A stretch of 64,000 nucleotides of DNA from Chytriomyces cf. hyalinus JEL632 (taxonomy: Eukaryota; Chytridiomycota; Chytridiomycetes; Chytridiales; Chytriomycetaceae). The stretch covers positions 1-64,000 of the forward strand of contig JAIWWG010000019.1 of assembly GCA_025435555.1 (NCBI GenBank), written 5' to 3'. The position numbers and the translations under genes were made by a program. Positions 1-64,000 of the stretch are shown here, piece by piece; within the stretch, counting starts at the first letter, position 1; every line of letters starts with the position of its first letter. Under the pieces are notes generated by a model. It saw only the letters and a program-made list of their open reading frames with translations, made no database searches and was not told the DNA's origin.

Positions 1-1
1 A

Positions 2-856
2 AGCATGTTCAACTTGACAGCGCCGGATGCTGCTCGTCTTGGCTGCAACAACCACAGTTCCGCTTTGAGCACCAGCCTCTCAATCAACACGGCTCCAAAG
101 ACGTTGCACCCTGGATCCAAGCCAATCCCTATAGCACCACATACAAGCCATCCTTCCCACGCCAACACTCTTGCAGTCCCGGCGTTCTCTGACAGCTCTG
201 ACAAAACCCTCAGCACGTCTGCGCCACAAACTGGTTCAGACTTTTTCTCTCTATTTGCCAAATCATTCAAGAAACCTCCATTGGCTCTATCAACGTCGTT
301 TCTCAAGAACAATTTGCCCATTCCCAGCCCAGAAGCCTCGCCCATCACTGGCCGACGAACCAGCTTTTCAAACCCTTCAGCCACCTCTCCCATGATCAAC
401 CGCCGCCCATCCATTTCAAAGATGAACCTCGGCAACCGTAGAGGCTCCACATCAAACTTGTCTGTAATCCAAGACCAACTACTCCACCACCCACTTCAAA
501 TGCATCAACAAACAGAATCCTCGATTTTACATAAACCTCGGTTCTCCAAATTCAAATCCCCATCCTCTCCAACACTTGCAACGCTTGCAAATCAATCCGC
601 CATCACAGCAACGTCACCAACACTCGTTGCAACAGCAATGCAAAATTTTGATACACGGCCTCGTGATCATGTATGCGTAATGTGCGGCAACAAGTTTCTG
701 CGGCGCCAGGATTTGATGCGGCATGAGGTTACGCACTTTAGTACTGTGAAGCCGTACGCGTGTTTGTACGCGTGTGGGGTGAGTTTTGGGAGGAGCGACG
801 CGTTGGGGAGACACATGAAGAATGGAAAGTGCAGAGCTGCTGTGCAGCAACTGTGA
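2..856 (+). CDS. C2H2 zinc-finger transcription factor, 3' part
   Basis: Probable DNA-binding nuclear regulator, cut by the window edge. The frame is open from base 2; the first ATG in the window is at 5, but the true start probably lies upstream. The first ~215 residues are Ser/Pro/Thr-rich and low in complexity. The C-terminal ~60 residues hold two zinc fingers: a canonical CVMC...HEVTH finger (C-x2-C-x12-H-x3-H) and an atypical second one with ACLYAC (C-x4-C) and a final Cys in place of the last His (RHMKNGKC). This arrangement, fingers at the extreme C-terminus after a long disordered region, is common in fungal stress and nutrient regulators. No specific orthologue is claimed. TAA-rich sequence follows the stop. 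Confidence 0.8.
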   Translation, partial: SMFNLTAPDAARLGCNNHSSALSTSLSINTAPKTLHPGSKPIPIAPHTSHPSHANTLAVPAFSDSSDKTLSTSAPQTGSDFFSLFAKSFKKPPLALSTSFLKNNLPIPSPEASPITGRRTSFSNPSATSPMINRRPSISKMNLGNRRGSTSNLSVIQDQLLHHPLQMHQQTESSILHKPRFSKFKSPSSPTLATLANQSAITATSPTLVATAMQNFDTRPRDHVCVMCGNKFLRRQDLMRHEVTHFSTVKPYACLYACGVSFGRSDALGRHMKNGKCRAAVQQL

Positions 857-1091
857 TTTTATTTAAAAAGTTGGATATTTTTTTATCATTTACCAGGATT
901 TTTGACTCTCTCCTGCTTGTCATGTCTGTCGCCCCCCGTTCGTTCGTTGAATAAATTAAACTTGTTTTCTTGAAAGTGAATGCCAAACAAAGCATCGGCG
1001 CCGTTCCCTCAGTTGGGATAAATAAAATATTCTGTGGAAGTGTTTGTCAATCGCCCGAAAAAAAAAGAAAGGGATTTTCATAGCCCCCAAC

Positions 1092-4000
1092 ATGACCCCA
1101 CCTCCCCAGCAACTTCTCGAAACGCGGTCTATCGCCATCATTGACCAAACAAACGCGTCAGAGCCCATTGTCTTTTACGTGGCAGATCCAAGCGTATCAG
1201 GAACACTGAGTCTGACTTTTGTCTGCGCAATCGTGATTTTGGGATGCTTTGCTCTGCATGAAGTGTTGAGGAGACAGAAGCCGTTTTTTAAATTGTTTTA
1301 TACTCGTTTAGAGGCGTGCAGGTTTGAATGTGCTATGTGTGAAACTCCTTGTGGGTGGAAAGACTCACAACAACTTGCCATTTCCAGGAAGGAAGCGCCA
1401 GACATGCCGACAACTTTCTTTGGTTGGATCACTGCATCCATCAATACGCCCGAGTCTTTTGTGGTTGAAAAAGTCGGTTTGGACGCTGCCATGTGAGTCG
1501 CTAATTTGAAACCCGAGCGAAACTCATTTCTCAAACTACCGCGTCCCGTCCCAGGTTCCTCCGATTCCTCAAAATGTCGTTTCTGCAGTTTCTCCTTCTC
1601 ACCATTGCAGTCGTACGAAATCGGACTTTTTTTGTTTTTGAACTGATTTCCCATTTCTCACAAGCTCCATAACCAACAGACCCCTGCTCTCACCTGCATC
1701 AACTACTACGCAGCAATCCCTCCAACACCAACTCCCACCAACTCCACATTCATTGTCACACAACACCTCGGCCTCGCAACCTTCAGCATCAGCAACGTCA
1801 CCGACGGCAGCTCATGGCTCATTGCCCACACCCTATTCACCCTCCTCGTCACCTTCACAACCTACTACACACTCTACAAAGGTTTCAAAGAATTTGCGAC
1901 ACTCAGCAGCACATATCTTCGCGAAGATAATAATCACGGGAGTAACGCGGATCGCCCCGCCTGGCGCGCGAACGAGGCGCTCCAATTGAGGACAGTGTTG
2001 GTTCAAAATATTCCACCCAATTTACGTAGCGGTGCGAAACTTAGTGCGTGGTTTGAGGATTTGGGGGTTGGTGAAGTGGAAGTGGCTTTGTTGGACAAGA
2101 GTGTGAGTAGCAGTATATTCATGGATATTCCTCAGACCAATGTGCATGGAGGCACTACCGCTAATGCTGCTGCTGCTGGGACGGGACATTCGTCGGGGAA
2201 AAAGAGAAATATTCAAGTTGTGCTTTCAAAGCTGTTGGAAGAGCGTGCCGCAGCTTTACAAGGTCTTGAGCGATCTTTTTTACTATGGAGTCGCAATATT
2301 GCTGAGGCAAAAAAGAAACTGGAACGAAGGAGGCCTTTTACTTTAAAGTGGGAGATTCCTTTGAGTGGGGAAGTGAGCTCCTCAAGTCAGGCGGCATTCA
2401 ACAAGCGGGAATCCATGGTGGATATTGTTTCTGCCCATTTGAGTGAAGATGAAGTACAGAAGCTGAGACCGAAACTGGGATGGTTAAAGAGACCGCGTGA
2501 GTTCCGCGAAGCTTCGACCGTTTCGAAAAGCGCCGCGAGTCACGATGATGCCATTGAATATTACACGAACCATTTAAACAAACTTACGGCGATGGTAAAA
2601 CTGGAGCGACTGAAAGCGCTGGACCCCGATCTTCTTTTGAAGCACAACAACATTCTCCAGAAAAACGGTTCTGCGTTTGTTACTTTTAAAACTCAGCGAT
2701 CAGCCCAGGTTTTGCCAACTATTTTGATGACTGTGTTTTACAATGACATCTGAAACCAGTTCTTTTTTAAAACAGATTGCCGTTCAAGTTCTGTTGTTTA
2801 GTTCTTTCAACCGATACAAAATGCAAATCTCGCTCGCCCCGGCACCGCAAGACGTCATCTGGCCCACAATTAGCATGCACCCAATTCGGCGACACATTCA
2901 GTCGCACCTGGTCAACATTATCGCAATTGCATTTACGTTCTTTTGGATTGTGCCTGCGAGTTCAGTGGCCGTGTTGACCAATTTGGATGAATTGGCAAAA
3001 TTCCAGCCGCTCTCGCCCCTCATTTCCACCATTGCGAGAAACCCGAGTCTGTACGTGTTCTTGAAAACGATCGGACCACCCATCGTCATCAACATTTTCA
3101 ATATGATTATTCCTTACATATTCGAGTGTAAGTTTCATTTTTCTGCCTTTATTATTTCAACTCAACCAACTCAACAACATGAATCAGTCATCATCAGTCT
3201 TCAAGGACTCGAATCTCGCAGCAAAATCGAAACCCGCACACTCGCCCACTACTTTTTCTTTCTCATCTTTAACGTCCTCCTCGTTTTTACTCTGTCCAAA
3301 GCCGTGCTGAATTACATCAACTTGGTGGTGGCGAATCCTTATGCCGTGTTTCAAATTTTGGCAGGAACTTTACCGACGGGTGCTACATTTTTTATCAACT
3401 ACATCACGATTGATATCGTGTTTTTCGCATTGGAGCTTCTGCGTCCAGTTATTTTGATTTGGAACGCGTTTTTGAAGCTTTCAAACAAGACGCCGAGACA
3501 GGTATTTTGACAAATGCTGGTTTTTACCAACTTGGCTGCTAAACTGATATAAAAAACACAGCTTCACGAAATGAATTTAATGACGTCGTACTTGAATTTC
3601 GGCATCTTGTATCCGATCCACATTTTGATTTTCATTATTGCGTTGGTCTATTCCGTAGTTGGTGAGTGGCAACAATTTCCAACTTGTTTTTATTTCGTCT
3701 TACCCCCTTTTTGGTGCACAGCTCCGATCATTCTGCTTCCCGCCACAATCTACTTTGGTCTCGGCTACCTCGTTTACCGAAACCAACTCTTGTTTGTTTA
3801 TGTCAAAGAATGGGAGGCGTATGGGCGACACTGGACGATGGCTTTCAGCAGAATTATCATTGGTTTGATCATCTTTCAAATCACCATGGCAGGAATGTTT
3901 TTGATCAAAGGAGGTGACCAACTGTTCTCGAACCTCATGAATTGCGGGTCAAGGCTGACAAAACAAAATGTTTTCAGCAAACTACTGCTCAATTGTACCA

Positions 4001-5118
4001 GTCCTGCTTATCCCAACAACGGTCATTTTCCATGCCCATTGCATGGAAACGTTCCAAAAACGAACGCGCATCATCCCCTTGGATCAACTCCCCCCTCCCA
4101 AACTCCTCAGAATCAACATCACCTCCAATTCAAAACAAAACCTTACACTCGATCGAGACTTTAAACTCAGCGCACTTTTACCACCAAGCCGTTCCCCATC
4201 GCAACGAAAACCAAAATCACCGACATCGCCAAACACATCAGGTCCATTAAACCCGTTAAACACGAGCGATCCCATCTTGATCACGGCGGAGATGGTATCT
4301 TCTGACAAGAGCCTGCCAAACACATCGTCTCACATTTTATCGTCAAATTGGATGGAAACCGGCGATGATGCTGGGGAAGAAATTATTCTGGAGCCGCATG
4401 TTGTTTTGTCGCCAGAAGAATCGCTTTTGGAACGATACCCTGTTTCTTATTTAAATCCAGTATTTTCGAAACCGCTTCCAAGACCTTGGTTGCCTCTCTC
4501 TGTTGCTGGTAAAAAAGAAACAATGTTTTTTTTGCATTGACGCGGAACACTGATCGTTTCCTCTCATACCCCCCTCTAGGATACTGGCAACTATTACCAC
4601 GATACGTATCTGAACCCGACCTCGAAACCGCACCCGTGATGGCATCCATCGAACCCGGCCCATCCGTCCTCCAAAACCCATTCGAAAGCGCCGAAAACCG
4701 CATACAACACGACCCACTCATTTCACTAGACCGCCAAATGCAATCTCCAACTACAGACGCTACCACAACAATGATGCATGAAATTGCCAAAACGGATGTG
4801 GGCGGCAGCGGATCGTTTGATAATCTGGGTAGCAGAGAAACGTTCACAACAACTGGCGGATCGAACCCACAATTGGCGCCAAATGATCGTGTCAGACGAT
4901 TAACAAAGACGGGTGTGCGCCGGGGAAGCATGTCAAAAGGGTTAATGGTTGTTGGAGCAAAAGGAGAGATTTCGAGTACGCATGAAGAGGTTCATTTAGA
5001 GTTGGATGGAGGGAAAGTGAGGAAATGGAAAGGATCGAAAGATGATGGGTTGCATGCAGTCACGGTTTTGGATGTGAAGGGGGGCGAGATTTTGGAGTCG
5101 AAAGAGGAGCTGCCGTGA
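1092..5118 (+). CDS. CSC1/OSCA/TMEM63-like (DUF221) stress-gated cation channel
   Basis: Nine-exon gene: 1092-1492, 1555-1612, 1665-2708 (acceptor could be 1680), 2776-3127, 3188-3501, 3562-3661, 3722-3913, 3978-4508, 4580-5118; all junctions keep frame (about 1176 aa). Family features in order: N-terminal TM (SLTFVCAIVILGCFALHEVL), FLRFLKMSFLQFLLL after the first junction, a third TM before YLRED, the cytosolic RTVLVQNIPPNLR domain, the AFVTFKTQRSAQ segment, PAPQDVIWPTI, then the RSN1-type seven-TM core with LVYSVVAPIILL and YLVYRNQLLFVYVKEWE. Homologues are osmosensitive/mechanosensitive Ca2+-permeable channels in plasma membrane or endomembranes. The C-terminal tail (about 350 residues after the last TM) is long, charged and probably disordered. 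A start at 1044 would add 16 Lys-rich residues; 1092 fits the family better. Confidence 0.93.
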
Positions 5119-5485
5119 CGATTTTTATTAAAACGCTGCACTTTAAGAGTGCGATCCAGAAACTTTTCTTGACCCACCGAACTGCGTTGTTATTTGAAAA
5201 ATGGGTTCGGCACGAGGAATTTTTTTCATTAACACGGACGACAACAGCTTTATTTTTGAAGCGAATTCTGGGGGAGATGCAGTGCTGCCACCCGGTTAAA
5301 GTGAAAAACAAGGAGAACTGAATGTCGTATGAAAAAAATGCTTGCAATGCACGACACACACAAGAAGGGAATTGGAAAGTGATTTGAAAAAAAAGAACTT
5401 GGAAGGAAACGCGTGCCAGCACATCACCAAGGCAAACAGGTAAAAAATAAAATGTCCTCCAATTTCCCCGTTGCAAAAAACGATT
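5119..5485. other. Intergenic gap between convergent genes
   Basis: 3' flanks of the CSC1-like gene (+) and the first SAM-domain gene (-). A/T-rich with several short A-runs; no ORF of interest or structured repeat was seen. Confidence 0.6.
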
Positions 5486-7439
5486 TTACGCAGCCGGTCT
5501 CACTGGATAAATAGACTGGAAAGATGGAGGCGCATCACCGCCGCTTGCATTCACAGCTTGTCCTGAAAACGGTTCAGAGATTCCCTGGCTTCTGCTGTTC
5601 AAACCAGCGATGGCTCTTTCAACACGAAGACGTGGCCCAATCCCTGTCAAGCCGAGTTTTTCCAGGTCTTCGGTACGGAGTATCAGCAAAGCTGTACCGG
5701 AAATGTCATTTTCTGTGAAGTGGTATTGTCAGGACCATGATAATTCAAATGGCCACCAAACAGTGGGGCATAATTACCGAGAGCGTTCAACGCGATATTC
5801 GCGTCAGAAACCGCACACATCCATTCAGTGACATGCTCAACGGTCCACTGCAGGGGATCAGCCGGCAATTCAAGACCATCAAAAAGAGCGGTTTTATCCT
5901 TTTCTTCAACTGGCACATCATCAAAAACAGGAGCCGGTCCTGCACTCAAGTTGAATGGCACAGCTTCTTTTTTCTCCTCGCGGTAGTAGTCCACTTTAGA
6001 GGGAAGGGGTCCGGGATCTGCTAGCATGGTCGTGACCGAAGTCCCTCCAACACGAGCTGACAGGTTATCAACAAGATTGCGCTTTTCAGAATACTCGGAA
6101 CCTCGAGCAGTCATGAAGGAGCTCGGAACGGGGCTGTATACATTATGATGCTGTCCTTGTCCCATCGGAATATGAACTGGTTGTTGCGAAAAAGTTTCAT
6201 GCGCCGGATAGATGGCCCGCACTTGGGTTTGAACAGTAGTTTCAGGTACGGCCCTCTCCACCACCATGTCTTGAATTTCAAACTCCTGAGGGCTTGGTTT
6301 CCCCGCGGCGGGCGGCTGGAAAAAGTCTCCATTTGCTTCGCCCTGAGGGTGTGGTTTTCCCGCAGCGTGTGCCTGGAAAAAGTCTCCCTCTGCTGTTGGG
6401 ACTTTCTAAAAGAGTGGTTAAGAACTTTAAAGTTGGGTTTGTACCAAAACAAAACGACTGAACGAACCTGCACGGTATCGTTCCTTCTGCGCTTGTACAA
6501 AACGAGCCCAAAAATGACGGCAGCAAGAACCGCAATTCCTCCCGCAACGCCACCAGCAATTGCTGCAACAGAGTTACCAGGCGAGGAATCACCAGTTAAT
6601 GCGATTTCCTCCTTGGATTTGGCTACATTGGAAGTAGTGGTGGACGCGGAACTAGTCGTTGATAGGGAGGAGGAAGCTGTTGTTGAAGAGACAGCTGTTG
6701 TTGAAGGTGAAAGTGAGGCAGTTGTCGTGGTGGTAGCAGGAACAACTACTCTAGTAGAAGTGACAGCCACCTCTGAAGAAGGGATAAGCACACTCGTTGT
6801 TCGAGGAGCAGATGCAGTTGTCAAAGGCACCGGTTGTCCTTTAAGCACGGCTGAAACAACTGGGTCTGAAGGAAGAGGAAAGATATCCACCGAGTCGTAA
6901 GCATTATACGGACTAATTGGTTCAGAACAGTCTCTGATACGCAAATCCAAGACACTTCGTGACCCAGCCAATTCCGACAAGCATCCCGCATCCGAGAACC
7001 GGCGACGCACCATTTGCAAATTTCCCTCAGCATAATCAATTCTCATGCTGCGCGCTTCGCCGGGGTCAGTCATTCGAATGCAACTATTGGTCCTGAAATG
7101 AAACATTTTTGAAAAATAGTCACAGCTGGCACGAGACCAAATCTTGACTTGCGCAAACTGTTGTCCATTCACAGCTCTGGACGTGTAGTCTGGAAGGTCG
7201 TTGAACACTGCGTTGACACACTCTACTGTGTATTCTCCGTTCCTACAAGTTTCGGTAGCAACGCAGGTGGAAGGTGTGGCATCGGCGAATTCGAAGCCTG
7301 TGACGTCGCCATTGCAGTTTGGTTGGGAGTAGTACTTTCTCACTTCGCGCGTTTGGCGTCCTTGGCTCTGGGCGGCGACTTGGAGGCTGAGGAGGGTCCA
7401 GATGCGGAATACGAGAACGGCTGTCAGAGGGATTATCAT
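5486..7439 (-). CDS. Type I membrane protein with Cys-rich ectodomain, Ser/Thr stalk and cytoplasmic SAM domain (copy 1)
   Basis: Exons 7439-6468, 6405-5778, 5712-5486; frames join to 608 aa. Signal peptide at residues 1-23 (hydrophobic, ending VAAQ). The ectodomain, ~180 residues with at least ten Cys, starts at REVRKYYSQPNCNGDVTGFE; I do not recognise the fold. A ~90-residue Ser/Thr-rich stalk (likely O-glycosylated) precedes one TM (AIAGGVAGGIAVLAAVIFGLV) and the basic stop YKRRRND. The cytoplasmic part ends in a SAM domain split by the last intron: LQWTVEHVTEWM ... ENDISGTALLILRTEDLEKL, then GLTGIGPRLRVERAI. Just inside the membrane is a duplicated ~17-residue unit (GDFFQAHAAGKPHPQ / GDFFQPPAAGKPSPQ). 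SAM domains mediate protein-protein assembly, so a receptor or scaffold role is inferred. Tandem paralogue lies at 7993-9624. Confidence 0.85.
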
Positions 7440-7992
7440 CTCCGATTGGTGCTTGGTTAATCGGGAGAAAAAGAAAAGGAAAATCGGTGACTTGGTTGAC
7501 TACTCTTTTTCCCTGTTCAACGAAAAAAATGTTCATTAAACCAGAGCACAACTTCGATCCGAACATGGCGTTGATCGGTGACAAAACCATCTTGGTCACA
7601 CTCGCACGTCGCCCAAGTTGAGAAACTCGTACCGCAGTCTTGGTCCGTGCAACCGCTTTGTACAATGTTTGGACCACAGACAGATCTCCGGAATTTCTTG
7701 ATTCTCGGCCGAGGAACAAAAAGATCGCGATGGGATATGCACAAAATACCAACTCATAAAAAATGCGCTCAAGTAAAGCACAGCAATCGTTGTTTGGTAA
7801 AAATGTGAAGGGTGAAAAAACAAAGAGTCAGTTTCGAAAAGAGAGAAGTACAAAGGGCATCCGAAATCACCCAAACTAAAACAACCATAGACAAGTGTGT
7901 GCATATGGTGTAAGGAATCTCACAGCAGCACGCTGGAGTCAAATCAAATGGTAAAATAAAAGACAGTGTCCATGCTTCACTGGTCGAGCGGG
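7440..7992. other. Spacer between the two SAM-domain paralogues
   Basis: 553 bp containing the 5' flank of copy 1 and the 3' flank of copy 2. On the minus strand at 7517-7744 there is a short Cys-containing reading frame (CGPNIVQSGCTDQDCG) without a credible start or match; it could be a relic of a third ectodomain but this is weak. Confidence 0.35.
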
Positions 7993-9624
7993 TTACAAAG
8001 CTGGCCCGATTGGATAAATAGACTGGAAAGATGGAGGTGCATCGCCGCTTGCAATCACTGCTTGTCCGAAACTCGGCTCGGCAGCAGCCTGGCTCCTGCT
8101 GTTCAAACCAGCGATGGCTCTTTCCACGCGAAGACGAGGTCCAATCCCGGTCAATCCAAGCTTCTCCAAGTCTTCGGTACGCAGCAACAATAAAGCTGCA
8201 CCTGAAATGTCATTTTCTGCGAAAAAACAAAACTGTTACATATTTTCTCATGATGCAAGTCAGAAGGTAAAATTCACCTTTTGCCTTGAGGGCAACATTT
8301 TCGTCTGAAACCTCAGTCATCCATTCAGTGACATGTTCCACGCTCCATTGCAGGGGATCAGCCGGCAGTTCGAGACCTTCAAAGAGAGCGTTTTTATCCT
8401 TTTCTCCAGCCGGCAAATCAAGTGCAGGAGCTGGGCCCGCGCCCATGTTCAATTGCTCAGTTTCCTTGATTTCTTCGCGATAGTAGTCTGCTTTAGATGG
8501 AAGCGGGCCAGGATCTGCTCGCATAGCGATGAAGACGGGCACAGGAACGTGCGCCGAGAGATTGTCAATAAAATTTCGCTTCTCCGAACTTCCCGACGTC
8601 AGGAACGTGTCTCGCAAAGGATCGACCGTGGCTGGATTTTGTGCTTGTTCTACCGGAGCGTGGACAGGTTTCTGTGGAATTGTTTCTGGCGCCGCATTTG
8701 TTGCAAACACTTGGGCTTGAAGTGCGTTGAGCTCTGCTGGTTTCGATACCGTCACTTCTGGTGCTGCTGAGAAGTGCGGACGCTGGAATGAGCTCTGCTC
8801 TTCCACAAAGCCTTCCTGTCGAAACAGAAAAGGTTCAAATCGGCGCAAACAAGAAACCGAAAAAATGGAAAACATACCTGCAAGCCAGCCCCCTTGCTCC
8901 TTCGCTTGTAATACAAGAGTCCAACGATGGCCGCAATGACAATCACAAGGGCACCCACGATACCGCCTGCAACTGCTCCCACGGGTGTGCCAGGAGAGTT
9001 TGTCGAAGGAAGCGGTTGCTTCGTGAGGATTGCCTTCACAGTTGGGTCTTCGGGGGTGGGGAAGATATCCACCGACTCAAAGGCATTGTACAGATCAATT
9101 CGCTCGTTGCAGTCTCGCATGCGTAAATCCATCTTTATGCTTGAGCTGGCCAGTTCGGACAAACAACTGGAGTCGGAAAATCGGTGATGCACCATTTCCA
9201 AACTTCCTTCCTTGTACTCAATCAACGTGCTCCGGGCGCCAGCGGGGTCATCCATTCGGATACAGCTGTTTGTTTTGAAGTGGAACATTTTGTAGAAGGA
9301 GTCGCAGTTGTTGGCGTACCAGAGCTTGATTTGAGCTATCTGAGCGCCGTTAACAATCCTTGACGAGTAGGCGGGAAGGTCATTGAACACGACGTCCGTC
9401 TGGCATTCCGTCGTATAAAAACCATCTCGGCAACTGCTGGTCTCGACACACGCTGCCGCAGCGACGTCGTTAAATTCGAAGCCGGAGATGTCCCCTTGGC
9501 AGTTCGGTTCCGAGTAGTACTTTTTCACCTCACGCGATTGGCCTTTCTGCTTCTGTGCGCTGACATGGACGGATACAAGCGCGCCGAGAAGGAATGCGGC
9601 AACTGTGGCTGGAAACGGTGCCAT
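7993..9624 (-). CDS. Type I membrane protein with Cys-rich ectodomain and cytoplasmic SAM domain (copy 2)
   Basis: Exons 9624-8878, 8815-8278, 8216-7993 (502 aa), with intron positions and phases identical to copy 1. Start chosen at MAPFPATVAAFLLGALV because it gives a clean signal peptide (cleavage near VSAQ); an upstream in-frame ATG at 9708 would mask it. The ectodomain parallels copy 1 (REVKKYYSEPNCQGDISGFE; NSCIRMDDP; a terminal DLRMRDC block). Unlike copy 1 there is almost no Ser/Thr stalk: the TM (AVAGGIVGALVIVIAAIVGLL) follows within ~25 residues of the ectodomain. The SAM domain is nearly identical to copy 1 (LRTEDLEKLGLTGIGPRLR). The same C-terminal PPSFQSIYP motif ends both proteins. 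A receptor/scaffold role is inferred. Confidence 0.85.
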
Positions 9625-9941
9625 TTGTTGGTTCTTTTTTTTTGTTGGTTTTATGAATTCACTCACAAGCGGACATCCGTCTCCCACAGTTTTTGCGAAT
9701 AAAGCCAACCGGTGATGAAACTTAATAAGCGACAGGAATAGTACTCAACGTGCGTGCAAGCATGCCGCAGACTGTCTCGCCGATATTCTCGCCGATGCGC
9801 AACGCGACTGCAGGTGCATGACGGCCAACCTTACATTCATTTCGCTTTCTTCAAATGCGCGCATGGGACAATAACCGCATTCTCCGTGTTCTTGTTGCTT
9901 CCGATATAGCATTTGCTCGTAAATATTTAAATAAACACTGG
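9625..9941. promoter_or_regulatory. Divergent promoter region
   Basis: 317 bp between the divergently transcribed SAM-domain copy 2 (-) and the Ctr-like gene (+). It must carry both promoters. An A/T-rich TAAATATTTAAATAAA block lies just upstream of the Ctr-like start; no specific operator could be identified. Confidence 0.4.
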
Positions 9942-11333
9942 ATGAGGTTAAATAATCCGACTGCGTTCAGAGTGGCACTGGCGTTGACGACGTTGAATGC
10001 CCTGCTTCTTATCGATGCTCAGCCTGCAGACGATTGCGTGTTTGACCCAGTTGAGTAGTGCAGTCCTTCGTGTGTGATTTGGCTTCGCTGTCGTGTCTGA
10101 TACTCACAACCCGACCATAGAGCAAAGACAGATGCGTGGGATTTGTGCTGGAAGACCATCTCTCGGTGCCGATGCTAGCGGATGTTTGTTCGGCGAGTGG
10201 GGACCTGACGGAGCCAGGTGGGTTTAAGCATCAGATATGACGCTGACAAATAATCCTGGCTCTAACCTTCACTGGAACCATTTCACACAGCCTGTACTTT
10301 AAAACGACTATGCAGTGCGCAGCGCATCTCATCCGATGCCCTTCAAGACGCGTGCGCCCCGTTTTCGCTGCTGTCGACTGCTTGCAAATCAGTTTCATCT
10401 GCGGCGTTTTCAACGTCGTATTTGGCTTCCTCTTCGCCGACTGTGAAATCCAACCCGTCTTCAAATGGTTGTCGCACGTACTACTCTTTATGTCGGCCAT
10501 CGTCCCTTGTCCAGCAATGCTCTGTCCAACTCAACTCAATCATACCCACTCTCAACAAGCTAACCATCGATCTCGCTGATGCATGCAAAATTACACCTTC
10601 AGCAAAAGGATGTCAACTGTGCCAACCCACATCATCCGATAAATTATCCGTCGCCACCAAAACCACTGCAAACCCCGAATGCAAAGACCCCTTGACTTTG
10701 TACAACTCAATCTGCGCCGAATTCCCGGAAAATACTGCCTGTGAAGCTTCCAAACTTGTCTGTTCACACCTCAGCGGCCTCCAAGGTCTCGCATGTGCAT
10801 CCCCAAAACCCGCTCCAACCCTTGTGCCATACCTCCACACTGCATTCACTCAAGACCATGTCTTGTTTGAATGGGCGAGACCAAAATCATCCATGGACGC
10901 CATTCTCGCGTGCTCCCTGGCATTTGCGATTGCAATGGTGTATGAATTTTCAATGGCCCTGCGTCGGGTGTGGGAGTTGGATTTTAAAGCCCAGTTGGAG
11001 GCGCAGGTGGATGTGGACCCTGTGTATCCTGTAGTCGATACTTTGAATGAGCGTGGTGAAACCGGTGATGGCGTTGACGATGACATTTCTGCAGCTTCAC
11101 CTGAAGCGCCGCTATTGACGCGTATGAGGGTGACCGTGGGCCGTCGTGTACGCTTGTACTCGATTATCATTGCGCGTCAAGTGCGTGTGCGGTTTTGGAG
11201 GAGTTTTGTCAAAGCTGTTGAAGGAATTTGTCTTGTGGGAGTTGTGCTGTTGTGTGCTTCTTTTAACTCTGCGCTTTGTGGGGCTGTGATTTTGGGGTTG
11301 GCCGTGGGTGCGTTTTTGTTTGGTGGCTGGTGA
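9942..11333 (+). CDS. Ctr-like copper transporter family protein with large Cys-rich ectodomain
   Basis: Exons 9942-10037, 10121-10217, 10291-11333 (411 aa). Signal peptide at residues 1-27 (AFRVALALTTLNALLLIDAQ). A ~225-residue ectodomain with about 20 Cys follows (spaced pairs such as ADDCSKDRC, CQLCQP, VCSHL). The C-terminal third matches Ctr topology: TM1 SMDAILACSLAFAIAMVYEF, a ~95-residue acidic cytosolic loop, then tightly spaced TM2/TM3 ending in the GxxxG helix GAVILGLAVGAFLFGGW. In canonical Ctr proteins TM2 carries M-x3-M before TYN; here that segment reads VVLLCASFN, so both Met ligands are lost. Copper handling at the plasma membrane or vacuole is therefore a family-level guess, and transport competence is doubtful. 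The Met start at 9942 is chosen because 9855 would bury the signal sequence. Confidence 0.68.
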
Positions 11334-11529
11334 TTCAGAAAATGCAGCCATGCGGGTCTGAGTCTGAGTGTATGTATGCTGTTATTTTCTTGTTGTTTTA
11401 TTGATGCTCCGTGCTTGATGCTGCCCGTTCAGGTGTGCAAATACTGAATATAAAGCATTTGGTTTTATTTATATCATCGTCCTCTTTCTTTCTTTTTTTC
11501 CCCCCAAACTGACTTGAAAGCCAATCGTA

Positions 11530-13628
11530 ATGGGCAAAGCAAGCAAGACATCAACAGCCGCAAAGCGACCCGCGCCAACCCCTAGCAACACGGACGGAGT
11601 GAAGCAGCAGTTGCTAGACTGGTTCGAGGCCAACAAGATTACATTCAACAGCAGCTGCATGCGCATTGAGCACAACGATGCAGACTTTTCCGTCTTCTCT
11701 CAGGGGAAGCCACTTAAGCCAGATACCGTGATTGCTACCATCCCCAAAATTGCATGTTTATCTGCGAGAAACTCTGCCATTGCTGATCTGATCGGTAGAG
11801 TTCAAGCCTTTTCCAAAAAAAAAAAAAAAAGAAACTCATCAAACTTCATCCATAGAGCAAGAAGGCCTCACTGGAACACTTGCCCTCACGATCGCCGTCC
11901 TCTTTGAACGCGCACACGCCTCCAAATCTCCATGGTCCAGCTACCTCGCCTCACTCCCACCGCATGCACCAACCCCACTCTTTTGGGAAACAGAGCAAGA
12001 CTTGGCGCTCCTTGCACCCACAGACGTTCCCGTCACCGAATACAAAGAATCGCTCATTTCCGACTTTGAAACAATCGTGCAACCGTTTATTGAACGCAAC
12101 GCGACGCTGTTTTCAAAAGAAGCTGGGGAAAAGGTGGATTGGAGACAAGAGTTTTTTGCGGCAACGAGTTTGGTCACGAGTCGCGCGTTTTTGGTGGATG
12201 CGTTTCATGGGGATGCTCTTGTGCCTTTGGCAGATTTGTTTAACCATTTGAGTGGTGGGGAGCATGTTCACATGGAAGGGGATGGAGACGTATGCGTTTT
12301 CTGTGGCGCTGTGGAAGATGGGTGTGATTGCATGTGGAGTGATGACGAGGAGGATGATGGACACGAGGAAGATGAAGAGATGGATGAAGAAGTTGCACCT
12401 ACTGTGGAGGAAGTCAAGAGCTTTTCTGTAAAGCATTTGAAGACAATGCTCCTCGAAAGAGGCGGGGATGCAAGCGGATGCGTTGACAAGCAAGATTTGG
12501 TGGACAAAGTGATGGAGTCCTTCAGCAAGAAGGCAGGTGGTGCGGGTGACGATGACGGTTGGGAAGACGATGAAAAAGAAGAATCGTCCTGGCTGCTGGA
12601 CTTGGAGGAACCTATTCCAGACCTGATTGATGAAAAAGCGGGCAAGGGAAAATCAAAATCATCTGCTGCCAGCAAGAAGCAGGCAAAAAAGCCGGCACAA
12701 AAGCAAGACGATGATGACGACGAGCCCGAGCAAGAAGACTCTCTTGATATCACCGTTTACCGTCCAGTGAAGCCCAACAGCCAGATTTTCAACATTTATG
12801 GGGACCATACCAACGCGAAGCTCCTGAATCTGTATGGATTCAGCGAGATATCTAACCCAAACAACACAGTTCTCGTTTCTCCCACAAAGCTCACGGAAAT
12901 CTTGGGAAGCGGTATTAGCAGCTCCATCATGAACGAAAGATTGGCATTCTGGAACCAGTTCGGACGCAAGATTATTACTTCAGCCGTCTCGGGCGAGGAT
13001 GACGACGAAGACGATGAGCATGACGATCATGTTCACGGAGAAGGATGCAATCACGACCACGATGACCATGACTCTGTCACGACAACGGATGGAAACGAGA
13101 TGGACAAGCATTCATTCTTCTTTGACAATGACGGCGAGGCATCTCCGCATCTGCTGGCCTTCCTTCACATTATGCTGATGGAGCCCAAGGCGCTTCTGGC
13201 TTTCACCAAGGATGAAGCGTCTTTCCGCAAGTACGCTGAACACGTGGTCAAGAATGGACTCGATACTTGGCAAGCAAGTGCCGCATCCACTAATGGCGCT
13301 GGCAAGAAAGGCAAATCTGCGCCCAAAAAACCAGTCAATGCAACGGAAGGTCCCGTTGTCCTGCAAATGCAAACGATCCTGCACGGCATGGCTTCAAACC
13401 GATTAGCAGCGTACGATGGATGTGATGCTGCTGCTGAAGAAGCAGAAATGAAGGATATCATTGTGCGTAGTTTGTTTTTGTATCCGTCGCCATTTTTTAA
13501 ACTAACGTTGCGGATTCCCACCACAGGCCAACAAAGTATTCTCACCGCGAAGGTGGGCTCTCTTTGTTCGAACGGAGGAGCGACGGATCCTGAACGCGGC
13601 TTTGAAGCGGTACAAGAACAATCAGTAA
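11530..13628 (+). CDS. SET-domain protein lysine methyltransferase (SETD6/Rkm-like) with large acidic insert
   Basis: Exons 11530-11794, 11856-13462, 13527-13628 (657 aa). Split SET motifs are clear: LVTSRAF...GDALVPLADLFNH, then QIFNIYGDHTNAKLLNLYGF, the pattern of the Rkm/SETD3/SETD6 class that methylates ribosomal or nuclear proteins. Between NH and YG lies an insert of about 200 residues containing an acidic stretch, a CVFCGAVEDGCDC cluster, and a SAP/ARMET-C-like motif (SVKHLKTMLLERGGDASGC, then VDKQDLVDKV). After the SET core a second insert is rich in Asp and His (HDDHVHGEGCNHDHDDHD), suggestive of metal binding. The C-terminal helical region (FSPRRWALFVRTEERRIL) resembles the Rubisco-LSMT substrate-binding domain end. 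The poly-A in intron 1 is not coding. Confidence 0.85.
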
Positions 13629-13817
13629 GAACTTCCTGAAGAGAGTTCCATAATAATACATAAAAGTCACAGTAAAATCAAAGGCAATAAAACCTGTTCA
13701 ATCTGAGTAATGTTTAAAAAGGCAGAAAGAGTATTTGAAGCATGGCTGCAAGGGCAGGGGTTGAGGGAGGGATGATAATAAGGCGAAATTTAACCACGAA
13801 CAAAGAAACAGAAAAAT

Positions 13818-15604
13818 ATGCAAGCGCCAAGTGGGTCTGTGGCACCGGCGGGGATTCACCCTCTGACCGAACTCGCCATCGGCGGCAAGTACCGACTGGG
13901 ACGTAAGATCGGGAGCGGATCCTTCGGAGACATCTTTCTGGGTATTTACAGCTCGTTTTCTGTTTGCGCAACACACAATGGGGGGAGGGAACGCCGCACA
14001 CACTGACATTTTCTTCATTCCTCCCAGGCACTAATGCACTCAGCGGCGAAGAGGTTGCAATCAAGCTAGAGTCTGTGCGCGCAAAGCACCCGCAGCTCGA
14101 ATACGAAGCAAGGGTGTACAAGTCACTCGCTGGAGGCGGTAATGAAGCCGCTCTTGTTGTTATTTTACAGCAGACTCAATTCGAGACGGCTTTTTGTGAC
14201 GCAATGCGGGATCGGATGAGGTTGTTTAAGGATGGATCTAGGGGGACTCTATCCAAGGAAGGCTCTACGCACAAACAATCCTCAGAAATTCGTGCACCTT
14301 ACTATGGAGGCGTGGGATGAAAGAATCTGTAATGATGAAATGCGGGGGGGCACCGTTGGAGGACGTCTGCGAATTTGGGCGAAATGGCTTTTTCCATTTT
14401 GGACTCTAGATCATCAAAGAAGCACGTCTGATAGACACCCTGACCTGCAACTCAGCCTTTCTCTGTTTCCTAATCTTTTTCCTCTGTTTTTCCTTTCTCA
14501 GTTGGAATCCCGTTCGTGCGATACTTTGGGATCGAGTCTGGGTACAACTGCATGGTCATTGATCTTCTCGGACCCAGTCTGGAGGACCTGTTCAACTTTT
14601 GCGGCCGAAAGTTCTCTTTAAAGACCGTCCTCTTGCTTGCCGACCAACTCGTGCGAAATTTTTCTGTTTGCCTCCACTGTCAGGGACCCCAACTAAAAAA
14701 AAAAAAAAACCTACATGCACACAGCTTTCAAGAATCGAATACATCCACAGTAAAAATTTCATCCACCGCGACATCAAACCAGACAATTTTCTAATGGGAT
14801 TGGGGAAACGAGGCAACCAAGTCAACGTGATTGACTTTGGACTGGCCAAAAAGTACCGGGACCCTAAAACGCACTTGCATATTCCGTACAAAGAAAACAA
14901 AAATCTTACTGGTACAGCGAGATATGTGTCAATTAATACGCATTTGGGTGTCGGTGAGTGTTTTTGTTGGATTTATTGGTTTTGTTTTTCTTTTTCGCTT
15001 ACATCGCGCTTTTCACTATTACTAGAGCAATCTCGTCGTGATGATTTAGAATCCCTTGGCTATGTTCTCATGTACTTTTGTCGAGGGTCGTTACCGTGGC
15101 AAGGCCTGAAAGCCGCCACGAAAAAGCAGAAATACGATCGCATCATGGAAAAAAAAATGACGACACCTGCAGATCACCTGTGCCGGTAAGCATATAATTG
15201 ACATGAACACGCCCAGAGACTCTTCCATCTCGCCCTCTCTCCCTCACTCTTTTTATGTATGTCTTAAAGATAAAAATTCTGACTGTATTCATTTCTAGCG
15301 GCTTCCCCAACGAATTTGTCGTATATCTCAACTACACAAGGTCCCTCAGGTTCGACGATAAACCCGACTACAGTTACCTGCGCAAGATTTTCAGGGACCT
15401 GTTTGTCCGTGAAGGGTTTCATTATGATTACGTGTTTGACTGGACGGTTGTCAAGTATCAGGTAGCATAGCAATTCTTTTCATTTCATCCCTGCGACCTT
15501 TTTTCTTTTTGCTGACGAGTATACGAAACGACAATACGAACATTACAAAACTACAGCAAGAAGCTCGGGAACGTGGCCTGCTTGCAGAGGGAGAAGCAGC
15601 CTAA
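13818..15604 (+). CDS. Casein kinase 1 (CK1 delta/epsilon type)
   Basis: Seven exons: 13818-13941, 14028-14138, 14502-14650, 14725-14953, 15026-15185, 15299-15461, 15557-15604 (327 aa). All kinase landmarks are present: P-loop [16 protein letters not shown] lysine, [10 protein letters not shown] catalytic loop, DFG as [13 protein letters not shown], and the CK1-specific [18 protein letters not shown] segment plus [15 protein letters not shown]1 enzymes phosphorylate primed Ser/Thr in DNA repair, trafficking and clock control. The protein stops almost immediately after the kinase domain ([15 protein letters not shown]), so it lacks the long regulatory or palmitoylated tail seen in many CK1s. 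Intron 2 is 363 nt, several times longer than the others. Confidence 0.95.
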
Positions 15605-16187
15605 ATTGAAAATGACAATGATTTGAGTCTTGGACGTCAAGTCTTTTGTTGGATTATTTGCCAAGGCGCTGTTGGTTCTGTATGCATGTGTTGTTAGTGT
15701 GTGTGTGTGTGTCTGTGATGTATGTTTCTTTATATACGTGCTTTGCGCGGGGTTGGGGATGATTTTGTTTTTTACCCCTCAATCGAAACGTGGGTTTTTG
15801 TGTTGTGCTGCTTTTTTTTTCTCCTGTTTTTTCATTTCTTTTTTTTTTTCTTTTGGTTCTCTGCTGATCTGAAATAACTTAGCGTTGTCCTTTTTGTTGT
15901 TATTTGTGTTCCCCTCATTTCCTTCCTGTTTTTTTTCTGTCTTTTGTCGTCTTTGAGCACTTGTAGTGAGATTAAAATAACCAACATATAAAAAAAGCTG
16001 CAGAGCTTCCAGAGTGGTTTTGGACGCTGTGACTCGGTTTAATTGCTGGGAACCGCAGCGGAAATTGTGATGGAGTCTGTCCATTAAGCAAAAGAACGGG
16101 ATCAAAGACCACAGGGAATATTATGGACGGGGGTTTGAGACACGAGAAATCTGCCTTGTCAAAAAACTGCAATAAATAGAAACAAAA
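15605..16187. other. T-rich intergenic region
   Basis: Downstream of the CK1 gene. Contains a (GT)n tract at about 15696-15713 and long T-rich stretches from 15810 to 15950. No gene is supported; the Lys-rich minus-strand reading frame across it is the complement of the T-runs. Confidence 0.5.
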
Positions 16188-16258
16188 TGCATCAGCCGGG
16201 AATCGAACCCGGGACTACCGCGTGGCAGGCGATAATTATACCACTAAACCACTGATGC
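16188..16258 (-). tRNA. trnG(gcc): tRNA-Gly (GCC)
   Basis: Read on the minus strand, 71 nt with discriminator A. Acceptor stem GCATCAG/CTGATGC pairs fully; A box TGGTTTAGTGG and B box GGTTCGATTCC are canonical; the anticodon loop CTGCCAC gives anticodon GCC. No intron. A TTTT immediately 3' and a T6 run about 20 nt farther can serve as RNA polymerase III terminators. Confidence 0.97.
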
Positions 16259-17029
16259 TGTGTCATTTGTTACGGAAGTAGTCACCACCTCGATTGCAGC
16301 TTCAAGACTGGGAGAGGACTTGAGAGGAGTTGAGAGAGTTAAGAGATTATTGAGAGACTTCTGTTTATTGAATCAAGAAAGGCCTTCTTAAATAGCCTTT
16401 GTGGCAAATGTAAGGAAGACAACAGTGGCACTTGAAATGATAGAAAAAGTAATAACGAAGACGCGATCGTGTCTGGGGAGTGTTAGAGTGTTGGAATTGC
16501 TGTGAGTAAATTTTGTGTCTGTGGGAATTTTGATTGGCGTGGCGAAGCTTCTGGACGTGCGTGACGGAATCTGTAGATTACGTGACACATTTAACGTATA
16601 ATTATTTAATTAGATCACGTAGTGCGCCTTCCATGTATTTTGGAATTTTTTGGAACCTCTCCAATTCTCTCCAACGCCACGATTTTCTCTCACTTCATTC
16701 TTATTTTTGGACAACCTTACTTTACTATTTAAGCGCGTCGATTTCTTTGAATAAGCTCCAGTCTCTCCATAAGCTCTTAACTCTCTCTCTCAAAACAAAA
16801 GTCCTGAATAGTCGAGAAGCTCGTCCAACACTCGCACCTATTCTCTATCAGTCATTTCCGAAAAATGATGCGCCTACATGCTTTTAAGTGAAGAGGCTCT
16901 CTGTCACAACCTCGCACTGAAGCTTTCCAGTATCATTAGATTGCACTGGAAAAGCAAACATTTACAGACATGCGCGTGATAACAATTAAACAGATTCTAT
17001 TAGTTGCAGCTTCTAATGCACAAATGCCC
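16259..17029. other. Intergenic, no gene seen
   Basis: 771 bp upstream of the tRNA (its 5' side) and downstream of ureF. Reading frames are short and lack family signal. Repeated AACTCTCTC/TTGAGAG-type pyrimidine-purine tracts occur around 16320-16360 and 16660-16800, partly complementary to each other, but no clean hairpin was resolved. Confidence 0.45.
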
Positions 17030-18041
17030 CTACGAGTTGAATAAGCGCGAATAAAGCCGGTCATGAAGTCCCTGCACCAATTCAACCATAACTCCCGTCT
17101 GCACAGACTGCCGTTTCGCCAACTCCACTTCACGATACAACGGCCCTTTAAAAACGCGCATCATTTGATCATACTCATCTTCCTCATTGACATGAGATTG
17201 CTTCTCCGCTGTTTCTTGGACCATGGACATTTCAATTGAATCCATCCTATCGCGTACTTGTTTCAATACGTGGGAGGCATGAGTTCCAAGCAACAGCATT
17301 TGACGTTGTCCTTCATACGGGCCGTAAATGTTTAACCGGACAGCCGCGGAAACGAGCGAACGCGTGTGATGAAACAAAAACAAGGACTGTGTGTCTGACA
17401 ATGAAACGCCTAAACATGCACACAAGAGTGCAAAGCAGATGGGTAAATGGCCGGGAGATTTTCCGCCCTGAAGCGCGGTATTCATATTTTTTTTTTTGAA
17501 TGAGTGAGTGAAAGATGGAATCAAAACAGTGAAGAGATTTCATCATTACCCGCACACGTTTCCGCATGTCTTTTGCAAGACGCAATTTTCGGTCATCCAG
17601 CGAGCCCATCGAAACACCAAGAAACGCTCGATCCAGCAACGCCACAAACGCGGCCCCCTGGGCATGGGAGGCTCTCGCAGCGATCTGATTCGAGGCAACC
17701 ATTGCATCGAAACTTGAATCAAGTTGTGCAACAATGTCGACCGAGTCGTCGGTGGCGTTTTGATGCATGTGTGTTATTGAGGAGTCATGATTGGAGGTAG
17801 GGTCGGCGGCAGACTCACGCATGCCGCCGTTTGACACTGCCAGGAATGTCTGTGTGACAAAGGGCAGGGCTGCGTGCGCAAACGCGGACATGTTGGAGCG
17901 CATAAAGACGTGGACTTTCGGCATTTCCGATTGGCTGAAGCCGAATGCGCTTGTGAATGCCTCCAGGCCGCTCGACGCAACGAAGCCTCCCGTGGGAAGG
18001 GCAGAGTCTCCGAGAAGGAGAAGGAGCCATGGGCTGTCCAT
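17030..18041 (-). CDS. ureF: Urease accessory protein UreF
   Basis: Two exons, 18041-17550 and 17467-17030, joined in phase 0 (309 aa). The N-terminus carries the UreF signature LLLGDSALPTGGFVASSGLEAF and the C-terminal half has the helical SLVSAAVRLNIYGP and THASHVL segments. UreF works with UreD and UreG to load nickel into urease, acting as a GTPase-activating partner for UreG in the cytosol. The middle (roughly residues 75-120) carries a Ser/Asp/Asn-rich insert (SNHDSSITHMHQNATDD) not typical of the bacterial protein. No other urease gene is in the window, as expected for a dispersed eukaryotic pathway. Confidence 0.93.
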
Positions 18042-18414
18042 TGTTTTTGTTATCTTTGGTTCACCTTTTTATGGAAAATCTGGGATTTGCATAAAAGTAA
18101 ATATTTTGTCAGATTTGTCACATGGAACAACGCGTTGCCATTTTTTGAGAAGTTGCTGATCTTTTATAACTTTCAGGGGACGGAGATGTACGGATGGATA
18201 TGGGGTGATTGTTTATTGATGTTTGTGTCCTTGAATATTTAAAAAGAAATTGACTGGTGGATCGAAGTACATTATAGTTTGTTTTTCAAATTCACTTCTT
18301 GGTTGTTGCGCTGCTTTGGCACAAGCTAACTTCTGTTTATGCGTAAAAAGTAAATGAAAATCCTGCCGATCGGAGCGATTTAAAGTCGCCGATAAAAGTG
18401 AAAAATTTTAGACT
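18042..18414. other. Intergenic gap
   Basis: 5' flank of ureF and 3' flank of the first Frizzled-like gene, both on the minus strand. A/T-rich; nothing structured seen. Confidence 0.5.
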
Positions 18415-20187
18415 TTATCCCGGTCCCTTTCCCTTCACCAGATTCCTCCACTCCTCCACCATACTTCCCCCAAACACAAGAAAAATCAAGATCCCGATGC
18501 TGCTGATGAGATACTGGGCAGCGGCAATGCCAATCAACGAAGGCACAAACGGTCTCGCAACGGCAGCACACTCATTCCTCGACTTTCCCTGCATCACACA
18601 CCCATACCACACCTGCACCCACTCCGTCGATGTATTCACGCCGGCCATCAAAATCGAAAACCGCAAATAAAACCCCCAAAACGTGAAAAAAATGACAATG
18701 AAGCATGCACAGATGGCAATCGAGCGCCAACTCTTTTCAAAAAGGCTCCACATTTTCTCTCGATGCTCTTTAATGAGATGCTGCATTTTTTCGGCTTCAC
18801 GGGTGGTTGTGGCGTTCAAGGCGAGTTTTGATTTACGGAAGGCAGTGGCACCTGCGATAAGACTTGAATCAGGCTTTTTTCCTTGTGCAGCGGCATCCGC
18901 TGGTCCCGGTTCTTCCGCCGCGTGCCCCGGAGAAGTCAGCAAAATGGCAGAATTCCCACGCGCAGGGTTCGACTTGACAGGGTTCGATTTCGTTGGGTTC
19001 GATTTAGGACTCGACTTGGCAGGGTTCGACTGCGACGGCTCTGACCTTTTCACGCGTCGCGCGTGGGGCGTGGATTTTAGCTGGCGGATCAGATGCGCGA
19101 CTGTGTAAAACGTGAGCAGAGACCCGGGGATCCCGACGATACCCACGGGGATAAAGTAGTGCGTGACGGCGTGGTCAGCGTCGAACATGCACGTGATTCC
19201 GATGGACGCGATCGCGTTTGCCGCAGACAGCGCCACCGGAGGAACCAGGCATGCCAGAACCGCAACCGCGGAGATTAAGTAAATGTGGCGGTGAATGAGG
19301 TCGCTCTTCCAAACAATTGCCATGTGGAGATTGAGCATGAAGACGGAGATCCAGGTGGTCAAACTGATTGCAAAGAAGATGAGTAGGAAGCCTTCGATGG
19401 TGCATGCCGTGCTGTTGTGCTGGCTTGCTTCTGTGATGCGGTCAATGCACGTGACTCTTGTCGGGTCACCCAGAGACGCGAGCTGAGTTCCGTGGAGACC
19501 AAATGCCGACAGTGTAAAAACAACAATGAGCGAGTCTGCCGTTACAAAAAGACCTGTCAGTCAACATATTTCATGACCAGCAAAGCCTCCAGTTCTTACT
19601 CACGTGGGAACGCTCTTTTGGCGGGAAACATGATAAACGAGAGGAGTACAAAGGATGCAAGAACGAACGAGATGATCGAAATGATGAGAATGATTGTGCT
19701 GATCGCGTCATTCGCTTCCTCCTCTGTACAGTTGCAACCGCCGAAGTGAGTAAGCGCGACTACACAGCGCTAATTGACACGTACCGTAAAACTGGTGGAT
19801 CAACGGGCATGGGACGCAGCAGGGACCGGTACATGTCTGGCCAAGCACAGACGGCAGCACTTTGCCCGGGTCACTGTCATTGTAAGCTGGGTTTTTGATC
19901 AAAAAAGACGGACACTTCACAGGAGCCGGGGGCGGACTCTCCACTGATGGAATGGAAATATATGTTATTTCAAAGGGCTGAAGAGTTCTTTTTTACCTTC
20001 TACTTTGGGGGGCGCCGATTTATACCCCAAACAAGTTTTTTCCGACGAATACGCAACATTCAGGTTTTGGATCGGTTTCGAGCAATCTGGAAGAGCACTG
20101 CTTTTCCCGAATAGCGCAAACATGGACGCGCACTTTGTAACAGCATCATCACAAACCGACTTGCATGCAACTTGATCCAAGTTATCT

Positions 20188-20225
<38 letters not shown>

Positions 20226-20535
20226 AATTCAGCCAAGTTTGGTTTTTTTTTTTAAGGCGCTTAGATCCACCTTGTTTACAACTCGGATACACGGAATAAC
20301 ACGTCCACTCCAAGAAAGCTGAAACACATGGCCGATACGACGGTGTAGACGCGTTCAAACTCAACAGTAAATCAATTCCGCCAGCCTTCAGCAGCCCTTC
20401 GTTTTTGCTAACCGTGGCGCCGGGTGGTAGATACAGCGGGTATGTTACATACGATGAACAGTACCCCCCGTCGCTGTACGGCATACAAGTGCCGGCGCGT
20501 GCTTGAAGGTGGTTGGCTGTGACAAATGTTGTCAT
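18415..20535 (-). CDS. Frizzled/Smoothened-like seven-TM receptor (copy 1)
   Basis: Exons 20535-20271, 20185-19997, 19943-19785, 19723-19604, 19553-18415 (623 aa); every junction keeps frame. The N-terminal Cys-rich region (GYCSSYVTYPLYLP, FLEWTCYSVYPSC, ACKSVCDDAVTKC, LPDC) follows the Frizzled CRD pattern. It is followed by CCVPCPLIHQFY and seven TMs: TM1 in exon 4, TM2-TM7 in exon 5 (for example TIEGFLLIFFAISLTTWISV; IAICACFIVIFFTFWGFYLR; SLIGIAAAQYLISSIGILIF). The third cytosolic loop is long and holds a KSNP-type repeat run (residues SNPAKSSPKSNPTKSNPVKS). Class F receptors bind secreted or lipid ligands; the ligand here is unknown. The metazoan KTxxxW Dishevelled motif is absent. No clear signal peptide follows the chosen ATG, so an upstream exon may be missing. 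A 33-A run sits in intron 1. Confidence 0.82.
20190..20222 (+). repeat. Poly(A) tract, 33 nt, inside intron
   Basis: Uninterrupted run of 33 A (poly-T on the coding strand), forming the polypyrimidine tract directly before the 3' splice site of intron 1 in Frizzled-like copy 1. Confidence 0.95.
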
Positions 20536-20879
20536 GGCTCTCGTTTTGAATTGAGAATCTTTGACAAATGTTCAAGGCCTCGTTCCGCCAGATTTAACAG
20601 AATACAATTTACATATAAAAATGTAACATGAAAAAGCGTTTGGCGCAAAAATGATTTTTCGAAAAACCCAAATGCAAAATGCAGAAGCAAAAACAGTTTT
20701 TGGACATGAAACGTTTTTCAGAATTGGCATCTCAAAAAAGTTTTTCAAATGCCCAAAAAGGCCAAAAACCAAAAACAGAAAAAACCTGTATTTGGCACGC
20801 TGCATTCAGGATCCCAACAAATCTTCAAAATTCACAGAAAATCATTGCTTTATTCAAAAACAAACAGTACAAAAAATAA
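20536..20879. other. Intergenic gap upstream of Frizzled-like copy 1
   Basis: A-rich on the plus strand with many AAAAA and TTTTTC motifs; no gene. Marks the left side of the gene-poor island between the two Frizzled-like genes. Confidence 0.5.
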
Positions 20880-21881
20880 TCACTTTTCACAGATCTCCAC
20901 TTGCCACAAATACGTGAGATACTTCACTGACAAACCCTCCACCCTTGTGCCCAAAAACGCGGCAGCTCTAAGTGGAGTGTCTGCAAACAACTTGTTGTAC
21001 TTGAGCGTGAGCTCTTCCTTCAGCCATTCACACATGGCACCGTCAAATTCCCCATTGCATTTGGACAAAATGTCCTCCACTTTTTCAGCCACCTGAGCTT
21101 GAAGCTGCGCAGATTCTGACAGAGAACCATATGCCCCCTTCTTGTTCTCAATGGGATGGCCCATGCGATCCATGCAATTCACAACTCAGTCGAGAGTGTT
21201 TAGAAAAGCTGGATCAGTAGAGGAGGGGTTGTGTGAGAATGCTTTGATTCATCACCAATGGAGGCAATGTCAGGTTGGGCTGACTGCTTCTTTTGGTTGA
21301 GAGAACCTGTGGGTACTTGCAATTAAAAAGTGTGTGAGTGTCAGTTAAGAAAGATAATCACCTGCATTGGCAGCCAAGGACAGTGATCCGGCAGAAGACA
21401 ATGGAGACTTGGAAGGAGTCTTGGACATGGCTTGATTGGTAAAAGCTGGAACAGCATTCTCACTATCTGTGTCTGCATTGAGGTCATCCTTGTCATTGTC
21501 ATCATCATCATCATCATTGTCATCATCATCATCATCATTGTCATCATCATCATCATCATTGTCATCATCATCATCATCATCATTGTCATCATCATTGCCA
21601 TTGCCTTCTGCATCTTGAGTTCCTGCCGAAGCCGCCAATGAGGATGAAGTTGAACCTTTTGAGAGCCGACCTTTGGCTTGAGAGACCTGGAACAGCATGG
21701 CAAGGAGGCCATAGTCAGCCACACCCCTGTTCACAATATCCCATGCAAGCCTGCAATCTGTGGCAGCAGGCATACCATAAGAAGAGGATTTGTCAACCAA
21801 CAATTGTTGAATAAATGGAGTCCTGCTTACTCCAACATCACATCTGCAGGCACAGTGGGTGCCTTCTTTGTGAAGTAACGA
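20880..21881 (-). CDS. Hypothetical acidic protein, 5' end unresolved
   Basis: Three exons join in frame: 21881-21362, 21306-21256, 21184-20880 (292 codons including stop), each with GT...AG borders. The upstream exon carrying the start codon was not found; position 21803 opens with TTG, not ATG. The protein begins with a Cys-containing segment (THCACRCDVG), has an (Asp)n/Asn repeat encoded by the CAT microsatellite, a Ser/Pro stretch, and a C-terminal helical domain (EKVEDILSKCNGEFDGAMCE). I do not recognise the family. Codon-phase agreement across two introns supports a real or recently active gene. Its place beside a decayed Harbinger element makes a transposon-derived origin possible. Confidence 0.5.
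21485..21597 (+). repeat. CAT/GTC microsatellite
   Basis: Four blocks of (TCA)n separated by TTG, about 110 bp. On the minus strand it encodes Asp runs broken by single Asn in the hypothetical acidic protein. Confidence 0.95.
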
Positions 21882-23895
21882 CTGTTATTCACAGGGTTTA
21901 TTCTTCTTCCTTGCTAGTAGTTAGTTCTTTTCTTTCTTTCTTTCCCTTTTCTTTTGTTTTATTAATTGTTCATTGTTGTTTATTTGGGGGCAAGAGATTG
22001 CCCTGTGACAATGCAATAAATCCAGAAGTATGCTGAAATCAATTGTCTAGGGAAGGTGGCTTTGAACTAGATGCAACGCAGATTGAACTCCTGTCAATTA
22101 CAAAGCTGCGACATGTTCCTCGGGGAGGAATCAGACACGTCGTGGTCCTGGAAGCTAGTGGAGTGCTAGTTTTGGGTCTTGGCATTCTCATATGGAAGTG
22201 CCCTGAACCACTCCTTTTTGCATGAAAGGCGGCATTAGCGGTCAGCATCTAAAGGCAAAATCTGGAGGCCATGTGAGTTCTCTATTCGTGATAGAGGGGT
22301 TTGAGGTGTTGTGCTACTTTTCCTGTTTGTCATGAACAGAAGCTATCCCATTCGTGTCCCCTGTGGTATAGCAGGCAGGACAAGGATACTATGAGGCTAT
22401 TGGAGATGAATATTTACTGGGAAGAGCAGTATAGGGAAGAAGTACTGACCACGTGTGACACCAGTTTGCAATCAGGCTGAAATTAAAGACTTGTAACACT
22501 ATGTTAACCCTTACTAATGCAAAGCCATTGGAGGAAGATGGTCAGACCCTGAGATGGAATAAGATAATATTCACCAAACTGCGCTTCAATGGGAATTGTC
22601 CAGTTCTTGAAAGGTGGTGCACTGCCAAGTATAGAGCACAATGCAGTAAAATCATTGTGGCAAGTGACGGTTTTTATTTAAGTTTTTTCCTTTACATGTT
22701 GTTTTGTTTGTTTTGATCTCTTAGATAAACATGTTGATTCTAATATCTACCTTGATTTTATTCACCAACAAATGAAGCCACCCATTCCTCAGACCTTCCT
22801 CAAGGATTTTGGACCACCTTGAGTGTTTAGATGTGTCTCCCGTCCAAATCAGCACTGGATTTCTGACATCTTGACATTGCACCAGCCAAACCCACTGTAC
22901 TCCCCCATTCGCATGCACATCTGCAGCCAGGCTTTCAGAACTTGTACCTTCAACTTGAGCTGCTTGTAGCCAACAAGGCACCTGAAATGGTGTCGGTACA
23001 AATGGTGGTGGCACACTGTACAAGGGTTTGTGACTTGAGGACTAGGTGCTACAACGACGATTTTGGTCTAAGAAGATGTTTACTTGCCTTGTGGAAGCTC
23101 TACCGTTTATACCCTTTGGAATAGAACATGAAAGAATCACTCATGGGTGGAAAATCGTGGGTATCTCCCTGGGGTAGAAATTATAAAGAACCGAGATGGA
23201 AATCCCCCGAACGTCCCCAAGGACTGTTTGGGCCTTTACCAATCCAAAAAGTTACGATTTGAATAAGAAACTATCCAACCAACATCCAAAGTGCATGCGA
23301 CTGTATCCTTGGACCTCTGATGGGGCCTCTCCCACCTGGGTAGGGAGCCGTGGGTCTAAGTGACGGTGTACCAGTAAGCAGCATTGCTGTCCATGTACGT
23401 TTCAGTGTGTCAGTTTGACTGTGGTGTACTAACTTCGAACTTTGCTTATGCAAGATCTAGGTCCTCAAGTAATGCCTATCCAGGCTCAAACCTTCGTTTC
23501 AACTACACAAGCTATGTACTGGTGTGTTTCTGCTGAATGCTTGGTGTTGCAGGTAGTTTGGCTTAGTACTGTTGGTATAGTAGAGTGATAGAGTCTGACA
23601 CCTTATGACGACTTGGTGAGGGTGTCATGTGATGGTGTATTATTGTGGTGGATTGTTTAAGGTCCCAACTTCGTATAAATAAAGACTTCTTGGGGTCTTG
23701 GCAGTATGCCTCACAACTTTTCATCCAGTGACAATAAATAGCTGTGGATGACATGTGGGTGCTTGTAGGACTTGGCAGATGTGCCACAGACCTGTGTGTG
23801 TGATTGACGGTGTGTTACTGCCCCCATGGCTTGTCTATATTTACACGAAGTCATGTGTATTTCACATCTTTGTTACGTATGGGGTCTGCAGGTGC
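21882..23895. other. Gene-poor part of the island between Frizzled-like genes
   Basis: About 2 kb without a gene I can support. Reading frames are short and lack introns that join. A minus-strand frame at 22721-23023 (for example VQWVWLVQCQDVRNPVLIW) is the longest with protein-like composition and may be a relic. The sequence composition is less codon-biased than flanking genes, consistent with decayed insertion DNA. Confidence 0.4.
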
Positions 23896-24246
23896 TCAAA
23901 CACCTGTTTCCCACATCTTCATGCATTCCAGAGATTTTGAGCTCTCCTTTATGTTGAGTACATGAGGAGACCACTGGTCCACCTTGACCAGGATCCGCAA
24001 CAAATGGGGGTTGAACCTGCTGGCAAGAGTGTTCCACATGGGTTTCTTGAAGCTGCCGGCGCACTTCTTGCTGTCTTTGGCTTGGTCCGCCATTTCCTCC
24101 AGCAGGAAGGTCACCTGCTCAGCTGTCCAGCAGTGCTTCTCGAACTTGTTGCCCTTCTCCTTCTTGACTTGATTGGGGCCTGCTACTGTGATCTTGCAAG
24201 GGACGTCCTCCTCGCTGCTTTGGGAGGCACTTGGGACTTGAAGAAA
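23896..24246 (-). CDS. Myb/SANT-like DNA-binding domain fragment (Harbinger-associated)
   Basis: An open segment with the start of a Myb/SANT-like domain as found in the second protein of PIF/Harbinger transposons: HCWTAEQVTFLLEEMADQAK then GSFKKPMWNTLASRFNP. The conserved helix-3 portion (typically V..KW..LK...) cannot be followed in the same frame, so the gene is either spliced in a way I cannot resolve or broken. It is divergent from, and adjacent to, the HARBI1-like transposase, which is the usual Harbinger arrangement. The left edge is the in-frame stop; the right edge is a probable splice acceptor. Confidence 0.5.
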   Translation of the reverse strand, partial: FLQVPSASQSSEEDVPCKITVAGPNQVKKEKGNKFEKHCWTAEQVTFLLEEMADQAKDSKKCAGSFKKPMWNTLASRFNPHLLRILVKVDQWSPHVLNIKESSKSLECMKMWETGV

Positions 24247-24439
24247 AAAGAGAAAATGCAGCCACCATGACTCAAATTGATCTGACTCACCTTGATCCTG
24301 TCTTGTGAAAAACAAAAAATGAACCACCCGAACTCCACAGGCCCCACCCAACAGCAGCTTGCAGCAATGACAAGGCAGCGACGGCCGAATGCAGTTTTAG
24401 CTGCTGTGTTGCTGGTTATCATCTGGCAACAAAAACTTG

Positions 24440-25627
24440 CCAGCTGCACCCTCCAACACTCCCAAAACAGTGCATTCACACCTCGATGATGACAGGCCAC
24501 ACATGGCTGCAAGAACTCCAAATGGTCCACAAGTCAAGGATGCACAACATGTTCTGCATGGACGTTGCCATGTTTGAGTAAGTTTTGTTTATTTCATGTC
24601 GCCTCACTCAAACTGATGCAATGAACACAGTGGTCTCATCTCATTGATGCATCAATCTGGGTTCCTGCCTCCTCCTTGTTACATTGATCCCCAAGAGCAA
24701 GTCGCGATATTCCTCTTAATTGTTGCCAGAAACAACTCCAACTGATCCACACAAGAAAGGTTCCAACAGTCAGCCAGTGTTTTCATGGAGTGCTGAAAGC
24801 TCTGCTCAGCTTGCAGCCATGCTACATGAAGCTCCCTTCTAAACGCGTTCCACCTGAAATATCAGACAACCCTAAGTTTTCTTTTTTTACAGGTTGTGTT
24901 GGAGTGTTAGATGGCACTCACTTCAGTGCTGTTGTCCCTGAAACAGAAGCTGATCTGTACCAGTGCCAAAATGGAGGTGTGTTGACGCAGAATGTATTGG
25001 GTGTTTGTGCATTCAATATGCTGTTCCAGTACATCCATGCTGGGTGGGAGGGAAGCACTCATGACAGATGGGTTCTCAATGATGCACTGACAACACAGTC
25101 TTTCTCTGTACCTGATGGTTGCTACTACCTTGCAGACACTGGCTATTCTATAACTAACAAGGTCCTGGTCCCATATCGAGGTACACACTATCATCTAAAA
25201 GAATGGGGACAAGCAGACACACAGTCAGTGGTTCATTTCTATTTGTATTATTTAACTGCTGATGCTTTCATGTTGCAGACCCATCAACAAGAAAGAGCTT
25301 TTCAACCTTTGACACATGCAGCTCCAAAATGTTGTTGAGCAAATCTTTGGATGCCTGTCAAAGTGGTTCCTCATTGTGAAGGCAATGCAGCCCTTTTCCC
25401 TCGACATTCAGTGCAACCTTGCCATTGTTCTCCTTATTCTTTTTAATATTATTCATATCAATTTTCGTTCTGATTCTTCTGTGGATGGGGTGAAGGAGGA
25501 GGAGGAGGAGGATGAGGAGGAGGAGGATGAAGAGGTTGTTGAAGTGGTGGAGCCTCGGACGTGGCAGGATGGTATTGCAGACGCAATGTGGGTGGACTAT
25601 CAAGCGCATCTTGCTTGCGGCACATAA
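24440..25627 (+). pseudogene. Harbinger-type (HARBI1-like) transposase, decayed
   Basis: Recognisable DDE_Tnp_4 superfamily protein in pieces. Order: HTSMMTGHTWLQELQ, then a GTAAG...CAG intron, PQEQVAIFLLIVARNNSN, a TGA at 24743, a frame change near 24770-24785, FHGVLKALLSLQPCYMKLPS, the catalytic GCVGVLDGTHFSA, an intact ~180-codon frame through GWEGSTHDRWVLND and LADTGYSITNKVLVPYRG, an intron, then INKKELFNL, a TGA at 25310, HMQLQNVVEQIFGCLSKWF, and an acidic end with WQDGIADAMWVDY. Asp residues of the DDE triad in GTH and GST-HD contexts remain. Two stops and a frameshift mean it cannot make full-length protein. No convincing terminal inverted repeats or target-site duplication were located. 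Confidence 0.75.
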
Positions 25628-25640
25628 TAAATTGATTGTT

Positions 25641-25685
25641 GTTCAACTTTATTGTTCAACTTTATTGTTCAACTTTATTGTTCAC
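25641..25685 (+). repeat. 13-bp tandem repeat (GTTCAACTTTATT)n
   Basis: Three full copies of GTTCAACTTTATT plus a partial fourth, directly after the transposase end; short minisatellite. Confidence 0.9.
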
Positions 25686-26056
25686 CTTTTGTCTTCACCA
25701 ATAAAAGTGCTCTTTTCGCAATCTGAATTTCAAATTGCGCCCCAATTTTTCAAATACTGCTCAAAACGGTTTGTCAAGATATCAAAGTGCCAGTATCTCC
25801 AGATCACGATTTTATGGACTCGATATTACGATCTGAAAAATCGTAAAAAAGTCTCTTTCTTGGGCGAACGAGGCCTCAGTCATTGCGAGCAATTCTTTTT
25901 GTAAGGGAAGCAGCGCTTCAAACAAGCAGAGCAAATATGATACCTGCATCGGCGACCTACAACACAGCCTCTCTTTATTTCGAATGGGAAAAAAACAAAA
26001 CAATACAAAAAAACGCGTTCAGTTCTACCGTTTTTCCTCCAAAACGAAAACAAAAG
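25686..26056. other. Intergenic, right side of the island
   Basis: Holds two small imperfect palindromes: CGCAATCTGAA/TTCAAATTGCG near 25718-25740 and ACGATTTT/AAAATCGT arms near 25806-25846. Either could be a subterminal transposon feature or nothing. The 3' flank of Frizzled-like copy 2 (minus strand) lies at the right end. Confidence 0.4.
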
Positions 26057-28258
26057 TCAATACGACACCAAACGCTCCTTACCCTTCACCAAATCTCTCC
26101 ACTCTTCCACCATACCTTCTCCAAAAATCAAAGTAATCACTGTCCCGATAATCGCACTCAAAATCTGCGCGGCAGCTATACCAGCCATTGAAGGCACGTA
26201 GGGGCTCGCAATAAGAGCACACTCGTTGCGCGATTTCCCCTGCATTACGCACCCAAACCATGCCTGCACCCACTCTGTTGATGTGCTTACGCCACTCATT
26301 ACGAGAGTGAAACGGAAATAAAAACCCCAGAAGGTACCTGGTATTGGATGTGTGTATGTTGAGTGATGGACAAAAAAAAAAAAAAAAAAAGGGACGTTTA
26401 CCAAAGATGACGATAAAAGAGACACAGATGGCAATAGACCTCCAACTCTTTCGAAAAACATCCCTCATCTTTTCTCGATGCTCCTTGACCGCATGCAATG
26501 CCTTTTCCGCATCCCGCGTAACTGCCAAATGCAACGCCAAATTCGATTTCCGAAACACAGACGCTCCCGACGCCAAACTATTCTCCCCATTCAAATCACC
26601 TTGCGCGTTATTATCCACATCTCTAGCACTAGATCCGATTACAGTTGACGCCACAAACGCACCCGAAGACGCCACAGAAACCATGGGCAACTTTGCACTC
26701 GAGTTTGCCAACCCTGGCTCCTTCCTCCTGGAGACACGCTTGCTGTCTGGCATGGACTGTAACAAACGCCACAGATACAGCACCGTAAACAGTGTGAGCA
26801 GTGTCGCCGGGATACCCACCACGCCCACAGGGACAAAAAACAGCGACACGGCGTGGTCCGAGTCAAACATGCACGTTGTTCCCATTGAAGAAATCCCGTT
26901 TGACGCGGCAAACAAGATTGGCGGAATTAAACACAACACAGCGCCAATCACATTTGCAACGATCGCGTGACGGTGCATGAAATCGTTTCTCCACACAATT
27001 GTAAGGTGGAAGTTGAGCATGTAGATTGTGATCCAGACGGTGAGTCCAAAGACGCACGCAATGAGGAGGAACCCTTCAAGGGCGCATGCGCTGCTGTTTT
27101 GCTGGCGTGCTTCGGTTATGGGGTCGACGCAGGTTACTCTTGTTGGGTTGCCCAAGGCGGCGAGTTGTGCTGCGTGCATGCCAAAGGCAGACAGCGTAAA
27201 CAGGAACAAGAGCGACTCTGAGGAAATGTAAGTGGTTGTTTAAACAAAGATACCCCCATGCTGTTCACTCCCAAATACTCACGGGGGTATACCCTTCTCT
27301 TGGGAAACGTGATGAATGAAATGATCATGAAGCCTGACAAGACTGCAGAGAGAACAGAGACGACCATGGTCGCAGTGTCAATTGCGTCATTCTTTTCTTT
27401 GTCTGTTTTGAGTTGGGTTATTTTTTTTTTTTTTTTTTTGTTTTCGGGGAAAGATCAGTTGATGAGCTTTCAGGTCAAGGAAGACTTACCATAAAACTGA
27501 TGGATTAACGGGCACGGCACACAGCAAGGCCCCGAGCATGTCTGGCCCAACACATGCGGCAACACTCTTGCAGGCTCACTATCGTTATATAATGGACTCT
27601 TGATCAAGAACGAAGGACACTTTAAAGGAAGCGGTGCTGGACGTTTCTCTAAATACATAATAAAAATAACTATTATTATGTAATGGAAGTTCCTTTCTGT
27701 GGTTTTCTCACCTTCCGTCTTTGGAAAACTGGAAGCACGTCCCAAACACGTTTCGGAGGATGAATACGAAACATTCCAAGTTTGAATGGGCTTTGTGCAG
27801 TCGGGAAGTGACGCGCTTTGACCAAACACTGCAAACAACGATGTGCACTGCGCCACAGCTTCGTCACAGACAGACTTGCAAGTGACTTGGTCCAGCTTGC
27901 CTGTCAAATTTGAAACAATTGCATTTTCGATGAGCGAGAGTGAGTGAGTGAGTCGGGGGGTGTCAAGAGCACTGAGATAAAAACGCGTTCTACCTTCATG
28001 ACAACTTGGATAGAATGAGTAACACGTCCATTCCAGAAACGTGGAAATGCAGGGCCGGTACGATGGAGTTGACGCGTTCAAAGTAATCAGGAGATCCATT
28101 CCGCCAGCTTTCAACAAGGCTTCGTTTTTTGCTTGCGTGTTATCTGCAGCCAACAAGAATGGATATGTCACGTAGGATGAACAGTATCCGCCGGTATAAG
28201 CGGCGCAAGTGTCGGCTCGAGCGCCAAGATGGCTTGATGCGCGAATGATGGAATTCAT
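26057..28258 (-). CDS. Frizzled/Smoothened-like seven-TM receptor (copy 2)
   Basis: Exons 28258-27994, 27900-27712, 27648-27490, 27402-27283, 27217-26402, 26337-26057 (609 aa). The first four introns match copy 1 in position and phase; an additional intron splits TM6 (IVIFG | TFWGFYFRF). CRD-like motifs are preserved: GYCSSYVTYPFLL, FLEWTCYSFYPSC, TCKSVCDEAVAQC, LPDC, then CCVPCPLIHQFY. TM bundle: EGFLLIACVFGLTVWITIYM, SLFFVPVGVVGIPATLLTLF, MAGIAAAQILSAIIGTVITL. The third cytosolic loop lacks the KSNP repeats of copy 1 but keeps the FRKS-LAL...EKALHAVKEHREKM helix. Ligand unknown; cell-surface receptor role inferred. As in copy 1, no signal peptide is evident after the ATG. Confidence 0.82.
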
Positions 28259-28461
28259 TTTGCAGAGTGATTTTTTTTTTGTCGGAGAGACAATGGGTTC
28301 ATTGTTCCAAGCGCGATTTGCCCAAGGAATTTTTTCAACAACACGATCGACAACCGCAAGTTGTTAATGATGAAAACGCGAAGTTATTTTCAAAGAGCGT
28401 GCGGCGGATATTTTAATTTGGTCTTAAACTGTACAAAAACAAAAGAAATGGGAGACGAGCA

Positions 28462-30196
28462 TCAGTCATCGTCAAAGACCACCGTTCCCATCATGGTCGG
28501 CGCGGCTTTAGAGCTCCCATTCTCTGCACCAACCACAGCAGCAGGTTTCATCTCAATATACTCCACAGTGATACCCCGGTACTCAGAAGCTCCAAACAGT
28601 TGAAAATCAATCTCATCCCACTCGCCATCACGTGGCGGTACAACCGCCATAATCGCCCCAGAAACAGGTGAAATCACCCCCGACCCATGCTGGCTCGGTA
28701 ACGGGAACTTGGGCAACAGTCCCGGAACGATTGGCGGCGTGGACCCACTCTTTCGCCGACTGCGTCGTTGCACGAGCATAGATGATTCATCCATCGTCGC
28801 ACTTGTTCGCGGGGAAATGGATTGCGCAGGAATCGGTGTAAACGAGGAGCTCCCATTATACATGCTTCCATTGCTATGGTTACTTTTCGTGTCATGAAAG
28901 AGACTCGGCAACCCGATTGGAAGCGAAGCGCTCGGAGACGCGGGTGTTGGATGAATACGGTGATGATGTGCGCTGCCGCCGCTGTGGTTACTTTTCGTTT
29001 CATGGATAATGGATGGCTGCATGGTACTGATTGCGTCGTTTTTCGAAAGCGTGTGCATGTGGATGGGGAGGGTATATGGGTTGGCGGCGGTCGCGCTTTT
29101 TGCCCAGGCATCGAAACGGTCATTGAATAAGGAAGGGTTATGTGTTTCGTCCGCGTTGGAGTATCCAGTGTCGGACGAGTTTCTGCGAATGGAATTGTGT
29201 TGGACTTCGAGGCTGGATGGGGTGTCGGAATTTCCATTTTTGTTGTTTTTGTTTGATGAAGGGAATATGGCGGATTTGTATCTAAAGAAGGTAATGATGC
29301 TCATGAGGGTATTGAGAGCGAGGGATGCCATGAGCAGCTGGGCAGAAACGCCGAGGGAGAGGGAGTGGTAGCTGCGAGAGTCGTCTTCCAACCGTTTCAA
29401 ACGCTCGTCCGTCTGAGAGAGGAAAGGATCGCGGGCAAACACGAGATATGCAATGACAAGGGACGCAGCGGATAAGAGTTCTGATTGGTCGGTATTTAAA
29501 AAATAAATAAAAAATTAAATACTCTCAAATCATAAAAAGTTTTAAAGCACCCCTTCTGTCTTTTCGATCAACTCACCTGCCACGCCCTGCATCAGGAACG
29601 ACGCGAATAAAACCCGGGCTCCGACTCGACGCACGTGGGTCTGGTCAGCGCACTTTTCTTTCTGCGACAGCGTCCAGTGCGTCTCTCGCCTTGTCCGGAT
29701 GCTGCGAGACTGCGGGTTTGATGACAGCATCGACACTCCCACCCACATCACGACCAGCGCTGATGCGTGCAGTACAACGTGTGCAACGGATGCGAGCTGG
29801 GACACTTGCACTGCGGCGCATGATCCAGACGATATCTGGCGTTGTTGTTTGTTTTAACGTCAGTGAATCATACTCGGGTCCATTCAAAATTTGTTGCACA
29901 CACTCACCCGTCCTTGGTTGCAATATGTCCTCATGTCAATGCACGTTTGATTCTGAATGAGCCATGCAGCATCGCCCCTGCTGCCTCGTGGCCTTGTGGT
30001 ATTGATTTGTCCGTAGTAAGCACACACCTCAAACAGGCCAAACGAGAAGCCCACGTTTGCAAGCGCAAACACTCCATCAGCCAGCAAAGGGTCCACATCG
30101 ATGGGCCAGTTGAAGGCAGTTTTGTTGGCAATGAAGTTGGCCTCCTGCCATATCAGCGTAATGTTGAGAGAGTTGGGTGGATAGACAATATGTTGC

Positions 30197-30228
<32 letters not shown>

Positions 30229-30468
30229 CGAGTTGGACGGAAAAATAGATGTGGATGATGTAGAGTTGAATGCTGTTGAGTTGGCTCCAGTGAATCCGGT
30301 TGAATTCGATCTGCCCCCCCTTTCCGAGGAGGAGACGGTCCGAATGAGAGCAATTGGCTCGGTTGCAAGGGTGCGCGGCAGCGAGACGGCAACACAGGCC
30401 ATGACGATGGCGGGGACGGCGGCGAGAGCATATACAACGGCTGGGAAGCGAGCGTTGTTGGAGTCCAT
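28462..30468 (-). CDS. Four-TM membrane protein, glycosylated loop, long Ser-rich tail
   Basis: Exons 30468-29908, 29835-29577, 29480-28462 (612 aa). TM1 FPAVVYALAAVPAIVMACVA near the N-terminus; a ~150-residue loop follows with a Ser run (from the ATG-repeat microsatellite at 30197-30232), many N-x-S/T sites and Cys pairs (CAYYG...TCIDMRTYC...GSC); TM2 VAHVVLHASALVVMWVGVSM; TM3 in ELLSAASLVIAYLVF; TM4 SAQLLMASLALNTLMSIITF. The last ~270 residues are a Ser/His/Pro-rich cytosolic tail with two similar HETKSNHSGGS / HDTKSNHSNGS units. Topology resembles SUR7/claudin-like fungal proteins but no signature was recognised. A start at 30684 would add 72 residues without a signal. Confidence 0.7.
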
Positions 30469-31247
30469 GCGAACTGAGCGGGCCTGAGACGGGACAGGTG
30501 GGATGCTCTTGGGATGGGATGGGGTTCGGACAGAGACAGCGGACAGTGGATGTCCAGAAATGAAGAGACGAAGCTTGGGACTTGGTTCTTGGGCTTTCTC
30601 CGGTTGAAAAAAGTATTTTTTTGTTGTAGGCTTTTTTGACTGGTGCGAATAAGCCCAATTCAAAACAGGCAAAATTAAAACCATGTTAAAATGTAAATAC
30701 GGATTATATTTATTCTTTGATTAAATAGAGTGTATTATGTAAGTAACCAGTGCACTCACAATTTACTTGTGTCATTGTAAACAATTTATGCTGTGCACCG
30801 AGCGATGTGTCTGCAATTTTACTATTCGTGCTGTTGTGCATGGTTTGGCGCAGGTCAATTTGACTCAATGCATGGATTGGCGCAGCTCAATTTATCACTC
30901 ATCATGAACTGGCGCCACGATACCAAATACGCGCATCATTGACTTGCGAAAAGACATCCCACCAGCAAGTTCATCACCCAACCAGCGCAATGCCGCGTAG
31001 GCTCATGCCAAGTGGGTGAGGATGCTTCTGTCCAAGCAGCCAGCCAGCCACGAGCGCGCGGACACTGGTCCCCACCAGAGCATCATCGTCCAAACCCAAC
31101 CAACCCCCTTCTTCAGCAAAACAGTTCCACAACTCGAGTCAAAAGGCGTCCCACTCAAAATAAAAAAAGTATTGGGCTCCTGACTGAATCCCCAATTCAA
31201 ATATCAAAACCCAACCCCTGCTCTCCACACACACACACACACACAGC
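30469..31247. promoter_or_regulatory. Divergent intergenic region upstream of the four-TM gene and spa2
   Basis: 779 bp between divergent starts. Holds two related copies of a CATGxxTTGGCGCAGxTCAATTT motif at about 30838-30892 (GCATGGTTTGGCGCAGGTCAATTTGACTC and GCATGGATTGGCGCAGCTCAATTTATC, split here), a third weaker CTGGCGCC site, and a (CA)n tract immediately before the spa2 ATG. The repeated motif could be a regulator site; no protein is known. Confidence 0.5.
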
Positions 31248-34200
31248 ATGTCCACCACTGGCGACCAGTACCTGATGCTGCGCGCATTCCTCGGCGCAGA
31301 CTTCCTCACCACTCCCGATGCCGTTGAAGCCAACAGCGAAGCATCAAAGTTGCGAATGGGCAGGCTCAATCAGCAGCAATTCGCCGTCTTTACAATTGAC
31401 TTGATTGATGAGATCCTGCGACGGAAAGAAGGTCCCAACGGTGAGCACGCAAAACGCCAGTTGGATGTCCCTTCACATCCACTCACTCCCATTGTCCCTC
31501 CCCACACACTCATCCAATCACAGCATCAGCGCATCTCGCCGCCCGAGAAGACTTTCACCCAAAACGCAACCAAACACGGCAAAAGCTGGCATCGCTCGCA
31601 CTCGTCAACTTTAAAAAGATGGCGTGCGATGTCTTCTTCGAGCTTGAGCGTCGCTTTCCGAATCTTGTTCACGAGGTGCGAAAAGACTTTTGCTGTTATT
31701 TGTTTTGAGGGTGCCAAGGAGACTGCGCTTGCTGGCATTCAATGCGATCTTGGAAGAGCGCGAGGTTGCCGATGCGATGCCTGGCTGAAGTGGGATGTGG
31801 CGTTGTTGAAATTGAGGGAGATTGACACAGCCAAGCAAAATGACAAACACATGGACGCCCCCACCCACCCACCCAACAACGCATCTCAACAACTTACACA
31901 ACAACAACAACAACAACAACAACAATACACGCTGAATAACCACTACCAACGCTCAAAAAATAACACAGTACCCAAATCCACAACAAGAAATCAACCCACC
32001 CCCACTTTCCGTCACAACACCACCCCCACAGCAACAACATTCTCGACCCTACAACAACGCGTCAGAAACTGCATCCCCAGTATCCGCAACTTCAACTCCG
32101 AAACTCACAATGCATTCACGAAATCCGAGTAGCACCGGTCGCTCCATTGATGAAGTCATGGCAGATTTGGGCGATCTCGTTTCTCCAAGTCGGATGGCTG
32201 CTTTAAATGGGAGCGCGAATAGCGCAGTTGGTGGAGATGCAAGCGTTTTGAAGGTTATCTCATCGTATTTTCCTTGGGCAAATGTTTCACTTTTCGTCTG
32301 AACTGTATGGCGATGAGAATAGGACGCTATGGAAAGAATGCGGAAAGACACGCAACAGCGAACTGAGGCGCTATCCTTGCAAATCGAACATCTCGAAAGA
32401 GACCTGAAAACGACTACTGCAGCTTTGGAAGCTGCAAGGAAAGAAGCGAATGAAATTGGGGAAGAGTTTATGCTTTCAGCCACAGAAACGGATGAACTGC
32501 GAAAGGTAACTATTACTTTAAAACACGCTAGGGCAAGATGTAACAGCGATATATTTTACCCCCTTGTGCATACATCAGGAATTGAGTCAGTACAAATCAG
32601 AAGGTGGAGATGTTCGCAAGGAAGTCACCTCTGTTCGAAAAGAATTGTCTGAATCGCGCGCAGAGTCGTCCAGCTTAAGGGCTGAAATGAGCCAGCTTCG
32701 ACAAACTTTACAAGCGCAAGTTTCTGTGAGTTTTTTTTTTTTTTTTTCTTGGTTCTTGTCTTTGGATGAACTAAAAAATGAAATTGACGACGACGCGCGC
32801 AGGAAATCACAAAAAACAAAAAAGACCTCGCAGAAGCAAACAGACGGCATCAAGAAGCTGCAAACGAATCCGCAAATCTGCGTGTAGAAATCGCGCAACT
32901 TCGACAAGACGTTGTAAAACATAAAACAGAGCACCAGAAACAGATTGCTGCGTACATTTCCCTTCAAGCGGACTATACTGATATCAAATCACATTTGGAA
33001 GATCAACAGACGGTATCGAAAAAAATATCACTGAGCCAGAAACGGATGTTCATTTGCTGATGCTGTACTTGTTTCAGTTGTTTGGCGAAGTCCGCATTGA
33101 GACGACTTCATTACTTTCCGAAGTGAAAAATCTGGCACTCAAAAATACCGAACTCAGAGACGTCAATGAAGGATTATTGAAGCAGAACGAGGAAACTCTG
33201 CTCGCCACGGACGAATTGAAGGATCAAGTTGAAGAACTTGGACGCTTGATTGAGCAAATCATGGGTGAAAAGGAGTCGCTTCAGAACCAGGTTTTTTTTT
33301 TGTTTTTTTTGTTTCGAACTGCGTTTCTTGTTCCCTTGCTCTTTGTATGCTTACGGCATATTAACCTCTCGTAAATTCATCTTTGTTCAGATTATTCTGC
33401 TTCAAAATTCAGAAAAAATATCAATCGCCGCCGTTGGGCCGCCACCTTTGGAGACCGCTCCCTCACCCACCAAAAAAATCCAAAGCCAAACTATATTAAT
33501 TGATGGCGGCATCCTAGACAAATCTGCGGCACGCGCGTACCAAGATGCCAGCGAAGAAGTCTTGGAAGCAATTCGGTAAAAAAAAAAAAGAAAAAAAAAA
33601 TTCAAAACCAATACCACAAATAATGTATCGTTTAAAACAACTGAACGATGAAAAACACACACATAGTTCGGCATCAAAATCATCTCTCCTCCCCGCACTC
33701 AAATCTCTCATCTCTGCATGCAAACAAGTGACAGAAAGCTTTGAAGAGTTTGAAACTCTGAGATCTGTTTCAAATGGGCGGCAGTTTCGGAACCAAGCAA
33801 AACTGGAGGAAGCGCGGACAAGATTTTCAAGTAGTCTTGCAAAAGTAATTTCCGCTGCGAAGGTGTACTTGGCAGATGCTGGCAATGTGGATGGAGCTGA
33901 ACGCGTGCAACAGGCTGTTTCGCAGCTCACGCTGGCCGTGAATGACGTTGCAGCGTTGCTGAAAACCAAGGCTGGCATGCACTTAAGGTCCACTCAAAAG
34001 AATCACGATAGTGACGCAGAAGAAGAAGAAGAAGAAGAGGGCGTTGTTTCATTTTATGCAGAAGTGCAAGAACTGAAAGAGTTCGTTGAAGCACAAACTT
34101 CAACCATTGTCGAGGGAATTCACGGGTTGCTTAGTACGATGCGAAGCGGGGGCAGTGCTCCAGGTGTGTTTGTTCAAGAATTGGATGGGAAAGCGTTTGA

Positions 34201-34462
34201 CGTTGTTGGGATCGTGAAAGGAATGTGCAAAGCCGGGTATGATGTCGTGTCAAGAATGGCGCCGGAGAATGCGTTCCGATTGGAAGCGCAAGACATTTTG
34301 AATCAACTACACATCACGCAGAGGAGGTTGGAAGTTTATGTTGGCGAGCTGGGGAAAATGCCGCAAAGCAAGGAGGTGCGGCAGGGAATTGCGGCGACTG
34401 CCTATGACCTTGCGAAGCTGGTTAAAAACTTGGTTGCGCTGTTAGATGGGTATGAAGAGTGA
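31248..34462 (+). CDS. spa2: Spa2-like cell-polarity scaffold (GIT/Spa2 homology domains, coiled coil)
   Basis: Well-supported exons: 31248-31440, 31524 to about 31677, 31969-32253, 32323-32505, 32579-32725, 32803-33012, 33078-33290, 33391-33575, 33667-34462. Two Spa2 homology repeats open the protein: SKLRMGRLNQQQFAVFTIDL-type, and REDFHPKRNQTRQKLASLAL followed by FFELERRFPN. These bind MAPK-pathway kinases and Rab GAPs in yeast. A Pro/Gln-rich stretch, ~260 residues of coiled coil across four exons (heptads such as LSLQIEHLERDLKTT), and a conserved C-terminal helical domain (ISACKQVTESFEEFETLRS ... DLAKLVKNLVALLDGYEE) follow. The stretch 31678-31968, with a (CAA)n tract, is ambiguous: it may be intron, or code for a poly-Gln segment. 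Polarisome-type role at growth sites is inferred. Confidence 0.82.
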
Positions 34463-34800
34463 ACTTAGAGTAAATGCAATAGAGAAAGGAAATGTAGAGA
34501 CGCTACTAGAAGGGGTTGGAACGCGTGATGCTAGTTTCAGAGTGCTCAACGGATGGAAACGCCATTTTGGGTGGCTGTCTCAGATGACGCTGAGTGACGT
34601 TGTTCGCGCATAAATTTGTTCCAAAAAACTATTCTCAAAACACGAAACCAAAAAATGGGCATTGGGTGAGGCGCCCTCTCCATCACCTTCCTCTCAACCA
34701 GAGCAACTCCTGCCATCAGTGGCGCTCTCTTGGACGCTTGTGCTCCCTCTCCGTCCCATGCTCAGCACCTTTCTAATCTGCCACCTCTGTTCGCCGCAGA
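34463..34800. other. Intergenic gap before the NDUFA4-like gene
   Basis: 338 bp; spa2 3' flank and promoter of the small mitochondrial gene. No gene or repeat seen. Confidence 0.5.
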
Positions 34801-35213
34801 ATGATGACTGGTATCGCACGCAACCCACCCGTGTTGCTACTCTTTGGCGCTGTCACCTTCGGTCTCGGAATCGCGGGTGTCACTGGCTTCCACGCCATGC
34901 GCAACGACCCCACCCTCCTCTTGGTGAACAAGAAGTCGAGACCGCACCCATGGTAAAGCCATCTTTCCGTCTCTCTCCCACTGTGTGCTGGCCACCCAAC
35001 GCAACCCCTCCCCAACTCACTGCCACTTGCTGTGCCTCTGGCGCCTCCCCCACTCATTCACTCTCTTTCACTTTTTTATTATTCATCTCCATTTCTAAAT
35101 TTTTCCTCATAAAAAAAAGGCTCGACATGGACCAAAGCAAGAACATCAAGTTCTACGCCGTCAACAGCAAGTTTGACAAGCTTGAGCGCAAAGGCTACCA
35201 CGACGGCATCTGA
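34801..35213 (+). CDS. NDUFA4/MLRQ (B12D-like) respiratory-chain small subunit
   Basis: Exons 34801-34952 and 35120-35213 give an 81-aa protein; the junction makes W in HPW-LDMDQSKNIKFY. One N-terminal TM (VLLLFGAVTFGLGIAGVTGF) is followed by FHAMRNDPTLLLVNKKSRPHPW and a short hydrophilic tail. This matches the B12D/NDUFA4 family, inner-membrane proteins associated with complex IV (historically complex I). Length is typical. Two ATG codons in tandem open the frame; either could start it. Confidence 0.8.
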
Positions 35214-35482
35214 GCATCTGAGTCTGAGCATCGCACGTCTGTGTTTTGGTTCTGATGAACCCTCAGCCTTCTTTGCGGACGTTCCCCCTTTTAACGATAA
35301 TTTAAATAAAATGTTACTCGACGCCAACAAACTGGTGTGGTTATTCATGACTCCCGCATCAAAATACCCACGCCCACTCGGCTGCTGGTCGAATACTAAA
35401 AAAAAAAACTTTCGTCCGAAAACAAGACCAACATTTTATCGCCAAAAATTTAACCGCAAGAAATACAACAAAGCGCACACCA

Positions 35483-37222
35483 ATGGACTTTGACGATGAC
35501 CTCCCAGACGCAAGTGTCATTCCATCTCTCCCTAAACTCCAAAACCCACACACACACACAACAAATGCTCTCCGAACCTGGAACCCCATGAAAAGCTGAC
35601 AGGCCCACGCTTGCATACTCACACAACAGTTGCCTCCATCGCTGACACTCGAAACGCTCGAAGCACATCGAGAATCCCAAAGAGCATCCCGCACAGACCC
35701 CGACACTGCTGCTTCTCCAACCGCTCCAGCCAGCCCATCGAATGACGCGGATCCCATTCCGTTTGGCAACGACGCACCCATCCCGATCATTGAGACGCCG
35801 TTGGAAATTCCGAAAGCGAAGCGTATTCAGAAGGAGGTTGCGAGACTTGATGCAAAGAGGTTTGGGCACCCCCCTGCTTTTTTTCTATTGGACTACGTGC
35901 TCACATGTCTTGCTTTTTGTTGTCAGACTGCTTGGACCGGACGGATTGGATTCACTCGTGACTGTTGCAAAGACGATAAAACTGAAAGGAAAGAAACATG
36001 AGGTTTTTGGGGAGATGTCGTCGTTTTGTTTTTTGGTGAAATCCTGACCAAAACCTCCCTCAAAAAACACAGTTCCAAGACTTGCAACACATTTTATTCC
36101 AATATCAAAAATGGGGTCACGGTGTATTCAACAAGCTCGTGTTTAAAAGTTTTATTGAAGGAACGGAGAAGCTGTGTCGAACGAAAGAGATCAAGGTTCC
36201 CTTTGTTTTTCTTTTGTGGCTTTGCTTTGCCGACTTCAAGCCTGAAAACGTTGGTCTATATCTCCCAGATTTGGCGAGACAGGTTGCTCAGAACGGAACG
36301 ACTTCGCGCAATGGGAATTGTTGACGACGAGCGAAATGATTTCGAAAACGATCCAGTGGACACGGCAGAGGTATCCCACATTTGCCATCAAAAAAAAAAA
36401 AAACGAAAAGCGCAAACAGCCATCTGAACCAAAACGCCGCACAGATTGACAAATCAGCCAACGAAATGACTTCAATCGATGCAGCAATCCAACGTATGGA
36501 AGAACTCGACGCGACGGAGGAACAGCTGTTGATGGATATGGCGGCTGCGTTTGATGATCCCCCGAATCAGACTAAATCCGGCGAATTTGATGACATTGAT
36601 TTTGAAGCGGAAATGATGCAGCAACTGGATGTTCAAATGGGTGGTGGCGCGACGACATCATCTACTTCGAAACCTCAGTCTATACCAAAACCTTTGGTAA
36701 TTGCTTGTAGATTCAGAAAGATCTTTTGAAGCTCTCCCACAATTTCTTTGCGCAATGGTGCAGTTTTATTTACCTCTTTTTTTCTTCCTTTAGAAACAAT
36801 CGCATTTAGACGATGACGCTGAAATGGACAGAATGATTGCTGAAGCAGAGGCAGATATGCACACCACCACCACCACCACCACCACCACCGCTCCACAAAC
36901 AACTTCATCATCCACCGCTTCAAATCGCGTACAACCCAGTTCAGTTCCACCAGAGTGGGATGAGAACGACGATGAATGGTACATCTCCACTCCTGCAACA
37001 AGTACAATAAAACGCGCCCCGACGATTACACCGGCCCCGATCGAGCATGAAGCAGTCACGGCATCAAAGGTGGATACATCAGCAGTCGTGCTTGATGGAA
37101 GCTCGAAGGATCTAAAGGACTCGAATAACACAACAGCAGGTTCTATGGATTTAAATCTTGCAGGGTGTCCAACTCAAGCGGAGTTGGAAGCAATGATGGC
37201 TGAGGATTTTGATTTGGAATAA
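35483..37222 (+). CDS. csm3: Swi3/Csm3/TIPIN replication fork protection protein
   Basis: Seven exons: 35483-35515, 35630-35859, 35927-36002, 36073-36195, 36269-36370, 36445-36696, 36794-37222 (414 aa). The Swi3 domain spans exons 3-5: LLGPDGLDSLVTVAKTIKLK, KGKKHEFQDLQHILFQYQKW, FNKLVFKSFIEGTEKLCRTK, WRDRLLRTERLRAMGI. Partners Tof1/Swi1/Timeless to stabilise stalled forks and support the replication checkpoint in the nucleus. The acidic N-terminus (MDFDDDLPDAS) and C-terminal disordered half with a (Thr)9 run (CACCACC repeat at 36860-36889) are outside the domain. A start exon of only 33 nt is supported by phase and by the acidic opening common in the family. Confidence 0.88.
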
Positions 37223-37405
37223 ACACATTCACCCGGACAACATGTACAATTGAACAAATGCATCTGCATAAAAGCTGGGAACGCGCATTTTTTTAATAAC
37301 CTCTTTGGGAGTGATTTCACTTGCTGTTACCAAGCGCGACACAAGCAACGGCTATGAAAAGGCAAAACCCAAAAAAAGACACCAGCCGCGGAAACCACAG
37401 AATAG

Positions 37406-38234
37406 ATGGTTGAAATCAAAAGCTTATCCGAAGTCCTTGGGAACCTTCCGTTCACAGCAAGCTTCTGCTGCTTCTATGTGCTACAAATCGTAGTATACAG
37501 TTTCCTCACAACACGTCTCCCCAAAACCTTTGGAACCGACAAACAACGCGCATGGATCCTCACGGGCCTCAACTCGGCTGTATCAACAGCAACATCGATT
37601 CCATACGTTGTATCGTTTTTCGCGGAGCTTAATGTACCATTGCCCGAACGAGGGTTTCAACAGTGGGATATCTCAACGAGTATCTTTTGCGGGTACTTTG
37701 CGGCGTATCTTGTGGCGGATATCACGCTGGGAGTGCATTTTTATCCGATGCAGATGGGCCCTTCGACAGGGTATTTCCATCATTCGCTGTATACAATCCT
37801 CATACCAATCGGATTCATGGTAAACTTTATCTACCTCAGAACACAATATCCATAACTGATCATTCTGTCATGAATTTTCATAGTTTAACCTGGCAGGAAC
37901 CTTTACACTCATGTGCTGCACCGAAATCCCAACCCTCATCATGGCCATCGGACAAATCAACCAAACGTTCCGCAGCGACTCATTGTTTGGGGCAACATAT
38001 TTTATAACGCGGATTTGTTTGCATGTCATGATTATCCAGCAGTTTGTTGTTGGGTATCCAGGGGACATATGGCTTTGGCTGTTTCCAGCGAGTTTGTTTC
38101 CGTTGCATGCGTTTTGGTTTGGGGAGTGGTGTTTGCAGCAGATTCGGTTGAGGAGGTATCGGAGTGGAGGTGAAGGCAGTGTGGTGGAGGAAGGGGTGGC
38201 GGTTGAGACTGTTGTGGTTAGTTCAAAGGAGTGA
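37406..38234 (+). CDS. TLC-domain (TRAM-LAG1-CLN8) membrane protein
   Basis: Exons 37406-37819 and 37884-38234 (254 aa). Multi-pass protein: FTASFCCFYVLQIVVYSFLT, WILTGLNSAVSTATSIPYVV, IFCGYFAAYLVADITLGVHF, STGYFHHSLYTILIPIGFMF, GTFTLMCCTEIPTLIMAIGQ and a last pair of helices. The FHHSLYTI motif after the catalytic-loop-like D-I-T, and the EIPTLIM stretch, match the TLCD/TMEM56 class rather than ceramide synthase (no Lag1 HxxHH). TLCD proteins are linked to membrane lipid composition. Substrate unknown. Confidence 0.83.
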
Positions 38235-38858
38235 TTGGGTAGAGTGCTGCGAACTGTCCTGTTTAAAAATGGTAGTTTTTTAGTTTTGAGTCCACGCCAA
38301 GAGTGACAGGGCGTGATGGAAGTAGTGCACACAAAAAAAGACTATTTGTCATAAATTCAGATTTGCCGTAACGCGGAGTCGGACTGAAGATGTGGGGGTC
38401 ACCAACTGAACTTTGACACCAACGAACGCGCGACTCGCGCTGCATTATTCAGTGTGGCTCATGCATGGCTCAGCGATGTCTCATTGCGTACGCGGCTGGC
38501 ACAGGGTGAAACCGCAAGCAGCTTGCATGCCCACTAACACCAGGCTTCACGTTTAAATTGACGCAAAAACAGAGTTCGAATCTGCGCTGGGAAGTGAGCA
38601 ACCAGCCACCACCACATCACTCACTCTTGTGCTCACCCACGCGATCAAAGATGCGTATCGTATGTGCATGTATGTCGTATGCATGCATGTCGCTCCGTCC
38701 ATCCATCCAGCAAGACACGCGCTGAATGCGAGATGGTGTCTGTCTGCTTGCTGAGCATTGGAATCCAATTAACCGTTTTAATCACACAGCCACCCTCTAA
38801 ATTTAAAATAAAGTCAAAAATAAAAAGTAAATAAAATAAATAAAATACTTTCCCAAAA
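38235..38858. other. Intergenic region
   Basis: 624 bp between two plus-strand genes. Contains a GCATGCATGTCGTATGCATGCATGTCG type cluster of TGCATGCA-like palindromes at about 38655-38695 and an A/T-rich block (AATAAAATAAATAAAATA) just upstream of the Nudix start. No gene seen. Confidence 0.5.
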
Positions 38859-40016
38859 ATGTCCTCCACAGCAAGGGCCGCCATCGAAACAAACAACGCC
38901 GTGCGCGCTGCCGTCATGCTGCAGGCTGCCGCCATCAAGAACAGGGGCTCGCTGAATCCATCCTTCGCCTACTTCTCGGCCGAAGCTGATAAAAACAGCA
39001 CTTACTCTGTCCCCCTCATCCCCAAAAAAGGCCTATCCGACGCTCTCAGCGACTCTTCTCCACAAAAGTACTTTACCGTGGCCGCCGATATGATTGTCTT
39101 TTCTTCCTGCCTCAAGTACGTGCTGATGATTTTCCGGTGCCCGCACGATAAGCGAAATGGCAGGACCTGTAAAGATGACATTCTGGACACCTCCTCGTTT
39201 CAGTACAAGGGCTGTCTTGCCACGCCTGGAGGCTTCTATGAGTGGACCAACGACAATATTAAACAGAATGGGGAGCCTGCTGGAGCAAGTGCTGACGGGA
39301 CTATCCCCGACTTTTCCATCACTGCAAACCGCGAACTTGACGAAGAATGTAACAGGCTGTTTGCTGATAACATCGCGCAGCCTTCTGCACCGACTTTTAC
39401 GGACGCGCGCTTCAACAACAACCGTGACGTGCGGTGGAGAACTTCGACCAATTACGTGCCCACGGTCGCCACGCAGTTTGCAACAACCCTCAAGAATACA
39501 GACACACTTGCAAGTCTTCCTTTCATTGCGGGTACAGACGACGCATGTGGAAATGCGTACTGGGTCGCAGTTGATATCATTGACAAGGTTTACGCGGAGC
39601 ACAAGAACGTGTTTCAAGCAATGGAAACAAGCAGTTCGAATACCGCTGAAGCAGAGTTCCAAAAGTTTATCAAGGACGCCAAGTTTCCGCTCGACGGAAA
39701 CGGTTTACCTCGAAACAAGCTTCTGAGCGAAAACATGGCTTTGAATGACTTGCGAAAAGGGGAATTCATTGTCAAATATGATGGCTCCAAAACGTATCAC
39801 TTTACGGACTTTGGATTTGACCACGTCAAGAACATTGTGTCAGCGAGGAACAGAATCCGCACGCGGGCGCAAGAGCCAGTCAAAGAACAGAAACAACAAG
39901 ACCGTATCCAAGAGCAACAGACGGTTGAAAAAAAGGACGACGTTTCTCGGTATGTGATGCCAACATTTGCGGTTGTCCTCCTTCTGGCGGTTGTGTTTGC
40001 GGCAAGGAGGAAATAG
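38859..40016 (+). CDS. Nudix-like hydrolase with C-terminal membrane anchor
   Basis: Single exon, 385 aa. A Nudix-type box can be read as PGGFYEW (residues ~127-133) and ANRELDEEC (~163-171): the Gly/Glu and RExxEE elements are kept but separated by about 20 extra residues instead of the usual seven. The last ~22 residues, VMPTFAVVLLLAVVFAARRK, form a single C-terminal TM with a basic end, the hallmark of a tail-anchored protein facing the cytosol; a Gln/Lys-rich linker precedes it. Nudix enzymes hydrolyse nucleoside-diphosphate-linked compounds; activity here depends on whether the long loop is tolerated. Flanked by unrelated genes. Confidence 0.68.
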   Translation: MSSTARAAIETNNAVRAAVMLQAAAIKNRGSLNPSFAYFSAEADKNSTYSVPLIPKKGLSDALSDSSPQKYFTVAADMIVFSSCLKYVLMIFRCPHDKRNGRTCKDDILDTSSFQYKGCLATPGGFYEWTNDNIKQNGEPAGASADGTIPDFSITANRELDEECNRLFADNIAQPSAPTFTDARFNNNRDVRWRTSTNYVPTVATQFATTLKNTDTLASLPFIAGTDDACGNAYWVAVDIIDKVYAEHKNVFQAMETSSSNTAEAEFQKFIKDAKFPLDGNGLPRNKLLSENMALNDLRKGEFIVKYDGSKTYHFTDFGFDHVKNIVSARNRIRTRAQEPVKEQKQQDRIQEQQTVEKKDDVSRYVMPTFAVVLLLAVVFAARRK

Positions 40017-40233
40017 AATGCCTCTCTCTTTGTGGTTGCGAATGGACGTCTTTTTTATATTGCGGTGGGGTATTTGCTGGCAATGGATGCGCTGTCACAC
40101 GGTGGGGCGAATACCAAAAGCGTCTGCTTCAGTTTGAATTCCGAAATCTCCTTTCAGCCCTGCAACAGCCCTCGTATCTTTTCCATCTCTCTTGTTGTAT
40201 TAAGCCAAACGTTTTTTTTTTACTTGCAATAAA

Positions 40234-40380
40234 ATGCACAGTGACAAACCCACAGCGACGGTGTTGAGGCGGAAAACAACGACTCGCACAACGACGCGGA
40301 CAACGACTCTCGCGGACGGATCTGTGGTCACGTCCACGCAAACAACGGTCTCGACAACAAAGTTGCCATCCGACGCGTAG
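40234..40380 (+). CDS. Small Thr-rich protein (48 aa), tentative
   Basis: ATG-initiated frame with repeated basic/Thr units (RRKTTTRTTTRTTTLADGSV) ending LPSDA-stop. Located between the Nudix gene and the DUF4246 gene, preceded by a T-run and a TTGCAATAAAATG context that also looks like a poly(A) signal for the upstream gene. Could equally be a 3' untranslated region or the last exon of another product. No family recognised. Confidence 0.3.
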   Translation: MHSDKPTATVLRRKTTTRTTTRTTTLADGSVVTSTQTTVSTTKLPSDA

Positions 40381-40509
40381 ATCTCATTCTCTCCTTCTCC
40401 TTTTCCTTCTCCTGTAAACCCGTTATTTTCTTCGTTTCTTTTTGTAAATGTGAATGGGGGCTGCACAAAAAATATCATTCTCAGAAAACAGTGGTCGTTT
40501 CACCCAGAA

Positions 40510-42273
40510 ATGGCACCGCAGTTCTTTGACGCAAATACCCTTGTCGAACGCCAACTCAACCATCTCGCGAGCTGGGTGCATGATCAACCCGAATGGTGGA
40601 ACGAATTAGACCTGGACAGCGAACCTGATCAAGAAGGCATCCTCACACACGATCATGTATTCCCGGACACCTGGATCGAGCCCATGCGCAAAGTTGCGAC
40701 CAATCTGACTCTCTTGCTTGACTTTAACCCTCAAAAGGTTCTGGACAAGCTGTTCCTGGCTTCCTTGGAGGACCTGTTACCGCCGCTTGTGAAGCACTTG
40801 AAAGCGACTGTGCCACACGTTTCTGAGGGCACCACTCCCACAGGCATGCTTGGCGTGATGTTACGTGACAATGCGCTGATTCCCGCGGTCCTGAATCCGC
40901 TCCAAGAATTTGCCAAGTCTACCAATCAAGCTCAGCAGAAACCGGTGGACTCGCCAACATGTCCGCTTGTACAGTTGATCAATCCGTTCTTGAATGTGGT
41001 TTCCAAGGACACGTATTGTTGCACGACGGCGAATGCGCTGTTTGCAGAGAATTTGAAGGTGCAGTTGAGCAGTGACACGTGTCTGTGGTTGCCCGCAAAA
41101 TTTGCTGTTGACACAAACGGCGGCGTAACGATCCAATCTCGCATCAACAACTTGGATCAAACAGTGCATTCAAAAGTCTACAGCGCAATCGCCGGTGCAT
41201 TCGAAACCCTCCTACCCATGTTTGAACGCGCGTTACAGGCACGGTATCAACCCCAACAGCAGCGGTTTTCAGACTTTAGAGCCAAACTCGTCCTCTCGAA
41301 TGATCACCCACTTAAATGGGAAACGGCTCGCTGCAACGAATGTTTAAAAGAAAACTTTACGGGTGCGGCTTACGCTGACAAGGACACACCCTCATTTGTG
41401 CTGTGCGAAGCTTGCTACAAGAAATGGCTCAAAACTGATACCCACGCGTTCGAAACGCACAAGTTCCACGCGCTTCAATATTCAGCAAAAGACATTGCGT
41501 ATAACCTCATTCAACCCATCAACTATCCAACGCCAATCCCACGTCTGCTTCGGAACCGCAACTTGCATGTCATCACGCGCATGCTAGATGTCCACCTAAC
41601 ACCACAAAATCCAACCTACAAAGGCTTCCCATGGCACATTGAAGGAAAATCGAATCAGCATATCGTCGCAACAGGAATCGTCTACCTCGAAACAACCAAC
41701 ATTACTCCCTCGCGACTCACATTCCAGCAACTCAACACGCGGCGGCTCAACTACTCGCCCCATTTGATGCACAAGATTCACGGGAGCGAGAGGGAAGTGG
41801 TGGATCTTTTACATGGGTTCAAGCATAACACGTCCAACGGCGCTGAAGTGATTGGACAAACGCGCGCTTTAGAAAACCGAGCTGTCGTGTTTCCAAACAT
41901 GTACCCACACAGGATCGAGTCCTTTTCATTAGTGGATCGGAGCAAGGATGGGCATCGCAAGGCGTTGGTGTTTTTCTTGGTAGATCCGCAACTGGCAAGG
42001 GAAGAAAGCGTGCCAAAAGTCATTTCATCCGAGTTTATTCCGAGGCAAGAGAAATGGTGGGTTGTCGAGACGATTATTGAATTGTTCCAGGGAGTGCTGC
42101 CACGCGAATTGTGTGCATTGATTGCGGAATATGTGCCGCATCACTCAAAGGAGGACACGGACAGTGATGCAAAGCGGATGATGAAGGAGGGGTTTGAGGT
42201 TATTGTGCAGCCAACCAAATTTGAGGTGCGAATTCACTTGTATACGAGGGGCATGTCCACAAGGATTGACTGA
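40510..42273 (+). CDS. DUF4246 family protein (predicted Fe(II)/2OG-type oxygenase)
   Basis: Single exon; start at MAPQFFDANTL (587 aa). The fungal DUF4246 pattern is clear: YKGFPWHIEGKSNQHIVATG, IVYLETTNITPSRLTFQQ, a mid-protein MHKIHGSEREVVDLL, then VVFPNMYPHRIESFSLVDRS with GHRKALVFFLVDP. The HIE and the later PH, with an Arg ten residues on, fit the His-x-Asp/Glu...His plus Arg arrangement of the double-stranded beta-helix oxygenases; this catalytic assignment is inference. A C-x2-C...C-x2-C zinc-ribbon-like segment (CNECLKEN ... LCEACYKKW) sits at residues ~275-315. It directly precedes the five-copy array with a similar motif set. Confidence 0.8.
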   Translation: MAPQFFDANTLVERQLNHLASWVHDQPEWWNELDLDSEPDQEGILTHDHVFPDTWIEPMRKVATNLTLLLDFNPQKVLDKLFLASLEDLLPPLVKHLKATVPHVSEGTTPTGMLGVMLRDNALIPAVLNPLQEFAKSTNQAQQKPVDSPTCPLVQLINPFLNVVSKDTYCCTTANALFAENLKVQLSSDTCLWLPAKFAVDTNGGVTIQSRINNLDQTVHSKVYSAIAGAFETLLPMFERALQARYQPQQQRFSDFRAKLVLSNDHPLKWETARCNECLKENFTGAAYADKDTPSFVLCEACYKKWLKTDTHAFETHKFHALQYSAKDIAYNLIQPINYPTPIPRLLRNRNLHVITRMLDVHLTPQNPTYKGFPWHIEGKSNQHIVATGIVYLETTNITPSRLTFQQLNTRRLNYSPHLMHKIHGSEREVVDLLHGFKHNTSNGAEVIGQTRALENRAVVFPNMYPHRIESFSLVDRSKDGHRKALVFFLVDPQLAREESVPKVISSEFIPRQEKWWVVETIIELFQGVLPRELCALIAEYVPHHSKEDTDSDAKRMMKEGFEVIVQPTKFEVRIHLYTRGMSTRID

Positions 42274-42370
42274 TGTTGAATGTTTGCTGGGCAGTATGAG
42301 ATATCCAAATAAAATCGCACTTTGGTATGCGAGTTCAGACAGCTTTATTTTTTTTGATACCGATGACTTG

Positions 42371-43348
42371 TCAACCCAGTGACAGGTTCTTCAAGCCGGA
42401 TAGAAACTTGTTCCCCTTCACAATGCCACAGTTGGGCTCGACACCCAACTCGCTCGGTGTGTTATGTTCTTCGTACCAGCCGGAGACCTCACTTGTGACT
42501 ATTCGAAAGAATTGTCGAAACCCAGATTTTGGCTGCGGCAGAGACTCATGCGGCGTACGATCAGTCATCCAACAAATTTCCCCAGCTTTCAACAAAGTCC
42601 CAGCCTCATTTCCTCCAATCGCTTTCCGCAAATGTCCAATATCTCCCAAATGTCCCGCAACTTTTTCATGATCCTCAATCAAACAGTCCCACACACGACA
42701 CGTGCCCGCCATATTCGATCCAAAAAAGATTCCGCCTTCCATGTTAATTTCCCCGTACCCATCCAGATCGCCGATATTGCCTCCGCCCCAGGAAAAGTTC
42801 TTGTGGTATCCATGCATCGCTATTCCAGATGGCACTCCCCACCCCGGAGACTCGATATGTAAACCCGGCCGTCTTTGCGTGGCACCTTCTTCAATGTAGC
42901 TTTCATGTACAGAGATGTACCCCACTTTCCCATGCTCCCCGGGAACACGCCGTAAACACTTTGCAACCAAAGCCGCATATCGTTTCAAGTTTGGTGGCAG
43001 AGTTTTTGTAATGTGTTTGGTGCTTCGTGGATTGTACGTGTCGTCAGGATCCACCATGTTGAACGGCATCATGTTGACATGCACCGGGATGGGTTGCCCG
43101 TGCTTGTCTTTTAGAGGAGCTGGGAAGGACATGGGGCCAGGTAGTATAAAAAGACCTGATGGAATGGGCACGTCGTATGCACTGTAGTGGAGTTTTGTGG
43201 GTGTGTCTGTGCGGTGGACGTGGCTGATCCAGGACTCTTGGACAAAGGTGATGATGAGTCGGAGGGCATCATTGTCGCGCTTGAAGATGGATAGCGGGCT
43301 GGTTTCGCTCTGGACTCCGAATAGAATGAGGGGGATGACGGGATGCAT
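42371..43348 (-). CDS. Tandem-array protein A (uncharacterised, HIE/PHES family)
   Basis: Intronless, 325 aa, first of five paralogues in the same orientation. Begins MHPVIPLILFGVQSETSPLS and shares FKRDNDALRLIITFVQESW, VNMMPF, LKRYAALVAKCLRRVPGE, RRPGLHIESPG, MAGTCRVWDCLIEDHEK, TDRTPHESLPQPKSGFRQFF with the others. It is the most divergent member: it lacks the 12-14 residues before HITKTLPPNLKRY and has SWGGGN in place of CWGGGRFGTR. The HIE...PHE...R residues are predicted iron/2-oxoglutarate ligands. Function unknown. Confidence 0.78.
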   Translation of the reverse strand: MHPVIPLILFGVQSETSPLSIFKRDNDALRLIITFVQESWISHVHRTDTPTKLHYSAYDVPIPSGLFILPGPMSFPAPLKDKHGQPIPVHVNMMPFNMVDPDDTYNPRSTKHITKTLPPNLKRYAALVAKCLRRVPGEHGKVGYISVHESYIEEGATQRRPGLHIESPGWGVPSGIAMHGYHKNFSWGGGNIGDLDGYGEINMEGGIFFGSNMAGTCRVWDCLIEDHEKVAGHLGDIGHLRKAIGGNEAGTLLKAGEICWMTDRTPHESLPQPKSGFRQFFRIVTSEVSGWYEEHNTPSELGVEPNCGIVKGNKFLSGLKNLSLG

Positions 43349-43517
43349 TTTGGTTTAATTTCGCACAAACCCCCTTTGTTGCGAATTTATCTCGCAGGCC
43401 GCTGCTTGCTGTGCCTTGGGGCAGTTTCGGACACAGTCACTGCTCCACAACAGCCATCAAACTGGAAAACAAACTTGCAGCGCGAAGTGAATACATACAC
43501 CGTCAAGTTTATTGTTG

Positions 43518-44540
43518 TCACCCGAGTATCAAGCTTTTTAGAGAAGATAGAAACTTACTTCCCTTGATAATCTGGGCGGTCGGTTCAACGCCCAGCTCGC
43601 TCGGCGTGCTATGCTCTTCGTACCAGCCAGAGACCTCACTCGTTACCAACCGGAAAAATTGTCTGAATCCCGCTTTTGGCTGCGGCAGACTCTCATGCGG
43701 CGTGCGATCAGTTATCCATGCAATCTCCCCAGCGTCCAATGAAATCCCTGCTTCGTTTCCTCCAATTGCTTTCCGCAGGTGCCCAATGTCCCCCAAATGT
43801 CCGACAACTTTCCCATGATCTTCAATCAGACAGTCCCAAACACGACACGTGTCTGCCATATTCGATGCAACAAAGATCCCTCCTTCCATATTGATTTCGC
43901 CATATTCGTCCAAGTCGCCCGCCACTCGCGTTCCAAATCTTCCTCCACCCCAACAATAGAATTTGTGGTACCCATGCACGGCAGCCCCTGGAGGCGCTGT
44001 CCCTGGCGATTCAATGTGCAGTCCTGGCCGTCTTTGCGTCTCACCCTTCTCGACATAACTTTCATGCACAGTAATATACCCGACTTTCCCCCACTCTCCC
44101 GGAACCCGGCGCAAACAAGCAGCCACAATGGCCGCATATCGTTTCAAATTGTCGGGCAGAGCTTTGGCAATATGCGCATCGCAGTACCGATGGCTATCAA
44201 ATAGTTCGTCTTGTGATCGGAGATGTGGGTCGGGATTAAACATCGTGAACGGCATCATGTTCACATTGACTGGCACAGGCAGACCATGGATGTCCTTGAA
44301 TGGCGCTGGGAATGGAATCACGCGGGGAAGCACAAAGACCCCCGCAGGGATGTATGCTTCAAAGCTGTATCGGGTGCGCTGCAGTTTGGTCGGAGTGTCT
44401 GTGCGCTTGACATGGCGGATCCACGACTCTTGGACAAGGGTGATGATGAGACGGAGGGCATCGTTGTCGCGTTTGAAGATGGAAAGCGGGCTGCTGTCGC
44501 TATGAACTCCCAGGAGAATGGCTGTGATGGCGGGATGCAT
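43518..44540 (-). CDS. Tandem-array protein B (HIE/PHES family)
   Basis: Intronless, 340 aa from the ATG at MHPAITAILLGVHSDSS; an in-frame ATG at 44636 would add 32 residues outside the alignment. Longest copy, with an extra SFEAYIPAG region and a DELFDSHRYCDAH segment. Conserved blocks: FKRDNDALRLIITLVQESW, VNVNMMPFTM, RRPGLHIESPGTAPPG, GGIFVASNMADTCRVWDC, GEIAWITDRTPHESLPQPKA, EVSGWYEEHSTPSELGVEP. Ends FLSSLKSLILG like copy A, whereas copies C-E end NKF(S/L)NA, so A and B form one subgroup. Confidence 0.78.
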   Translation of the reverse strand: MHPAITAILLGVHSDSSPLSIFKRDNDALRLIITLVQESWIRHVKRTDTPTKLQRTRYSFEAYIPAGVFVLPRVIPFPAPFKDIHGLPVPVNVNMMPFTMFNPDPHLRSQDELFDSHRYCDAHIAKALPDNLKRYAAIVAACLRRVPGEWGKVGYITVHESYVEKGETQRRPGLHIESPGTAPPGAAVHGYHKFYCWGGGRFGTRVAGDLDEYGEINMEGGIFVASNMADTCRVWDCLIEDHGKVVGHLGDIGHLRKAIGGNEAGISLDAGEIAWITDRTPHESLPQPKAGFRQFFRLVTSEVSGWYEEHSTPSELGVEPTAQIIKGSKFLSSLKSLILG

Positions 44541-44710
44541 TTCCCTTTGTGCGCTTGTGGGAGGGCCAAAATTTATCCCTTTTGGGTGCTGTGCCTTGGG
44601 AGCAAAACAAACCTTCCACGTTTTGATCACTCCCAAGAACCCGAGTTGCTGGCCCTTATATAGGAACCATTCACATACATCTGCACAAGGTGCTTATTGT
44701 CATTCATCCT

Positions 44711-45694
44711 TCACGCGTTCGAAAACTTGTTCCCCTTCACAACCTCACAGTTGGGCGCAACGCCGAGTTCGCTCGGTGTGCTGTGTTCTTCGTACCACGC
44801 TGACAGTTTGCTCGTCACCAGCCGAAAAAACTGTCTGAATCCCGCTTTTGGCTGTGACAGACTCTCATGCGGCGTGCGATCAGTTATCCAACAAATTTCC
44901 CCAGCTTCCAATGAAATCCCTGCTTCGTTTCCTCCAATTGCCTTCCGCAAATGCGAGATGTCTCCCAAATGTCCCACAACTTTCCCATGATCTTCAATCA
45001 AGCAGTCCCACACACGACACGTGTCCGCCATATTGGACGCAACAAAGATACCCCCTTTCATGTTGACTATTCCATGTTCATCCAAGTCTCCCGGCACCTG
45101 CGTTCCAAACCGGCCGCCACCCCAACAATAAAACCTGTGATATCCATGCATTACCGCCCCTGGAGGCGCCATCCCGGGAGATTCAATATGCAATCCTGGC
45201 CTTCTTTGAGTCTTTCCTTCTTCCACATAGCTTTCGTGGACAGTAATATACCCGATTTGCTCCCACTCATCCGGAACACGGCGCAAACACGCCGCGACAA
45301 TGGCTGCATACCGCTTCAAACTATCGGGCAATGCTTTGGCAACATGTGCATCGCAATAGGCATGACTTGGCCAGCGAACGTGGCAAGAGCTAAGATGTGG
45401 GTCAGGGTACACCATCTTGAACGGCATCATGTTAACATGGACCGGCACAGGCATACCCTGATCATCCATGAGTGGCGCAGGGAAGGGAATTGGTTCTGGG
45501 AGAACAAATAATCCTGCTTGAATGGGTAAGCGTTGCAGTTTGGTGGCGGTGTCAGTGCGATGCACATGACTGGCCCAAGACTCTTGAACTAAAGTGATGA
45601 TGAGACGGAGGGCATCGTTGTCGCGTTTGAAGATGGAAAGGGGGCTGCTGTCGGTCTGTGCTCCCAGGAGAATGATGGTGATGACAGGGTGCAT
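44711..45694 (-). CDS. Tandem-array protein C (HIE/PHES family)
   Basis: Intronless, 327 aa. Very close to copy D: MHPVITIILLGAQTDSSPLS, SWASHVHRTDTATKL, PIQAGLFVLPEPIPFPAPL, VHVNMMPFKM, then AKALPDSLKRYAAIVAACLR, RRPGLHIESPGMAPPGAVMH, GGIFVASNMADTCRVWDC. One site differs from all others: TDRTPHESLSQPKAG (Ser for Pro). C-terminus VVKGNKFSNA. Catalytic-type HIE and PHE residues are intact. Confidence 0.8.
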   Translation of the reverse strand: MHPVITIILLGAQTDSSPLSIFKRDNDALRLIITLVQESWASHVHRTDTATKLQRLPIQAGLFVLPEPIPFPAPLMDDQGMPVPVHVNMMPFKMVYPDPHLSSCHVRWPSHAYCDAHVAKALPDSLKRYAAIVAACLRRVPDEWEQIGYITVHESYVEEGKTQRRPGLHIESPGMAPPGAVMHGYHRFYCWGGGRFGTQVPGDLDEHGIVNMKGGIFVASNMADTCRVWDCLIEDHGKVVGHLGDISHLRKAIGGNEAGISLEAGEICWITDRTPHESLSQPKAGFRQFFRLVTSKLSAWYEEHSTPSELGVAPNCEVVKGNKFSNA

Positions 45695-45880
45695 TTCAGT
45701 TAAATTTTTATGTGGGGAGGTTGTGGCTGTGCTTTGCTGAAGGGATGGCGATATTTGTTTACGCGTCTTTCATGTTGTTGGTCAATTCAAATGACACTGA
45801 AATCGCGAGAAGATGTGCGGTATGCTTGTGATATTTAATGCGATTTGTTTCGTGATCCATGATCCTTATCACGGTGATCG

Positions 45881-46864
45881 TCACGCGTTCAAAAACTTGT
45901 TCCCCTTCACAACCTCGCAGTTGGGTGCAACTCCAAGCTCGCTCGGTGTGCTGTGTTCTTCATACCATGCCGACAGTTCGCTCGTCACCAGCCGAAAAAA
46001 CTGTCTGAATCCCGCTTTTGGTTGCGGCAGGGACTCATGAGGCGTGTGATCAGTCATCCAGCAAATATCGCCAGCTCTCAATGAAGTCGCAGCCTCATTC
46101 CCTCCAATCGCTTTTCGCAAATGCGAGATGTCTCCCAAATGTCCCACAACTTTCCCATGATCTTCAATCAAACAGTCCCAAACGCGACACGTGTCTGCCA
46201 TATTAGACGCAACAAAGATACCCCCTTTCATATTAACCACACCACGCTCATCCAAGTCGCCCGGTACTCGCGTTCCAAATCTTCCCCCACCCCAAGCATA
46301 AGTGCTGTGGTATCCATGCATTGCTGTCCCTGCAGGCGCCATCCCGGGAGACTCAATATGCAGTCCTGGCCGTCTTTGCGTCTGGCCCTCTTCCACATAG
46401 CTTTCATGCACAGTAATATACCCAACTTTATCCAACTCACTTGGAACACGGCGCAAACATGCAGCCACAATCGATGCATATCGTTTCAAGTTGTTGGGCA
46501 GAGCCGTGGCAACATGCGCATCGCAGTAAGGAACACTTGGATACTGAAGATGGCAAGGGCTGAGACGTGGATGGGGGTAGATCATCGTGAATGGCATCAT
46601 GTTAACATGGACCGGCACAGGCGCTCCATGATCGTCCGTCAGTGGTGCTGGGAAGGGAATTGGTTGTGGGAGAACAAATAAACCTGCTTGAATGTGCCGG
46701 TGGCGCAGTTTGTTGGCGGTGTCAGTGCGATGTACATGGCTGGCCCAAGACTCTTGGAGAAGGGTAATGATGAGACGGAGGGCATCCTTGTCGCGTTTAA
46801 AGATGGAAAGAGGGCTTCTGTTGCTCTGGACTCCCACGAGAATGATGGTGATGACAGGATGCAT
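45881..46864 (-). CDS. Tandem-array protein D (HIE/PHES family)
   Basis: Intronless, 327 aa, sister of copy C. Distinctive positions: MHPVITIILVGVQSNRS, RDKDALRLI (Lys for Asn), YHSTYAWGGGRFGTR, and TDHTPHESLPQPKAG with His for the otherwise invariant Arg before Thr. The HIE, PHE and following Arg are preserved. Ends VVKGNKFLNA. Promoter and 3' flank contain no other gene. Confidence 0.8.
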   Translation of the reverse strand: MHPVITIILVGVQSNRSPLSIFKRDKDALRLIITLLQESWASHVHRTDTANKLRHRHIQAGLFVLPQPIPFPAPLTDDHGAPVPVHVNMMPFTMIYPHPRLSPCHLQYPSVPYCDAHVATALPNNLKRYASIVAACLRRVPSELDKVGYITVHESYVEEGQTQRRPGLHIESPGMAPAGTAMHGYHSTYAWGGGRFGTRVPGDLDERGVVNMKGGIFVASNMADTCRVWDCLIEDHGKVVGHLGDISHLRKAIGGNEAATSLRAGDICWMTDHTPHESLPQPKAGFRQFFRLVTSELSAWYEEHSTPSELGVAPNCEVVKGNKFLNA

Positions 46865-46942
46865 TTTTTTATGGTCATGTTGCTGTGCCCAGAAAAATGT
46901 TTGCGATATTTATTGCGATGCTTGAAAACTGTCCACTGTCCT

Positions 46943-47926
46943 TCACGCGTTCAAAAACTTGTTGCCCTTCACAACCTCACAGCCAGGCTCCACTCCGAGC
47001 TCGCTCGGCGTATTGTGTTCTTCGTACCACGCTGACAGTTCGCTCGTCACCAGCCGGAAGAACTGTCTGAATCCTGCTTTTGGCTGCGGCAGGGACTCGT
47101 GCGGCGTGCGATCAGTCATCCAACAAATTTCCCCAGCTCCCAATGAAACCCCAGCCTCATTCCCTCCAATCGCTTCCCGCATGTGCGAAATGTCCCCCAA
47201 ATGTCCAACAACTTCACCATGCTCTTCAATGAGACAGTCCCACACGCGACAGGTGTCGGCCATATTGGACGCAACAAAGATACCTCCATGCATATTGATC
47301 ACACCATGCTCATCCAAATCCGCAGGGACCCGAGTTCCAAACCGGCCGCCACCCCAACAAATGAACCGGTGGTATCCATGCATGTGCGCCTTGGGAGCAA
47401 TCACTCCCGGCGATTCAATATGCAAACCCGGTCGTCTTTGCGTCTGCCCTTCTTCAACGAAACTTTCGTGAACAGTAATGTACCCCACTTTCCCCCACTC
47501 GCGGGGAACACGTCCAAGGCATTCGGCTACAATGGGCGCGTACCGCTTGAGGCGCTCCGGCAGAACATCCAATAGAAGCACGTCCGTACTGACCTCTTGT
47601 TGAGGGCGAATATTCCTATTGTGGCTGGCGGACATGCGAAAGGGCATCATGTTGATGCTGACAGGGACAGGTGAACCATGCTCATCCATGAGAGGGGGAG
47701 GAAACGGGATCTTGCGAGGCAGGACAAAGATTCCCGCCGGAATGGGTGTGAAGAAGCGGCTGCGGTTGAGTTTCTCTGGCATGTCTGTGCGGCGGACATG
47801 CTCGGCCCACCAGTCCTGGACAATGCGGATGATGAGACGTAGAGCGTCGTTGTCTCTCTTGAACACGGACAGTGGGCTGCGTTCGCTCTGGACTCCAATG
47901 AGGATCACGCCGATAATGGGATTCAT
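46943..47926 (-). CDS. Tandem-array protein E (HIE/PHES family)
   Basis: Intronless, 327 aa from MNPIIGVILIGVQSERS; an ATG at 48067 would add 47 Lys/Asn-rich residues not found in the paralogues. Differs in the N-terminal half (VQDWWAEHVRRTDMPEKLNR) and has MNPI instead of MHP(V/A)I. Conserved core: VSINMMPFRM, LKRYAPIVAECLGRVPREW, RRPGLHIESPGVIAPKAHMH, GGIFVASNMADTCRVWDC, TDRTPHESLPQPKAGFRQFF. The outermost copy of the array on the right. Confidence 0.78.
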   Translation of the reverse strand: MNPIIGVILIGVQSERSPLSVFKRDNDALRLIIRIVQDWWAEHVRRTDMPEKLNRSRFFTPIPAGIFVLPRKIPFPPPLMDEHGSPVPVSINMMPFRMSASHNRNIRPQQEVSTDVLLLDVLPERLKRYAPIVAECLGRVPREWGKVGYITVHESFVEEGQTQRRPGLHIESPGVIAPKAHMHGYHRFICWGGGRFGTRVPADLDEHGVINMHGGIFVASNMADTCRVWDCLIEEHGEVVGHLGDISHMREAIGGNEAGVSLGAGEICWMTDRTPHESLPQPKAGFRQFFRLVTSELSAWYEEHNTPSELGVEPGCEVVKGNKFLNA

Positions 47927-48361
47927 TTGGTCTGTTTTTGAGAATGTTTTATTATTATTATTTTTTTGGTTTCTGGTTCGTTTGTCACCCGCTGCCTCCG
48001 CTTTGCCACAGCTGAGCAAGTTATTTATCTTCTTCTCTGATTTTCTTCTTCCTCTTTTCCTCATCATTTAAGTGTCGCATTAACGCTTCGGACAAATTCA
48101 GTTCAACTTTTCAAAGCTTGTGCGCTTTAAAATTTCCCCGATTCAGAGTTGAATTTTGAATTCTGGTTTATCCGGTGGTGGTCCGCAGAGCATTAATGAG
48201 TCCGAGAAAGCCAGCCACTCCTTATCTGTTCATTTCATTTTCATCAACAAACACAAAAAAAGTGGAAATCGTTTCAAGAACCCAAATCGTTTAATGCTGA
48301 GGAATTCGGCCCTCAAAAACAAGGCTTTATCTTAATCGATGCAGACGCACTGAACAAGCAT
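47927..48361. other. Intergenic region
   Basis: 435 bp between array copy E and eS10 (both minus strand): promoter of copy E and 3' flank of the ribosomal gene. No gene or repeat beyond short T-runs. Confidence 0.5.
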
Positions 48362-49147
48362 TTACTCCTGGGCTGGGCGGGGTCCACCACGGCCGACTCC
48401 TCCACGCTAAATGCAAGGATTTCGGATGAATAAAATGATCAAACTCCTCAATAAAGAAGAAATGACGACTCACGAATTCTGGGCGGAAGTCACCAGAAGC
48501 ACCCTCCTTCTTCTCACCGTCGTTACGGCGACGGTATCCATCACCTCCCTCGCGTCTCTCGCGCTGTGGGCGCTCCTCTAATTATAAATTGGTCAGAGAC
48601 ATGTCAAGACGCCTGACGTTAACGCTTCCATACCACGGCCTGGGCGGATTCCAGCTGGCTTGGCAGTCTTGATGTGGGTGCGTGGCACAATCTCGACTGG
48701 GAGGTGCAAGAACTTGCGGAGGTATTCGATACCGGCATCGTTCAAGAAGTAGTAGTAGTATTGCCAAGAGAAACGGGTGTTGACGAGGCCACGGGACTCA
48801 AGGGACTGAAGAGCCTTGATGACGTGCAAGTTTGGCACATCGACTTCGTTGTGCTTTGGGAGGTTGAAGTCCTTCTTGGCAACCATAACTCCCTCCTGGA
48901 AGAGGTACCTGAAACAACAAAGTGCGTGAGTGTCGGAATTGCCAGTGTTGGAGAACGTCGGGAATGGATATCGCAAGATGCAGTGACGCAAGATGCAGTG
49001 ATTGAATTCGCTGAGAAGGACATCCGCACGAGGTTCTTCGGATTGTCGAAAGGCGGCAACTCTCCAACCCAGAGGTCTTCAATTGGGGAGGGTTCAGACG
49101 AGTACTCACTGGTAGATCTTCTTGCGGTTGTCAGTTGGGATAAGCAT
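48362..49147 (-). CDS. rps10: 40S ribosomal protein eS10
   Basis: Exons 49147-49110, 48908-48634, 48577-48474, 48406-48362 (153 aa); all phases fit. Diagnostic sequence: MLIPTDNRKKIYQYLFQEGV, KKDFNLPKHNEVDVPNLHVI, SRGLVNTRFSWQYYYYFLND, GIEYLRKFLHLPVEIVPRTH. The basic tail RRREGGDGYRRRN...RGGVGRGG is typical. Component of the small subunit head. The ATG is directly preceded by CCAG with a pyrimidine-poor acceptor-like context, so a 5'UTR intron is possible, as is common for ribosomal protein genes. Confidence 0.97.
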
Positions 49148-49713
49148 CTGGTTACGTAATGGAGATTCGTTAGCGTAATGTCACCAAGCGCGACCACAAC
49201 ATCCATCCGCTCCATCCGCTCCATCAGTATTCAGATGCATCATAGGTCATGCAGAGTATGGCGCCCGATTTTGGTGCCGATGGATGGCTGGATGGGGATG
49301 GTGAGTGAGTGGTGGCGGAAGCAGCATGTACCTTTCAATTGGAAGGTGAAAAAGGACGATTCAATGATGACCACGTCAGTGCTATACGCTCACTGACGCA
49401 ACAAAGCTGCTCGCATCAAACTTGCTTGACTGATGTAGATTATAATTTGTGAGATGGAATCCGCGAATCAAGCCAGTGTCAGACAAGCTGTTTTCAATGA
49501 GCTACGTGGACCTGAACTCGATATGAAGAAACTGCGGATTCCAATTATATCTTCCAACCAGACCGGATATTTCCTGAATGGCAACTCCGAGGAAGTTAGC
49601 TGATCAGTACGTAGCATGCACGAAATATTTTGGAAACAGAGAGTCCGGGTTCATTCGCCGACACAACGAACAGCATTTATTGTCTACTGCGTGTTTCGAC
49701 AGAAACGAGAAAT
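49148..49713. other. Intergenic region
   Basis: 566 bp: promoter of eS10 and 3' flank of the multi-TM gene. A direct CCATCCGCTCCATCCGCTCCAT repeat lies at about 49202-49227; no gene. Confidence 0.5.
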
Positions 49714-50550
49714 TCAAAATGCCTCCGCGGTACTCGGCTCAGTGAAAAGGTTTTTCAAGGCCTCCTTCGAAGTACCGCCCTTGCCATACCAAGGAAGACT
49801 TCGATTCACCAGCGAGATCTTCATCAGCAGCAACATGAGAGCAGCCAAGAAGAGAATTAAATCAAACGCGGCATTTGACAAGTAAAACTGAATCTCGCTC
49901 GCTGCAGTGATTGGCGTCATGAAAAACGCAATATTCTGCGTAATGAACGCGACCAGAGCGATACTAAGACAAGCATTTGAAGCGAGTCCGTACTGCGCAA
50001 TGCAAATGTAGTTTTACGGGTCTGCCACATTCATCATTTTCACATTGTCAATGTGGCAGATGAACGAATAGGTCAGGAAGGTGTCCAATGAGATTGTAAC
50101 GCTTCCGGGGATGGTGGCACTGACGACATACACGAGACAGTTTTCGCGCGGCGACAAGGCCAGGAACTCGACAAAAAACGCGGTGGAAGAAAGCAGCGGC
50201 GACAAGTAAAGAAGATATCGAAAAGCAGTAGTGCACACAGAGGGTCTTGAGTACAACTTCAAGACTTCTTGGGATCGAGCAAAATTGTAGAATAGATGCA
50301 GCGTTTCACTTGCGGCGAAACTGAGTCCAACTCCTTTCATGCAAGCGTGTTGGATTTCCTCACTATCCCTATTATGGTGACTGAAAGAGGAAATAGCAAA
50401 GAAACTTGCGAGCGATACGTTGGCACCCGAGAGGAGCAAGTTCGGGCCCGTGAAGAGAACCCTCAAGCGTCCAGCGCTTCTCCCAGAACCGATTTCAACC
50501 GTGCAACACCAACGCGACCACCAACGCAGAGTAGGTTCAAAGCGGCCCAT
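49714..50550 (-). CDS. Multi-pass membrane protein, uncharacterised
   Basis: Exons 50550-50029 and 49992-49714 join in phase 0 (266 aa) across a 36-nt intron (GTGGCAGACC...GCGCAG). Five to six hydrophobic segments: LLLSGANVSLASFFAISSF, TAFRYLLYLSPLLSSTAFFV, NCLVYVVSATIPGSVTISLD, ACLSIALVAFITQNIAFFM, AFDLILFLAALMLLLMKISL. A Lys/Ser-rich tail ends the protein. The start is uncertain: the first 40 residues (Arg/Trp-rich) may be untranslated or intronic, and 50613 is an alternative ATG. No family recognised; could be a degenerate seven-TM receptor. Divergent neighbour of the class C GPCR. Confidence 0.5.
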
Positions 50551-51120
50551 TTGTTGAGTTGGCCACAGAAAAGTCGATTGTTGAAGTTTATGCTCTTGTG
50601 AATAAATCGTCAACTCTTTTGGATGGCAATTCGCGAAAATATTCTTGAATAAATGGATTGTTTGTAATGCAGCAACTTCAAGAGTCGCGAAATATAAAAC
50701 GTGCGCCGGTGGGCGTCTGAGAGTGTGAAACTGCCGCCGCGTTTCTCAACCCCGCACCAGTCTCATGCTGATCCTTCCAAAAACCATTCCCGAATTAGTT
50801 TGTCAAAACGGCAAGAGTTGAATGCGTAAGTAAGATTGTTTACAGATTTTGAGTGGGGCGATTTGAACCAGTGTCAAAAGCCGATTACCTCAGAGAGTGA
50901 CTGACCATGGGAAGACTGGACTGATTGGAAGGGAGCCTTGAATGAATTTCATGTCGCCGGATTGGAGTCTTCAAAGGACGAAAAGTGACAAAACTATTCA
51001 ATGCTGCTCGGCAGATTCCGTGTTTAAGACCCTGTCGGATCTTTACTGTGGAAATGTACTTTGCGGAGGATTTTCATGCGTTTGAACATCTCAATAAAAA
51101 TGCACTGGCTTCAGTTTTAG

Positions 51121-54100
51121 GGGCTTTCATTCTCGTCTTCTCGCGTTCGTTGTTCAGGCGAAGGGAGCGGCCGCGTTGGCCTCTGGAGGTACAGTCCAAG
51201 GCGGAGAGGTTAGGGACAGCTTTTTCCAAACATCACAGAGCAGCAACTCACTGTTAATATTCTGCTTCTGCCGTCCATGAAGAGTAACTCCAATCCTCCT
51301 CCATGATGATGATCGGGAAATGAACACATGCTGTTTTTTCAGATATTTCTCTGGAAAAGTCGCTGACGCAAGAGTTCATGGACACGAATTTCACACCAAA
51401 GACGGGCATAAAAGTCGTGATTCACATGACCGCGACACGGATCACTACGGATTACGCGTCAGTTGGGCCCCATCGAAGTTGCATTGGAATTCCCAACACT
51501 GAATCTCTCCCGCCCAACACACACAAAATATAGAACCCAGCTGCAGCTGTACTTGAGCACAAACGACTCTTCCATGGACATTTTCATGATGGACGTTGTC
51601 TGGCCGCCGGAATTTGCAGAGTACCTGATTGACTTGTCTCCAATGATCAGCCCTGAGCTTGCCGCGTTACACAATCCCTCCATTTGGAAAGCTAATGTGG
51701 TTGACGGTCGTCATATTGGTATCCCCTTTACTGTAGATTACGGACTCTTTTATTATCGTGATGACTGTGAGCAGGAAGTTGTCTTTCTGTCACTGATAAT
51801 TTGTGGTACTTATTTCCTAAGTAGTGTTGGCAAAACACGGCTACACAGACCCACCCGAGACTTGGGACGAAATGGAAGCAATGGCACTCGATATCAAGAG
51901 CAAAGAACCGTCTGTGGATGGATATATTGGGCAGTTCAACGGTACCTATTTTTTCCAAAAGTTCCTCTTCTGACCCATAATTGAGATCATACTCTGTTCA
52001 ATCAGCTTACGAGGGGCTTACCTGCAATTTAATGGAGTGGCTTCATAGCGCCGATGCAGGAGGTATCATATCTCCAAACCAGACAGTCACATTGGACAAT
52101 CCGGCAACGCGGCAGATGCTGAGCCGTGTCAAAAACTGGTTCATGAACGGAGTTACCCCAAAGTACGCACTGTCATACTCCGAAACAGATTGTGAGGACA
52201 TATTCCAGTCGGGACAGGCCTTGTTTATGCGGCATTGGCCACCAACCATGTTAAGCTTGGAACGGGCAGGCATCAAGTTTTCGTTCAAAGTGACTGGTCT
52301 GCCGGGAACCTCGAGGGAGACCAAATTCGCATCAACGCTTGGTGGATGGAATCTGGGTGTCAGTAAAGCCACGAACAATCAGGACGCTGCGGTCAAACCG
52401 CTCTTGTTTATGGCTACCGCTGAGTTTCAAAAGTTTCGATTTGTGGCGATCGGGGTGTTCCCATCCGTGTCTTCGTTGTATCAAGGTAATGAACTTTTCT
52501 TGCCAAGCGAAGCATCCACAGTTGCCCTTACGGAAGTTTTGCAGATCCCGACGTTTGCGCTAAAATTGACTGCCAACTGTTTGGCAACCTGCGAGTTTCT
52601 CCTCGCCCTGCTGCAGGAAGTGGAAAGCATGTGCGTAACCTCGTCATCTCACACGTCTTCGTGCTAACAGATAAAAACAAACGCCAGTATCTCGAAGTCT
52701 CGCGAATTTTGTACACATCCGTCAACTCGTACTTAGGCCAAAAGATTGATATCAACACCGCTCTGGAAGATTCCGTATCGAGAATTGAAGAAACGATCGG
52801 GACCTATGCAGCCGTCGTTATGGCACAGGCTCGCTACATTCACTACGAAGAAGGAATCGCAAAAGTATTCACCACGCTTGCATTTACGGGTGTCGCCACA
52901 TGCCTTGCATTAATGGTATTCGTTTGCGTGTATCGGAAAAACCCGGTCATGGTTGCTGCGAGCCCCGACTTTTTATGTTTGGTAGAGTCGCACATATTCT
53001 TTTTATGATTTCGTTCTGTGTTCATTTTCTGTCCAGATCATATTCGGCGCAATGATCGAATTCGGCGCCATTTGTTTGTTTGTGGGGAAGCCAACGGCGT
53101 CGCTGTGCTTGGCTCAACCGTTCGCTGTGACTCTCGGTTACGCGATCGCGTACTCTGCGTTACTGACTAAAACCTGGCGCGTGCATCGGTGAGTTTAAAG
53201 AAGTGGTCCTGAGTTGATGAAAAACTGATTGAAGCAAATCAGCATTTTCGATGCCAAGTTTGCAAAAGTAGGACGCGCGTTCACGTCCTCAAAATTGATG
53301 AAATACGTTGGCATTTACGTTGCAGTAAATCTGGTGCGCTTGACGGGGTGAAGGATCAGTAACGGCACTAACAAAACAACAACAACGACAGGCCATCCTC
53401 CTGGCATGGGCATTCACAAAAGCACCACAACCAAAAGCCATCTTCCAAAACTCTCGCAGCGCATACCTCGCATGCACCTCGGACGCCGATACCCCGTTCA
53501 CAGCAACCTTACTTTCTGTCAACGGTCTGATGCTGCTCTTTGGATCATGGCTGGCATACAAGACACGTAATATTGACAAAGAGTACCGAGAAAGCTACTA
53601 CATTGCCATCATCATGTACAACACTTTGATATGGGGATCCATCTCCGCCGGGTTTGTGTTTGTTGCGCCTCTCGGACACGAGCTGCATTTCTCAGTCCGA
53701 TCCGCGTCGATTCTGATGGCGTGCTTCGGTACTCTAATCTTACTGATGGTCCCCAAGATCCGGGCCGTGTTCCACGGCGCATTCCCCGTCGTAAACACGT
53801 CGAGCGAAGAGATGCAGCGACAGAGCGCCGCAATGCAGCAAAGCAGCTTTCTCAAAAAACGTCCCAGCCAAGCTTGCGACCTGGACAAACACACGACGGA
53901 CGTGGTGCTTGTGGACTACCGTATGGGCAAATCGACGCTGTTTCTGGGAAACTGGCGTGCTGCAAAGTTGAACCTTGTCGAGCTTAAAGATGGGATTCTG
54001 GTTGCGTTTACAAGAGCTGGGAAGAAAGGGAAACCTGTTGTTGGTGTCGTCTTGTTTTTTTTCTCTTGATTTGCTGTTCGTTGACCCCTCACACATCTTG

Positions 54101-54346
54101 CGTCGCGTTTTTTTATTCTTACAGGATTCGCGGCTGGTTCACTGCTTCTCACTCGACTACGGAGAACTTGCAGAGGTTACTCTCTTGACGAAGGATCCAG
54201 ACTCGAAGCTCATGTCAGCGCAGATCCGGCTCCGAGATGGGCACGTGTTTGAGGTTGTCTCGGACGACCCAAAGAAACTGCAGTCTGTCCTGGATCGCAT
54301 AAAATGTAGTGGGCGAGCAAGAGGGCAGTCCTCAAGCAACAAGTAA
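51121..54346 (+). CDS. Class C GPCR with ABC-type sugar-binding ectodomain and C-terminal PH-like domain
   Basis: Traced exons: (51121)-51188, 51343-51457, 51534-51766, 51825-51941, 52006-52485, 52545-52634, 52671-52981, 53037-53188, 53243-53333, 53392 to 54036 or 54045, 54125-54346. The start codon, in an upstream exon, was not located; the first traced exon ends the signal peptide (LLAFVVQAKGAAALASG). Residues ~25-400 are a bacterial-type solute-binding protein (SBP_bac_1): EKSLTQEFMDTNFTPKTGIK, DIFMMDVVWPPEFAEYLIDL, GIPFTVDYGLFYYRDDLLAK, GYTDPPETWDEMEAM, FMRHWPPTMLSLERAGIKF. A 7tm_3 bundle follows: AFTGVATCLALMVFVCVYRK, the conserved ECL1 Cys (SLCLAQPFAVT), KTWRVHRIF, and LMVPKIRAVF at TM7. 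The cytosolic tail ends in a PH-like fold (LNLVELKDGILVAF...FSLDYGELAEV...HVFEVVSDD). Sugar or small-solute sensing through G proteins is inferred. Confidence 0.85.
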
Positions 54347-54494
54347 AAACAAGCGACTGATTACAGGGAACTCCCCCTATTTTTATCATGTTTTTTGTCA
54401 ATTGCGACACAAAAACGCCGCGCAGATGCGAGGGAAAATATAAAATAAAAAGAACCTTTTTTTTTTTTTTTTTTTTTTTTCTTTTTTCCATGGT

Positions 54495-55670
54495 TCAGAT
54501 TGAAAGCGCGTTCAACAAATCAGCCCTCTCTCTCGACAACGCTGCCTCCAATCTTGGATTCATTTCGCGTCTCAATTCATCGTCAAACGCAATCATGACA
54601 CTTCCTTGTCTCTGCAAATCGATCCATTTTCCTTCATATTTCTGCATCCAGTTTCAAAGCAAAGTGAGAAAATAAGAAGCAACAACATTGAAACAAGCAG
54701 TTGCTTTTCCTCACCTGAACAGATTGCGCATATTTTGCCGCGCGTTCCTCCATGCTTGGGTACACATCTGGCACCATATGCCCCGATGACCGCGATCCAA
54801 TTCCATTCCCATTCACACCCGCTTCATTTCTTCGCATGGCATAATCTCGCGCCTCTCGTGCCTTGATACGCTCCTGATTGGCTCTGCAAAAAGTATCTAA
54901 ACAAGACATTTCCCACAAAACAATTTTTTATAGAAAAAAACTACTCACAACTCCTGCATAGACAAGACACGCTGTTTTCGTTGCTGCTCCGCTGCCTCAG
55001 CTTCCTGCTTACGCTTCACGTCGTCAATGTACCCCAAGAAATCAATCGGATCCACAGCGCCAGCGGATGATTGTCCAGCAGCCGCCTTCACTTTAAATGC
55101 AGCAGAAGGTGCAGCAGCTTTCTTAAACTTCATGAAAAGCGTGTGGGAAAAACAGGAAGGTAAGTAATTTTGTCAAAAAAGAAAAATCATTTTGCCATCA
55201 AGACTCCCACAAACCTTCAATTCACTCCGTTTCACACCCAATGGCCCACTACCCGCAATACGCTCTTCCCCAGTGCTACTTGTAGTTGTAGCATTTTTCA
55301 AAGAACTTGCAAGAGGTCCACCGTTTGGATTTAAGACGGGTTTTTTGACAGGTGCCGTTCTTGGTGCTGCGGCCGGTCCAGCGGCTGGTTTTACTTGAGT
55401 CGGTCCTGTACGCACGGTAGCTGACGCAGTGCTTGAAGACGCGGTTGGTTCAGGTTTCACCTTCTGTCCCGAGAAAGTCAGATTTTCTTCCAAAATAACC
55501 AAACCTAAAGAAAATTGGATTTACCATCGGCGCCACAGTTTCCGGCTTGACGAAATCAGTAGCAGCAACTGCTGGAGGCGGTACCACGCTGGTAACCTCC
55601 GTAAACAGCCTCTCATTCTCCGACCCAGAACTTGGTTTTGAATTTGAGCCTGAGCCTTTTCAAATTTGTG
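54495..55670 (-). CDS. Uncharacterised disordered/coiled-coil protein, 5' end unresolved
   Basis: In-phase exons on the minus strand: (about 55660)-55525, 55463-55215, 55127-54949, 54883-54715, 54641-54495. The N-terminal half is Ala/Pro/Ser/Thr-rich (KPAAGPAAAPRTAPVKKPVL); the C-terminal half is helical and charged: DPIDFLGYIDDVKRKQEAEA, NQERIKAREARDYAMRRNEA, EGKWIDLQRQGSVMIAFDDE, LEAALSRERADLLNALSI. No family recognised; likely a nuclear or cytosolic adaptor. A candidate start ATG at about 55735 (MPCITFSRNWYCL) does not join in frame, so the first exon remains open. Confidence 0.6.
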
Positions 55671-55738
55671 TGAAAAGCAAGAGTTAGCACTCACGACAAA
55701 CAATACCAATTTCGCGAAAAGGTTATACAAGGCATGGG

Positions 55739-56040
55739 GGGAAAGGAGATGCGTGACAGGTAGGTGGAGGTGGTGAATAGGTGGGTGGTGGTGGTTCCGC
55801 CCCTCCTCTCGCCCTCTGCAACCCCCCTCAACGGCACCCCTCCCCATTTATTTGTGACCGATCCCATAATCACATTCCTCCGCACGGGGGATTTGCACCA
55901 CCACCACCACATTGTTTCCACCACCACCACACTGTTTCCACCACCACCATGAACCACCACCACCACACCACCAGAAATAAAGGGAGAAAAGAATAAAAAT
56001 AAAAGTAGGTCCAGCTATAATAGTTTTACAAGAAAAAAAA
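55739..56040. repeat. CCACCA-rich simple sequence
   Basis: Intergenic low-complexity DNA. From about 55896 to 55975 there are four clusters of (CCA)n separated by two TTGTTT/CTGTTT breaks; upstream is a GGTGG-rich and CCCCTCC-rich stretch. On the minus strand these read (TGG)n. Reading frames here are compositional artefacts. Confidence 0.8.
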
Positions 56041-56079
56041 AGAGAAAATGACCGCAACAGTTTGCAAACAAAATAAAAC

Positions 56080-58487
56080 TCAATCGCTACCTGAATCAGA
56101 GTCTGATCCAGAGGACGACCCGCTGTCCGATGAGTCTTGTGAGACAGCCTGCGTCATTGATTTTGGAGGTCCTTGCAAATGTCCACCTGGTCCTGTAGAT
56201 GCGGCCGGTCTCGAGTGGTTGCCACCGGATTTGGATGATGTTGCAGATGCGGCGGCAGCAGCGTTCACGACAAAGTGGTATAGCTTCGACAGGGTCACCT
56301 TGTCCAAGGCGTCAATGTCCAATTCAATTTCGTCCTGACCTTCAGCCGCCTAAAAACGAGACACGAAGCATGCGGGTAAGATACAAAGTTAAATGACCAA
56401 AAAAAAAAAATTGCTCACTGTGTCAATATTTGGCATTCCACTGCGAATAATCTCAAACACGCGCTCAAGTTTCTCTGGTGCAAGCATCTCAATCTTTTCA
56501 CTCAGTTCCTTCTTTTGGTTATATGTTATTTCCTTAACAACGGGCTGCTGTGCATGCACGCCAGATCTTCGGGCGGCAGAACTGCTGCTCTTTTTTTTCT
56601 TTTTGCTGGCAGTTATGGATGAATGGTAGCTTGCAACAGCTGCTGATGCAGAGGGAGGAAGTGCCGATTGAGCGGCGAGAAGTTGTTGCTGCATTGCGTG
56701 CAGTTTTGCTTTCTTGTGCTTCTTTTTATCCTTGTTTCCCTTGTGGGCGGCCAGTTTCGTGACTTCCTCCATAAGTTTAAGCAAATTCTCCTGCACTTTA
56801 CCGAATTCTAGGAGAAGCATGGAAACGTGATTAGATTACTACCCGCAAAACACACCAGACAATATTCTTTCACACCTTTTCCTTCCTCCTCACTGCTGCT
56901 ACTACTACCAGAGTCGCTGTCAGCAGCACCGGCGGATCCGCCCATGGCAGAACCGGAGAACGATCCACGTTTCACAGGAACGTTCTTGTCAACAGGCAAG
57001 AAGGGTCTGTCACGCCATTTCAGTTCAAAGACTTGTTCAAGCTGCCGCCCCATTCGATTCACTTCACTGCCATCTGCATTGAAGGTATAGCAGTTGCGAA
57101 ACACAAGTCGTGCGTCAGCCTCAAACTCGGCTCCATTCGCATAAGCCTGAGAATCCAGTTTTTTTTGGATCGTGCCAAAGTCCATCGGATGCCGGATAAT
57201 GTGTGGGTACGTTGGGATCTGCAGTTTGACATGATCCACTGGCTCCAAAAACGGAAAACTGAATGCATAGTATTTGGCTTTGAAAAGCTCTCTAGTGGTA
57301 ATGACGGCGTGGCGAAGATCCGAAACAGCTTGACGGGACATTGGTTTCCGATTCGGTGATGATGATTCTAGACCCACGCGAGGTGGTGGTTGCACGTCTC
57401 GTTTTGGCCGTTCAGCTTGCGCTAAACCGTGATGAATGGGTGCTTGTTGAAGGTTCGGTCGCTTTTTTTCAATCTGTTGATGACAATTCTTAATTCCCAG
57501 ATGCGCCAAATGGAGAAAAAAAAAAAGGACGTACGCTAGTTGGCATCTTTAGCAGCTGTTGCTGGATATATCCTTGAAGACGCTGTGCCATTGCACCAAT
57601 AAGACTTTCCCGCCCGTTGAATAAGTAGCAGTTGTCAAACATGAGTGTACAGTCGTCTATAAACCCATGCGCGCTCTTGTACTGATGTGCTTCCATTTTC
57701 TTTTGAATCGTGCTCAGGTCCATCGGCCGCTTCACCACGTCAAAATATGTGGGAATGCCAAGCCGGATTGGGTCAACAGGTGCAAGAAACGGAGGCGCAT
57801 CCTTGAGTCGGCGTACTTTGCCAATAATTTGGTTACAGTACTTCAGCTGGGCCAGATCAAGCTGTGTTGGGGTGTGAGTGGCGTGATGGTTTACAGATGA
57901 GTGGGGAGCGGTTGCTGATGCGGAAGATGCTGTAGGTTGTGGAGAGACAGACTGATAATGTGTCTGAACCATTTTCATGAGGAAACCAAGCACCTGGAAC
58001 ATCAAAAAAATTTAGGAGCAAACCTCATGAGAGGACTCGATCAGAGAATCGGGAGGAGAGTGAACATGAACAGGAGTAGAATGGACAGGAATAGGAAGCG
58101 GCATAGACGGTTCGATGAGTTGTTCGTTTGAATTTGGGCGATCTGGAGATTCGAGAGATTCGATCGATTCGAGCGTGGAAGTCTCGGGAACAAACTTTGT
58201 TTTTTTCGAGAGATGGCCTTCGTGATCATGATGATATGTTGAATTGTCGTCGGCTGCAGCAGAGTCGTGGCTGCTCTTGATGTTGGAGATGAACTCGGCG
58301 CTGACGGGGCTTCTGTTAATTTTGTTAGAATTGACAGAACAATGGGCAGACAAGAAAGGCACCAGACAAAATCAGGGGTGCGATAGATGGGAGGACGTGC
58401 GCCTTACCCGAGGGTGACTGATTCGGAAACGTTTTCGCCAGCAACGACAGGTGACAGCACCTCCTCTCCGTCAAGTGTTCTTTTCAT
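56080..58487 (-). CDS. bdf1: BET family double-bromodomain protein (Bdf1-like)
   Basis: Six exons: 58487-58408, 58312-58024, 57993-57535, 57473-56876, 56807-56419, 56349-56080 (694 aa). Order: acidic N-terminus; bromodomain 1 (PVDPIRLGIPTYFDVVKRPM, FDNCYLFNG); bromodomain 2 (FLEPVDHVKLQIPTYPHIIR, FRNCYTFNADGSEV); a Lys-rich motif B (KGNKDKKKHKKAKLHAMQQQ); NET domain (ITYNQKKELSEKIEMLAPEK ... ELDIDALDKVTLSKLYHFV); Ser/Asp SEED tail (SSSGSDSDSGSD). Both acetyl-lysine-binding Asn residues are present. The aromatic WPF shelf is changed to PPF in BD1 and FPF in BD2, as also happens in fungal BETs. Reads acetylated histone H4, recruiting TFIID. Intron 2 would be only 30 nt (57994-58023). Confidence 0.94.
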
Positions 58488-59154
58488 TGTTGAGATGTAA
58501 GACGGGGTGCAGGCCGTTGGGCAAGTGTGTATATGCGTGTGTGTTGTGTGTGTGTGTTGATGTTCGATGCGTGTCCGAAAGCGAGTTGGGTGGAGATGGG
58601 GGTTGTCGTTGCGAGAAGTCCCGTCCCAGCGTAAGTTAAGCGGGATTTGGTTAAAACTGGGATTTTGGATGGAAAAAAAAGGAAGGGCCAAAAAGTATTT
58701 ATAGCATTTTGCGCAGCAAGTCACGTGACTATGAATCACTTTCATTTTTGACTGTTTTTGCGCATGTCCAGGACCCCCTCCTGCCTCCGCTGCTGCGCTG
58801 TCCGGTGCCCGGGTCGGGGCGGCAGAGGCATCCGTGCGCTGCTCGAGTTGTCGCCTGGCCGTGGCCTCGGCGGCTTCTAGATCCCAAACCTACCTCCAAC
58901 GCTCGCGTGCCAGGTCCAGTCATGCCCACATGCAAAGTACCCGCTTGCACTGTTTAGAGCGAACCGCTCTTCCAGGAGCACGATCCCTGTTAAAGCGTGA
59001 GAGAAGAGAAAAGGCTTCGAATCATTTGATTGCGTTTTCAGTTCCACGTGTCAAGTCATGTTCAGCACCACATCAAGTTCGTGCAGGCCACAGTGAAAAG
59101 AAAGCAACTTTATTTGAAATGCGGCATAAGAGAAGGGAGAATTGAAGATGACAA
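58488..59154. other. Intergenic region
   Basis: 667 bp: promoter of the BET gene (with a (GT)n tract at 58536-58558) and 3' flank of the MDR gene. A GC-rich block at 58750-58920 is unusual for local intergenic DNA, but no gene or structure could be assigned. Confidence 0.45.
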
Positions 59155-60284
59155 TCACAGAGTGTAAACCAACTTTGTTCCACGGACTTTTCCGCCGCGG
59201 AGCAACGCCAGACCCTTCAACACGCCTTCCAACCCGCTGCCACCCTCATTCACAGTGGGCTTGTGGACCTTGATCTTGCCCTCAGCAAGCAGCTTGGTGC
59301 TGAGCGTGCCAAATGCCTTTGCATACTCAAAGTCCTCAGCGTTCGGTGCGCGTTCGATTCCCCAAGCGGGCTTAGAGACAGCCTCCCCAAGCACGGAGTA
59401 CGCCAACGTTGACTTGACTTTGATGTTCGGGTTCACAGCTGCGAATACGGAAGCATCCACGCCGAGGAGGGCAGAGTAAATCCCACCTTTGGGGGAAAAC
59501 GATTCAGCGCTAATCTTTAGCGAGCTTCCTTCGGAGATGCAGTCCAGGACATGTTCGATCGCGTTTTTGGAGGCAGCCCGGATGTCAGCGCTGACAGTTG
59601 GCGAGTTGTAGTCAAACACAAAGTCAGCTCCAAGAGATTTTACGTAATCAAAGCTGCTCGGCGAGGCAGTGGAGATGACAGTGAAACCAGACAACTTTGC
59701 AAACTGAATGGCAAGAGCTCCGGTGGCTGTGGAACCTCCGTAAATGAGGATCGGTTTTCCCTCCATCGTGTTGGACGCGCCAGGGAGGGGAAGACCAAGC
59801 GACTGGTACACAGCCTGACCGACAGTGAAGATGCCGACACCGAGTGTGGCAGCCTCCTCGTTCGACAAGTTCTCGGGAATGAATTGCTGAATATCTCCTT
59901 TTGCAGCAATGATTTGCGCAAACGAGCCATCTTCACTCTGCAACCAATTAGCGCCGTGAGCGATTCCCCAGACGCGGTCGCCGACCTTGAACTGCTTCGT
60001 GACTTTAGGACCCACAGCCAAAACGGTGCCTAATTATGAATAAAATGCCATATTAGATTCAGCGACGCGCAAAGACGAGCGAACAAACCGGCATAATCGC
60101 AGCCAACAGTGTGTCCGACAGGCGCAAGGTAGTCAATGTGCTTCCAGTCAGTTGGGTTTAAGGCGACAGCAGCAACCTTGACGAGAATATAGTCATCGCG
60201 AAGGGCAGGGACTTTGGTTTCTTTGACGGCAGCCTTGGTGTGGCCTTCGATCTTGAGCGCGTAGGTTGTGGCTGGAATACTCAT
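59155..60284 (-). CDS. MDR-family zinc-independent oxidoreductase (enoyl/quinone reductase type)
   Basis: Exons 60284-60089 and 60029-59155 (356 aa). GroES-like N-terminal half (ILVKVAAVALNPTDWKHIDY, PVGHTVGCDYAGTVLAVGP) and Rossmann half (GKPILIYGGSTATGALAIQF) with NADP(H)-binding glycines. The catalytic Zn ligands of alcohol dehydrogenases are absent, so it fits the enoyl-reductase/ToxD/LovC group rather than ADH. Cytosolic. Such proteins reduce enones or act in trans with polyketide synthases; no biosynthetic cluster is nearby, so a stand-alone detoxification role is as likely. C-terminus LRGGKVRGTKLVYTL is typical. Confidence 0.9.
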
Positions 60285-62161
60285 TGTTGGATGTGACGTT
60301 GTTGTTGTTTGATGTTCAGAGCAGCAGCCTTTTTATAGCAGCGACTGATAAATACGGACGCTGTTTGAAATCATTATGGACGCAGCATAAACTACTGTTG
60401 GAATTTCGAATCACGGATTACTTATTGAACAACAAAATGCTTTCAAATCCATGTCTTCACATCCAAACACATCCACGCCTGTCCTTCTTTGGCTCTGACT
60501 ATTTGGCGCGTTGGTTCAAATGAATGGGTCGGAACGTATGAAGAATGCGCTTGCAGTGGTGAAACCTGGCTCTACGCGAGAGGCTAAGAGATTCTTTACA
60601 GAAGAGTGCCGATTACGTGCGATGGACCCGATATTTGGTGGATATTCAAAACAGAGAATCAAAGAGGCAGTTGAATGTATCAAGATCCATTGTTCAAATT
60701 CACCATCACGAAGCTTTTGCCCAATTCAAAAGTAGACTGCTTCTGAATACAACAACCCGTACCCTCCCGCCCTCCCTCTCCATCCGCATGCAGCAAGAAG
60801 AAACACAAGCCATTCATCTCATTGAACCACTTGACCCACACAGCACCAACAACTTCACCACCACATGTCTCTGAAGACGGCCAGATCCTCGTCAACGCAT
60901 GCGAACGAGGAGACCATCCGATGATTGGCAAAATGATCTTCTTTTCACCAATCACCGGATGGAATCCTTGTATGCACGCGTTGACAAGGATCTTGGCGTC
61001 TTCAGAGTCCTGTGGTCACAAAAACTCTTTATCGATGTGAGGTAAACATCTGCCTCTTTCTCATAAACTCAAGAGTAAGACTGTGTGCAATTGATCATAA
61101 ACTAGCTTTTGTTTTAAACACGTTAGAGATGGCATTGAAACAGGTATTGCAGTTGTCCGAGTGAGCCGTTGTGACTAAGCATTGGTGAGTATCGTAATCA
61201 ATATGCGCTTGAGTGAACAAAGCCCAGCAGCAATCCTGAAAAGTGCACACCCCAAATGCGCAAACATGTTCTGTGCTCAGAGTTCACTGCAGAGGCCTCT
61301 CCTGTTGCAGTCCCATTAAGAAAGGAAAAAATTTGCGGTCCGCTGTCCGATCGGGCAAAGGCACAAATGGCTTTTAATGAGTTCAAGTGAAGTGAGTGGG
61401 GTTTAGTGAGTCTCATGTGTGAGCCTGTCGAATCTTGAGTCGGAGGTTGCAACTGGATCTGGAATCCATGAACCCAGTGCCCTTTTCTACCGTCGCCAGT
61501 CTTCAGGAGCTGCTCCCACTTCGCAATCTCAAAAGCTGGAGCCTGCAGTTGTACCTGATGTACCAGGAACTCGCGCGAAACCACCCCGCCACCGGCTTCA
61601 CGAAAGGCGAACACTTCGAACGATATGCTGAACTCCGATAACCAGTTTCAAAAGCACTGCTCTTGTGTACTCTGCAAGAACTTACTCATCACAAGGCAAG
61701 GAATAAAAACGCAATCTGTTTCTGTTCTCAGTTGTGCTTTGCATGTTTCCACACAGAAGATTCTCGTGCAAAGGACCAAACACTTCCACACATCGCGCAT
61801 TGAGTGTTCCATGAAAGTCGTCTGATACGGTAGCTGAATGCTCGATGTTTGCTGCTTACGGGTGAATCGCCAGTGCCAGGTTTCACTTCATCGCCGGCGA
61901 CATCACTCAATTAGCCAAAGCTAATGAAGCGATTAGCATATACGACTATTTTGAATGCAGCCAAGCGAACAACCAAAATCTCAATTATTTTCATGAAACT
62001 GTTTATGTGAAACAAGGAAATTGCTGCATTCTCCTTCACCAACCTCCATTTCGAAACGTTGTTTAAACTACCGAAAAACTACTCATCATTCCTGCTACCT
62101 GGTAGCTAGTTCTCTTCAGCTACCGACACTATTTTGTTCTATCTTTCCCTCAAGCATCAAG
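60285..62161. other. Gene-poor region with a foldback and short relic frames
   Basis: 1.9 kb. Contains an ATG frame at 60520-60735 (71 aa, RMKNALAVVKPGSTREAKRF) and another ending at 61641 (LPLRNLKSWSLQLYLMYQEL), neither with introns or a family. The foldback at 60861-61015 sits between them. These may be gene relics. The right end is the promoter of the single-pass membrane protein. Confidence 0.4.
60861..61015. repeat. Imperfect inverted repeat, 68-bp arms, 19-bp loop
   Basis: Left arm 60861-60928 and right arm 60948-61015 are reverse complements at 57 of 68 positions with no gap; the loop is CAAAATGATCTTCTTTTCA. The arms end abruptly in CCACA / TGTGG. Transcribed, this would form a long hairpin. 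Confidence 0.9.
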
Positions 62162-63130
62162 ATGGCTCCCCAAGACCCAGCATTCGAAACTGTATCCGAC
62201 CCCTCCAGCGATTTTATTGCGACTGATCCAACAATCACATTTCGGCCTCACTTCAGAAGCGGATGGACCGGAGAAAGAGGTGGTTGGGGATTTCGAACAG
62301 CCAACTCCATCCAAGAAGCCTCCCCCACAACTTCAATAATCACTACCGAATCACAAACGTCCTCACTACCCGCATCTGCCACAGCAGTGGTAGCCGGGTT
62401 CGTTCCAACTGGAAAATCATTTGAAACCAACACCCACCCAGTCAACACTGCGTTCCTGCAAGGCACAGCCTACGCAACTTCAGCAACGGATTCTGATCTC
62501 GCCAGAGGAAACGGTATCTCAATGAGCCCGCTCGCTATGATCCTGGGCGGTTTGGGAATCTTGGCGCTCATTTGGGTCGCGATTTTCTGCTGCGTGTGTT
62601 TCCATCGCAAACGGCGGTCCACTGCTAAACTCGATGAAGAAGACGGTGGCAAATCTGAATGGGTTCCTCCTTCCGTGGACAAGAAAGAAGCAGTTGATTC
62701 AAGCGTTGGCGTGTACAGCGAAAGCGACTATTTCGACGCTTACAGCTTACCCATTGTCGGCGAGGACGTGCATTCGCCACCGGTCAAAAGTCAATATAGT
62801 CACCAAGCATCAGGATATCTTATGCCTCATGACGCGCTTGTGCAACAAGAACACTACAATATGTTCGCCAATACGTCAGCAGTTGAAAACAACCGACCTG
62901 GCACAGCTGACCCGGTCAAGATGGATCGCAACAAGTCGAGCGCTAGCAGCGTGTATCCAGACTCCATGTTCTTTTCACCTGAGGAAGTGGATGGAGCGCA
63001 GGTGGAGTACGAATACAATGCATTTACCAAAGACCTGAGCAGACGGAAATCGATTGCGGACGAGTGGAGAAGCGAGCTTGAGCTTGCCATGATCGAGACG
63101 TCGTCCAAAGCAGCTGCAAATGAGCTGTAG
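62162..63130 (+). CDS. Single-pass membrane protein with glycosylation-type ectodomain
   Basis: Single exon, 322 aa from MAPQDPAFETVSDPSS; an ATG at 62021 would add a 47-residue segment with a weak hydrophobic patch (LQLPTLFCSIFPSSIK). Residues ~1-115 are Ser/Thr-rich; one TM (LAMILGGLGILALIWVAIFC) is followed by CVCFHRKRRSTAK, so N-out/C-in orientation is expected, reverse-anchor style. The cytosolic ~180 residues have Tyr/Pro/Ser sites (ESDYFDAYSLP, SSASSVYPDSMFF). No family recognised; topology recalls fungal wall sensors or mating proteins but there is no Cys-rich domain. Confidence 0.65.
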   Translation: MAPQDPAFETVSDPSSDFIATDPTITFRPHFRSGWTGERGGWGFRTANSIQEASPTTSIITTESQTSSLPASATAVVAGFVPTGKSFETNTHPVNTAFLQGTAYATSATDSDLARGNGISMSPLAMILGGLGILALIWVAIFCCVCFHRKRRSTAKLDEEDGGKSEWVPPSVDKKEAVDSSVGVYSESDYFDAYSLPIVGEDVHSPPVKSQYSHQASGYLMPHDALVQQEHYNMFANTSAVENNRPGTADPVKMDRNKSSASSVYPDSMFFSPEEVDGAQVEYEYNAFTKDLSRRKSIADEWRSELELAMIETSSKAAANEL

Positions 63131-63289
63131 CCCGATTTCCAAGAAGCAAGAGAGACTCTAGCATTGTTTAAAAAAGGAAGTGGGCGTGAAAGTTAGCGTT
63201 GTCAACTTTCAAAAGCGCCCGCATGTTGGCGATGAAGTAAATAAAATGTGCATCAAGAAAATAAACATCTTTTATTGCAAAGCGCAGAC

Positions 63290-64000
63290 ATGGCAGGTAC
63301 GCCCTCCACTCCCAGGTCTCTGCGCATGTACGATACTCACCCTTACTTGAACACATCCAAAACGCACTCTCAGACCATCTCGCCAGCATCTACGGGACCG
63401 AGAAGGTGCGGGCATACTTTTAAATCAAACACCCTGCACCTGTTAAACCAACCCCTTCACTCCACACACACACCAAACAGGACAAAGTCAACTGCTCGTT
63501 CTACTTCAAGATCGGCGCGTGCCGCCATGGAGAACGCTGCTCGCGAAAACACGTCAAGCCAAACTTTAGCCAGACCATCCTCATTGCAAACATTTACCAG
63601 AACCCGGCCCATGAGGCAAACTGCACCTTGACTGAGGCGCAGCTGCAGGAACATTTTGAGTTGTTTTTTGAGGACATGTATGTGGAGATGTGCAAGTACG
63701 GCGAGGTTGAGGAGTTGAATGTGAGTCGCACTTGTCTGTTTCCTTGATTCGTTGTGATTGCAGCGTTTGTTTTTAACTATCGGCCTGTCTCTGATTCCAT
63801 TCAAGGTGTGCGATAATGTGGGCGACCATCTGCTTGGCAATGTTTATGTCATGTTCAAATACGAAGAAGACGCAGGAAAAGCCGTGGAAGCGCTCAACGA
63901 TCGTTTCTTTGCAGGTATTGATAAAAGTTGACGACCTGGCCTGTTTTACTGTGACCAGCCTTCACTCACTGTCCCATATTTTTTAATTCAGGCCGACCAG
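63290..64000 (+). CDS. U2AF1: U2AF small subunit (U2AF1/U2AF35), 5' part
   Basis: Exons 63290-63296 (7 nt), 63374-63405, 63481-63720, 63806-63914, 63992 onward beyond the window. Spliced start reads MADHLASIYGTEK, then DKVNCSFYFKIGACRHGERC with the first CCCH zinc finger, NFSQTILIANIYQNP, an RRM beginning at LQEHFELFFEDMYVEMCKYG, EVEELNVCDNVGDHLLGNVY, KAVEALNDRFFAGRP. U2AF1 reads the AG at 3' splice sites together with U2AF2. The second zinc finger and any RS tail lie past the window. The 7-nt first exon is required to produce the conserved MA(D/E) start; the unspliced reading has no alternative start. Confidence 0.95.

Follow-up and report, generated by a model that had tools for sequence, protein, structure and literature searches.

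A fungal class C receptor gene with a binding ectodomain of the maltose/trehalose type and a predicted role in disaccharide sensing

The window analysed here is a 64,000-nucleotide stretch of contig C100, which carries a receptor gene on the forward strand at 51121–54346, where the initial annotation had placed it. In the spliced model, the 12 exons together encode 850 residues in one open frame, which starts with an incomplete codon and closes with a stop codon at 54346. The exon borders were placed by eye from open frames and splice dinucleotides, and all 11 introns (50–85 nt) begin with GT and end with AG. The original proposal of a single spliced gene is retained, although the model has 11 junctions in place of the ten first counted. 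The spliced frame contains no internal stops, versus 18, 22, 27, 34 and 45 in the five other frames. The features of the gene are as follows.

50822–50829, plus strand: tentative start exon of two codons and two bases, the sole candidate in 50701–51120
51121–51188, plus strand: exon 1, the first recognised exon; hydrophobic and signal-peptide-like by eye, with no adjoining in-frame ATG
51121–51188, 51239–51283, 51343–51457, 51534–51766, 51825–51941 and 52006–52485, plus strand: exons 1–6
52545–52630, 52688–52981, 53037–53188, 53243–53333, 53392–54039 and 54125–54346, plus strand: exons 7–12
51239–52801, plus strand: binding ectodomain of type II (SBP_bac_1/SBP_bac_8), from exon 2 into the early part of exon 8 (Pfam, PDB)
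52688–52981, plus strand: exon 8, an unbroken exon in which the binding domain finishes and TM1 and the beginning of TM2 lie (open frames, Pfam, PDB alignment)
52841–53757, plus strand: class C seven-transmembrane domain (7tm_3), exons 8–11 (Pfam, family matches, PDB chains)
53758–53892, plus strand: fast-evolving cytoplasmic linker after TM7 (identity window against paralogue L009)
53893–54307, plus strand: conserved segment of the cytoplasmic tail, of no known family (paralogue identity; Pfam, PDB and profile searches)

Exon 8 corresponds to model residues 383–480; in the PDB comparison the binding domain aligns as far as residue 416, and the 7tm_3 domain starts at residue 434. The binding domain thus ends, and TM1 and the first part of TM2 follow, within a single exon, which makes ectodomain and membrane domain parts of one protein. 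Two paralogues of the gene, L009 and L010, lie on contig C112 and share its domain architecture and intron phases. Ten introns with the same phases were recovered in each by a spliced alignment guided by the window model, using a purpose-written aligner that is biased towards its guide. Exons 3–10 are equal in length in all three genes (115, 233, 117, 480, 86, 294, 152 and 91 nt), and such agreement of lengths and phases, with open frames at 58–66% identity, is not expected by chance. The complete paralogues comprise 874 and 859 residues, and in both of them SBP_bac_1, SBP_bac_8 and 7tm_3 score over the Pfam cut-offs. The last intron of L009 (4231–4308, 78 nt) contains no in-frame stop, so that a form retaining it would also be open.

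A fusion of this kind could arise artificially if the model had run together two adjacent genes, one for a secreted binding protein and one for a receptor. A precedent for a separate binding protein is found on contig C163, where a gene for a sugar-binding domain seems to have just one membrane helix and lacks any 7tm_3 match. The junction in the window gene lies inside exon 8, however, and three paralogues share both the fusion and its introns; on these grounds the two-gene explanation was rejected as scarcely credible. The proposal that an SBP domain and a 7tm_3 domain are fused in one protein is thereby borne out by exon 8, by the Pfam domains and by the two paralogues. The gene on C163 (L013, at about 193000–195300, minus strand) encodes a sugar-binding domain and, as read by eye, a lone hydrophobic stretch and an acidic tail at its end; that contig has no 7tm_3 match. 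It is of the same general kind as the membrane-anchored SBP homologues described in the available text of PMC5168858.

Between the window gene and L009, identity amounts to 69% in the seven-helix part, 38% in the linker and 57% in the tail, and the seven-helix part is 61–69% identical among all three paralogues. For the whole pair dN is 0.242 and dS 1.61. By segment, dN and dS are 0.186 and 1.77 for the ectodomain, 0.191 and 1.57 for the seven-helix domain, 0.615 and 1.42 for the linker, and 0.336 and 1.00 for the tail. Four of the 15 comparisons give an infinite dS and most others a dS above 1.4, which puts it near or past saturation; the estimate of selection is thus rough and to be trusted only in its direction. 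In that direction, constraint appears to act on all parts of the receptor, and most weakly in the linker.

The 5′ end of the window copy is less regular than the remainder. By inspection, L009 and L010 each begin with an ATG exon that encodes a hydrophobic leader and is followed by a phase-1 intron, as is exon 1 of the window gene. The open frame that holds the window exon 1 lacks an ATG, however, and damage to the 5′ end of this copy is therefore possible. The search for an upstream start exon covered 50701–51120 and called for an ATG exon in matching phase that ends at a GTA or GTG donor and is followed by an intron no shorter than 40 nt. The candidate that it returned, at 50822–50829, needs an intron of 291 nt, which exceeds all the gene's other introns in length. 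The signal peptide of the initial annotation is accordingly retained in part: the hydrophobic character of exon 1 is evident by eye, but a complete signal peptide is not confirmed for the window copy, as the exon 1 frame has no ATG.

Upstream, in head-to-head orientation with the receptor, a divergent seven-helix-like gene occupies 49714–50745 on the minus strand. The pair recurs on C112, where the counterpart of this neighbour (75716–76606, minus strand) adjoins L009, and relative to that open paralogue the window copy has one in-frame stop. A query with the neighbour returned 23 genome matches at E≤0.01, and neither a Pfam match (E≤1) nor a PDB match (E≤10) was found for it.

The missing ATG, which sets the window gene apart from L009 and L010, and the stop in its neighbour would both be understandable if the window copy were a pseudogene or a 5′-truncated duplicate, leaving the C112 paralogues as the only working genes. 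This seems unlikely, given an 850-codon frame free of stops, GT and AG at all 11 introns, the possible start exon and a dN far under dS.

The ectodomain was searched against Pfam with the 849 complete residues of the model, so that Pfam numbering equals model numbering minus one. SBP_bac_1 (E = 2.7e-23, residues 47–335) and SBP_bac_8 (E = 7.1e-23, residues 52–356) both scored over their cut-offs. For ANF_receptor (PF01094), the family that had been named beforehand as the contrary outcome, no match was listed in the window protein at E≤1, with most matches weaker than about 0.1 being removed by the HMMER filters. An ectodomain of the ANF type was rejected on these results. A match to FANCI_HD1 (0.018) fell under that family's own cut-off and was disregarded. 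The SBP families lie N-terminal to TM1, in the position of a Venus-flytrap ectodomain, and homology points to a two-lobed fold.

The best PDB match of the ectodomain is the Thermus thermophilus 6j9w series (E about 9e-60), followed by Thermotoga MalE3 (6dtq; 8.6e-50), SmoF (7nbz; 3.9e-37) and the trehalose/maltose-binding protein of Thermococcus (1eu8; 5.6e-37); a profile made from the three paralogues gave the same leaders with lower E-values. Together with the Pfam families, these sugar binders substantiate the original assignment of a type II, carbohydrate-type binding domain. Identity to the Thermus wild-type chain extends to 123 of 357 aligned ectodomain residues. According to the available text of PMC12096829, the proteins 6j9w, 1eu8 and 6dtq bind linked disaccharides, and six pocket residues are named for a related protein. 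Five of the six, with the numbering matched by motif, are taken to correspond to Asp97, Trp271, Gly306, Gly307 and Arg374 of the model; these are identical to the Thermus residues and invariant in the three paralogues. The sixth residue in that text, Phe119, has no assigned position in the window model.

A second set of positions emerges from the Thermus structures themselves. The five chains taken into the comparison (two further distinct Thermus sequences were left out) vary at three positions, Arg49, Asp118 and the Arg of an RP motif, presumably through engineering. Two of these three residues are kept in the window protein, and Arg49 is replaced by Tyr76. A Tyr occupies this position in all three paralogues, and the ligand specificity may for this reason differ from that of the Thermus protein.

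On the basis of the closest solved relatives and the shared pocket residues, a short alpha-glucoside is the expected ligand, though without certainty. The sequence neighbours could be misleading if the pocket has changed and accepts something else, for example a different oligosaccharide, a sugar acid or a compound other than a sugar. The uniform change of the Thermus Arg49 to Tyr would fit such a shift, as would the match to SmoF, a binder of sulfoquinovosyl-glycerol, which is as good as that to 1eu8. Weighing on the other side, the top two match groups, Thermus and MalE3, bind alpha-glucosides as far as the available literature text describes them, and the five named pocket positions are kept in every paralogue. 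A different class of ligand is possible but, in our estimate, rather doubtful, and we retain a short alpha-glucoside as the expected ligand.

No bacterial donor of the ectodomain was found: a scan of genome contigs gave five loci, all distant, with 22–33% identity in the best segment. Two of the three genomes that carry these loci match the ectodomain profile (3.4e-11 and 3.6e-6).

The membrane part matches 7tm_3 in Pfam with an E-value of 4.4e-50 (residues 433–682 in Pfam numbering), spanning positions 2–251 of the 251-position profile, and a family search of the genome places 7tm_3 matches at 52841–53757. Its best PDB matches are to mGluR1 (1.1e-19), mGluR5 (3.4e-19) and GABA-B2 (9e-19), receptors with which the window protein shares the seven-helix domain. 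The class C bundle of the initial annotation is confirmed by these Pfam and PDB results. The model further contains Cys504, KTWRVHRIF at 525–533, Cys589 and PK at 682–683, which we take to be marks of class C receptors; the K-TWR-HRIF motif and the PK at TM7 had both been singled out earlier and are present in the spliced product.

The genome amounts to 37.8 Mb in 242 contigs. It has 12 matches to the radial-spoke family (best 1.1e-40), which is matched by none of 14 prokaryote controls, and 67 to chitin-synthase-2 (best 4.3e-166), matched also by 4 of the 14. This content is in keeping with a flagellate fungus, for instance a chytrid, and the fungal host named in the initial annotation agrees with these fungal and flagellar gene families. 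A total of 56 7tm_3 matches merged into 51 class C loci, among which 22 have an ANF_receptor match upstream, three have the sugar-binding domain and 26 have neither at the given sensitivity. Pairing with ANF was scored as a match at most 3.5 kb upstream on the same strand, and hence reflects nearness and not gene models; the search works exon by exon, and the counts are accordingly lower bounds. The SBP_bac_1 family search found three loci and missed that of the window, and a protein query found four. Several of the ANF-associated loci are clustered on contigs C193, C11 and C210.

The initial annotation had set the gene against the Venus-flytrap receptors of animals. The type II ectodomain of the window protein upholds this contrast, but its starkness is reduced by the 22 of 51 class C loci with ANF upstream. 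The genome also contains 96 exon matches to G-alpha, indicating that a G-protein system is at hand and suggesting an expanded family. The G-alpha matches are spread over many contigs, with local clusters on C100, C161, C171 and C220.

GABA-B1 depends on GABA-B2 for G-protein coupling. By analogy, the window protein might serve only as a binding or decoy subunit, unable to couple by itself, with another class C receptor signalling as its partner. The match of the seven-helix domain to GABA-B2 is similar in strength to those with mGluR1 and mGluR5, and the 51 merged loci could supply partners. The 61–69% identity of this domain among the paralogues speaks against a non-coupling subunit, which we hold to be distinctly improbable; a receptor that itself signals is preferred.

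The conserved segment of the tail spans model residues 729–838, and a genome-wide search with it at E≤1 (four candidates scored) matched only the window gene, L009 and L010. It had been described as a PH-like, lipid-binding domain. None of the three tails matched PH (PF00169) in Pfam at E≤10, the only match being DsrH (0.11) for one tail, and a profile search of the PDB gave only a thioredoxin match with E = 1. For a direct comparison, a profile was drawn from 15 PH domains of the same genome, those remaining from 24 PH loci after removal of seven with stops in the match and two partial ones. The tail scored 7.40, a value attained by 2 of 60 column shuffles, and six held-out true PH domains all scored higher (12.7 to 132.7). 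The test is a weak one, as three of the six true domains received a probability of 99% and the other three 1.3 to 10.9%.

Fragment models, folded without an alignment, have three strands and a helix for the exon-12 part (pLDDT 63) and a strand-strand-helix-strand order for the exon-11 part (pLDDT 59). A Foldseek search with the exon-12 model gave no matches at E≤0.001; its weak matches include the tandem-PH protein Rtt106 (3fss; E 0.22, probability 0.96) beside many chemokines. The Rtt106 match is not significant and mildly favours a PH-like half of the tail, and a PH-like order of strands is possible in these models. As the Pfam, PDB, profile and fragment-fold tests lend the claim no support, the PH domain and the lipid-binding role proposed for it were set aside. 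The tail is a conserved cytoplasmic segment that may serve in interaction or sorting. Among open-licence papers, judged by title and the opening of the abstract, no description of such a tail was found, which is limited evidence of absence; a term search of the available text of PMC5168858 for tail and PH words yielded nothing on it, and the available main text of PMC3251606 does not contain C-terminal, C-termini, pleckstrin or PH domain.

The architecture of the receptor has precedents. According to the portions available, SBP_bac_1 (PF01547) occurs in eight glutamate-family receptors of Allomyces macrogynus, with related periplasmic domains in others (Krishnan 2012, PMC3251606), and three gut fungi have about 100 class C receptors (107 in Table 2), almost half of them with a type II sugar-type domain, for which a role in sugar sensing has been suggested (Seppala 2016, PMC5168858). 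A further text, likewise available in part, counts 918 glutamate-class receptors in fungi, with enrichment in Blastocladiomycota and Chytridiomycota (PMC12842992).

The anaerobic gut-fungal receptors combine a domain of the type II sugar-uptake kind with seven helices, as in the window, and the Allomyces receptors likewise carry SBP_bac_1 on a class C receptor, a likeness drawn from description and not from sequence. Because the same fusion and the proposed role are thus in print, in so far as those two texts describe them, the architecture is not new, and the novelty implied by the initial annotation falls away. In the available text of PMC5168858, animal class C receptors have a type I (ANF) ectodomain, in contrast to type II in the window, and the gut fungi have no ANF-domain class C receptor, unlike the present genome with its 22 ANF-preceded loci. 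From the Thermus maltose/trehalose-binding protein, with which it shares the sequence identity and the five pocket positions described above, the window protein differs in being fused to seven helices and in having Tyr in place of Arg49; the Thermus protein is a component of an ABC importer and has no membrane domain. Two features may be new: the tail, which is conserved and unclassified, and the presence of such a receptor alongside the ANF-preceded class C loci.

Taking the observed gene structure, domains, homology, residue conservation, paralogues and constraint of the receptor together, we read the window gene, with a probability of roughly three in four, as encoding a class C G-protein-coupled receptor with a binding ectodomain of the maltose/trehalose (short alpha-glucoside) type that would sense disaccharides and signal through a G protein. 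In a flagellate fungus, the receptor would reside in the plasma membrane. Its ectodomain would close, in the manner of a Venus flytrap, on maltose, trehalose, sucrose or a similar disaccharide, and a heterotrimeric G protein would receive the signal of closure by way of the seven helices. The receptor may act as a dimer and may serve in finding food. More speculatively, and on balance doubtfully, it may represent a small alpha-disaccharide-sensing lineage of class C receptors that has acquired its own conserved signalling tail of a new fold or family, existing beside ANF-type receptors such that one G-protein network reads two unrelated Venus flytraps.

The gene offers a full-length, paralogue-backed eukaryotic receptor with a sugar module of bacterial type, a close structural template and few candidate ligands. 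In the available text of PMC3251606 and PMC5168858, ligands of such fungal receptors are proposed rather than demonstrated, and the family that includes L009 and L010 is a practical one in which to test them. The occurrence of type I and type II ectodomains in one genome bears, in addition, on how frequently class C receptors have swapped their sensors.
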